DNA of 40,086 nucleotides from Candidatus Hydrogenedentota bacterium (GCA_018005585.1 JAGMZX010000044.1:1-40086); one strand, 5' to 3'; shown: positions 1 to 40,086, counted from the first letter of the stretch. A program made the numbers and translations. Notes: generated by a model not told the origin, from the letters alone.

Positions 1-19
1 GAATAAGAGCGCCATCATC

Positions 20-235
20 TTAGCTCGATTCCGCGCACGTGTCCAGCAGGGGAAAGGGAAAGCCATTCCTTTTCGTGACGGCCGTTGTGACGGCTCGCCA
101 TGTTGTTCGGCGCGCCAAAAGGCGTGCGCGGGTCATGCGCTCGCGCAGGCCGCCGTCGACAAGCCCCCGACCGGTGCGCTTCTTCTCCCCTACGTCCTTT
201 TCGCCCTTTTTCTCCAACTTGTGCCACAGTGTCAT
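20..235 (-). CDS. Possible small basic ORF overlapping the sialidase-like gene stop
   Basis: A 71-codon ORF whose ATG overlaps the stop of the upstream sialidase-like gene in an ATGA arrangement, which would allow translational coupling. The product is rich in Lys, Arg and Glu and has no domain, signal peptide or membrane segment that I recognise. A chance ORF is quite possible in DNA this GC-rich. The start overlap is its only positive evidence. If it is not a gene, positions 1-231 hold nothing else I can identify. Confidence 0.18.
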   Translation of the reverse strand: MTLWHKLEKKGEKDVGEKKRTGRGLVDGGLRERMTRARLLARRTTWRAVTTAVTKRNGFPFPLLDTCAESS

Positions 236-1512
236 TCTTGCTGCAGCTTCCCGGCCGTCCCAGGGAATCGCAACACCGTTTCGTAGATGTTGCAGCCGAT
301 GACCTGGCCGAGCGTCCAGGGCCAGTCGCGGCCCCCGATGTCCGTGCTGTAATACACCATGTAGTACGCGCTTTCACCCAGAGGCGAAAGGGCCGCGTAG
401 GCGGTATCGCCGCACGAGGGGAAATCGAGCAACGGCGCCAACGACATGCTGTCCGGGTCGAGACGAAACAAGGACGTGCGCTTGCGTGTGAACGCATACC
501 GCAGCAGATAGCAGCCCCGCTCCAGCGGGTCCGGCAGCGCGTCCCAACCGCGGTGATAGGCGCCGGACACATTGCGCCGGGCCACGACGTAGAAAGCGTT
601 GCCGCGCCGCAGCAGAAACGGACTGTCGTACTTGTACGGCGTGAACTCGCAATCCCATTGGTCGAGGCGGTCCTTGCTCGCGCGGCAGACCATGCCCCCC
701 TCCATTTCCAGGCGAACCACGGCGACGAGGTTACCCGCCGCGTCAAACTCGAAGTCGGCCTCCTCCGCGCCTGCGTCCACGACCTGAGGCGCGTCTGAAA
801 TGGGTTTCCAATCATAGCCGTCCGCCGAAGTCAGCAGCCGCACTTCGCCCGCCGGATTGAACAGATTGTAAAGGCCTTCGCCGTGGTAGACCGACATGTA
901 GGCAACGCCGTCGTGGACTCTCGCGCGCCAGACGATGTAGCCGGGCTTGAAAATGGACACAGGCTCGGACCAGCGCCCCTCCTGGAGCCGCTCCGTGGCA
1001 AAAATGCCTTCTGGCTCGAACCAATAGAACTTGTTGCCCGCCTTGATGAAATACAGAATCAACTTGCCCCGGTACTCCAGGAATCGCGGCTCCCGCAAAT
1101 CCGCGCCGGACAGGTCAAGCGCCGTCTCCAGTTCCCAGCGGGCCTGGTCCGCTGAGCGCAACACCACAATGCGCGCCTTCGCCGAAGCATAGTGCGTCGG
1201 TCCCGTCCGGAACGCAAGAAAGTATTCGCCACGGTAACAAGTCAGGTCGACAACGTTGTTGGACGACTGGATCTCCAAGTCCGCCGGCAAGCCCGGCCCC
1301 GGCACAACCCGCGAAGGCAGTGTGAAGGAGATGCCTTGCGCCGCCGCGGTGTCGAATGAGACCGCTTCCTCCAAGGGCGCAAGCGCCGCTATCGACACGG
1401 CCAGCAGCACAAACAACAACAGCGGCGGTAAGCATGCCAGCACCGCCGCCCGCCGCAGCCAGCGCCGCCAGCGCGGACTCCGCGGCATTGTCCTTGTCGG
1501 ATCTTCCGTCAT
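232..1512 (-). CDS. Membrane-anchored sialidase-fold (BNR-like beta-propeller) protein
   Basis: A 426-residue protein. A basic N-terminus with several Trp and Arg residues is followed by one hydrophobic segment at about residues 22-46, so it is probably anchored in the inner membrane or exported. The rest is repeats of the type seen in five-bladed sialidase/GH32/GH43 propellers: strands ending in 'VVLRSADQARWE', 'LLTSADGYDW' and similar Asp-box-like turns. The fold suggests binding or hydrolysis of a glycan, but I cannot name a substrate or assign catalytic residues. I chose ATG 1512 because GGGAG lies just upstream; the frame stays open 34 codons further without a better site. It is divergent from the M50 protease gene. 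Confidence 0.7.
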   Translation of the reverse strand: MTEDPTRTMPRSPRWRRWLRRAAVLACLPPLLLFVLLAVSIAALAPLEEAVSFDTAAAQGISFTLPSRVVPGPGLPADLEIQSSNNVVDLTCYRGEYFLAFRTGPTHYASAKARIVVLRSADQARWELETALDLSGADLREPRFLEYRGKLILYFIKAGNKFYWFEPEGIFATERLQEGRWSEPVSIFKPGYIVWRARVHDGVAYMSVYHGEGLYNLFNPAGEVRLLTSADGYDWKPISDAPQVVDAGAEEADFEFDAAGNLVAVVRLEMEGGMVCRASKDRLDQWDCEFTPYKYDSPFLLRRGNAFYVVARRNVSGAYHRGWDALPDPLERGCYLLRYAFTRKRTSLFRLDPDSMSLAPLLDFPSCGDTAYAALSPLGESAYYMVYYSTDIGGRDWPWTLGQVIGCNIYETVLRFPGTAGKLQQE

Positions 1513-1646
1513 GGTTGCTCCCAGCAATGCGCCCCTGGCGCCGCAGCTTACTACGCGTGGCAATTTTGAGGCAACGCCTGAGCAGCGGCGAATCCGCGCG
1601 CCCGAACCGCACATGAGGAGTAAACCACGTGAAACCCGCGGCGTTT

Positions 1647-1675
1647 TTGCATCGTCTGAAAACGGCCTCTATAAT
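1647..1675 (+). promoter_or_regulatory. Sigma70-type promoter for the M50 protease gene
   Basis: TTGCAT at 1647-1652 is followed by a 17-base spacer and a perfect TATAAT at 1670-1675. The start codon lies at 1714, giving a leader of about 30 bases. The spacing and perfect -10 make this one of the best promoter candidates in the window. Confidence 0.65.
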
Positions 1676-1713
1676 ACCGCTGGCGCAAGCACGCGAAAGG
1701 CATTATTCCCTTC

Positions 1714-2367
1714 ATGGATATCGATATTGGATTCATACTGTTACAGTATTTCTGCCTTCTATTCTCGCTATGTGTGCATGAAGCGGCGCACGCGGCCATG
1801 GCGAACTACTGCGGCGACCCTACCGGCCGGCTCATGGGGCGCCTGACCCTGAACCCGGTCAAGCACGCCGACCCGCTCGGCACCGTCATCCTGCCACTGG
1901 TCATGATGCTGACCAACGTGCCCTACATGTTCGGCTGGGCCAAGCCCGTGCCGTTCAACCCGCGCAATCTGAACAACGCGCGGCGCGACCCCATGCTCAT
2001 CGCCCTCGCGGGACCCGGCTCCAATCTCCTGGTCGCCCTTTCCGGCGCCCTGGTATTGCGAATCCTTGTTACCGTCGGAGGCTTCGAGCCAGACTCGCAG
2101 ATCATCGAAATCCTGTTCATGATCGTCTTGTATCTCATCATGATCAACATGATATTGCTGCTCTTCAATATCATTCCCGTGCCGCCGCTGGACGGACATT
2201 ACGTCCTCGGCTATTTCCTCCCCGAGAGCGGCCAGCGCACGCTGGACCAGGTCGGGCCCTTTGGGATTCTTATCGCCATATTCGTGGCGCGGCCCTGGCT
2301 GTCGTTCGCATTGCCGAAGATGCAGACGGCCCTCGTCTGGTTCGTTACCTGGGGCCAGACCGGATAG
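1714..2367 (+). CDS. Site-2 protease family (M50) intramembrane zinc metalloprotease
   Basis: A 217-residue polytopic membrane protein. The zinc motif HEAAH is at residues 22-26 within the first hydrophobic segment. The second conserved site, PVPPLDG, is at about 155-161, with Asp160 expected as the third zinc ligand. The size matches the minimal S2P-like bacterial family that lacks PDZ or CBS domains, similar to YwhC-type proteases. The family cleaves membrane-embedded substrates, often anti-sigma factors, but no such partner is visible nearby. It has its own strong promoter and is followed after 99 bases by valS, which has a separate promoter. The Shine-Dalgarno is weak (GAAAGG, rather distant). 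Confidence 0.9.
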   Translation: MDIDIGFILLQYFCLLFSLCVHEAAHAAMANYCGDPTGRLMGRLTLNPVKHADPLGTVILPLVMMLTNVPYMFGWAKPVPFNPRNLNNARRDPMLIALAGPGSNLLVALSGALVLRILVTVGGFEPDSQIIEILFMIVLYLIMINMILLLFNIIPVPPLDGHYVLGYFLPESGQRTLDQVGPFGILIAIFVARPWLSFALPKMQTALVWFVTWGQTG

Positions 2368-2370
2368 CGC

Positions 2371-2401
2371 TTGGGTATGGCGCTCCCGCATCTGCTATAA
2401 T
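2371..2401 (+). promoter_or_regulatory. Extended -10 promoter for valS
   Basis: A perfect TATAAT at 2396-2401 is preceded by TG at 2393-2394, so this is an extended -10 element. The only -35-like hexamer is TTGGGT at 2371-2376, with a long 19-base spacer, which fits the usual relaxation of the -35 at extended -10 promoters. valS starts at 2467. Confidence 0.55.
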
Positions 2402-2466
2402 CCGGCTCCGCGCGCGTCCCGCGCGCTTTTTCCATTCGTCTGCAAGACCCGATACAGGAATGCGTC

Positions 2467-5055
2467 ATGGAGATGCCGAGACAGTTCAAGTCCGAGGAAG
2501 CAGAGCCGCGCTGGCAGGCATACTGGCAGGAGAAGGGTCTCTACAGGTGGGACCCGGCCAAGGGCCGCGACGAGACTTTCGTGGTAGACACGCCACCGCC
2601 GACCGTGAGCGGCTCGCTGCACGTCGGCCATATGTTCTCCTATTCGCACCAGGACTTCATCGTCCGTTACCAGCGCATGCGCGGCAAAAACATCTTTTTC
2701 CCGATCGGCTGGGATGACAACGGCCTGCCGACCGAGCGCCGGGTCCAGAACCTCTTCAACGTCAAGTGCGAGGGACACCTGCCTTATGATCCGAGCCTGA
2801 CGCACGAGCGCGGCCGCAAAGGCAACCCACAGCCGATCAGCCGCCGCAATTTCGTCGAACTCTGCGACGACGTCGTGGTGGAGGACGAAAAGGCGTTCAA
2901 GCACCTGTGGACGCGCCTCGGGATGAGCTACGACTGGGACCTCGAATACGCGACCATCGACGAACACTGCCGTCGCATCTCGCAATGGAGTTTTCTTGAC
3001 CTGCTCGAAAAAGGCGAAATCTACCAGGACGAGCGGCCCGTGCTCTGGGACGTCGATTTTCAGACCGCCATCGCGCAGGCGGAACTGATCGATAAGGAAG
3101 TGCCCAGCGCGTTTCATTTTCTGCGTTTCGGTATCGAGGACTCGGACGAGTACCTCGTCATTGCAACGACGCGGCCAGAACTGCTCGCGGCCTGCGTCGC
3201 CGTGCTGATTCATCCGGACGACGACCGGTTCAAGAAGTACCTCGGCAAGAACGCTGTCACGCCGCTCTTCCAGGTGCCCGTGCCAATTATGGCCGACCCG
3301 AAGGCCGACCCGGAAAAAGGCACCGGCGTGGTCATGGTCTGTACCTTCGGCGACCAGACGGACGTCGAATGGTGGCGCAGCTTTGGTCTCCCGCTGCGGC
3401 AAATCGTCGGGAAGAACGGCTGTCTGCTGCCGGTCACCTTCGGCGCACCCGGTTGGGAAAGTAAGAATCCGGATGCGGCGAACGCGGTGTACGGCCAGAT
3501 TGCCGGCATGTACGCGCGCAAGGCTCAGAAAACGACCATCGAAATCGCCGAAAACACGCCGGGCGTCATTGACCGGCCCAGCGAAGCCATATCGCATGCG
3601 ATCCGCTACTTCGAGAAGGGCGACCGCCCGCTCGAACTCATCCCGACGCGCCAGTGGTATACGAAGATCATGGACAAGAAGGAAGCCTTGATCGAACAGG
3701 GCCGCAAGATTCAATGGCACCCCGATTTCATGGTGAAACGCTACGAACACTGGGTCGAAGGACTGAATCAGGACTGGTGCTTGAGCCGCCAGCGCTATTT
3801 CGGCGTGCCCATTCCGGTCTGGTACAAGATTGGCGATAACGGAGAGGTCCGCTACGATCAGCGCATCCTGCCGCGGCCCGGTCGGTTGCCCATCGACCCG
3901 CTTTCGGACGCGCCCGAGGGCTGCACGAACGATCAGCGCGACCAGCCGGGCGGGTTCACGGGCGATCCGGACGTGCTGGACACTTGGGCAACGAGTTCCT
4001 TGACGCCGGAAATCGCAACGCATTGGGTGATGAACCCGGACCGGCACCGGCGGCTCTTCCCGATGGATGTCCGCCCGCAGAGCCACGAGATCATCCGCAC
4101 GTGGGCCTTCTACACGATCGTCAAGGCGTACCTGCACGAACGTGAAATTCCGTGGCGCAACGTGGTCATCAGCGGCTGGATTCTCGACCCGGACCGCAAG
4201 AAGATGTCGAAGAGCCACGGAAACGTCGTCACTCCCGAGCCGTTGGTCGATCAGTTCGGCGCGGACGGCGTCCGGTACTGGGCGGCGCGCGCGCGCCTGG
4301 GCGTCGACACCGCCTACGACGAGCAGGTGTTCAAGGTCGGGAAGAAGCTGTGCACGAAGCTTTTTAACGCGAGCAAGTTCGTGCTGATGCGGCTGGACGG
4401 CGTCGATCCGGCGCTGTTGTCCGCCGGGGCCGTCACCGCGCCCGCGGATCGCGCCGTCATCGCGGAACTGCGCCCCTTGATCCAGCGCGTCACGCAGGCT
4501 TTCGACGCCTTCGATTACGCGCAAGCACTCTCACTCACCGAGGAATTCTTCTGGCAGACATTCTGCGACAACTACCTCGAGCTCTGCAAAGGCCGCGCGT
4601 ACGAGGAAGGGTTCAGCGAGGGGAAACGGTCCGCCTTCGCCGTACTGCGCCTCATCCACCGCGCGATTCTGCGGCTCTTTGCCCCGTTCGTGCCCTACAT
4701 CACCGAAGAAATCTGGCACTGGGCCTACAGCACGGATCCCGGCATGCACGAATCCGTCCACCGCAGCCCGTGGCCCTCCATCGAAGAATTCGCCACCGTC
4801 GCGCCGCCGCGGCATGCCGGCCAGTATGCCGCGATGGTCGCCGTCTTCGATGCCGTGCGCAAGGCTAAAGGCGATGCGAACAAGAGCATGGCCGCGCCCG
4901 TGGCGCGCGTCGCGGTCACGGGTTCCGCCGCCGTGCTGGATTCCCTGCTCGAAATCCGGGAGGACCTCGTCAAGATGCTCAATATCCAGGCGCTGGGTCT
5001 CGTCGAAGGTGCGCCCGAAACCGGCATCGTGGCCGTCGAAAGCACCATCGAGTAA
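2467..5055 (+). CDS. valS: Valyl-tRNA synthetase (archaeal/actinobacterial-type)
   Basis: An 862-residue class Ia synthetase that charges tRNA-Val in the cytoplasm. The HIGH-box is HVGH at residues 52-55, in the context PPPTVSGSLHVGH. The KMSKS loop is at 579-583. The CP1 editing domain lies between them (TTRPELLAACVAV near 237), and a DALR-type anticodon-binding domain follows. The 'TVSGSLHVGH' signature and the short C-terminus, without the long coiled coil typical of E. coli ValRS, point to the archaeal/actinobacterial-like type. ATG 2467 has only a weak AGGAA upstream; ATG 2473, two codons in, is an alternative. A very long antisense ORF (2395-4524) is a composition artefact. Confidence 0.97.
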   Translation: MEMPRQFKSEEAEPRWQAYWQEKGLYRWDPAKGRDETFVVDTPPPTVSGSLHVGHMFSYSHQDFIVRYQRMRGKNIFFPIGWDDNGLPTERRVQNLFNVKCEGHLPYDPSLTHERGRKGNPQPISRRNFVELCDDVVVEDEKAFKHLWTRLGMSYDWDLEYATIDEHCRRISQWSFLDLLEKGEIYQDERPVLWDVDFQTAIAQAELIDKEVPSAFHFLRFGIEDSDEYLVIATTRPELLAACVAVLIHPDDDRFKKYLGKNAVTPLFQVPVPIMADPKADPEKGTGVVMVCTFGDQTDVEWWRSFGLPLRQIVGKNGCLLPVTFGAPGWESKNPDAANAVYGQIAGMYARKAQKTTIEIAENTPGVIDRPSEAISHAIRYFEKGDRPLELIPTRQWYTKIMDKKEALIEQGRKIQWHPDFMVKRYEHWVEGLNQDWCLSRQRYFGVPIPVWYKIGDNGEVRYDQRILPRPGRLPIDPLSDAPEGCTNDQRDQPGGFTGDPDVLDTWATSSLTPEIATHWVMNPDRHRRLFPMDVRPQSHEIIRTWAFYTIVKAYLHEREIPWRNVVISGWILDPDRKKMSKSHGNVVTPEPLVDQFGADGVRYWAARARLGVDTAYDEQVFKVGKKLCTKLFNASKFVLMRLDGVDPALLSAGAVTAPADRAVIAELRPLIQRVTQAFDAFDYAQALSLTEEFFWQTFCDNYLELCKGRAYEEGFSEGKRSAFAVLRLIHRAILRLFAPFVPYITEEIWHWAYSTDPGMHESVHRSPWPSIEEFATVAPPRHAGQYAAMVAVFDAVRKAKGDANKSMAAPVARVAVTGSAAVLDSLLEIREDLVKMLNIQALGLVEGAPETGIVAVESTIE

Positions 5056-5076
5056 GCATGCCGTGACACGGGCGGG

Positions 5077-5095
5077 GCCGGAATGAGCCTCCGGC
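5077..5095 (+). terminator. Weak hairpin after valS
   Basis: GCCGGA at 5077-5082 pairs with TCCGGC at 5090-5095 across a seven-base loop, 21 bases after the valS stop. No T-run follows, so any termination would be factor-assisted. Confidence 0.3.
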
Positions 5096-5131
5096 TGTCT
5101 GCGCATCCGCACCGCCAATGCGGGAGTCAAT

Positions 5132-5161
5132 TTGCACGGGGATTCACGCGTTTGCTATAGT
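5132..5161 (+). promoter_or_regulatory. Promoter for rpsT
   Basis: TTGCAC at 5132-5137, an 18-base spacer, then TATAGT at 5156-5161, with TG one base before the -10 (extended -10). Transcription would begin near 5168, leaving a leader of about 135 bases before rpsT. That leader contains a small hairpin (GGGCAG paired with CTGTCC around 5200-5215). Confidence 0.65.
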
Positions 5162-5302
5162 ACTTTCCCTCAGAAGGGCTGAAAACCGCACGGGCAGTGT
5201 TCTGTCCGCGCTGGACTGCGCATCGCGCGCGGGTGTTCCGGGCGAGGTTGCAGAAGATGCCCATGTTTTCCGCACGAGCAGCAAAGAGGTTGAAGCAAAC
5301 AG

Positions 5303-5566
5303 ATGGCGAACATTAAGCAACAAGAGAAGCGTATCCGGCAGGATCGGCAACGGCGTCTGCGCAACATGGACGTAAAATCGCGCATGCGCACCTACATCAA
5401 GCGGGCCATGGCCGCGCTCGAGGCAAAAGACAAGGCGGAGGCGAGTGCAGTGGTGCCTCAGGCGATTGCGGCGATTGACCGCGCCACGGCCAAGGGCGTC
5501 ATCCACCGCAACGCGGCGGCGCGCAAAAAATCCTCGCTGACAACACGCATCAACGCGCTGCAGTAG
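5303..5566 (+). CDS. rpsT: 30S ribosomal protein S20
   Basis: An 87-residue, strongly basic protein of standard S20 length. It begins MANIKQQEKR, ends with the typical HRNAAARKKSSL segment followed by a short C-terminal helix, and is helical throughout. S20 binds 16S rRNA early in 30S assembly. It is monocistronic here, with its own promoter and a candidate terminator. AGAGG at 5285-5289 is the likely ribosome binding site, rather far (13 bases) from the ATG. In E. coli S20 represses its own translation; the long leader would permit similar control, but nothing in the sequence proves it. Confidence 0.96.
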   Translation: MANIKQQEKRIRQDRQRRLRNMDVKSRMRTYIKRAMAALEAKDKAEASAVVPQAIAAIDRATAKGVIHRNAAARKKSSLTTRINALQ

Positions 5567-5584
5567 AAGTCTGAACTCGTTTCT

Positions 5585-5620
5585 GACCGCGGACGGGCCC
5601 CGCTCGTTCGCGGTCCGTGT
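5585..5620 (+). terminator. Candidate terminator of rpsT
   Basis: GACCGCGGA (5585-5593) pairs with TTCGCGGTC (5607-5615), seven perfect pairs plus a wobble and an A-T pair. The loop is GC-rich and the stem is followed by CGTGTTT. The T-run is only three bases, so this is a modest intrinsic terminator. Confidence 0.45.
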
Positions 5621-5673
5621 TTGCATCCGGCCCGCCCCTCCTCTCCTGCATCCGCAGCCGGTGCCCGGAAGAC

Positions 5674-5702
5674 TTTTTCCGTGTCACGTTCTCGTCTATA
5701 AT
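5674..5702 (+). promoter_or_regulatory. Promoter for the CapA-like gene
   Basis: A perfect TATAAT lies at 5697-5702. The matching -35 position (5674-5679, TTTTTC) is poor. The predicted start near 5709 leaves a leader of about 48 bases containing AAGGAG before the GTG start at 5757. Confidence 0.45.
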
Positions 5703-5756
5703 AATTTCGTTATTTCCATCTGGGGATGTGTCTGATCGCGCGAAGGAGAAGCTGAA

Positions 5757-7967
5757 GTGGCGGTGCTGCGAACGGCGCCACAGGCCGGGCGTTGGCCGGT
5801 TCGTGCGTTGCTGGCGGTAATCGTGCTGTCCGCGCCGGCGCAGGCGGCGTTCGGCCGGCAGCCGCAGGGCACGTCGGCGTTGCATCTTCGGTTTACCGGC
5901 GACATCATGATGCACGTTTCGCAATTGAACGCAACACGGCCGGAACGCGGCACGGATTACCGTTTCGAGACTTTCTTCGAAGGTGTGCGGCCCCTGCTTC
6001 AAGATGCGGACTTCACCGTCGGCAATCTTGAAACCACGCTTATCGAGCGCAACTACACCGGCTATCCCTGCTTCGGCAGTCCGGAATGCCTGGGCCGCGC
6101 GCTTGCCTGGGCGGGTTTTGACGTGCTGGTCACCGCGAACAACCACACCTTGGACAAACTGGAAACGGGGGTGCGCAATACCCTGGACATCCTCGACGCG
6201 TACGGGCTGCGGCACGCGGGAACGGCGCGTTCGCCGGTCGAGGCGGCGCATTTGCTGGTTCTGGAACGTAACAGCATAAGCCTGGCCGTACTGGCGTACA
6301 CCGAGATGACAAATGGCATCGAGCAGTATTTCGACAAGGGAAAACTGGCCTACATGGTCAACTACGCCGTTCAGGACCGGATCGTCGCGGATATCCAGCG
6401 GGCGCGGGCAGGCGGCGTGGACGCGGTACTCGTGTTTCTGCACTGGGGCGATGAGTATCAGCGTCAGCCCGCAAGGCGGCAGGTATCGCTGGGCGACGCG
6501 CTCATTGCGGCGGGCGCGGACCTGGTCGTGGGGTGTCACCCGCACATGACGCAGCCGGCGGTCTGGCGCACGGTTCAAGACGCAAACGGCCAACAGCGCC
6601 GCGGATTGGTTGCTTATTCGCTGGGCAATTTCATTTCAAGCCAACGCGACCGCTACAAGGATGCGGGGGCGATACTCGATGTGCGGCTTGAGAAAGGGCC
6701 GGGGGAGCAGCGTGCGCGCGTCGTTGCCGGGGAATTGGTCCCCACCTGGATCCAGATATGCCGGTCTGCCGGAAAGACGGATTATCGCGTGCTCTCCGCG
6801 CAGGCTGTCGCCGTGGACTGGCCACTGGGCCTGGACCCGCTGGTGCGGAAATCCGAGTATGAGCGCGCGGTCCTGGCTGTAACGGACCTGGAACAGCTGC
6901 TGTCGGGCGCCGGCCCCGATGCGCTGCGCATGGCGGGGTCCCCTGCCCCCTATGCCCGCCCGCGTTTCTTTGCCGGCGGGCGCGGCTGGTTTTCGTGTTC
7001 CGAGCCGTTCCTCGAGGCTGCCTGGGACCTCGCCGTCTCCGGCAAGTCCGCCCGTTTGGGCGCAGGGCCGGTTCGCGCGGACGACCGAGACGGGTTTGGC
7101 GGCGCACTGGAGACACACGTCTCTGCGCATTCCTCGTTTCTGGCCCAACGCGGCGCGGCGGTTCCGGTGAAATGGAATTTGCGTGAAACGATGCTGCGGG
7201 AGCTATTCGGCGTCGACGCCGCCGGCACGGAGTGGAGCGCCCTGTCGTTTGTGCCGCGAGTGCCGCACAGTCTGGAACACGCCACGCTCACGCTTCCTGC
7301 GCGCGAGGGCAGCGTAACGGCGCGGTACGTGCGCGCGAAGGGTTTCGAGGTGGTTCTGCCACGCGGTTCGCGTTTCCATACGCAGAACGCGCGCACGGAA
7401 GTCCCCGTCGTGGTGTCGTGGCTTCCCAGCGGGGCGGTGCGTCCCTTGACGCCGGACGAAACCGTCTGGCTCGGGCGCCACGGCTGGCGCCGCGCGGCTG
7501 GCGGTAATGCGGCGGTATGGCTGTCTGTCGACGAACAATGCGTCCGCGTCGTACAGGAAGGCTATGTGCTTTGGGAGGCGCTGTGTTCGACCAGCGGCGC
7601 GCCGGGGCCATCGGGCTGGCACGTGGTAAAGGCTCGCACCGGCGCGGAGACACCGTTGGGCGGCCTGATTTCACGCAACGCCCGCACCGGCGGCGCCGGA
7701 CCGCCCGCCAGCCAGGACGAGGAGCAGGCATTCACGCGGCTAATCACCCTGCGTGGACTGTCCGAAGAGGCGTTTCCATGCCCCTGTACACGAGACCGCA
7801 TCACCTGTGATTTCCATGGCGCGGACAATGAGACCGGTCTCGGTACGCCCGCCGCCAAGTCGGGCGTCCGCCTCAGCCATGCAGACGCGTGGCGCCTTTA
7901 CGACATGGTCCACGCGGGCATGCTCGTGCTGGCCACGGACTATCCGGAGCACGCTGCGTCACGCTGA
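5757..7967 (+). CDS. CapA/PgsA-type metallophosphatase-fold protein fused to a degenerate YkuD-like domain
   Basis: A 736-residue exported protein with a GTG start, AAGGAG nine bases upstream and a signal peptide ending near residue 31 (APAQA). Residues about 43-350 are a PGA_cap/CapA domain: FTGDIMMH (47-53), NLETTL, TANNHTLD, FLHWGDEY (His229), GCHPH (His261, His263) and YSLGNF. CapA proteins belong to the calcineurin-like fold and act in poly-gamma-glutamate capsule formation in Bacillus; other roles are common. Residues about 600-732 resemble an L,D-transpeptidase (YkuD) domain: a FHG segment, then LGTPAAKSGVRLSHADAW and a 'LYDMVHAGMLVLA' tail. The position of the catalytic Cys in SHGC-[IV]-RL is Gly703, so this domain is probably inactive. 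The middle third is unassigned. No capB or capC is nearby. Confidence 0.85.
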   Translation: MAVLRTAPQAGRWPVRALLAVIVLSAPAQAAFGRQPQGTSALHLRFTGDIMMHVSQLNATRPERGTDYRFETFFEGVRPLLQDADFTVGNLETTLIERNYTGYPCFGSPECLGRALAWAGFDVLVTANNHTLDKLETGVRNTLDILDAYGLRHAGTARSPVEAAHLLVLERNSISLAVLAYTEMTNGIEQYFDKGKLAYMVNYAVQDRIVADIQRARAGGVDAVLVFLHWGDEYQRQPARRQVSLGDALIAAGADLVVGCHPHMTQPAVWRTVQDANGQQRRGLVAYSLGNFISSQRDRYKDAGAILDVRLEKGPGEQRARVVAGELVPTWIQICRSAGKTDYRVLSAQAVAVDWPLGLDPLVRKSEYERAVLAVTDLEQLLSGAGPDALRMAGSPAPYARPRFFAGGRGWFSCSEPFLEAAWDLAVSGKSARLGAGPVRADDRDGFGGALETHVSAHSSFLAQRGAAVPVKWNLRETMLRELFGVDAAGTEWSALSFVPRVPHSLEHATLTLPAREGSVTARYVRAKGFEVVLPRGSRFHTQNARTEVPVVVSWLPSGAVRPLTPDETVWLGRHGWRRAAGGNAAVWLSVDEQCVRVVQEGYVLWEALCSTSGAPGPSGWHVVKARTGAETPLGGLISRNARTGGAGPPASQDEEQAFTRLITLRGLSEEAFPCPCTRDRITCDFHGADNETGLGTPAAKSGVRLSHADAWRLYDMVHAGMLVLATDYPEHAASR

Positions 7968-7982
7968 GACGCTGATGCTGCC

Positions 7983-9080
7983 CTATCGCTTCAGGATTCC
8001 GCCCCGGTCCTTGCTCAGATGAACCCCTTGCAGCGTCATCTCGAGTTCGTCCGGATTGTCGGAATTCCACATCGCCTCCTCCTTCGTGATGAGCTTCCGC
8101 TTGAGCAACCCCGCGAGGCTCATGTTGAAGGTCTGCATCCCCTCAGCCGCGCCCGCCGCCAAGGCGACCGGAATCTGGCGCATGTTGTTTTCACGAATCA
8201 GCGCCGCGATGCCGGGGTTGTTAATCATGACCTCGACAGCGGGAATCCGGCCCTTGCCCGACGCGGCCTGCAGGAGGCGCTGCGCGATGGATGCGCGCAG
8301 TTGCAGCGACAATTGAGACCGCACCTGCGGCTGCTGATTCGACGGGAACATGTCCATGATGCGGTCCATGGTCATCATGGCATTGGTCGTGTGCAGCGTG
8401 CTGAAAACCAGGTGGCCCGTTTCGGCGGCGGATATGGCCGCCTGGAACGTTTCCGCGTCACGCATTTCACCGACGAGGATGACATCGGGGTCTTCGCGCA
8501 TTGCCGCGCGCAGCGCCACGTGGAAGTCTTTCGTGTCGATTGAAATCTCGCGCTGCGTGATGATGCTCTTCTTGTTTGTATGCAGAAATTCGATGGGGTC
8601 TTCGAGCGTAACGATATGCACCCGCTTCCGATCGTTGATCCAATCGATGAGCGACGCCAGTGTCGTCGATTTGCCGCTGCCCGTAGTACCCGTAATCAGA
8701 ACAAGGCCACGCGGATAATTCGCGATATTGTTCATGACCGGCGGCAGATAAAGATCCTCGAAATTCAGGATCTTACCACGCACGTGGCGCATCACAATGC
8801 CAACCGAGCCGCGCTGCCGCAGTACGTTCACACGGAAACGGCCCAATCCGGACACGCCCAGCGCCAGGTCGGAGTCGCCCGTGCGCAGGAATTGCTCCTT
8901 CTGGCGTTCGTCCATAATCTCGTCGAGATAGCCCAGTGTATCCTGCGGCGTGAGCGTATCGGTATCGAGAAAGCGGATATCGCCGTCGATACGTACCGCG
9001 GGCGGACTGCCCACCGTCAGATGCGCGTCCGAAGCGCCGTTTTGCACCGCATATGCGAGAATCTTCTTCAGCGTCAACAT
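7983..9080 (-). CDS. pilT: PilT-type twitching motility/retraction ATPase
   Basis: A 365-residue secretion ATPase of normal PilT length. Walker A GTTGSGKST is at residues 131-139. An Asp-box (VTLEDPIEF), Walker B DPDVILVGEMRD and His-box (STLHTTNA) follow in order. The C-terminal ALIRENNMRQIP stretch matches the AIRNLIRE region that marks retraction ATPases. It would power depolymerisation of type IV pili at the inner membrane. AGGAGG precedes the ATG, and a TG-extended TATACT lies about 45 bases upstream. It is convergent with the CapA-like gene, with only 15 bases between the stops. No other pilus genes are present in the window. Confidence 0.95.
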   Translation of the reverse strand: MLTLKKILAYAVQNGASDAHLTVGSPPAVRIDGDIRFLDTDTLTPQDTLGYLDEIMDERQKEQFLRTGDSDLALGVSGLGRFRVNVLRQRGSVGIVMRHVRGKILNFEDLYLPPVMNNIANYPRGLVLITGTTGSGKSTTLASLIDWINDRKRVHIVTLEDPIEFLHTNKKSIITQREISIDTKDFHVALRAAMREDPDVILVGEMRDAETFQAAISAAETGHLVFSTLHTTNAMMTMDRIMDMFPSNQQPQVRSQLSLQLRASIAQRLLQAASGKGRIPAVEVMINNPGIAALIRENNMRQIPVALAAGAAEGMQTFNMSLAGLLKRKLITKEEAMWNSDNPDELEMTLQGVHLSKDRGGILKR

Positions 9081-9122
9081 GACCCTGCCCTCCTGACCTT
9101 GCTGCCCCGCCGGGGCGAGTCC

Positions 9123-9131
9123 AGTATAACA
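9123..9131 (-). promoter_or_regulatory. Extended -10 element upstream of pilT
   Basis: On the minus strand TG-T-TATACT occupies 9131 to 9123, 43 bases before the pilT ATG. No good -35 is visible. A GCCCC/GGGGC hairpin at about 9103-9115 falls in the resulting leader. Confidence 0.4.
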
Positions 9132-9134
9132 GAG

Positions 9135-9320
9135 TTATCCGGTGCCGGACGGCTTGCCTTTCCGGCAGCGCTTTTCCATACGTTTGGCCCAAGGCCAAGG
9201 ATACCCGCAGAGGGGACACGGCGTATCCCCCAAGGGCCGCTCGTACCGGCAATGGGGGCATGTGGCCGTTCGCCCGCTGCCGCGAGCACGGCCCGCGCGC
9301 TTGACGCCGGGTGGTTTCAT
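9135..9320 (-). CDS. Small zinc-ribbon protein
   Basis: A 61-residue ORF with two CxxC knuckles: Cys21-x2-Cys24 and Cys35-x2-Cys38, in the context CPHCRYERP and CPLCGYPWP. This is the spacing of a compact zinc ribbon, flanked by basic segments. It lies between the DegT aminotransferase and pilT, all on the same strand. No good ribosome binding site precedes the ATG, so expression is uncertain. The paired knuckles are unlikely to arise by chance, but it could be the remnant of a longer protein. The function is unknown; a nucleic-acid-binding or adaptor role would be a guess. Confidence 0.45.
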   Translation of the reverse strand: MKPPGVKRAGRARGSGRTATCPHCRYERPLGDTPCPLCGYPWPWAKRMEKRCRKGKPSGTG

Positions 9321-9389
9321 GCGCGCCGCGGTCCCGGACTGGCGTCATCGCGGTAAGAACACGCCACCGCTCGCGCACGCGGCGGGAGA

Positions 9390-10595
9390 CTACTCGCGCA
9401 GTTCCCGTGCGTATTTTTTGATCTTGCGGGCAATTTCAATGATGTCCTGCATGTTCTCTTCGGAACCCAGAAGCAATGCATGCCGCAGCCACATGCCGCT
9501 GCGGTCGCACAGATCCTCGGCCTGCGGGCACCGGCATGTGCTGTAGTCGCGGAAAGGCGCGCTTTCAAACGCCGGCTGCTTGTACAAGGGCATCGGGTAC
9601 CCCGCGGCTATCGGCAGACCCTCTGCGCGCGCGGCCTCGATGAATCGCTCGCGGGAACAGCCGAATCTCTCAGGTTGGATGCGCAGACAGTATAGATGGT
9701 AGGGCCGCCGCGTGATGCGCGGGTCGTTCGGCTGCGGTTCGAGCCCTTCGAGCCCGGCAAGGGCCGCATTCAAGATGGCGGCATTGCGCTCCCGTTGATT
9801 CGTCTGTTCGTCCATCCGTTCGAGTTGCGCCTCGAGAATCGCGGCGGCGAACTCCGTGAGGCGGGCATTTGTCCCAAAATTCACGTGAAGATACCAGCCT
9901 TTCACCGGGTCGCGTCCGCAATTCACCAGAGAACGGCACAACAGCGCGAAGTCCTCGTCGTCCGTGACGATTGCGCCGCCCTCGCCCGCCGTGATGTTCT
10001 TCGAGTGCTGGAAGCTGAACACGCCGCACTTGCCGAGCACGCCCGCGCCGCGGCCCTGCCAGCGCCCGCCCCAGGCGTGACAGGCGTCCTCCAGCACGAA
10101 AAGCCCGTGTTTGCCCGCAATCGCATTGACCCGGTCCATGTCGCAGATGCGGCCGCCGAAATGAACCGGGATGATGCCCTTCGTCCGCGGTGTCATCGCG
10201 GCTTCGATGAGTTCCGGGTTGAGACACCAGGAAGCGTCGACATCGACAAAGACGGGAATCGCTTTCAGCCGGATAATCGCCGAGGCCGTGGCGACAAACG
10301 TGTACGGTGTGGTGATGATCTCATCGCCGGGCTGCACGCCCAGCGCTTGCAGCACAATCTCAAGCGCAGTCGTACCGCTCGTGCACGAAATGCACTGAGC
10401 CGCGCCCTGGAACGCGGCGTATCCCTGTTCGAAGCGGCGGACGCGTTCGCCAAACCACCAGTTGCCGCTGTCGAGCACTTCCAGCAACGCCGCGCGCTCA
10501 CGTTCGGCGAAAACGGGCCACTTGGGCCAGGGACGCTTTGACTCGTCGCGCACGGGCGCACCGCCGTGCACCGCCAGCCGGGAAGAATCCGTCAT
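9390..10595 (-). CDS. DegT/DnrJ/EryC1/StrS family PLP-dependent aminotransferase
   Basis: A 401-residue fold-type I aminotransferase. The PLP lysine is Lys199 in FSFQHSKN; the LEDACHAWGG segment holds Asp170, which contacts the pyridine nitrogen, and SGTTALE (73-79) binds the phosphate. The family transfers an amino group to keto-sugars, or makes AHBA-type compounds, for surface glycans or secondary metabolites. No sugar dehydratase or glycosyltransferase adjoins it, so the substrate is open. ATG 10595 was chosen because AAGGAA lies about 11 bases upstream and the family's N-terminus (LAVHGGAPV) starts right after; the frame stays open upstream to 11369 but crosses the CBS gene. It is divergent from the CBS gene. 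Confidence 0.9.
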   Translation of the reverse strand: MTDSSRLAVHGGAPVRDESKRPWPKWPVFAERERAALLEVLDSGNWWFGERVRRFEQGYAAFQGAAQCISCTSGTTALEIVLQALGVQPGDEIITTPYTFVATASAIIRLKAIPVFVDVDASWCLNPELIEAAMTPRTKGIIPVHFGGRICDMDRVNAIAGKHGLFVLEDACHAWGGRWQGRGAGVLGKCGVFSFQHSKNITAGEGGAIVTDDEDFALLCRSLVNCGRDPVKGWYLHVNFGTNARLTEFAAAILEAQLERMDEQTNQRERNAAILNAALAGLEGLEPQPNDPRITRRPYHLYCLRIQPERFGCSRERFIEAARAEGLPIAAGYPMPLYKQPAFESAPFRDYSTCRCPQAEDLCDRSGMWLRHALLLGSEENMQDIIEIARKIKKYARELRE

Positions 10596-10703
10596 GATGT
10601 CTGTGTTCCTTCTGTTGCGCGCGGTTAGTACCTGTCGGCATCCTGCCGTATCGTGCAGGGCCTGCTGTCTTGCGGCACACGCGCGGGTATACACGCGGAC
10701 GCA

Positions 10704-10711
10704 AGTATAAA
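10704..10711. promoter_or_regulatory. Overlapping divergent -10 elements between the aminotransferase and CBS genes
   Basis: On the minus strand TATACT reads 10709 to 10704; a TTGTGA about 19 bases upstream is a possible -35 for the aminotransferase gene. On the plus strand TATAAA occupies 10706-10711, without a convincing -35, and points to the CBS gene. The two hexamers share bases, so the promoters could exclude each other. Confidence 0.35.
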
Positions 10712-10769
10712 CCAAGCGTCGCGCGGGGTCACAAGGAGAAGAATGCCCCCTATCGGGAAAGGAGGCGGA

Positions 10770-11279
10770 ATGAATATTATTCGAGACGCAGTGCGGAAGT
10801 GGGAGCCCTTCTGGGTAGAGGCCGATGCCACGGTGCGCGACGCGGTGCGCGAACTGTGCGAGCGCAAGATAGGCGCGGCGGCCGTCAAGAGCGGAGACGA
10901 ACTCGCCGGCGTGTTCTCCGAGCGCGACGTGCTTGTCCGCGTGATTAACAAGGCACTTGATCCCGGCAAGGTGCGGGTCCGCGATGTCATGAGCACGGCC
11001 GTGAATGTCGTGCATCTCGAGGATGAGGGCCGCATGGCAAAGGCGATCATGGTGACCCACCATGTTCGTCACCTCATAGTCGTGGACAGCAATAACCAAT
11101 ATTGCGGCATCCTGTCGATGCGCGATCTGATGGAGGCCGATGTCCGCGACTGCCAGGACCTGATTCACGAGTTGAATGAGCGGTACTACGAGCAGAAGTA
11201 CGCGGAAAAGTGGCGCATCTCTTCGAACCGGGTGATTATCGAATCGTACAAACCGGAACAGACACCCGCCCATCGCTGA
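10770..11279 (+). CDS. Tandem CBS-domain protein
   Basis: A 169-residue protein made of two CBS motifs (about residues 8-60 and 72-125). Each has the typical end: 'GVFSERDVLVRV' in the first and 'GILSMRDLMEADV' in the second, with DVMSTAVNVV opening the second. A 40-residue charged C-terminal tail follows. Stand-alone CBS pairs bind adenine nucleotides and regulate partners; the partner is not evident here. ATG 10770 is preceded by AAAGGAGG at ideal spacing, the best Shine-Dalgarno in the window. The ORF is open from 10653 and ATG 10743 is also possible, but neither has comparable support. Confidence 0.9.
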   Translation: MNIIRDAVRKWEPFWVEADATVRDAVRELCERKIGAAAVKSGDELAGVFSERDVLVRVINKALDPGKVRVRDVMSTAVNVVHLEDEGRMAKAIMVTHHVRHLIVVDSNNQYCGILSMRDLMEADVRDCQDLIHELNERYYEQKYAEKWRISSNRVIIESYKPEQTPAHR

Positions 11280-11311
11280 CCGCAGACGGAGCGATGAGAA
11301 CGTTCTGGTCA

Positions 11312-11330
11312 CAAGGCGAATCCCGCCTTG
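11312..11330 (+). terminator. Hairpin after the CBS gene
   Basis: CAAGGCG (11312-11318) pairs perfectly with CGCCTTG (11324-11330) across a five-base loop, 33 bases after the CBS stop. No T-run follows. Confidence 0.35.
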
Positions 11331-11447
11331 ACGGGTGGGGTTCGCCTGATTTGCATATCCGCCCGGCATTCACCGATACTATTGCCATTCCGCCAGCGTT
11401 CTTATGCCGCACTGTGTGCGCATAGCCTGGGGGTCTGGTTGTAGGCG

Positions 11448-11462
11448 CCGGGGAAACCCCGG
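11448..11462 (+). other. Short GC hairpin in the ilvE leader
   Basis: CCGGGG (11448-11453), AAA loop, CCCCGG (11457-11462). It sits 12 bases before the ilvE Shine-Dalgarno (CGGAG, 11474-11478) and leaves that site free. A role in mRNA stability is possible but unproven. Confidence 0.3.
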
Positions 11463-11486
11463 TGGAAACCACACGGAGACGCTCCA

Positions 11487-12416
11487 ATGGCCAAAATGTA
11501 TCCCGCCCCCATTGCGTACCACGAGGGACGGTATGTGCCGACCGAGGAAGCCCAAGTCAGCATCCTGACTCATGCCTTCAATTACGGTACAGGGCTCTTC
11601 GAGGGCATTCGCGGCTACTACGTTCCAGAAGAGGACGGCATTCTTATTTTCCGCCTGAAGGAGCACGTGGAGCGGTTCGTACGCAATTTCAACATTCTGT
11701 GCATGGAAATCCCCGAAGGCCGGCAAGAAATTGAGAACGTCTGCGTCGAACTCGTGCGCCGGTGCGGATTCAAAGAAGGCGTCTATATCCGGCCAATCTG
11801 CTACAAGAGCGAACATTCGCTAGGCCCGACGGTTCGCGGCGTGACGAGCAGCTTTTCCTGCTACGTCATTAAGCTTGGCGATTACGTGAATATCACGGAC
11901 GGTTTGGACGTGGCCGTGTCCTCTTGGCGGCGTTTGTCGGATAACGCCATTCCCAGCCGCGCCAAGTCCACCGGCAGCTACATCAACTCTTCGCTCGCGG
12001 CAACGGAGGCGAAGCAGGCCGGATTTCACGAAGCGATCTTCCTGCGCGACAACGGGATGGTTGCCGAGGGCAGCGCCATGAACCTGTTCATGGTGCAGAA
12101 CGGCCAGCTGATTACGACACCGCCCACTTCGGATATCCTGGTTGGCATAACGCGCAACACGGTGATGGAACTGGCGGCGGATGAACTGAAATTGCCCGTT
12201 ATCGAGCGCGACATCGCGCGGACCGAGCTTTACGTGTGCGACGAGCTCTTTTTCTGCGGCACGGGCGCGCAGGTCGCGCCGGTGCGGTCGGTGGACCGCC
12301 GCCTGATCGGAGACGGCAAACCGGGCCCGGTCACCAACAAGTTGCAGGAACTGTATTTCAACGTAGTGGCCGGAAAGGTCCCCAAGTACCGCCATTGGTG
12401 CACCCCGGTACGTTGA
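11487..12416 (+). CDS. ilvE: Branched-chain amino acid aminotransferase
   Basis: A 309-residue fold-type IV PLP aminotransferase of usual IlvE length. Lys160 in PSRAKSTGSYINS is the Schiff-base lysine, at the same number as in E. coli IlvE. FNYGTGLFEGIRGY (31-44), the EGSAMNLF loop and the GITRNTVMELA phosphate-binding segment are all present. It catalyses the last step of Leu, Ile and Val synthesis with glutamate as donor. CGGAG lies eight bases before the ATG. It probably heads a unit with the two-TM protein gene (13-base gap) and the FucA-type aldolase gene. No other ilv or leu gene is near. Confidence 0.95.
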   Translation: MAKMYPAPIAYHEGRYVPTEEAQVSILTHAFNYGTGLFEGIRGYYVPEEDGILIFRLKEHVERFVRNFNILCMEIPEGRQEIENVCVELVRRCGFKEGVYIRPICYKSEHSLGPTVRGVTSSFSCYVIKLGDYVNITDGLDVAVSSWRRLSDNAIPSRAKSTGSYINSSLAATEAKQAGFHEAIFLRDNGMVAEGSAMNLFMVQNGQLITTPPTSDILVGITRNTVMELAADELKLPVIERDIARTELYVCDELFFCGTGAQVAPVRSVDRRLIGDGKPGPVTNKLQELYFNVVAGKVPKYRHWCTPVR

Positions 12417-12429
12417 CGAGGAAGCCGGC

Positions 12430-12849
12430 GTGTCGTCCAGCTTGTTACCTCGCATCCTGTTCAACCCGTGGTTCTGGGTCAACTATGCGGTAACCCTCGG
12501 CCTGACGTGTTGGGTGCCGCTGCTGAGCATGACCTTGGTGATTACCCAGCAGCGGCCAGAAGCGAAGGACGGGGGTGGAAATACCGCGGAACTGTCCGTC
12601 GCGTCACAACCTGCGCGGGTGCCTGAAACGGCGCCGCAAGACGCGGTATCACAGCGCGGCCCCACAACGCGGATCCCTCTGTATGCGTGTTATTGGCGCG
12701 TGTTTCACGGGGATTTCGCGTACTTTCTCAAACCGGTGGCGCTGCACCTTGTGCTATGTTTCATCATCTCGGTCTGGGTATGGCGTACCGTGCTGCTCAG
12801 GCGCACACCCGATGCCCGGCGCGGCGGAACCACGCCCGCCGAGCGGTAG
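12430..12849 (+). CDS. Small two-TM membrane protein of unknown function
   Basis: A 139-residue protein with hydrophobic segments at about residues 15-38 and 103-126. They are separated by a polar, low-complexity Gly/Ala/Pro/Gln-rich loop of about 60 residues. I recognise no family. GTG 12430 has GAGGA eight bases upstream and starts 13 bases after ilvE, so it is probably cotranscribed. Two Cys and several Trp residues lie in or next to the membrane segments. Any link to amino acid or sugar metabolism would be by context only. Confidence 0.65.
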   Translation: MSSSLLPRILFNPWFWVNYAVTLGLTCWVPLLSMTLVITQQRPEAKDGGGNTAELSVASQPARVPETAPQDAVSQRGPTTRIPLYACYWRVFHGDFAYFLKPVALHLVLCFIISVWVWRTVLLRRTPDARRGGTTPAER

Positions 12850-12888
12850 ACACGCCGGCCCGTGCGACCAACGGCCAGAGGTCATCGC

Positions 12889-13566
12889 ATGAACGAACCG
12901 GAACTGCGCGCTTGCATGTGCGAAGTGGGCAGGCAGCTTTGCGCAAAGAATTTCGTCGCCGCAACGGACGGCAACATCAGCGTCCGGCTCGCAGATGACC
13001 GTTTCCTCTGCACGCCCAGCGGCGTCAGCAAGGGCAGGATGCGCCCCTCCGATATCCTTATCGCGGACGGAGCGGGCCGGAAACTGGACGGGCCCGGGAA
13101 AGTCACATCGGAATTCTTTACGCATCTCGCCGCGTATGAAGAACGCCCGGATATCCTCAGCGTGGTGCACGCGCACCCGCCCACGGCGCTGGCCTTGACG
13201 CTGGCGGGTATCTCGATGGAAGCGCCCGTCATTCCCGAAGTCGTGGTTGCGTTCGGCGCGGTGCCGACCGCACCTTACGCAACGTCCGGCACGAAAGAGG
13301 GCGCGGAAGCAATCCGCGACTACATCAGGCAGTGCGACGTAGTGCTGCTCTACCGTCACGGCGCGGTCACCGTGGGACAGGACCCGTGGGACGCCTGCAA
13401 CCGGATGGAGAAGCTGGAACACGCGGCCGAGATTCTTTACAAGGTGTATTTGCTGGGCAAGGAACCGCCGCATTTGACGCGGCCTCAGATTGACCGCTTG
13501 ATTGCGTGCCGCACTTCTTACGGCCCCGGCGGCAAGACCTTTCGCATCCCCGGCGTCGAACAGTAA
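12889..13566 (+). CDS. Class II aldolase/adducin family (L-fuculose-phosphate aldolase-like)
   Basis: A 225-residue zinc-dependent aldolase. Glu75 in TSEFFTH, His94 and His96 in VVHAHPP, and His157 in YRHGAV correspond almost number for number to the Glu73/His92/His94/His155 set of E. coli FucA. The phosphate-binding ATDGNIS and TPSGVSKG segments are also present. It should cleave a sugar 1-phosphate to DHAP and an aldehyde, but the sugar cannot be read from sequence; methylthioribulose or fuculose phosphates are family options. ATG 12889, preceded by AGAGG, was preferred to the upstream in-frame ATG at 12862. Its stop is 13 bases from the convergent aminotransferase stop. Confidence 0.9.
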   Translation: MNEPELRACMCEVGRQLCAKNFVAATDGNISVRLADDRFLCTPSGVSKGRMRPSDILIADGAGRKLDGPGKVTSEFFTHLAAYEERPDILSVVHAHPPTALALTLAGISMEAPVIPEVVVAFGAVPTAPYATSGTKEGAEAIRDYIRQCDVVLLYRHGAVTVGQDPWDACNRMEKLEHAAEILYKVYLLGKEPPHLTRPQIDRLIACRTSYGPGGKTFRIPGVEQ

Positions 13567-13579
13567 GCCACCAGGACTC

Positions 13580-14872
13580 CTATTTCTTCGTTTCCCGGAC
13601 TGCCCGATTGACCGCGTCGAGCAACCGCTGCAGATCCGCCGCCTCGACGACCAGGGGCGGCATGAAGGTCAGCGTGTTGCGGTCCCGGCCCGTCTTGCCC
13701 GCCAGAAAGCCCAGGTCCTTCAATAATTCCAGGACCGCGTCACAGCGGGCGCCGTCCGCCTCCCCCCCGCCGGCCACGACATCGACGCCGGTCATCATGC
13801 CCTTGCCGCGCACGCGCGTCAGACAAGGCCAAGCCCGGGCGAGTTGCTCCAGCCCCTCCCGAAACTCCGCGCCCAGGCGCAACGCTCTCTCGCCCAGCCG
13901 CTCCCGCTCATGAAACTCAAGCGTGGCAAGCGCTGCGGCGCATGAAACCGGATTCGCGCCGAACGTTGCGGCCCCGGGGCGCGTGTACGCTTGCGCGATG
14001 GCGTCTGTGGCCATCACCGCAGCGATGGGCAGCCCGTTACCGAGCGCCTTGGCCATCGTCACAATATCCGGGATGGTGTCCCAGTGTTCCGACCCAAACC
14101 AGCGTCCGGTGCGGTTCATCGCTGTTTGCACCTCGTCAAAGATAAGCAGGATGCCGTAGCGGTCGCAGAGACGCCGGACCCGCTGCCAGTATCCCTCCGG
14201 GGGTACGATGATGCCGCCGTTGCCCTGGATGGGTTCGGCGACCACGGCCGCGACGTTTTCCGGGCCCATTTCCTCAATTAGGGTTTCCATGCGCGCGATG
14301 CACGCGTACTCGCACGAAGGAAGGGACGCGCGCAGCGGGCAGCTCGCGCAAAAAGGATGCGGCGCGAATCGCACGTCCTCCAGAAGATGCGAGCTGGTGC
14401 GCCACATGTCCAGTCCGGTCACGCTCATCGCCCAGTTGGTCCTGCCGTGCAGCGCGTCCGTGAGCGCGATGATCCCGTGCCGACCCGTGGCAAGCGACGC
14501 GAGCAACATGGCGGTCTCGTTGGCCTCTGAACCGCTCGCGCAGAAGAACGTGCGCCTGATCGCGCCCGGCGCGATAGCCGCCAGCCGCTCCGCGAGCCGC
14601 AACATCGGTTCCGTCAGATAGATCGTGGTCGTGTGCTGAAGCCGCCGCAATTGGGTGATGGCCACGTCGAGTATCTCGGTGTTACCGTGGCCCGCGCTCA
14701 TGACGGTTACCCCGCTGTAGCAATCAAGGTAGCGTTTCCCGGTCGAATCGGCCAGGAAAGCGCCTTCGCCCGAGACAATGACCGGCGGCTGCCGGTAAAA
14801 GTGGTATACGCAGGGCATCAGGTAAGCCGCCTTGAGCGTGAGCAGTTCTTCCGGGCGCGTCGCGGCATTCAT
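13580..14872 (-). CDS. Class III PLP-dependent aminotransferase
   Basis: A 430-residue fold-type I aminotransferase of the ornithine/GABA/AGXT2 class. Lys275 in MAKALGNGLP is the PLP lysine; IFDEVQTAMNRTG carries the cofactor-binding Asp, and FCASGSEANE binds the phosphate. The substrate is unknown; alanine-glyoxylate or omega-amino acid transamination is typical. A four-cysteine insertion, Cys175-x2-Cys178-x8-Cys187-x3-Cys191, precedes the METLIEE helix and could bind a metal. The ATG overlaps the U32 gene stop (ATGA at 14872-14869) and has GAGG upstream, so translation is probably coupled. It is the last gene of the glyQS operon. Confidence 0.9.
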   Translation of the reverse strand: MNAATRPEELLTLKAAYLMPCVYHFYRQPPVIVSGEGAFLADSTGKRYLDCYSGVTVMSAGHGNTEILDVAITQLRRLQHTTTIYLTEPMLRLAERLAAIAPGAIRRTFFCASGSEANETAMLLASLATGRHGIIALTDALHGRTNWAMSVTGLDMWRTSSHLLEDVRFAPHPFCASCPLRASLPSCEYACIARMETLIEEMGPENVAAVVAEPIQGNGGIIVPPEGYWQRVRRLCDRYGILLIFDEVQTAMNRTGRWFGSEHWDTIPDIVTMAKALGNGLPIAAVMATDAIAQAYTRPGAATFGANPVSCAAALATLEFHERERLGERALRLGAEFREGLEQLARAWPCLTRVRGKGMMTGVDVVAGGGEADGARCDAVLELLKDLGFLAGKTGRDRNTLTFMPPLVVEAADLQRLLDAVNRAVRETKK

Positions 14873-16938
14873 GACAAGAGACCTCGCATTACGGCGGCGG
14901 TGGAGGCGGACTTGGAAACGTGCTGCGCATACCCGCCATAATTCCAGGGACGCGGTCCCGAGGCCATCAACGCGGTCCACTCCTCGGGCGGAGGCGCGGC
15001 GGGCGTTTCTCCCGCTGACCAGCGGTCCAAGGCCGCCCGGTAGGCCCGCGTCACCTTGCCAGCCATGCCGGGCTCGTACCATTGCGCCTCTATCCGCAGC
15101 GACGCCGCGTTCAACCCCAGGAAGGCGTCAATCTCCGGCAAGACGGCCAAGTCACGCGCGGCAAGCACATGGTTTCTGCAGTGTTGATCCGCGATGATAT
15201 GACGGATTTCGCCCGTCCGGTCCCGCAATGCGAATGCGGCATGTTTGCAGGGTCCCCGGCAGACGTCCATGCTGCCGGAGCGCGACAAGTGCAGCGCGAT
15301 CATGCAGTGGTCGACCAGCATGCCCGCGACGGGACCATGCGCCAGCAATTCCACGGGCACTCCGCTTTCGCGCACCAGCATGGACACGTCCTGAAAACCC
15401 GCTTCGACTCCCGGAGTGACGGCGGACGCACCCCACGCGCACAGCGCCTGCGCCGCGGGCACATTCAGCACGTTGAACCCGTAGTCGGCCACGATGGCGG
15501 CCCGGGGCAGATCTTCACGGGCACGCTTCAATGTACCCAGATGATGCACGAGTACATAACGCACCTCGATGTCCGCGCATAGCGCGACCAGCCCGCGCCA
15601 CGCTGCCCGCGCGCCCGCGCCCGTAACGCGCGGCGTGCGGATTCCGAGCGGGGCGCCTCGCGCCGCGACCAGCAACGAAGCTTCGCGGAACGTATCGGGC
15701 GTCCAATGTGCCTCCCGATACTGCGGCGTTTCAGCGGCCAACCAGATGCGGTCCGCCCCCGCGTCCAGGGCCTCTCTGGTCGCCTCGACACTGCCGACAC
15801 ACACGGTCAGTGCGGGCGCCGAACGCGGCAATGCTTTCGCGCCAGCGATTGGGAATTGAATTGACGCGATGGACGCCTCCCGCGCCCCGTTCGAGAGCAT
15901 AAGCGGTTCCCGCTTCCCGGAGATATCGAAAAACGCCGCGCTGGATGGCGCGCCCGTGCATGCAAGCGACGAAATCTCGCGCACCCGCTCGCGGAAGAGC
16001 CGCTCCAGCAGGCCACTGTCCGGCGCCCAGGCGGACGGCATCGCGTAGTAGCTATCGAGCGCATCCCGGTAGAGCCGGACCAGATGACTCAGGTAGACCG
16101 CGTCACGCATCCGGCCTTCGATCTTGAGTGACCAGATGCCGGCCTCCACAAGTTCGGGGATGTTGCGCAACAGCGCGAGGTCGCGCAGCGCCATCAGATG
16201 GCCGGCGCGCAGGGGCCCCGTGGACGCGCCCTCGCGCAGGTTAACCAATTCATACTCCCAGCGGCAGGGCTTCATGCACTCACCGCGATTCGCGCTCTTG
16301 CCGAACACGAGGCCGCTCATGGAGCACTGGCCCGACTGCGCGACGCACATATCGCCGTGGAGAAAATACTCGACCGCGACCCCGCTACGCTCACTGAGCA
16401 GACCGGCCTCCCGGATGCTGATGTCGCGCGAAGTCACCACGCGGCGCACACCTAAGTCGCGAAGCATGAGGGTCTGGTCAAGGTCGTGCACGTTCATCAT
16501 CGTGCTCGCGTGCAGTTCCCCGCGCAGACCCAGTTCGCCGGCAATGCGCAAGGTCGCCAAATCGCAAATGATAATGCCGTCCACCCACAGAGAGTCGAGA
16601 AACCGCATGAAGTCACGCGCTTCCCCCACCTCATGATTCCCCAGAATCACGTTCACCGTGACGTACAGATGTTTGCCGCGCTCGTGCACGAGAGAAGCGG
16701 CGCGGCGCAACGCCTCATCGTCGAAGTGAAAATCCGCGCGGTGCGCGCGCATCTGAAACCGCTTTCCGCTGACATAGACCGCGTCCGCTCCCGCCTCGAG
16801 AACCGCTTCCAGAACTTCGAAACGTCCCGCGGGCGCAAGCAGCTCGGTGCGGCGCTGCAACGAGCGTATGACCTCCGCGGGATTCAAGGTCGAAGCGCCT
16901 GATGCTGCCTGTGTCTGTCCGTGTTCGTCTGCGTTCAT
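14869..16938 (-). CDS. U32 family protein, RNA-hydroxylase-like, with two Cys clusters
   Basis: A 689-residue protein with the U32 domain in the N-terminal half: ELLAPAGRFE (32-41), EYFLHGDMCVAQSGQCSMS and ECMKPCRWEY. Cys198, Cys205, Cys221 and Cys225 match the ligand set known in TrhP/RlhA. Despite the 'peptidase' name, characterised homologues make 5-hydroxyuridine in tRNA (TrhP) or 5-hydroxycytidine in 23S rRNA (RlhA). The length is nearer to RlhA (about 660) than TrhP (about 450). The C-terminal half looks like a second, diverged TIM-barrel unit with its own Cys545, Cys560, Cys564 and Cys587. Neighbours GlyRS and RsgA support a translation role. The AGGAGG ribosome binding site is formed by the last codons of rsgA. 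Confidence 0.88.
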   Translation of the reverse strand: MNADEHGQTQAASGASTLNPAEVIRSLQRRTELLAPAGRFEVLEAVLEAGADAVYVSGKRFQMRAHRADFHFDDEALRRAASLVHERGKHLYVTVNVILGNHEVGEARDFMRFLDSLWVDGIIICDLATLRIAGELGLRGELHASTMMNVHDLDQTLMLRDLGVRRVVTSRDISIREAGLLSERSGVAVEYFLHGDMCVAQSGQCSMSGLVFGKSANRGECMKPCRWEYELVNLREGASTGPLRAGHLMALRDLALLRNIPELVEAGIWSLKIEGRMRDAVYLSHLVRLYRDALDSYYAMPSAWAPDSGLLERLFRERVREISSLACTGAPSSAAFFDISGKREPLMLSNGAREASIASIQFPIAGAKALPRSAPALTVCVGSVEATREALDAGADRIWLAAETPQYREAHWTPDTFREASLLVAARGAPLGIRTPRVTGAGARAAWRGLVALCADIEVRYVLVHHLGTLKRAREDLPRAAIVADYGFNVLNVPAAQALCAWGASAVTPGVEAGFQDVSMLVRESGVPVELLAHGPVAGMLVDHCMIALHLSRSGSMDVCRGPCKHAAFALRDRTGEIRHIIADQHCRNHVLAARDLAVLPEIDAFLGLNAASLRIEAQWYEPGMAGKVTRAYRAALDRWSAGETPAAPPPEEWTALMASGPRPWNYGGYAQHVSKSASTAAVMRGLLS

Positions 16939-16946
16939 GTTGAGGT

Positions 16947-18008
16947 TTACCCCCCTCCTGGCGCCTTATCCTCTTCAAGGGATGCGCGAATGCGCACGTA
17001 GGAATCAAAGCGTATTTTCGGGACCTGCCCGCACGCGACGGCGATCCGGACGGCGCAATCCGGTTCATGCGTATGCGTGCAATTGCGGAAACGGCATCCG
17101 CGCGCGGCTTCGGCCAGTTCCGGGAAATAGTATGCGACTTCCTGGGCCGAAACGCCCCAAAGCCCCATCTCGCGGATACCTGGGGTATCAATAACGCGAA
17201 TGTCTCCGGCTAATTCGTAGAGACGAGCGCTTGTGGTCGCATGTCTGCCCCTGCCCGTGACCGGGATCACTTCTTCGGTCACAAGCCGCAGGTTCGGGTC
17301 CATCGCGTTTAAGAGGGACGACTTGCCCACACCGCTGTGCCCCGAGAGCACTGCGGTCTTACAGCGCAGCGCAGCGCGGACCTCCTCAATGCCGAGACCC
17401 GCCGTGCAACTGGTCAGGAAGACGGGTATCCCCAGTTCGCGGTAGGCGTCGACCTCGCCGGGCGCCGATGCCGTCAGGTCCATCTTGTTCACGCACAACA
17501 TGGGCGGCACGGCGCAGACCTGCGAAGCGATCAGGTAACGGTCCACAAGGCCCGCCCGGAAAGGCGGTTGCGCCGCCGAGGCCACGACGAGCAGCAAATC
17601 GACATTCGCGGCGAGCACCTGTTCCCGGACCCGAGACGAGCCCGGCGCGGGCCGGCTGAGACGGTTGCGGCGCGGCGCGACGCCGCGCACGAAAACCTCC
17701 GCCGCATCGAATTCGACAAGCACGTGGTCGCCCGGAGCCAGCAGCGTCGCGTCCTCTTCCAGGAGCCGCTCGTCTATCTTGCACAGCCGTTCAGCGCCCT
17801 CAAGCTGTACGAAAGCCCATTTCTTCGTGTGCGCGATGACAACCGCGTTTGGTTCGAACGAAGTGGGTAACGGGGCCTGCGGCGCGGCGTCGGACACGCT
17901 GGCCACGGCGCGACGGTGCTTGACACGGTCGTGCGTGAAAGCAAACTCGTGCTTTTCGCTCCAATCGCGCGTGCGCACGTTCTGCCGTTTTTTCTTTTTC
18001 TTTGGCAT
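16947..18008 (-). CDS. rsgA: Ribosome small subunit-dependent GTPase A
   Basis: A 353-residue circularly permuted GTPase that checks late 30S assembly. G-motifs are in permuted order: NKMD (174-177, G4), GHSGVGKSS (223-231, G1), DTPG (274-277, G3). An OB-fold lies at about 50-125, and the C-terminal zinc knuckle is Cys305-x4-Cys310-x-His312-x5-Cys318. The N-terminus is a lysine-rich tail (MPKKKKKR) suited to rRNA contact. ATG 18008 lies seven bases after the methyltransferase stop; the longer frame to 18137 overlaps that gene and lacks a ribosome binding site. It is followed by the U32 gene after eight bases. Confidence 0.96.
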   Translation of the reverse strand: MPKKKKKRQNVRTRDWSEKHEFAFTHDRVKHRRAVASVSDAAPQAPLPTSFEPNAVVIAHTKKWAFVQLEGAERLCKIDERLLEEDATLLAPGDHVLVEFDAAEVFVRGVAPRRNRLSRPAPGSSRVREQVLAANVDLLLVVASAAQPPFRAGLVDRYLIASQVCAVPPMLCVNKMDLTASAPGEVDAYRELGIPVFLTSCTAGLGIEEVRAALRCKTAVLSGHSGVGKSSLLNAMDPNLRLVTEEVIPVTGRGRHATTSARLYELAGDIRVIDTPGIREMGLWGVSAQEVAYYFPELAEAARGCRFRNCTHTHEPDCAVRIAVACGQVPKIRFDSYVRIRASLEEDKAPGGG

Positions 18009-18015
18009 GAGCCTG

Positions 18016-18762
18016 TCAGCGATAGCCCCAAACCAGCGTGGCTTCGCGAACGATGCGCAGGTTCCGTCCGCGCTGCAGCACGTCCTCGCGCAGGCGGGCG
18101 AGCCCATCGGCGAATTCCGCGCGCGGCAGCAGGGCATACGTAGAGATGAACTGGTCCGCGACCTTTTCTATGTAGTCCGCGTCCACATTGCGCGGCGGCG
18201 ACGCACTGTCTTCAGACCGGACATCCCGCAGCCCGGCCTCGCGCATGGCGGCCTCGATATCCGGAATCGGCTGGAAGCGGGCGCAATCGATAGCCTCAAG
18301 ACTGGGAAAATACCCGTTCATGACATGGCGATGAATGGCTCCCTGCGACACGGTGACAAACGCCGCGCAACCACGCCGCAACACCCCCGTGCACTCGGTC
18401 ATCAGCGCGTCCAGGTCGCGCACGTGATGGAGCACGTAACTCGCGTACACGAAATCGAACGTGCGCCGCGCAAAAGGAAGCGCTTCCGCGGAACCCCGGA
18501 CCCAACGGACCGGCAGCGGTTTCGCACGACCGTACGAAAGCATGTTGGAAGACGGCTCGACCGCCGTCAGCGCGCACGGGTGCGCGCGGAGAAATGCCGC
18601 CGTTTCGTTACCGGTGCCCGCGCCGATTTCGAGCACGCGCACAGCACGGGACTCCCGGGCCAGGGTAGCCAATCTCGCGGAATACGGGCCTCCTCCGGCA
18701 CGATGACGGTCGTATTGTGCGGCGACCCGGTCGTAATCGAAGTTGCCTGGCGCGGCGGCCAT
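18016..18762 (-). CDS. Class I SAM-dependent methyltransferase
   Basis: A 248-residue methyltransferase of the Methyltransf_11/25 type. Motif I is VLEIGAGTGNE (about 43-53), motif II AVEPSSNML, and the post-II region GSAEALPFARRTFDFVYASYVLHHV. No substrate-specific domain is present, so the target is unknown; RNA or a ribosomal protein would fit the operon but is inference. The ATG sits four bases after the glyQS stop, with no Shine-Dalgarno, suggesting translation by coupling. The C-terminus is all-alpha and ends just before rsgA. Confidence 0.88.
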   Translation of the reverse strand: MAAAPGNFDYDRVAAQYDRHRAGGGPYSARLATLARESRAVRVLEIGAGTGNETAAFLRAHPCALTAVEPSSNMLSYGRAKPLPVRWVRGSAEALPFARRTFDFVYASYVLHHVRDLDALMTECTGVLRRGCAAFVTVSQGAIHRHVMNGYFPSLEAIDCARFQPIPDIEAAMREAGLRDVRSEDSASPPRNVDADYIEKVADQFISTYALLPRAEFADGLARLREDVLQRGRNLRIVREATLVWGYR

Positions 18763-18766
18763 GATC

Positions 18767-20062
18767 TCAGGCGCGTTCGTGGTTCACGCGCGTCCCGATA
18801 TAGGCGGCTGCATCGTCCATGGGAATGCGTACCTGTTCGGTCGTGTCCCGGTCTCGAACGGTAATGGTGCCGTTTTCCTTTGTCTCGTAGTCGACACAGA
18901 TGCAGTACGGCGTACCTACTTCGTCCATGCGCCGGTAACGGCGCCCGATCGCGCCGGATTGGTCGTAAAACGTCGTGAATTTCCGGCGCAGTTTCAATTC
19001 GAGGCCCCGCGCGATTTCCGCGAGGCCATCCTTCTTGACAAGCGGGAACACCCCGGCCTTGATCGGCGCAATGCGCGGATGGAATCGCATGACCACGCGA
19101 GTCTCGCCCTCGACCACGTCTTCTTCGTATGCGTCGCACAGCACCGCGAGAGCAGTCCGGTCCACGCCCGCCGACGGCTCGATGACCGTCGGGATGAATC
19201 GCTCGTTCTTCTCGGCATCGAAAAAGCTGAGGTCTTTTCCGGAATGTTTGGTATGCTGCGTCAGGTCATAGGTGCCGCGGTTGGCCAGCCCCTGCAACTC
19301 GCCCCAGCCAAACGGGAACTCGTACTCGACGTCGACGGTGCGTTTGGAATAGTGCGCCAGCGATTCTTTCGGATGCTCGAACCACCGCAGTTTGCCTTCG
19401 CTCAGTCCGATGTCCAGGAACCACCTCCAGATGTCCTGCTGCCACTGCTCGAAGACACGCTCTTCATCGGATTCACGGCAGAAATACTCGATCTCCATCT
19501 GCTCGAATTCACGGCTGCGGAAGATATAGTTGCGCGGGTTCACTTCATTGCGGAAGCTCTTCCCGACCTGTGCGATGCCGAAGGGAATCTTGACGCGCGT
19601 GGAACTGTAGATTTCCTTGAAGTCCACGAAAATGGACTGGCACGTCTCCGGGCGCAAATACGTGTCCACCGAAGTGTCGTCGCTGACACCAAGCCGTGTG
19701 CGCAGCATGCTGTTGAACGCGCGCGGCTCGGTCAGCTCCCCGCCGCAGTCCGGGCAATGGTCTCCTTCGAGATGGTCCGCGCGGAACCGGTGCTTGCATT
19801 CCTTGCAGTCCACCAGCATGTCGTGAAAGGCATCGACGTGACCGCTGGCGACCCAGACAGACGGATGCATGATGATGCTGGCGTCCAAGCCGACCATATC
19901 TTCGCGCATCTGCACGAAGAAATACCACCAGTCATCTTTGAGATTACGCTTCAACTCCACGCCGAGTGGCCCGAAATCCCAGCAGCCGTTGATGCCGCCG
20001 TAAATGCCGCTGGATTGGAAAATGAATCCCCGGCGCTTGCAGAGACTGACCAGTTTGTCCAC
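18767..20062 (-). CDS. glyQS: Glycyl-tRNA synthetase, alpha2 dimeric type
   Basis: A 431-residue class II synthetase. The N-terminal CKRRGFIFQSSGIYGGINGC is motif 1-proximal; motif 2 is SFRNEVNPRN...FRSREFEQME; motif 3 is EPSAGVDRTALAVL. A CxxC...CxxC insertion (CKEC, then CPDC) may bind zinc. The C-terminal anticodon-binding domain runs from about residue 320. It is the single-chain type, not the GlyQ/GlyS pair of E. coli. It starts at GTG 20062 with GGGAG upstream. It heads an operon with the methyltransferase, rsgA, U32 and class III aminotransferase genes. A strong promoter and a terminator-like hairpin lie in front. Confidence 0.96.
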   Translation of the reverse strand: MDKLVSLCKRRGFIFQSSGIYGGINGCWDFGPLGVELKRNLKDDWWYFFVQMREDMVGLDASIIMHPSVWVASGHVDAFHDMLVDCKECKHRFRADHLEGDHCPDCGGELTEPRAFNSMLRTRLGVSDDTSVDTYLRPETCQSIFVDFKEIYSSTRVKIPFGIAQVGKSFRNEVNPRNYIFRSREFEQMEIEYFCRESDEERVFEQWQQDIWRWFLDIGLSEGKLRWFEHPKESLAHYSKRTVDVEYEFPFGWGELQGLANRGTYDLTQHTKHSGKDLSFFDAEKNERFIPTVIEPSAGVDRTALAVLCDAYEEDVVEGETRVVMRFHPRIAPIKAGVFPLVKKDGLAEIARGLELKLRRKFTTFYDQSGAIGRRYRRMDEVGTPYCICVDYETKENGTITVRDRDTTEQVRIPMDDAAAYIGTRVNHERA

Positions 20063-20090
20063 GAATCGCTCCCGTTGGGCAGAACCCAGT

Positions 20091-20124
20091 AAATAAACCC
20101 CCTTCGCGCCACAGGCAAAGGGGG
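20091..20124 (-). terminator. Terminator-like hairpin in front of glyQS
   Basis: In the minus-strand transcript CCCCCTTTGC (20124-20115) pairs with GCGAAGGGGG (20107-20098), ten pairs including one wobble, with a seven-base loop. It is followed directly by TTTATTT. This is the best intrinsic-terminator shape in the window. It could end the upstream SDR transcript, or attenuate transcription from the promoter at 20168-20139, which lies before it. Confidence 0.55.
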
Positions 20125-20138
20125 GAGTAACACGGAGT

Positions 20139-20168
20139 ATTGTAGGGGGTTTCGAGGCGTTGAGTCAA
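20139..20168 (-). promoter_or_regulatory. Promoter of the glyQS operon
   Basis: On the minus strand TTGACT (20168-20163), an 18-base spacer and TACAAT (20144-20139) match the sigma70 consensus at five of six positions each. The predicted start near 20132 gives a leader of about 70 bases that contains the hairpin at 20124-20098. Confidence 0.6.
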
Positions 20169-20201
20169 AGAAACCGCGGGGTTTGCGCGCGGGGCGCTCC
20201 T

Positions 20202-20990
20202 TCAGAGCCGTCTCACGCCGAAACCGCCGCCGACTTCGATGACTGCTCCCGTCGAATACGAAAAATACCCTTCCGCAAGACCCACGACCGCCTTGCCCAC
20301 GTCCTCCGGCGTACCCCAGCGCGGCTGCAACAGCAACCCTTCCGCGATCAGCTTGTCGTATTTCGCACGGACCGCGGCGGTCATGTCTGTCTCGATAATG
20401 CCCGGACGCAGGTCGTACACGTTGATGCCGTATTGCGCCAGACGCACGGCGAAATTCTGCGCCGTTATGCTGAGTCCGGCCTTGCTGACACAGTACTCGG
20501 CGCGATTCGGGCTTGCCGTGTCGGACGAAATGCTGGTGATGAAGACTATGCATGGCTTAATCGCGCGCCCCCCCTGGACCTGCTCGATCATCTGAATCGC
20601 AACATCCTGCGTGAAAAAGAACGGGCCGCGAAGATTGATGCGGATCAGCCGGTCGAAGCTCGCTTCCGTCGTGTCCAGGATGTCCAGCCGCTCCAACGGA
20701 GCCACGCCCGCGTTGTTCACGAGAACGTCAATCGCGCCAAATACGGACAACGCTTCGTCGACCATTCTGGCGTGGTCCTCACGGTTGCCGATGTCGCCCG
20801 TCAGGACCAGAAACCGGCCGCCGAGCTCCTCGACACGGTCCTTTACTTCAAACAAGCCCTTCGCGCGGTCATTCGGGTCCGCTTTCGTGGCCGCGCCTGC
20901 CACGTCATAACCGTGTCTGGCGAGTTCAATGGCTATACCCCGCCCTATCCCGCGGCTCGCTCCGGTAACCAACGCCACTGCCTTGCCCAT
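20202..20990 (-). CDS. Short-chain dehydrogenase/reductase (FabG-like)
   Basis: A 262-residue classical SDR. The NAD(P) motif TGASRGIG is at residues 9-16 and NNAG at 92-95. The catalytic residues are Ser153, Tyr166 and Lys170 (YCVSK), and the PGIIETDM segment follows. The fold and length fit 3-oxoacyl-ACP reductase or a sugar/alcohol dehydrogenase; annotation as a FabG homologue is common but the substrate is not determinable. No fatty acid genes adjoin it. ATG 20990 has GGAG upstream. It is divergent from the ABC ATPase gene and transcribed towards glyQS. Confidence 0.9.
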   Translation of the reverse strand: MGKAVALVTGASRGIGRGIAIELARHGYDVAGAATKADPNDRAKGLFEVKDRVEELGGRFLVLTGDIGNREDHARMVDEALSVFGAIDVLVNNAGVAPLERLDILDTTEASFDRLIRINLRGPFFFTQDVAIQMIEQVQGGRAIKPCIVFITSISSDTASPNRAEYCVSKAGLSITAQNFAVRLAQYGINVYDLRPGIIETDMTAAVRAKYDKLIAEGLLLQPRWGTPEDVGKAVVGLAEGYFSYSTGAVIEVGGGFGVRRL

Positions 20991-21123
20991 ATGCGCTTCT
21001 CCGCTGCGTTCCGGCCAAAGCATACCGCGCCGCTCCGAAAATGCCAAGCAGCCGCTCCGCCGTCCGCGCCGGATTCCTCCGCGGCCTCGCGGCATGGTAC
21101 ATTTCCAGCCGGGAGCGTGTGAC

Positions 21124-21870
21124 ATGATTCGTGCCGAAGCGTTGACAAAAGTCTTCCATCCTTCGCGCGGCGCGCCGGTCGAGGCGGTGCGCGGCGCCAC
21201 GTTTGAGGTGCGCGACGGCGAGGTTTTCGGACTGCTGGGACCGAACGGCGCCGGCAAGACCACACTGCTGCGCATGCTCGCTACGATTATCACGCCCACC
21301 TCCGGCGTATGCCGGGTCAACGACATCCGTGCCGACGAGGCGCCGGAAGAAATCCGGCGGCGCGTCGGGTTCCTGTCCGGCAACACCAAACTGTACGGGC
21401 GCCTGACCGCCCGGGAAGTCCTGCGCTACTTCGGCCGCCTGCACGGGTTGAGCGATGCGCGCATCGCCGAACGCACCGTGAGCCTCACGGACATGATGCA
21501 AATGGCCGAGTTTCTCGACCGGCGCTGCGACACCCTTTCGACGGGGCAGATTCAGCGCGTTTCGATAGCGCGATGCCTGCTCCACGAACCGCCCATCCTC
21601 ATCCTGGATGAGCCAACGGCGGGACTCGACATCGTCAGCAGCCGCGCGATTCTCGAGTTCATTCTGACCGCGAAAGCCAGCGGGGCGGGCATTGTGTTTT
21701 CGACGCACTACATGACCGAAGCAGAACGGCTTTGCGACCGGATCGCGCTGATTCACCGAGGCGATCTCCTCGCCGTCGGCACAAAACAGGAGCTATACGC
21801 GCGAACGGGCACGGACAACCTGCAGGAGGCGTTTTTCACCCTGATGGGCTATACGGGGGAACCGGCATGA
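21124..21870 (+). CDS. NatA-like ABC transporter ATP-binding protein
   Basis: A 248-residue ABC ATPase. Walker A is GPNGAGKTT (39-47), the Q-loop region is LSGNTKLYGRLTA (Asn replaces the usual Gln), the signature is LSTGQ (138-142), Walker B is LILDEP (159-164), and the switch is FSTHY. The signature has Thr where Gly is usual (LSTGQ for LSGGQ), which is tolerated in this subfamily. It would energise the permease encoded next, whose ATG overlaps its stop. NatAB exports sodium in Bacillus; related pairs act in stress or toxin efflux, so the cargo is uncertain. GGGAG precedes ATG 21124; the frame is open from 20929 without support. Confidence 0.92.
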   Translation: MIRAEALTKVFHPSRGAPVEAVRGATFEVRDGEVFGLLGPNGAGKTTLLRMLATIITPTSGVCRVNDIRADEAPEEIRRRVGFLSGNTKLYGRLTAREVLRYFGRLHGLSDARIAERTVSLTDMMQMAEFLDRRCDTLSTGQIQRVSIARCLLHEPPILILDEPTAGLDIVSSRAILEFILTAKASGAGIVFSTHYMTEAERLCDRIALIHRGDLLAVGTKQELYARTGTDNLQEAFFTLMGYTGEPA

Positions 21871-23921
21871 ATCTGCGCGCGGTCCGCACCATCTTGGGCA
21901 AGGAACTGTTGGATACGCTCCGCGACAAACGCACGCTAATCATGATGATTGGCGTGCCACTGCTGCTCTATCCGTCCCTGACGCTGGTCGGTTTCCAACT
22001 GGCGCTCGTGCAACATCGCAAACTCGAGGCTTCCCTTTCGCGCGTGGCCGTGATTGAGGAACGCCCGAATCCGATGAAGGACTGGCTCGGCAATATCCCG
22101 CTCGTGAGTGTTCTTGAGTCGGAGACGCCACTCGAAGACCTTGCTGACGGGAGGCTGGACGCCGTGGTGGTGGTTGCGGGGGACCTGAACGCCGCTCTGA
22201 CCGCGAACGGCACCGGCACTGTCGAAATCCGTTACGATGCCACGGAATTTGCCTCCCGTGATGCCGTGCACCGTATCGAGAAAGGGCTCGAAGAGGTCAG
22301 TGACCGCATCCAGGACGAACGGCTGGCGAGACAGAACCTCGCAAGGGCGTATATCACGCCGCTGGAGGTGGAGCGGACAGACACGGCATCGCCCACGCGC
22401 ACGACAGGCGCGGTGCTCGGCGGCCTGCTTCCCTTCCTGATCATTGTGGCGTTGGCGCTGGGCGCTTTTTATCCAGCCGTAGACCTTACCGCAGGCGAGA
22501 AGGAGCGCGGCACATTCGAGACACTGCTGGCCACCCCCACGTCCAAGCTCGAAATCGTCTCCGGCAAGTTCTGCGCTGTGTTTATTCTCGCCATGTGCAC
22601 CGGCTTGCTCAATCTCGCCAGCATGGGCTTGACCTTCGTCGTGATCTTCTCGCAACTCGCGCCCATTCTGGAGACGCGCCTCGGCATTCATTTCGACTTT
22701 CCGCTCTCGCAGTTCCCCGTCATGTTGCTGCTGCTGATTCCGCTTGCGCTCTTCATCTCCGCCGCGATGATGTCGCTTGCGGTGCTCGCCCGCAGTTTCA
22801 AAGAAGCGCAGAACTTCGTCACGCCGTTCTTCATCGTCATCATGTTTCCCCTCTTTCTGACGGCGATGCCGGGCGTGCGGCTCGAGGGAATGAATCTCTT
22901 TGTGCCCATCGCAAATGTAGCGCTGTTGTTCCGGGAATTACTCGCGGGCAAGGCCGGCATGGAGGCGGTCTTTCTCGTGCTCTTGAGCACATGCGTCTTC
23001 GCCGCGCTTGCGTTGCTGCTCGCGGCACGCCTGTTCCAGCGCGAGGACGTAGTGCTGTCCGAAGAGCGCGGCTTGGCGTTGTCCTTGCGGCGCAACCTGA
23101 CTGCGCCGGCCGACACGCTGACCCCAGGCGGCGCGGTGGGGCTGTTCGGACTGATCATGCTGTTGCTCTTCTACATCGGAACTACCGTTCAAACTTGGCA
23201 TTTCGTCGCGGGGCTCCTCGTCACGGAATGGGTGCTGCTCCTCCTCCCCACGCTGCTGCTGCTGCGGTTTCTTCGCGTGCGTCCCGTCCCGGCGCTCGGG
23301 CTGCGCGCGCCAAGGATGCGTGCCCTTCTGGGTGCGCTTGCGCTCGGGCTTGCGTTGCTGCCGCTCGCCATTCAGGCGTCCTTTCTGCTCCAGCGCATAT
23401 TCCCGATTCCCGGGGAATTCGCCGAGGCGTTCGACCGCCTCTTCGCGGAAGGGGCGAAACAGGGCGGCATTCCGTTGCTTGTTCTGACCGCGGCGGTGTC
23501 GCCGGCCATCTGCGAGGAAATCGTCTTTCGGGGCGCATTGCTCCACGCGTTCCGGCCAAGACTGGGTCATTTCTGGACGATTGTCGCCGTGGGACTGCTT
23601 TTCGGCGTATTCCACCTCAGTCCCTACCGTTTTCTGCCCACCGCGTTGACCGGCATGGTATTGACGTACGTAGGGCTGCGCGCCGGTTCTGTCTTCCCGC
23701 CCATGCTGGCCCACGCGCTGTTCAACGGAACGGCTCTGTTCCTCGAATATGCCCCCTTGCCCGCCGCGATCCGGGATGCGCTCGAGCCCGCGCACATGCT
23801 CGAACACGGTCTGCCTTGGTGGATCTGGGCGCCCGCGCTGGCTGTTCTCGCGGCAGGGGCCGCAATGCTCGAGTCCGGCAAGGCGAAGACACACCCCGGC
23901 CCGGCGGCGGCCGACGCTTAG
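21867..23921 (+). CDS. ABC-2 type permease fused to a CPBP intramembrane protease
   Basis: A 684-residue membrane protein. Residues 1-400 are a NatB-like ABC-2 permease: one TM near 25-45, a large extracytoplasmic domain at about 50-185, then about five TMs. A second polytopic half follows and contains the CPBP (Abi/Rce1-type) protease motifs: EEIVFRG with Glu550, Glu551 and Arg555, FHLSPYRFLPT with His583, and HALFN with His616 and Asn620. All expected catalytic positions are intact. CPBP members include the CAAX protease Rce1 and bacteriocin-immunity proteins. The ATGA overlap with the ATPase gene indicates coupled translation. The substrate of transport or cleavage is unknown. Confidence 0.92.
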   Translation: MNLRAVRTILGKELLDTLRDKRTLIMMIGVPLLLYPSLTLVGFQLALVQHRKLEASLSRVAVIEERPNPMKDWLGNIPLVSVLESETPLEDLADGRLDAVVVVAGDLNAALTANGTGTVEIRYDATEFASRDAVHRIEKGLEEVSDRIQDERLARQNLARAYITPLEVERTDTASPTRTTGAVLGGLLPFLIIVALALGAFYPAVDLTAGEKERGTFETLLATPTSKLEIVSGKFCAVFILAMCTGLLNLASMGLTFVVIFSQLAPILETRLGIHFDFPLSQFPVMLLLLIPLALFISAAMMSLAVLARSFKEAQNFVTPFFIVIMFPLFLTAMPGVRLEGMNLFVPIANVALLFRELLAGKAGMEAVFLVLLSTCVFAALALLLAARLFQREDVVLSEERGLALSLRRNLTAPADTLTPGGAVGLFGLIMLLLFYIGTTVQTWHFVAGLLVTEWVLLLLPTLLLLRFLRVRPVPALGLRAPRMRALLGALALGLALLPLAIQASFLLQRIFPIPGEFAEAFDRLFAEGAKQGGIPLLVLTAAVSPAICEEIVFRGALLHAFRPRLGHFWTIVAVGLLFGVFHLSPYRFLPTALTGMVLTYVGLRAGSVFPPMLAHALFNGTALFLEYAPLPAAIRDALEPAHMLEHGLPWWIWAPALAVLAAGAAMLESGKAKTHPGPAAADA

Positions 23922-24106
23922 TGCGCCATTTCAGAAATACGGTCATGCGTGGAATGCGCAGGCTTGCTTGCGCTCTTGCTCTTCGCGGATTTTGTTCCGC
24001 TGCAAGCAGACCACCGTGCAGCAAGCTGCCCGAAAAAGAACGGCAGCAAGCTACCCACTCCACGTGAAACGCCGCAATACGTTAGCGAACCCGTAAGACA
24101 GCCCGC

Positions 24107-25360
24107 TCAGTCGAGTTCGTTCTCGAACATCTGGTCTAGCGTCTGACGCTTGCGAATCAAGCGGAACTTGCCTGTTTTCGTCAACAACACTTCCGGTGCA
24201 TCGGGAAAAGAGTTGTAATTCTTGGCGCTTTGTGCAGCGCAATACGCGCCCGCGCCCTCGATGACCACGGCGTCGCCGATAACGGCCTGAAGCATCTCAC
24301 GCGGAGCGATGCCCTCCGGATTACCGCGCTCCGGCGTCAGGATGTCGCCGCTTTCGCAGCAGTGGCCCGCCACAACGTAGGATTCCGCGCCGCGCGGCAC
24401 CTCGACGGAGGGCACGACGACCAACGGGTGCCATGCTCCGTACATGCTGGGGCGCATGATGTCCGTCATCCCCGAGTCCAGCTTAAGAAAGCGATAACCA
24501 TCCGTTCCCGTGTCCACGACGTCGATGACGGTGCAGACGAGCGCGCCCGCATTCGCGGTAAGGTAGGTTCCGGGCTCCACTTCCAGGTGCAGCTTTCGCC
24601 CGTGTTCCCGCGCGAACCGTTCAAACTCCGGCAGTATCCGCACGCCGATCTCCTGCACGTTCGCGCCCTTCTCGTCCGGCATGCGCGCGACCTTGTAGCC
24701 ACCGCCCAAGCTGAGCAGCGACACGCCGGGCATCCGCGCGGCAATATCCAGCGACATCCGCGCGCAGCGCAGCCAGAGGTCCGGGTCAGAACCCGAGCCG
24801 ATGTGCGTGTGCATCCGCGTAAGGCGCAACCCGTATTTCGCGGCTTTGCCGAATACCAGGTCCAGGTATTCGTGCCAGATGCCGAAACTCGAAGACGCCC
24901 CCCCCACGTTCGTCCGGTTACTATGGCCCGAGCCCAGCCCCGGGTTGATCCGGACGCTGACCTCCGTGTCCGGAAAACGTGCGCCATACTCCTCCAATTG
25001 ATGAAGCGAACACGCGTTGAATCGCACGCCTTTCCGGATCAGTCCCTCGAGGTCTTGCGGCAGTTCTTGTGCGGTGACCTGAATTTTTCCCGGCGCGACG
25101 CCCGCGCGCAGCGCCCGTTCCGCCTCGAATCCGCTGCTCGCGTCGACGTGCAGGCCGAGTTCGTCGAACAGGCGAATCACCGCGCGCGACGGCAAGGCCT
25201 TCATGGCGAACCGCACGGTGAGCCCGTATGCGTTCGGGAACGCCAGCATCTCGCGCGCACGCCGTTCGAACATCCGTTCGTCATACACAAACACGGGCGT
25301 GCCGAACGCGCGCTGCGCCTCGCGCACCTGCTCCTGCGTCATGAAAACAAGGGAATCCAT
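24107..25360 (-). CDS. lysA: Diaminopimelate decarboxylase-like PLP enzyme
   Basis: A 417-residue fold-type III (alanine racemase-fold) decarboxylase. Lys54 in FAMKALPS binds PLP; HTHIGSG and the LSLGGGYK loop bind its phosphate; CCESGDIL and GAYC near the C-terminus are the catalytic Cys and substrate-binding Tyr regions. Length and motifs fit LysA, which makes lysine from meso-DAP. The variant residues (EPGTYL for EPGR, and His-Cys before CESGD) leave room for another decarboxylase of the family. AGGAG precedes ATG 25360. No dap genes adjoin. The 185 bases between its stop and the convergent permease stop show nothing beyond a weak hairpin. Confidence 0.75.
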   Translation of the reverse strand: MDSLVFMTQEQVREAQRAFGTPVFVYDERMFERRAREMLAFPNAYGLTVRFAMKALPSRAVIRLFDELGLHVDASSGFEAERALRAGVAPGKIQVTAQELPQDLEGLIRKGVRFNACSLHQLEEYGARFPDTEVSVRINPGLGSGHSNRTNVGGASSSFGIWHEYLDLVFGKAAKYGLRLTRMHTHIGSGSDPDLWLRCARMSLDIAARMPGVSLLSLGGGYKVARMPDEKGANVQEIGVRILPEFERFAREHGRKLHLEVEPGTYLTANAGALVCTVIDVVDTGTDGYRFLKLDSGMTDIMRPSMYGAWHPLVVVPSVEVPRGAESYVVAGHCCESGDILTPERGNPEGIAPREMLQAVIGDAVVIEGAGAYCAAQSAKNYNSFPDAPEVLLTKTGKFRLIRKRQTLDQMFENELD

Positions 25361-25516
25361 CCGGGCTCCTGTCTTTGGTGTGCAACCCCGCAAAGAGTCG
25401 TTAGCCTAACATGCCGCCCCGATGGTTTTCACCCGTTTTTGCCGCATATCGGGGTCCTGTGTTACGCTTGCTTGCGAATGGCATCCGGGCGCTCGTCTTC
25501 ACGTTCAAAGGTGGTC

Positions 25517-26878
25517 ATGGCAAAACCAAAGAGTGTATTTGTCTGCCAGACATGCGGCGCGGTTGCGCCGCGGTGGCTCGGGAAATGCCCCGAATGCCAG
25601 GGCTGGAACACGCTGGCCGAAGAGCCGGCCTTCGAGGAAGGGCCCCACGCCCGCAGCGCGTTGGCCGCGGACGCCACGCCCGTCTCGATTACGGAAGGCC
25701 TGGCCGAACCGCCGCCGCGCGTGTCCACGGGCATCAGCGAATGCGACCGCGTGCTCGGCGGCGGGATAGTGCCCGGTTCGCTGACGCTTGTCGGCGGCGA
25801 TCCGGGCATCGGCAAATCGACGCTGATGCTGCAGTTGTCCCATCACCTGGCCATAACGGGCGGCCGCGTGCTCTACGTGTCGGGCGAAGAATCGTTCGAG
25901 CAGACCCGGCTTCGCGCGCGCCGCCTCGCCGCGTTGCACGACAATCTCTTTCTGCTGACGGAGAACAACGTCGGCGCAATATTGAAACAAATCGAGTCGA
26001 ACGGCTTCGCCTTGTGCGTGATCGACTCGGTCCAGGCCGTGTACTCGCCGGAATTGCCCGCGGTACCCGGCAGCGTGGGACAGGTGCGCGAGTGCGCGAA
26101 CGAGTTCATGCGCCTGTCCAAGCGGTCTTCCATGCCCATTTTCCTCGTCGGGCACGTGACGAAGGAAGGGACTATCGCGGGGCCGCGGCTGCTGGAGCAT
26201 CTGGTGGACACGGTTCTGTATTTCGAGGGCGAAGGCAAGCAGGCGTTGCGTATCCTGCGCGCCGTGAAAAACCGCTTCGGTTCGACCAACGAGATCGGCG
26301 TGTTCGAGATGCGCGAAACCGGTCTGCACGAGGTGCCGAATCCGAGCGCATGGTTTCTCAACGAGCGCCCTGAGCATGTCAGCGGCTCGGTCGTACTGCC
26401 AAGCATTGAGGGCACGCGCCCGCTGCTCGTGGAAGTGCAGGCGCTTGTGGGCGACTGCCACGCCGGATCGCCGCGCCGCGCGGTCATGGGCATCAATCCA
26501 AACCGGCTCTCGCTGATTCTCGCCGTCCTCGAGAAGCGCGCCGGGCTTCACTTCGCGGACCGGGACGTGTTCGTCAATATTGCGGGCGGCGTGCGGTTGG
26601 AGGAGCCCGCCGCGGACGTGGCCATCGCGCTTGCGCTGGTTTCCAGCTTCCGCGAGAAGCCCGTGCCTCCAGGCTTGGCCGCATTCGGCGAAATTGGGCT
26701 TGCAGGCGAGGTGCGAAGCGTCGACATGGCCCGGCAGCGGCTCCTGGAAGCAGGTAAGTTTGGCTTCCAAAAGTGTATAGTACCTCGCAGTTGCATGCCG
26801 GACCTTGCTCCGGGCCCCGCGGCGCCGTCGCCCGTGGCGAGCGTTGCCGAGGCCATCGAGGCCGCACTGGAGGGTTGA
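25517..26878 (+). CDS. radA: DNA repair protein RadA
   Basis: A 453-residue RecA-like branch-migration ATPase. The N-terminal zinc finger is Cys10-x2-Cys13-x10-Cys24-x2-Cys27. Walker A GDPGIGKST is at 94-102, the RadA-specific KNRFG motif at 251-255, and a C-terminal Lon-protease-like domain runs from about 300. It helps process recombination intermediates. ATG 25517 has AAAGGTGG in front and begins the canonical MAKPKSVFVC; the frame is open to 24230 but the extra 429 codons are antisense to lysA and not real. disA starts one base after its stop, a linkage familiar in other bacteria. Confidence 0.96.
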   Translation: MAKPKSVFVCQTCGAVAPRWLGKCPECQGWNTLAEEPAFEEGPHARSALAADATPVSITEGLAEPPPRVSTGISECDRVLGGGIVPGSLTLVGGDPGIGKSTLMLQLSHHLAITGGRVLYVSGEESFEQTRLRARRLAALHDNLFLLTENNVGAILKQIESNGFALCVIDSVQAVYSPELPAVPGSVGQVRECANEFMRLSKRSSMPIFLVGHVTKEGTIAGPRLLEHLVDTVLYFEGEGKQALRILRAVKNRFGSTNEIGVFEMRETGLHEVPNPSAWFLNERPEHVSGSVVLPSIEGTRPLLVEVQALVGDCHAGSPRRAVMGINPNRLSLILAVLEKRAGLHFADRDVFVNIAGGVRLEEPAADVAIALALVSSFREKPVPPGLAAFGEIGLAGEVRSVDMARQRLLEAGKFGFQKCIVPRSCMPDLAPGPAAPSPVASVAEAIEAALEG

Positions 26879-26879
26879 C

Positions 26880-27962
26880 GTGGCGCGCGCACACAAGAAA
26901 ACAAGCATCGAGGCCTATCGCAAGGCCCTGCTGATGGTGTCGCCCGGCACCAAAATACGGGAAGGCATTTCGGCCATCATGCAGAGCGGCACAGGCGCGC
27001 TGCTGTGCTTCGGCTCGCCCAAAAAACTCGCGGAACTCTCGGAGGCGGGCGTGCAGCTGGACGCGAAGATGACGCCGCAGATGCTGTATGAATTGTCGAA
27101 GATGGACGGAGCCATCCTGTTGAATGAAGACGGCAGCCGTGTGCTCTATGCGAACCGGTTTCTGAAACCGGACACCTCGATTTCATCGGAAGAGACGGGA
27201 ACGCGGCACCGGGCGGCGGAACGCATGGCGCGGCAAGCCAAGTGCGTCGTGATTGCCGTGTCGCAGCGGCGCGCGAGCGTAACGCTGTACGTGCACGACG
27301 TCCGCCACCGCATGGATTCGATTCCGACCTTGATGAACAAGGCGCAGCAGGCAATTCACACCCTCGAAAAATACGTAAGCGTAATGCGGCAGGAACTGCA
27401 GGAACTCACCATGCGCGAGTTCCAGGACATCGTGACCATTTTCGACGTGTGCCGCGCCATCCAACGAACCGAGATGGTGTCGCGCATCGCGCGGGAGATC
27501 GATCCATATGTCCTGGAACTCGGCACGGAAGGACGGCTCATCGAGCTACAGGTGAAAGAGCTCATGCAGCCGATGGAAGAAGCCGTCCTGGTCATCCGCG
27601 ACTACTTCCGCGAGAAGCCGGACGTTGGTTTTGACACGATATGCGAACGGATACGCGAAATTCCCGAGCAGGAAATCCTGAATTTGAGTTCTATCAGTCA
27701 GGCTCTGGGCCACGGGCCCAATCTGCGCAGCGTGGACACCTATCTGTCCGCGCGCGGCTATCGCGTGCTCACGGGCACGCACCGGATCTCGCCGCAGATC
27801 ATCGAGAATCTCGTGCAGCGGTTCGGCTCGCTCAAACAGCTCGTGCGCGCGCCGAAAGACGAGCTTTGCGCGGTGGACGGCGTCGGCGAGGTGCTCGCCG
27901 AACGCGTGCGCGCCTCGTTGAACATGCTTCATAACCAACTCGTCTGGGACGAACGCAGGTAG
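26880..27962 (+). CDS. disA: DNA integrity scanning diadenylate cyclase
   Basis: A 360-residue protein that converts two ATP to the second messenger c-di-AMP. The DAC domain has DGA at 76-78 and RHR at 109-111, the catalytic motifs at nearly the same numbers as in Thermotoga DisA. A helical linker (about 150-290) and a C-terminal helix-hairpin-helix DNA-binding domain (about 295-355, with VDGVGEVLAERV) complete it. GTG 26880 is preceded by GGAGG lying in the end of radA. RadA is known to restrain DisA activity in Bacillus, consistent with the pairing. No c-di-AMP phosphodiesterase gene is in the window. pyrK follows after one base. Confidence 0.97.
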   Translation: MARAHKKTSIEAYRKALLMVSPGTKIREGISAIMQSGTGALLCFGSPKKLAELSEAGVQLDAKMTPQMLYELSKMDGAILLNEDGSRVLYANRFLKPDTSISSEETGTRHRAAERMARQAKCVVIAVSQRRASVTLYVHDVRHRMDSIPTLMNKAQQAIHTLEKYVSVMRQELQELTMREFQDIVTIFDVCRAIQRTEMVSRIAREIDPYVLELGTEGRLIELQVKELMQPMEEAVLVIRDYFREKPDVGFDTICERIREIPEQEILNLSSISQALGHGPNLRSVDTYLSARGYRVLTGTHRISPQIIENLVQRFGSLKQLVRAPKDELCAVDGVGEVLAERVRASLNMLHNQLVWDERR

Positions 27963-27963
27963 T

Positions 27964-28764
27964 ATGCCCTCTCTCAGCGACTGTGAAATCGTGATGCATC
28001 AGGAGATGGCCCCGGGCCATTTCCGGCTTGTGCTGCGCGCACCCGAAGTCGCCGCCGAAGCCCAGCCCGGCCAGTTCTGCATGGTCGAGGTCCAGAGGGG
28101 ACTCTTCCCCTTCCTGCGCCGGCCCATGTGCTTCGAGCGCATCTTCCGCGACAGTTTCGCCATTCTGTACCGCGTACAGGGCGAAGGCACCCGTATCCTT
28201 TCGCGGCTGCGCGCGGGGCAGACGCTCAACGTGCAGGGCCCGCTGGGCAAGCCCTTCCCGCTGCGGCGCGAATTCGTGCGGCACATCCTGGTTGCGGGCG
28301 GCATTGGCGTTGCCCCCTTCCCCGCTCTTGCCGAGGCGCTGATCCGCGAGTGCGGCGTCACGCCCGAGGCAGTGCTTGCTGCGCGCACGTCGGATATCCT
28401 TCTCTGCGAACAGGACTTCCGGCAGATGGGCTGCAAGATTCACATTGCCACCGACGACGGCAGCGCGGGCTTTCACGGCTACGCATCCGAGCTTCTCCGC
28501 GAACTGGCCCCGGGCGAGAACACAATTGTGTACTGTTGCGGCCCTACGGCGATGATGAAGGCGACACATCTCGTTTGCGAGGCCGCCAACGTAACCTGCC
28601 TCGCTTCCCTCGAGGCGGAAATGGCCTGCGGCGACGGCGTATGCCTCGGTTGCGTTGTCGAGGCCAATATCGAGGTCGAGGCGGAACGCATGGTCCGCGT
28701 GTGCAAGGATGGGCCCGTGTTCGACACGAGGCTCATCAATTGGGAGGCGCGCGAAAACGATTGA
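27964..28764 (+). CDS. pyrK: Dihydroorotate dehydrogenase electron transfer subunit
   Basis: A 266-residue ferredoxin-reductase-type flavoprotein. FAD-binding residues lie in the FLRRPMCF segment (about 51-58), and the NAD-binding part starts VAGGIGVAP (about 111). The [2Fe-2S] cluster ligands are Cys222, Cys227, Cys230 and Cys247 in CGDGVCLGC...RVCKDGPVF. It passes electrons from PyrD to NAD+ in class 1B dihydroorotate dehydrogenase. The gene begins one base after disA, with only AGG as ribosome binding site, so translation is probably coupled. pyrD follows at once. Confidence 0.95.
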   Translation: MPSLSDCEIVMHQEMAPGHFRLVLRAPEVAAEAQPGQFCMVEVQRGLFPFLRRPMCFERIFRDSFAILYRVQGEGTRILSRLRAGQTLNVQGPLGKPFPLRREFVRHILVAGGIGVAPFPALAEALIRECGVTPEAVLAARTSDILLCEQDFRQMGCKIHIATDDGSAGFHGYASELLRELAPGENTIVYCCGPTAMMKATHLVCEAANVTCLASLEAEMACGDGVCLGCVVEANIEVEAERMVRVCKDGPVFDTRLINWEAREND

Positions 28765-28782
28765 TCCGCGGTGCACTTCGAC

Positions 28783-29715
28783 ATGACGAACGTTAATCTG
28801 CAGATTTGTCTTGGCGCCCTGACGATGAAGAACCCCGTCACCGTCGGGTCCGGCACCTTCGCCTACGGCCAGGAATACGACGCCTATTTCGATATCGGGG
28901 AACTGGGTGCGGTCACCACCAAGAGTCTGACGCTCAAACCACGGACGGGCAACAAGACCCCGCGTCTCGTGGAGACCCCGGCGGGCATGCTCAACGCGAT
29001 TGGGCTACAGAACGTCGGGATCGACGTCTATTTGCGCGACAAACTGCCCTATTTGCGCGAAAAGCACTGCCAAATCATCGCAAACATCTACGGCCATGGC
29101 GCGGAAGAGTACGCCGAACTCGCATGCAGACTCGAAGCCGAAGCGGGCGCGGACGCCGTCGAGGCCAATCTCTCGTGTCCGAACGTCCACGATGCGAAGA
29201 CGGCGCGCGGTTGCACACTGGTGGCGCAGGACCCGGCCCGCGTTGCCGAATACACCCGGGCTATCCGTCAGGCAACGAAGCTTCCGTTGTTTGTCAAGCT
29301 TTCCCCGAACGTGATCGATATCGCGGAACCGTGCCTCGCCGCCCAGGAAGCGGGCGCGGACGCCGTCTCGCTCGTCAACACGCTTCTGGGCATGGGCATC
29401 AACCCGGAAACACGGCGGCCCATCCTCGCGAACATCGTTGGGGGTCTCAGCGGCCCTGCCATCCGCCCCGTTGCCGTAAAACTCGTCTGGGACGCCGCAA
29501 AGGTCCTCCGCATTCCGGTCATTGGCATGGGCGGCATCACGAACGCTTCCGATGCCCTTCAATTCATTCTCGCGGGCGCGACCGCAGTTGCCGTCGGCTC
29601 CATGTCCTTCCGTCAACCCGATACGGCAATCCAGGTTATCCGGGGACTGGAGGATTATTGCCGCCGCCACGATATAGCCGACATCAATCAACTTATCGGC
29701 GCGATGAAGACCTGA
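28783..29715 (+). CDS. pyrD: Dihydroorotate dehydrogenase, class 1B catalytic subunit
   Basis: A 310-residue FMN TIM-barrel enzyme that oxidises dihydroorotate to orotate in pyrimidine synthesis. Cys132 in NLSCPN is the class 1 catalytic base, which fits a PyrK partner; class 2 enzymes use Ser. SGTFAYG, FVKLSPN, the NTLLGM segment and the C-terminal IGMGGI and AVGSM FMN-phosphate loops are present. I chose ATG 28783 because it puts the conserved LKNPV-type region at the usual distance; GTG 28771 in the same frame would add four residues and has no better ribosome binding site. It is the last gene of radA-disA-pyrK-pyrD. Confidence 0.95.
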   Translation: MTNVNLQICLGALTMKNPVTVGSGTFAYGQEYDAYFDIGELGAVTTKSLTLKPRTGNKTPRLVETPAGMLNAIGLQNVGIDVYLRDKLPYLREKHCQIIANIYGHGAEEYAELACRLEAEAGADAVEANLSCPNVHDAKTARGCTLVAQDPARVAEYTRAIRQATKLPLFVKLSPNVIDIAEPCLAAQEAGADAVSLVNTLLGMGINPETRRPILANIVGGLSGPAIRPVAVKLVWDAAKVLRIPVIGMGGITNASDALQFILAGATAVAVGSMSFRQPDTAIQVIRGLEDYCRRHDIADINQLIGAMKT

Positions 29716-29718
29716 TTG

Positions 29719-29739
29719 CAGCCCGCTTGACGCGGGCTG
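29719..29739 (+). terminator. Perfect hairpin between pyrD and the GH2 gene
   Basis: CAGCCCGC (29719-29726) and GCGGGCTG (29732-29739) form an eight-base perfect stem with a five-base loop, four bases after the pyrD stop. There is no T-run. It may end the radA-pyrD transcript with a factor or protect its 3' end. Confidence 0.4.
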
Positions 29740-29788
29740 TGGCGGGGAACATCGCAAGGTGTTTGACCAGGAAGCGGAGGGAACTTCG

Positions 29789-32700
29789 ATGAAGTCGCAT
29801 CTGTTGGTCACGGTCTTTATGGTGGGAGCCAGTCTGCAAATGTCCGGAGACGCAGCCGCGGCCGATCCGGCTCTTCAGAGCACACGGACGCCGCTGGACG
29901 GTCCGGGCTGGGTCATGGCGACAGACCCGGCAAATACGGGCCGCGAGGAGGACTGGTTCAAGCAACCGGCTGCCGACGCAACGCCCGCGGAAGTTCCGAA
30001 TGTCTTGCAGGAAGTGTTTCCGGGGTATCACGGCGTGGCATGGTATTGGCGGACCCTCTCGCTGCCGCCGCACCCCGCGCCGGGCGGACGCTACCTGCTG
30101 CGCTTCTGGGCTGTCGACTACTTCGCGGAAGTGTGGCTCAACGGCGTCCCCGTGGGCAGTCACGAAGGAGCGGAAACGCCCTTCACGCTCGACGTGACCG
30201 GCGCCGCCAGGCCGTCACAAGACAACCTGCTTGCGGTGCGCGTGGTAAATCCGGGCAATGAACCCATCGACGGCATGGTGCTGGCCGAAATCCCGCACCG
30301 GAACAAGAACGCGAATCTGACCGTCGGCGGCTCTTACAACTACGGGGGCATCACGGAACCGGTGGAACTGCTTTTGGTCCCGTCCGCCCGCATTACGGAC
30401 GCGTTTGTGCGGCCCGGCTGGCAAACCGGCAAGGTCCAGGTGACTGTGGACGTATTCAACGCTTCCGCCGCGACGGAACCCGCGGTGCTGGAATTCACGA
30501 TCGCGCCCGCGCCCGGCGCCACGGCGCAAAGCGGGTCCGCCATCGCCGTATCCGCGCGCCTGAACCATGAGTGCCCGTCTGGCGCGAGCCAGTTGGAGAC
30601 GGAACTCACCGTGCCGCATCACCGCCTGTGGGACCTGCACGACCCGTGCCTGTACCGCCTCGCCGTGCGGCTGACGGCATCCACGACGCACATGATGGAC
30701 GAGTTTTCCGTCCGGTTCGGATTTCGCGATTTTCGCGTCGAGCACGGCTTCTTTCATCTGAACGGCCGGCGCATCTTCCTGCGCAGTTCGCACACGGGCA
30801 ATCATTGCCCCATCGGCCAGATCAGGTCGCCGCGCCAGGCGCCGGACCTGCTGCGCAAGGACCTCGTCCACGCGAAAGCCAGCGGCTTCAATATGGTCCG
30901 CTTCATCGCCGGGCTGGCGCACCCCTATCAACTCGACCTGTGCGACGAACTCGGCCTGATGGTGTACGAAGAAACGTTGGCGGGGTGGTGCCTCGCCGAT
31001 TCGCCGCAGATGGCGACGCGTTTCGACGGGAACATCCGGGAAGCCATCCTGCGCGACCGCAACCACCCCTGCCTCACGATCTTCGGGCTGCTCAATGAAA
31101 CAGCCGACGGTCCCGTCTTCCGCCGCGCCGTGGATGCATTGACGTGGCTGCGCGCACTAGACGACACGCGGCTCGTCTTGCTAAACAGCGGGCGATGGGA
31201 CGGCCAGTTCAGCATCGGTTCCGGCAGCAATCCCGGCAGCACGCAATGGGAATGCTTCTGGGGCGTCGAAAGCCCGGACCGCAAGGAAGTGAGCACTTGG
31301 GGACGTTTCGGCGGCTACTTCACCGGCGCGGGCGACGCGCATGTCTATCCTGAAACGCCGCACACGCCCGAGGTCGAGCAGGGCATCCGCACCTTGGGCG
31401 CGGACACGAAACCCGTCTTTCTCTCCGAATACGGGATTGGCAGTCTGATGAACGCGATTCAGGAACTGCGAACCTACGAACAGGTGGGCGCGGACCCCGC
31501 CTATGACGACGTCAAGTACTTCCAGAACACCGTCGACCGCTTCACCGCAGACTGGACCCGCTTCGGCATGGACGAGGTCTACGCGTTCCCCGAAGACATG
31601 CTCGAAGATAGCCAGCGCCTCCATTGCAGGCAGCGGCTGCTCGGGTTCAACCTGATCCGGTCCAACCCGCGAATCTGCGGCTACAACCTCACCGGGCTGC
31701 TCGACCACGGCTTCACCGGCGAGGGACTCTGGACTTACTGGCGCGAATGGAAGCCGGGCATTGTCGATGCGCTGCGCGACGGCTGGGCGCCGTTGCGCTG
31801 GTGCCTTTTCGTATCGCCGATGCACGGCTGCATCGGCCGCACGTTCAAGATCGAGGCTATCCTTGCCAACGAGAACGTGCTCGCGCCCGGCGAATACCCG
31901 GTTACACTGCGTATCATGGGACCCGAAGGGCTCCGCTGGGAGCACAAGGCGACTCTGACCGTGCCGGTTCCTCCTGCCGGGGAAGACGGGCCGCTGGCCA
32001 TTCCTGTGGCCGCCGAGGAAGTCACGATACCCTCAGGCCCGGGCAAGTACACCTTCGCGGCCAATCTCGACCGCGGGGGCGCGGCGGCGGGCGGAAGGCT
32101 CGACTTCTACCTGTCCGAGTCGTTGCCGATTCCGGCATCCGAAACCGGCGCGCGGCCCCGCGTCACGTTGTTAGGCCTGGACGGCCCCCTGCGCGATTGG
32201 CTGGAAGTCCACGGCGTCGACAGCGAGGCCTTCTCTTCCACCGAACCCGACGCACGCGAGGTAATCCTCGTTGGCGATATCGCCAGCGCGGGGGCACCGG
32301 ACGAGACACGCGCGCAACTCCTGACGCGCATGGCGCGCGGCAGCATAGTTGTGTTCCTCACACCGCATGCCTTTCAGATAGGCGACAATCCCGTGGCGGG
32401 GCTCCCGCTCAAGAGCAAGGGCCGCATGACGAGTTTCCCCGACTGGCTCTATCACAAGGAGTGCGTCGCGAAACGGCACGCCTTTTTCGCTGGAATGCAG
32501 GCCCCCGGTATCATGGACTGGGACTACTACGGCCCTGTCATATCCCACATGTTCCTGGAGGACGCGGAACTTCCGGAGGAGGTCATCGCCGCGGCGTTCG
32601 CGTTGTGCCACTCGTCGCGGCCGGACGGGTACGCCGCCGGGGTCATGATGGGCCGCTACCGTTTCGGCGAGGGCGCCTTCATCCTCAACACCTTCAACAT

Positions 32701-32845
32701 TATCGACAATATCGATCGCCATCCTGCGGCGGGGCTACTCGTGCTCAACATCGTGCAGGACGCGCTCGCGCGTGCCCAAACGCCGCTGGCGCCCCTTCCG
32801 GCCGACTTCGACGATCTGGTACGCGAAATCGCGGGCAAGTCATAG
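29789..32845 (+). CDS. Secreted glycoside hydrolase family 2 enzyme with C-terminal amidotransferase-like domain
   Basis: A 1018-residue protein with a signal peptide (cleavage near residue 24-26, DAAAA-D). GH2 order: sugar-binding jelly roll (about 35-190, YFAEVWLNGVPVGSHEG), Ig-like sandwich (about 200-320), TIM barrel (about 325-640). The proposed acid/base is Glu437 in LLNE and the nucleophile Glu547 in FLSEYG. The C-terminal region ends in a domain with LLGLDG, VILVGD, IVVFLTPHAF and GRYRFGEGAFILNTF, resembling the class I amidotransferase-like or beta-galactosidase trimerisation fold. The substrate could be a beta-galactoside, mannoside or glucuronide. GGAGG precedes the ATG. It converges on the HzsA-related gene, 35 bases away. 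Confidence 0.88.
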   Translation: MKSHLLVTVFMVGASLQMSGDAAAADPALQSTRTPLDGPGWVMATDPANTGREEDWFKQPAADATPAEVPNVLQEVFPGYHGVAWYWRTLSLPPHPAPGGRYLLRFWAVDYFAEVWLNGVPVGSHEGAETPFTLDVTGAARPSQDNLLAVRVVNPGNEPIDGMVLAEIPHRNKNANLTVGGSYNYGGITEPVELLLVPSARITDAFVRPGWQTGKVQVTVDVFNASAATEPAVLEFTIAPAPGATAQSGSAIAVSARLNHECPSGASQLETELTVPHHRLWDLHDPCLYRLAVRLTASTTHMMDEFSVRFGFRDFRVEHGFFHLNGRRIFLRSSHTGNHCPIGQIRSPRQAPDLLRKDLVHAKASGFNMVRFIAGLAHPYQLDLCDELGLMVYEETLAGWCLADSPQMATRFDGNIREAILRDRNHPCLTIFGLLNETADGPVFRRAVDALTWLRALDDTRLVLLNSGRWDGQFSIGSGSNPGSTQWECFWGVESPDRKEVSTWGRFGGYFTGAGDAHVYPETPHTPEVEQGIRTLGADTKPVFLSEYGIGSLMNAIQELRTYEQVGADPAYDDVKYFQNTVDRFTADWTRFGMDEVYAFPEDMLEDSQRLHCRQRLLGFNLIRSNPRICGYNLTGLLDHGFTGEGLWTYWREWKPGIVDALRDGWAPLRWCLFVSPMHGCIGRTFKIEAILANENVLAPGEYPVTLRIMGPEGLRWEHKATLTVPVPPAGEDGPLAIPVAAEEVTIPSGPGKYTFAANLDRGGAAAGGRLDFYLSESLPIPASETGARPRVTLLGLDGPLRDWLEVHGVDSEAFSSTEPDAREVILVGDIASAGAPDETRAQLLTRMARGSIVVFLTPHAFQIGDNPVAGLPLKSKGRMTSFPDWLYHKECVAKRHAFFAGMQAPGIMDWDYYGPVISHMFLEDAELPEEVIAAAFALCHSSRPDGYAAGVMMGRYRFGEGAFILNTFNIIDNIDRHPAAGLLVLNIVQDALARAQTPLAPLPADFDDLVREIAGKS

Positions 32846-32880
32846 GAGACGAAGACGCACTCAACGCGGCCGGGGCGATT

Positions 32881-35800
32881 TCACCGGTCCGCCACTGCCG
32901 TGGCGGTCTCGCAGACGACGCGAAATCCTGTGTCGTGGATCGCCTGCGACGCCTCGTAATGGACGCGGAATGTCGTTCGCGCGCGATTCGGGCAATCCAG
33001 CCACGAACCGCCCCGCACCACCTTGCGCGCGCTGTCTCCGGTACCTTCCGCGACACCTGATGCCGCGTACGGCGCATAAGCGGAACGCGTCCATTCCGCG
33101 ACGTTCCCATGCATGTCGTGAAGGCCCCACGCGTTCGGCGCAAAGGTCCCGGCGGGCGCCGATACGCGCCAGGCGTCATCAAAACGCGTGTCCGCGGGTC
33201 GCCAGGGCGGAATGGCGTCCGGCACGTGCGGGTAGTACACGGAGTGGTGCGTCTTGTCCGACAGATTCGCGAACCCGCCGAAATCGTCATCCAGCGTTCC
33301 GTAATTCATGCAGGTGACGGACCCCGCGCGGCACGCGTACTCCCACTGGGCCTCCGTAGGCAAGCTGAAATGCCTGCCCATCTTCGCGGAGAGCCAATCG
33401 CAGAAGGCCATGGCGTCATCCCATGAGACCCGCACGACCGGCTGCTCAGGACGATTCAGCGGAAAACCGCGTTCGTCATCGCCGAACTGATACGCCTCGC
33501 CCGTCTCCAGTCCGCTGTCGTGGTCCGGTTCAAAGCACCGATATTGCGCGTTGGTGACCTCGAAACGACCGATAAGAAAAGGCTGGTCGATAGTCACGGA
33601 GTGCGCGGGCCGCTCGTTCGGATACCCGTTGTCCGAGCCCATGATGAACTGTCCGGGTTCCATCGCGACCATTTCGAGAACCACGCCGTCGGCAATTCCG
33701 ATGGGAATGACCTCGACCCCATCCGATTGCGGTGCGCCACCGGTCGCGTCCGCCGTATTGGACGCACACGCGGTCAATTCCGCGTCTATGGCGTGCGCAA
33801 CTGGTTCGATCCCGGCCGCGGGGTATATCGCTTCGGGGTCTTCGTCAATGCCCGCGTATTTCCGGTGCAGTTCGCGGCGGCGGATGGCTCCCCGTCGCGC
33901 AGCGGCGGCCTTGACCGGGTCGGAAGCTACGACTTCCTGCCATGTGCCGTGAAATGGCGCGTTCAGGTCGATCCACGTGATGATTCTGTCCCACGCTTCC
34001 GCGTTGAGACATACCCCGTAGTGATCATCGCGGAGGATTTGCACGAGGCGGCTTGTGTCGGCATGAAAATCGCGCGGCGTCAGCAGATCCGCGTCGCTTT
34101 CGAGCGTGGGCGTGTGCACCCAGCGGCGCAGCTCCATGTACGACGGCGAGAAATGCATCTGGAACGCCGACGGCACCCGTTCGGCAGGCCGCGCGGTCAG
34201 GTCGAATGTGTCCGCGCCCGCCTTGTGGCAGCCAATACAGTACGCGTCAAGAACGGGTTGTACTTCGCGCTCGAAAGAGAACCCGCGCGCCGGACCGTAC
34301 CACGGCGTGATGCGCGACGGCCGCCGCCGGAACGCCTGGGGCGGCCCGCCGCTCTGGCCCGTCGTGTTCTGCTTCTCATGGCAGCCCACGCAGGACAGCG
34401 TCTCGCCCGGAGCGGCGGTCATCCAGCTTCGCATCAGAGCAAGGGCCTTGCCTTCCGCATCGAGCGGTTGCACCGAAATCGGTGTGCATGGCGGCACACG
34501 GAAGTGCGCCGAACCATCGGGTTCGACAGGCACCGTGCCGATAATCCGCTTGACGTCCCAAGGACCGTCCAGTCCGACGCGGTCCGGTTCGCCGCCGAGA
34601 CCATGAAACGTGAAATCATAGCCCACGAGCCGCAATGACTTGACCGTGCCGGGCGGCACGCCTTCGAGTCCCGGTCCGCGATACACATCGACCATCAGCA
34701 CCGTCGCTTCGGTTCCAACGGGAGCCCCCGTTGCCGGAATGACCGGCTGCCGCGGTGTGGCGCGCCACGGGACCGGTTCCAAGTACGCCCAACCGGGTTC
34801 CTCGCACAGCAGCACGAAATTATCGAACACGTCTACCAGATAGACGCCCCATTCGGATGTTTTCGCCGGCTTGCAGGATACGAGAAAATACTTCTCATTC
34901 AAGGGGAACGGATGCAGGAACCGCGGCCAGCTCGCCGCGATTAATCCGTCCAGGATTACTGGCTCCACCTTCTCGCCGTAGCCAGGGATACGCTGCACCA
35001 CGCCGTCTGTCTCGTGACGCCCGAGGGCGGGATCCAGGATGACCAGTTCCCCCTGGCGCGGCGCGTCGTGATGGCCGCCCGCGACTGCCGCCACTTTCGT
35101 AGGGTGCCCCGGAATCGCGCGCGCATAAAAGATGGCCGTGGGCCAGAACGAGTTGCTGCCATAGAATTCCATCTGCCCGCTGCCGTCCGGGTTCATGTGA
35201 AAGAGCAGCCGCGTGAATGCGTGGGCTATGTCCGCATATTCCCAGCGCTGATACAGGATACGCCCGTCATTCAGCACCGCCGGGCACCAGTTATGGTCCT
35301 GGTCGTTCGTAAGGCGCCGGATTTGTCCGTTGCGGTCGAGCAAGTAGAGGTTCGCCACCTTGGACCTTCCCCCGACGCAGGGCACGCCCACGAACGGAGC
35401 AGTAGACGTGAAGACGATGCCGCCGTCCGGCAGATAACACGCGTCATAATTGTGGACGTCCGGCTCGTCAATGAGCGGCAAACACTGCAACTGCCCGGTG
35501 GCGAGACCCAATTCCGCGATTCCCCAGCGCCCCGCGTCGTCCGGTATCGAGAGCAGCATCTTTCCGCCATCGTAGTGCAGGTCGAGGTCGCCGACGAACC
35601 GGCCGTCGGCGGGCGTGTAGACGTTGGAAAGCGTGCCCCCCGGCGCAAGCGGGCTGAGCGAAACAACTGCGTTCTCGTAGCCCCGGGGTTCCAGGTCGTC
35701 GTTGCCGTTGTAGTTCATCGGCAGGCAAAGCTTGTCCGCGCGCCGCCGGATCATCAACAGCCGGTCGAAGTCGAGCAGCGGGTTTTCCAGCAGCGCCGCG

Positions 35801-36855
35801 CGTTGCAGCGCCTCAAATTCCGCGACTACCGGCGCAAAGGAGTCCCTGCCCGAACCCTCGGGAATCCGGTCATGGCGATCCCGGAGCGCCGCCAGTTGCT
35901 GCAAGTAATCCGGGCCGTGCGTGTACCGGTCTGGAAAGCTGTGCGACAAATCCTCGATCGCCATGCGCAGTGCCCGCCAGCGCTGCGGCGCGATACCGGA
36001 TTCGTCCGGATACGCCAGTGCGGGAAACCTGGTGCGAATCACGACCGGACGCCACAAACTGGAGTCCGACAGATAGTGTATGAGATTTTCGGTCAACCGC
36101 AGCAGGTTCTGCCGATACGGGTTCTCCGCGTCCGCGTAATCCGGCCAGCGCCAACCGAAAAGAATGATCCGCCCGGAGCCCACGGCATACTCGACGAGCG
36201 GGCGTTCGACCCCGCGTGGCGTATTGGCCAGGAGCATGCCCTCACCCGGGCCGCCCCAGTAGAAGTCGGCCACCGCGGTGCATCCCCCGCGGCTAAGCCA
36301 GATGAGACCGTCTTGTTCCACCAGACCGGCAAACGCGGGGTGTGCTCGTTCGACAGCGACCATCGCCGCCTGGTCTCGGAAGTGTTCCAGGTCATGCCGC
36401 TGGGATCTCACGTCGCCTTCGAGTCCGAGGTGATCGACAAGGGCCAAACCGCCGCCGGACAGCAACACCCCTCCCCCCGCCTCGGCGAAGCCACGAATCG
36501 CCGCGACATATGCCCCGCCATAAAGCGCGTTTCGTGCAATGGCGTCGCCCTGGTGATACCAGACCGTGTCGAATTCGTTCAGGCTCCGCGCATTCCCTTC
36601 CGTATCGCGGAAACCGCCATTGCCGTCAATCAACAGCAGCGTGGCCGTTCCCAGCCCCGCCGCGGCATCCCGGCCCGCCCGGTCTTGCGGCCCCATCTCT
36701 TGCTCTGAGGTTTCCGCCGTGAGGAAAGCTATGCTTACCGGCGCTTGCGCGCCGGATACGCCGCAAGACAGCAGCGCGCAAGCCGTCAGGACGCCAAAGC
36801 GGCGCCGTGCACGCGAAATTGCACTCCCTTCTGCAACAAAAGAAACCGGGTTCAT
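32881..36855 (-). CDS. Secreted HzsA-related dihaem protein fused to a SUMF1/FGE-like domain
   Basis: A 1324-residue exported protein. The N-terminal signal (about residues 1-37) ends near SGAQA; LLSC inside it also permits a lipoprotein reading. A ThuA/amidotransferase-like domain follows (about 40-260), then a helical segment and beta-propeller-like repeats (about 370-690). A region resembling the hydrazine synthase alpha-subunit family comes next, with two c-haem sites CVGCH (822-826) and CIGCH (873-877). The SUMF1/formylglycine-enzyme-like domain spans about 1058-1320 (EMVAMEPGQFIMGS, LPTEAQWEYACRAG, HGNVAEWT, RGGSW). Its last motif has one Cys (Cys1288), not the pair of true FGE. HzsA relatives occur outside anammox bacteria, so hydrazine synthesis should not be assumed. 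The function is unknown. Confidence 0.85.
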   Translation of the reverse strand: MNPVSFVAEGSAISRARRRFGVLTACALLSCGVSGAQAPVSIAFLTAETSEQEMGPQDRAGRDAAAGLGTATLLLIDGNGGFRDTEGNARSLNEFDTVWYHQGDAIARNALYGGAYVAAIRGFAEAGGGVLLSGGGLALVDHLGLEGDVRSQRHDLEHFRDQAAMVAVERAHPAFAGLVEQDGLIWLSRGGCTAVADFYWGGPGEGMLLANTPRGVERPLVEYAVGSGRIILFGWRWPDYADAENPYRQNLLRLTENLIHYLSDSSLWRPVVIRTRFPALAYPDESGIAPQRWRALRMAIEDLSHSFPDRYTHGPDYLQQLAALRDRHDRIPEGSGRDSFAPVVAEFEALQRAALLENPLLDFDRLLMIRRRADKLCLPMNYNGNDDLEPRGYENAVVSLSPLAPGGTLSNVYTPADGRFVGDLDLHYDGGKMLLSIPDDAGRWGIAELGLATGQLQCLPLIDEPDVHNYDACYLPDGGIVFTSTAPFVGVPCVGGRSKVANLYLLDRNGQIRRLTNDQDHNWCPAVLNDGRILYQRWEYADIAHAFTRLLFHMNPDGSGQMEFYGSNSFWPTAIFYARAIPGHPTKVAAVAGGHHDAPRQGELVILDPALGRHETDGVVQRIPGYGEKVEPVILDGLIAASWPRFLHPFPLNEKYFLVSCKPAKTSEWGVYLVDVFDNFVLLCEEPGWAYLEPVPWRATPRQPVIPATGAPVGTEATVLMVDVYRGPGLEGVPPGTVKSLRLVGYDFTFHGLGGEPDRVGLDGPWDVKRIIGTVPVEPDGSAHFRVPPCTPISVQPLDAEGKALALMRSWMTAAPGETLSCVGCHEKQNTTGQSGGPPQAFRRRPSRITPWYGPARGFSFEREVQPVLDAYCIGCHKAGADTFDLTARPAERVPSAFQMHFSPSYMELRRWVHTPTLESDADLLTPRDFHADTSRLVQILRDDHYGVCLNAEAWDRIITWIDLNAPFHGTWQEVVASDPVKAAAARRGAIRRRELHRKYAGIDEDPEAIYPAAGIEPVAHAIDAELTACASNTADATGGAPQSDGVEVIPIGIADGVVLEMVAMEPGQFIMGSDNGYPNERPAHSVTIDQPFLIGRFEVTNAQYRCFEPDHDSGLETGEAYQFGDDERGFPLNRPEQPVVRVSWDDAMAFCDWLSAKMGRHFSLPTEAQWEYACRAGSVTCMNYGTLDDDFGGFANLSDKTHHSVYYPHVPDAIPPWRPADTRFDDAWRVSAPAGTFAPNAWGLHDMHGNVAEWTRSAYAPYAASGVAEGTGDSARKVVRGGSWLDCPNRARTTFRVHYEASQAIHDTGFRVVCETATAVADR

Positions 36856-36944
36856 GAATCGCGCGTTACTCCACTTTCCGCGACGGGCCGGACTCTCGCA
36901 GGCACACCCGCGCCCTCCCTTTTCATCAACTTCGAGACGCAAGC

Positions 36945-38357
36945 CTACATACCATTCTTCGCCCATAGGTTATCATAGAAGAAACGGCGCACGTCTTCTT
37001 GCACCTGCTCTGGTAACGGGCAGGCAAAACCTCCGGCCAACCGCTCCACTTCCTCATGCGCATTCTCCAATAGCGTCTTGCCCTTTCCGTAGTCGAACAA
37101 ACCAGTTTCGAAGAATTCGCCGCCCCGTGCGTACTCGAGCGTCAGCGTATCGGTCAGAAAATCCCCGCCCGGACCCGCCGCATCCATGTTGTCTATCGCG
37201 AGCCGTGCCGGGTCCGCCGCGATACCCCGGTCGAGGAATTCCGCCGCGCGAAGCCACTCGTGCTGAATGACCATCATTTCCGCGGACAGCCCGGTGCCGT
37301 TGAAACAGGACCCGAGCCCCGACAGCAGGTCCGCGCCCGATCCCCGCGCCGCCAGCATGAATAACAGGCTTTCGGCCCCGGTTTGCAGGTCCAGACGCCC
37401 CGGCATCGCGCCGCCGCATTCCGCCATCCCGGGGAGTCCACAGTGCCGCGCCAGTTGCACGCCCGCGGCCTTCCACAGCGCCTTGTCCAGCGTGTAATAC
37501 CGGTCATGGCCCGTCCGCAGGTTCGTAACCGAAGGACCGATGCCGTAGAGAAAGGGATGTCCCGGCCGCAGCAATTGCGTGACGGCGGCCATGGTCAGGT
37601 TTTCGCAATGCGCGAGCAGCAGCGTGCCCGCAAGCGTGTAAGGCGCGGTCGCGCCCGCCATGGGGCACACTGTCGGCAGTATGGGCATGCCGCATTCGCA
37701 TGCCGCAAGCAGCAATTCCGCATTCAGCGGGGAAAGTGTCAACGGCGACAGCACCGCCACCGCGCAACTCATCAGACCGGAGCCGTCCAGCGCATCGCCG
37801 CCGTTCAAGACCTGTCCCAGCGCCCGCCAAAGACGTAACCGTTCAAGGGAAGCAGGAAACACGGCGTAGTGTTTCGCGTGGTGGAGCACATGCGTCTCCA
37901 GTGCACGAAGACTGGAGAGGGCATCGTCGAAATCCGTTACCGGATAATCCATGCAACTCACGCATTTCACGCAGTCGAGCTGCTGCGCGATGATCGTGTG
38001 CCGCCGCACGTCGTCCAGACACGGATGCCGCGGTTTCTGACATCGGGAATCGAGTATCCATGGGTCATTCGTGATCGCGAGCACACCCGGCTGCCCTTTC
38101 CCCAAGGTCCACGGCCCATTTTCAACGCCGCGAATCGCATAGGCCGCGGGCGCGCATTCCAGCAGGGACGTCAGCAGCGTCTCCGGCCAGCGCACCCGGC
38201 CAGCCACGGCATCCACACGCGCGCCCGCCTGCGCAAGGCGCGCCAGCAGGCCGTCGTGCTGCACACGGCAACCTGTATGTTCCAAGAGCCGCAGCGCAGA
38301 CTCGTGAATTTGCCCGACTTGGCTGTCCGTTAACACCGCACAGGTCATGAAGGACAT
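36945..38357 (-). CDS. MttB superfamily (trimethylamine/betaine methyltransferase-like) protein, no pyrrolysine
   Basis: A 470-residue TIM-barrel methyltransferase of the MttB family, which moves a methyl group from a quaternary or tertiary amine to a corrinoid protein. The N-terminal VLTDSQVGQIHESALRLLE segment and the C-terminal half (GLPGMAECGGAMPG, GADLLSGLGS) fit the family. No in-frame TAG is present, so it is of the non-pyrrolysine kind, as in glycine betaine methyltransferase MtgB. No corrinoid protein or reactivase gene is in the window. Start choice is weak: ATG 38357 and ATG 38348 both lack a Shine-Dalgarno, and the frame stays open upstream through a hexamer repeat. It is followed by the HzsA-related gene after 89 bases. 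Confidence 0.85.
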   Translation of the reverse strand: MSFMTCAVLTDSQVGQIHESALRLLEHTGCRVQHDGLLARLAQAGARVDAVAGRVRWPETLLTSLLECAPAAYAIRGVENGPWTLGKGQPGVLAITNDPWILDSRCQKPRHPCLDDVRRHTIIAQQLDCVKCVSCMDYPVTDFDDALSSLRALETHVLHHAKHYAVFPASLERLRLWRALGQVLNGGDALDGSGLMSCAVAVLSPLTLSPLNAELLLAACECGMPILPTVCPMAGATAPYTLAGTLLLAHCENLTMAAVTQLLRPGHPFLYGIGPSVTNLRTGHDRYYTLDKALWKAAGVQLARHCGLPGMAECGGAMPGRLDLQTGAESLLFMLAARGSGADLLSGLGSCFNGTGLSAEMMVIQHEWLRAAEFLDRGIAADPARLAIDNMDAAGPGGDFLTDTLTLEYARGGEFFETGLFDYGKGKTLLENAHEEVERLAGGFACPLPEQVQEDVRRFFYDNLWAKNGM

Positions 38358-38365
38358 TTTCGTTT

Positions 38366-38383
38366 CGTACTCGTACTCGTGCT
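38366..38383. repeat. Hexanucleotide tandem repeat upstream of the MttB homologue
   Basis: Three consecutive copies of CGTACT (the third CGTGCT), with a partial fourth (CGCAAT) beyond. They lie eight bases ahead of the MttB homologue start at 38357, where a ribosome binding site would be expected. Read in that gene's frame the minus strand would encode Glu-Tyr/Glu-His repeats. Confidence 0.6.
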
Positions 38384-38404
38384 CGCAATCACAAGCGTTG
38401 TCGT

Positions 38405-40066
38405 TCAGCCGCCCGGCCTTCCCGCGGCCAATTCTGTTGCTTCCGCCTCCGTCAGGGCGCGGTTGTAGATACGCAATTCACACAATTGACCGTGAAACGC
38501 GTCATGGGAGCCTCTGCCGATACACAGCGGGATGTCCTCAGGCATCGCAAACTGTTCCGCGGGGCATTCCACGGCTCCGGCAAGGGCGCCGTTGACGTAC
38601 AATCGAATCGCGGCCGCTCCGCGCACGGCCAGCAGGTGATTCCACCCGGGCTCAAGTGACCGGTCATGCGTCACGCATTTCCCCGCCCCCATGGCGTATA
38701 CACGACCCGACGGCAGCGTGCCCGCGAAGAGTCTGCCTTGATATACCGCCATGGACCATACGCGCCGGTATTTTACGTCAGGCGTCAGGTCCAGCCGGCC
38801 CGTGGACGCCCAGCGGTTTCCGCCCTCAAAGCGGTACACCGCGGCCAGCGGCAGCGAACCCGCGTACAACGCCCCGTTGTACGCGGCCATGGCCATGACT
38901 TCCTGTTCCCCTTCCGCGAGCTGTCCGCAATCCTCCCACCTCTCTCCGCCGCCATACCGGTACACCATGCCGCTCGGCCAGGTGCCAGCATACAGGCTGC
39001 CCGCGTACGTGGCGAACGAATAGCTCTGATGGATATTGGGCGGAGTGCCCGCACAGGACCAGGAGACGCCGTCGTAGCGGAAGATGCCCGGCCGCTCCGC
39101 GTCCCAGCCTGTCGCGTAGAGGGCATCCTGAAACACGGTAAGCGCTTCGACACGATAGCCGGGGTGGCCGCAGGACTCCCAGACGCCGCCGCCCGCGTAG
39201 CGATACATGCCCGCGGGCGCATACATGGACGTGGCGTACAGAAGGCCGCGGAACACGGCCATCCCGCCGACGGCCTCGGTCTCGCCGATCGCGCCGCAAT
39301 CGGCCCACGACGAGTCTTCTTCATAGCGGAAGATGCGTCCGCCGGGCGTGAGATTCTCGGATTCGGCCAGGGCGGAGCCTGCCGCGCGATAGTGCGAGGC
39401 CGCCGCGTACAGACGGCCCTCGTACACAGCCAGCGCCGTGACCGCGTTGCTCCCGTGCGGCGCGCCGCAATCCGTCCATGCCGTGCCGCCATCGTAGCGG
39501 TAGACATGCCCCTTCTGCTCCCTCCCGCTCTCGAAAGTGCCCGCGTAGAGCGCGCCTTCGTGTACGCACAGCGCCCAGACCATGCTGTTATCGCCGGGCC
39601 GTCCGCAGTCCGTCCACGGCGACTCCGGCGCGCCGTTGTTCACGCCGAAGAACGGGTTCTCCCAATTCGGCTGAGCGGAAGTCACGCCGCGCCGCGTTTG
39701 GACCGCAAGGTTGAATCCCGTCCGGCGTTCGGGGTCGAACAGGCTCGCCACATCGCCGAAGCATTCGCCGTCTGCTTCCAGACCGCGGACCCAGACGCTG
39801 ATCGCGAATTCACCCGTTCCGGCAAGACCGGTATTCGCCGTGTCAGCCTCGAGGTAACTGCCGTCGCCGTGGAAGGCCGCGCCTTCCGGCGTGATCGTAA
39901 CGCCGTGGTTGACGAACTGCGCTGCAATACCGGCGCCGTCCTCGCCGCTTTCGAACAGGGTCGCGTACTCCGCGGACCAGGCGGCGGCGTGCAGGCACAG
40001 GCCGGGCAGGAACAGCAGGCTGACAAATGCCGCGCCTTTCCGAAACGCGGGGCGCCACGTCCGCAT
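38405..40066 (-). CDS. Secreted LamG-type jelly roll interrupted by a seven-bladed beta-propeller
   Basis: A 553-residue protein with a signal peptide (hydrophobic core about 12-29). Residues about 57-145 give the first half of a LamG/concanavalin-like domain (FHGDGSYLE, FAISVWVRG). Residues about 150-460 are seven repeats of some 40-55 residues opening with W-x-DCG and continuing with VYEGRLYA and VYRYDGG-type strands, a seven-bladed propeller. Residues about 465-550 return to the jelly roll (GWNHLLAVRG, LYVNGALAG, GQLCELRIYNRALTEAEATEL). LamG domains bind glycans or proteins outside the cell. ATG 40066 was chosen; TTG 40075 is in frame, and the window ends 20 bases upstream, so a longer N-terminus cannot be excluded. 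Confidence 0.82.
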   Translation of the reverse strand: MRTWRPAFRKGAAFVSLLFLPGLCLHAAAWSAEYATLFESGEDGAGIAAQFVNHGVTITPEGAAFHGDGSYLEADTANTGLAGTGEFAISVWVRGLEADGECFGDVASLFDPERRTGFNLAVQTRRGVTSAQPNWENPFFGVNNGAPESPWTDCGRPGDNSMVWALCVHEGALYAGTFESGREQKGHVYRYDGGTAWTDCGAPHGSNAVTALAVYEGRLYAAASHYRAAGSALAESENLTPGGRIFRYEEDSSWADCGAIGETEAVGGMAVFRGLLYATSMYAPAGMYRYAGGGVWESCGHPGYRVEALTVFQDALYATGWDAERPGIFRYDGVSWSCAGTPPNIHQSYSFATYAGSLYAGTWPSGMVYRYGGGERWEDCGQLAEGEQEVMAMAAYNGALYAGSLPLAAVYRFEGGNRWASTGRLDLTPDVKYRRVWSMAVYQGRLFAGTLPSGRVYAMGAGKCVTHDRSLEPGWNHLLAVRGAAAIRLYVNGALAGAVECPAEQFAMPEDIPLCIGRGSHDAFHGQLCELRIYNRALTEAEATELAAGRPGG

Positions 40067-40086
40067 TGGCCGCAATTGGGTTTTCA

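Follow-up and report, generated by a model that had tools for sequence, protein, structure and literature searches.

To our knowledge, hydrazine synthase (HZS) was long held to be without relatives. A December 2025 survey lists among the top structural matches to HZS alpha no protein of other experimentally confirmed function (PMC12758564). The CxxCH histidine of the first haem site, His587, holds a zinc ion in HZS, and the haem iron is bound by Tyr591 (PMC12607021, PMC12758564). The survey also describes co-localization of alpha and beta-gamma genes in other bacteria. From a different field, levan binding has been demonstrated for the DUF4960 domain, which resembles ThuA (PMC10076258, PMC7618045), and cytochromes with carbohydrate-binding modules, the PSCyt proteins, are already known from Verrucomicrobia (PMC5615132).

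We analyzed a window of 40,086 nucleotides from a Candidatus Hydrogenedentota bacterium (GCA_018005585.1, JAGMZX010000044.1:1-40086), in which a single gene joins an HZS-alpha-like dihaem core to a DUF4960-like and a SUMF1-like domain. Our leading, still tentative, reading is an extracytoplasmic dihaem c-type cytochrome on the HZS-alpha fold that would be tethered to polysaccharide and serve a redox role in its breakdown. The features of the locus are as follows.

32881-36855, minus strand: whole coding sequence, 1324 aa, with ThuA/DUF4960-like, propeller, HZS-alpha-like dihaem and SUMF1-like parts (ORF translation, Pfam, predicted structure, orthologues)
36745-36855, minus strand: probable signal peptide, residues 1-37 (RARRR, hydrophobic stretch, AQA; from the sequence)
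36052-36744, minus strand: ThuA-fold/DUF4960-like N-terminal domain, residues 38-268 (Foldseek and DUF4960 profile)
35788-35988, minus strand: helical linker region, residues 290-356 (predicted helices)
34696-35763, minus strand: beta-propeller, about residues 365-720 (profile alignment, structure model, Foldseek)
34375-34650, minus strand: HZS alpha middle domain PF18582, residues 736-827 (Pfam; Foldseek 5c2v_A)
34378-34392, minus strand: first haem c motif CVGCH, residues 822-826 (52/52 in the family alignment)
34366-34368, minus strand: Asn830, at the position of HZS Tyr591, the haem alpha-I ligand (profile and family alignments)
34225-34239, minus strand: second haem c motif CIGCH, residues 873-877 (51/51 in the family alignment)
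34021-34023, minus strand: His945, candidate distal ligand of the second haem (profile alignment; conserved 48/51)
33691-33813, minus strand: variable low-confidence linker, about residues 1015-1055 (alignment and structure model)
32914-33675, minus strand: SUMF1/PvdO-like domain, residues 1061-1314 (PF03781; Foldseek PvdO)
32980-32997, minus strand: FGE copper-ligand positions, with Asp1287 and Ala1292 replacing Cys336 and Cys341 (alignment to human FGE)
38405-40075, minus strand: LamG-domain gene upstream of the target, also adjoining the orthologue in L011
36945-38357, minus strand: MTTB-family gene between the LamG gene and the target (neighbour annotation)
29759-32845, plus strand: GH2-type glycoside hydrolase, convergent neighbour downstream of the target (neighbour annotation)

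The reading frame runs from 36855 to 32881 as 1324 codons plus a stop with no internal stops, which bears out the single 1324-residue chain given in a preliminary description of the locus; an alternative in-frame ATG upstream, at 36966, would give 1361 aa. The protein is probably secreted, as had been proposed, judging from the predicted signal peptide and from a matching hydrophobic stretch directly before the conserved IAFL start in those orthologues that extend that far. Two overlapping AlphaFold2 models covered residues 270-1324 (pLDDT 85, pTM 0.84) and residues 38-1015 (pLDDT 87, pTM 0.87).

Within the core, TolB matches confirmed the previously noted propeller repeats, and PF18582 (HZS_alpha) matched residues 736-827 with an E-value of 4.1e-28 (98.2 bits against a gathering score of 26.6). 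A Foldseek comparison with hydrazine synthase alpha, suggested in the preliminary description, returned 5c2v_A (HZS alpha) as the best PDB match of both models, with E-values in the 1e-28 range (2.5e-28 and 1.3e-28) and a TM-score of 0.61-0.62 by target length over about 795 columns. With PF18582 above its gathering score and an HZS-alpha fold, the window protein is a member of the HZS_alpha domain superfamily. Both CxxCH sites lie inside this HzsA-related core, exactly at the positions first described (822-826 and 873-877).

Tyr591 and Cys303 of HZS have no counterpart. We located the HZS positions through the profile alignment to 5c2v and the published papers, since the genome recorded as Kuenenia stuttgartiensis (L069) gave no HzsA match for direct alignment and its relatives none above the cut-off. 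The preliminary description had cited a tyrosine four residues past the first CxxCH histidine of HZS alpha, which agrees with PMC12607021 and PMC12758564, and had placed Asn830 there, which both the translation and the family alignment support. Tyrosine is absent from this column in all 52 aligned family sequences, so the protein is not a hydrazine synthase, in line with the different chemistry proposed earlier. The point is right but not new, since the lack of the Tyr591 site in the wider non-anammox HZS-alpha family was published in December 2025 (PMC12758564). For the zinc ligand Cys303, the stretch between the flanking alignment anchors (residues 541-652) contains no cysteine whatever; the survey records Cys303 as missing in some anammox bacteria too (PMC12758564). 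The NCBIfam hydrazine synthase alpha model NF052339 scored 27 bits where its cut-off is 800, and no hzsB or hzsC partner was found within the window, the genome's HzsBC-like gene lying on another contig. We therefore rejected a functional hydrazine synthase, given the missing Tyr591 and Cys303 equivalents and the NCBIfam score far under its cut-off.

We read both motifs as haem sites because they are near-universal among relatives, His945 is conserved in 48 of 51 sequences, and two proteins of the genome carry the cytochrome-c-assembly domain PF01578. In the profile alignment, His945 is at most one residue away from HZS His772 and may be the distal ligand of the second haem. The second haem motif sits in an ordinary cytochrome-c-like domain, and a canonical haem pocket is predicted for a related HzsA homologue in the survey (PMC12758564). 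Both points would suit a generic electron-transfer cytochrome of the cell surface or periplasm that has binding domains and itself catalyzes nothing. We regard such a relay as unlikely: Cys493 (52/52), His595 (48/52), His596 (51/52), Met808 (51/52) and Glu827, immediately after the first haem motif (50/52), form a family signature beyond the needs of a bare relay, and no multihaem conduit gene adjoins the locus.

The C-terminal domain is a member of the SUMF1-like fold family PF03781, as the preliminary description had it: the profile (FGE-sulfatase) matched residues 1061-1314 with an E-value of 1.8e-50 (172 bits, cut-off 23.3), and the closest solved fold was PvdO 5hha_A (TMt 0.74, E 2.4e-15), followed by FGE. 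SUMF1 domains are numerous in this genome, and sulfatases are present too. Position 1287 is an invariant aspartate (18/18 orthologues) and position 1292 is alanine in 15 and glycine in three of the 18. As both copper cysteines of FGE are thus replaced and the nearest fold is PvdO instead of FGE, the description of the domain as an oxidase-type SUMF1 is not supported. A formylglycine-generating enzyme using the haems as electron acceptor would account for the strong PF03781 match and the sulfatases of the genome; we rejected it as highly improbable, the sequence already contradicting it through the loss of both ligands in every aligned orthologue. Variable binding domains can have a SUMF1-like fold too, and Treponema denticola variable protein 1 (2y3c) was among the Foldseek matches of the SUMF1-containing model. 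Together with the many SUMF1 domains of the genome, this lends something to the idea of a surface protein with an adhesive or structural role, whose SUMF1-like, propeller and ThuA-like domains would be lectin-type scaffolds and whose haems would be vestigial. Few residues of the family are, however, as well conserved as the haem motifs, and we consider a role of this kind quite improbable.

The covalent fusion is genuine. When one genome of each species was scanned, complete orthologues aligned from about residue 17 to about residue 1319 with 58-76% identity, in Hydrogenedentota, Planctomycetota (Phycisphaerae, Sedimentisphaerales), Omnitrophota and Verrucomicrobiota. Eighteen aligned orthologues, counting the window protein, share one domain architecture, and the N-terminal domain occurs in 19 of the 68 genomes of the window's phylum, exactly once in each. 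An assembly or frameshift artefact, the proviso attached to the fusion when it was first noted, is excluded by these orthologues. A tree built on the HZS core places the window protein together with all SUMF1-bearing rows in a 100/100 clade of 37 rows. Four of these were scored as unfused because their matches end before the C-terminus is reached: in three the contig stops there, and in L031 there is a frame break or a masked stretch. Nested within the clade is a 100/100 subclade made up of the ThuA-bearing orthologues. The HzsA-SUMF1 fusion thus marks one clade within a large HzsA-like family, and the tree fits a single joining followed by changes of the N-terminal domain. In the literature, as far as accessible, we found no mention of this SUMF1/DUF4960 fusion clade or its HzsABC-like loci, and we found no experiment on any member of the SUMF1-fused clade.

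The N-terminal domain was closer in Foldseek to 8aa2_G, the DUF4960 protein of the levan utilisome (E 1.3e-7), than to the ThuA-like protein 1t0b (E 5.7e-7). DUF4960 (PF16324) scored 24.0 bits on the window domain alone, below the Pfam gathering score of 29.2, and matched all 16 orthologous N-domains at E <= 1, the best at 4e-8. The ThuA-like assignment of the preliminary description therefore stands; its term amidotransferase-like holds for the fold, although the closest characterized relatives, a levan-binding domain and a ThuA-like protein, are not amidotransferases.

Carbohydrate-type modules recur among the paralogues. This genome has ten HZS_alpha-domain genes; of eight HzsA-like paralogues scanned against Pfam, four carry an N-terminal NPCBM (one, E 4e-23), LamG (two, 3e-19 and 2e-17) or F5/8C domain (one, weak, 1e-6), which suggests a polymer-tethered dihaem redox protein. 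Neighbours of the paralogues include GH38, alpha-L-fucosidase, GH2, 3-keto-disaccharide hydrolase and sulfatase genes. With 58 GH2, GH38, GH29 and 3-keto-disaccharide hydrolase domains in 6.08 Mb, such a domain lies within 5 kb of four of the ten HzsA-like loci against roughly 1.3 expected by our own estimate, the families having been chosen after the neighbours were viewed; as the association was noticed before counting, it is not a clean test.

The glycan link in our preferred reading, a polysaccharide-tethered dihaem cytochrome, rests on the DUF4960 similarity in 16 of 16 orthologues, the paralogue modules, the glycoside hydrolase neighbours, the LamG gene upstream and the GH2 gene downstream of the target, and the PSCyt precedent. 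The glycan-binding-type DUF4960/ThuA-fold domain would probably tether the protein to polysaccharide, the propeller and two haems would form the redox unit, and the SUMF1/PvdO-like domain would probably be a binding or non-copper accessory domain. Most likely, the protein would pass electrons or oxidize a substrate while polysaccharide is being broken down, either in the periplasm or on the cell surface. Of this picture, the sequences and models show the predicted fold, the haem motifs, the fusion with its conservation and the lack of HZS-type and FGE-type ligands; secretion, haem attachment, glycan binding, the redox role and the tie to polysaccharides are inferred. Of the uncharacterized extracytoplasmic redox enzyme put forward earlier, the probable secretion and a plausible redox function thus survive, and the argument from an oxidase-type SUMF1 falls with the copper cysteines.

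Several observations speak against the polysaccharide reading. Besides the sub-threshold DUF4960 score of the window protein, LamG and F5/8C are also found outside carbohydrate binding, and the neighbourhoods of the window gene's orthologues are not conserved. As these neighbours include no shared partner and no MTTB-family gene was found near the orthologues tested, we rejected an operon with a fixed partner. Moreover, the HzsBC-like loci of other SUMF1-fused paralogues contain RidA-like and DeoC genes rather than glycoside hydrolases. One such paralogue, on contig C39 of G000, is directly followed by a 617-residue propeller-dihaem protein with matches to HZS beta (E 1.4e-27) as well as HZS gamma (E 1.8e-18); the window genome encodes one full-length HzsB-HzsC-like fusion protein. 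Related genomes, with one HzsBC-like gene each, show the same adjacency: it was found in G040, G003 and G011, each with one SUMF1-fused neighbour of the HzsBC-like gene, in G032 and G046 with unfused neighbours, and in G042 as judged from match coordinates. RidA-like genes occur at the loci in G000, G011 and G032; genes of the DeoC family occur in G003 and next to the paralogue on C16.

These loci favour a rival in which the window protein would serve a non-anammox HZS-like complex as an alternative alpha-type subunit, pairing in trans with the HzsBC-like protein for nitrogen or other small-molecule redox chemistry. The window gene, however, lies outside any HzsBC-like locus, on a different contig from the HzsBC-like gene; its orthologues share no neighbouring partner; and besides the Tyr591 and Cys303 equivalents, gamma Cys165 is absent from the HzsBC-like protein by its alignment to HZS gamma. 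We rate this rival as unlikely for the window protein. For the clade as a whole, which spans several phyla and is encoded in part at HzsA-HzsBC-like loci that also hold RidA-like and DeoC genes, it is possible, if rather doubtful, that it represents a relative of the hydrazine synthase complex outside anammox with its own undescribed chemistry, of which the window protein would be the polymer-tethered alpha version.

For part of the HZS-alpha family, the conserved glycan-binding-type fusion and the carbohydrate-binding-type modules of the paralogues provide a concrete substrate hint. The SUMF1-fused HzsA-HzsBC-like loci in turn offer a compact, expressible system for probing what relatives of hydrazine synthase do.

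Compared with hydrazine synthase alpha (kuste2861, 5c2v chain A), the window protein has the same order of propeller, HZS_alpha middle domain and C-terminal cytochrome c domain, at 16% identity in the fold alignment; it differs in lacking the Tyr591 and Cys303 equivalents and an HzsB/HzsC neighbour, and in its added N-terminal DUF4960-like and C-terminal SUMF1-like domains. The non-anammox HzsA homologues of clades I-IV in PMC12758564 likewise have an HZS-alpha-like core without Tyr591 and Cys303 that retains the first haem motif, and they co-localize with beta-gamma-like genes, as do some paralogues here. The available part of that text mentions no SUMF1 or sulfatase-domain fusion, whereas the window protein is SUMF1-fused. 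With the SUMF1/PvdO/FGE family (PF03781) it shares the fold, nearest to PvdO 5hha among solved structures; unlike FGE, its domain lacks the copper cysteines and is joined to a dihaem module. The levan-binding DUF4960 domain of BT1761 (PDB 8aa2) has the ThuA-like fold in common, with weak but consistent sequence similarity, and is joined to Ig-like domains, whereas the domain described here is joined to a cytochrome. The PSCyt (planctomycete-specific cytochromes) belong to other cytochrome families, and PMC5615132 does not mention hydrazine synthase; like the paralogues of this genome, they combine c-type cytochromes with LamG or NPCBM modules in PVC-type bacteria.

The pairing of an HzsA-like gene with an HzsB-HzsC-like fusion gene, matching the beta and gamma subunits of hydrazine synthase (HZS), is a conserved HZS-like locus of Hydrogenedentota. 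SUMF1-fused HzsA-like genes occur at such loci in the window's own genome (G000) and in G040, G003 and G011. The fusion gene adjoins HzsA-like genes at L129:2312-8172 (contig C39 of G000) and at loci L157, L158, L159, L160 and L161. RidA-like genes lie within or adjoin three HzsABC-like loci:

L129:8172-9281, RidA-like (Ribonuc_L-PSP) gene
L159:7279-8496, RidA-like (Ribonuc_L-PSP) gene
L160:7253-8479, RidA-like (Ribonuc_L-PSP) gene

In two genomes, a small-protein gene separates a DeoC-family aldolase gene from the SUMF1-fused HzsA gene; the small protein matches no Pfam family, and its N-terminus is of the twin-arginine type:

L158:9677-10345, small protein
L130:4749-5420, small protein

Record L069, titled Candidatus Kuenenia stuttgartiensis, shows no hydrazine synthase alpha match in its genome; probably the record title is wrong or the genome incomplete.

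G000 carries apparently expanded sets of 3-keto-disaccharide hydrolase family (26 matches) and SUMF1-like (>20 matches) domains.

Upstream of the target, an MTTB-family gene (36945-38357) separates it from the LamG gene, whereas in the closest orthologue's locus (L011) LamG lies directly upstream.
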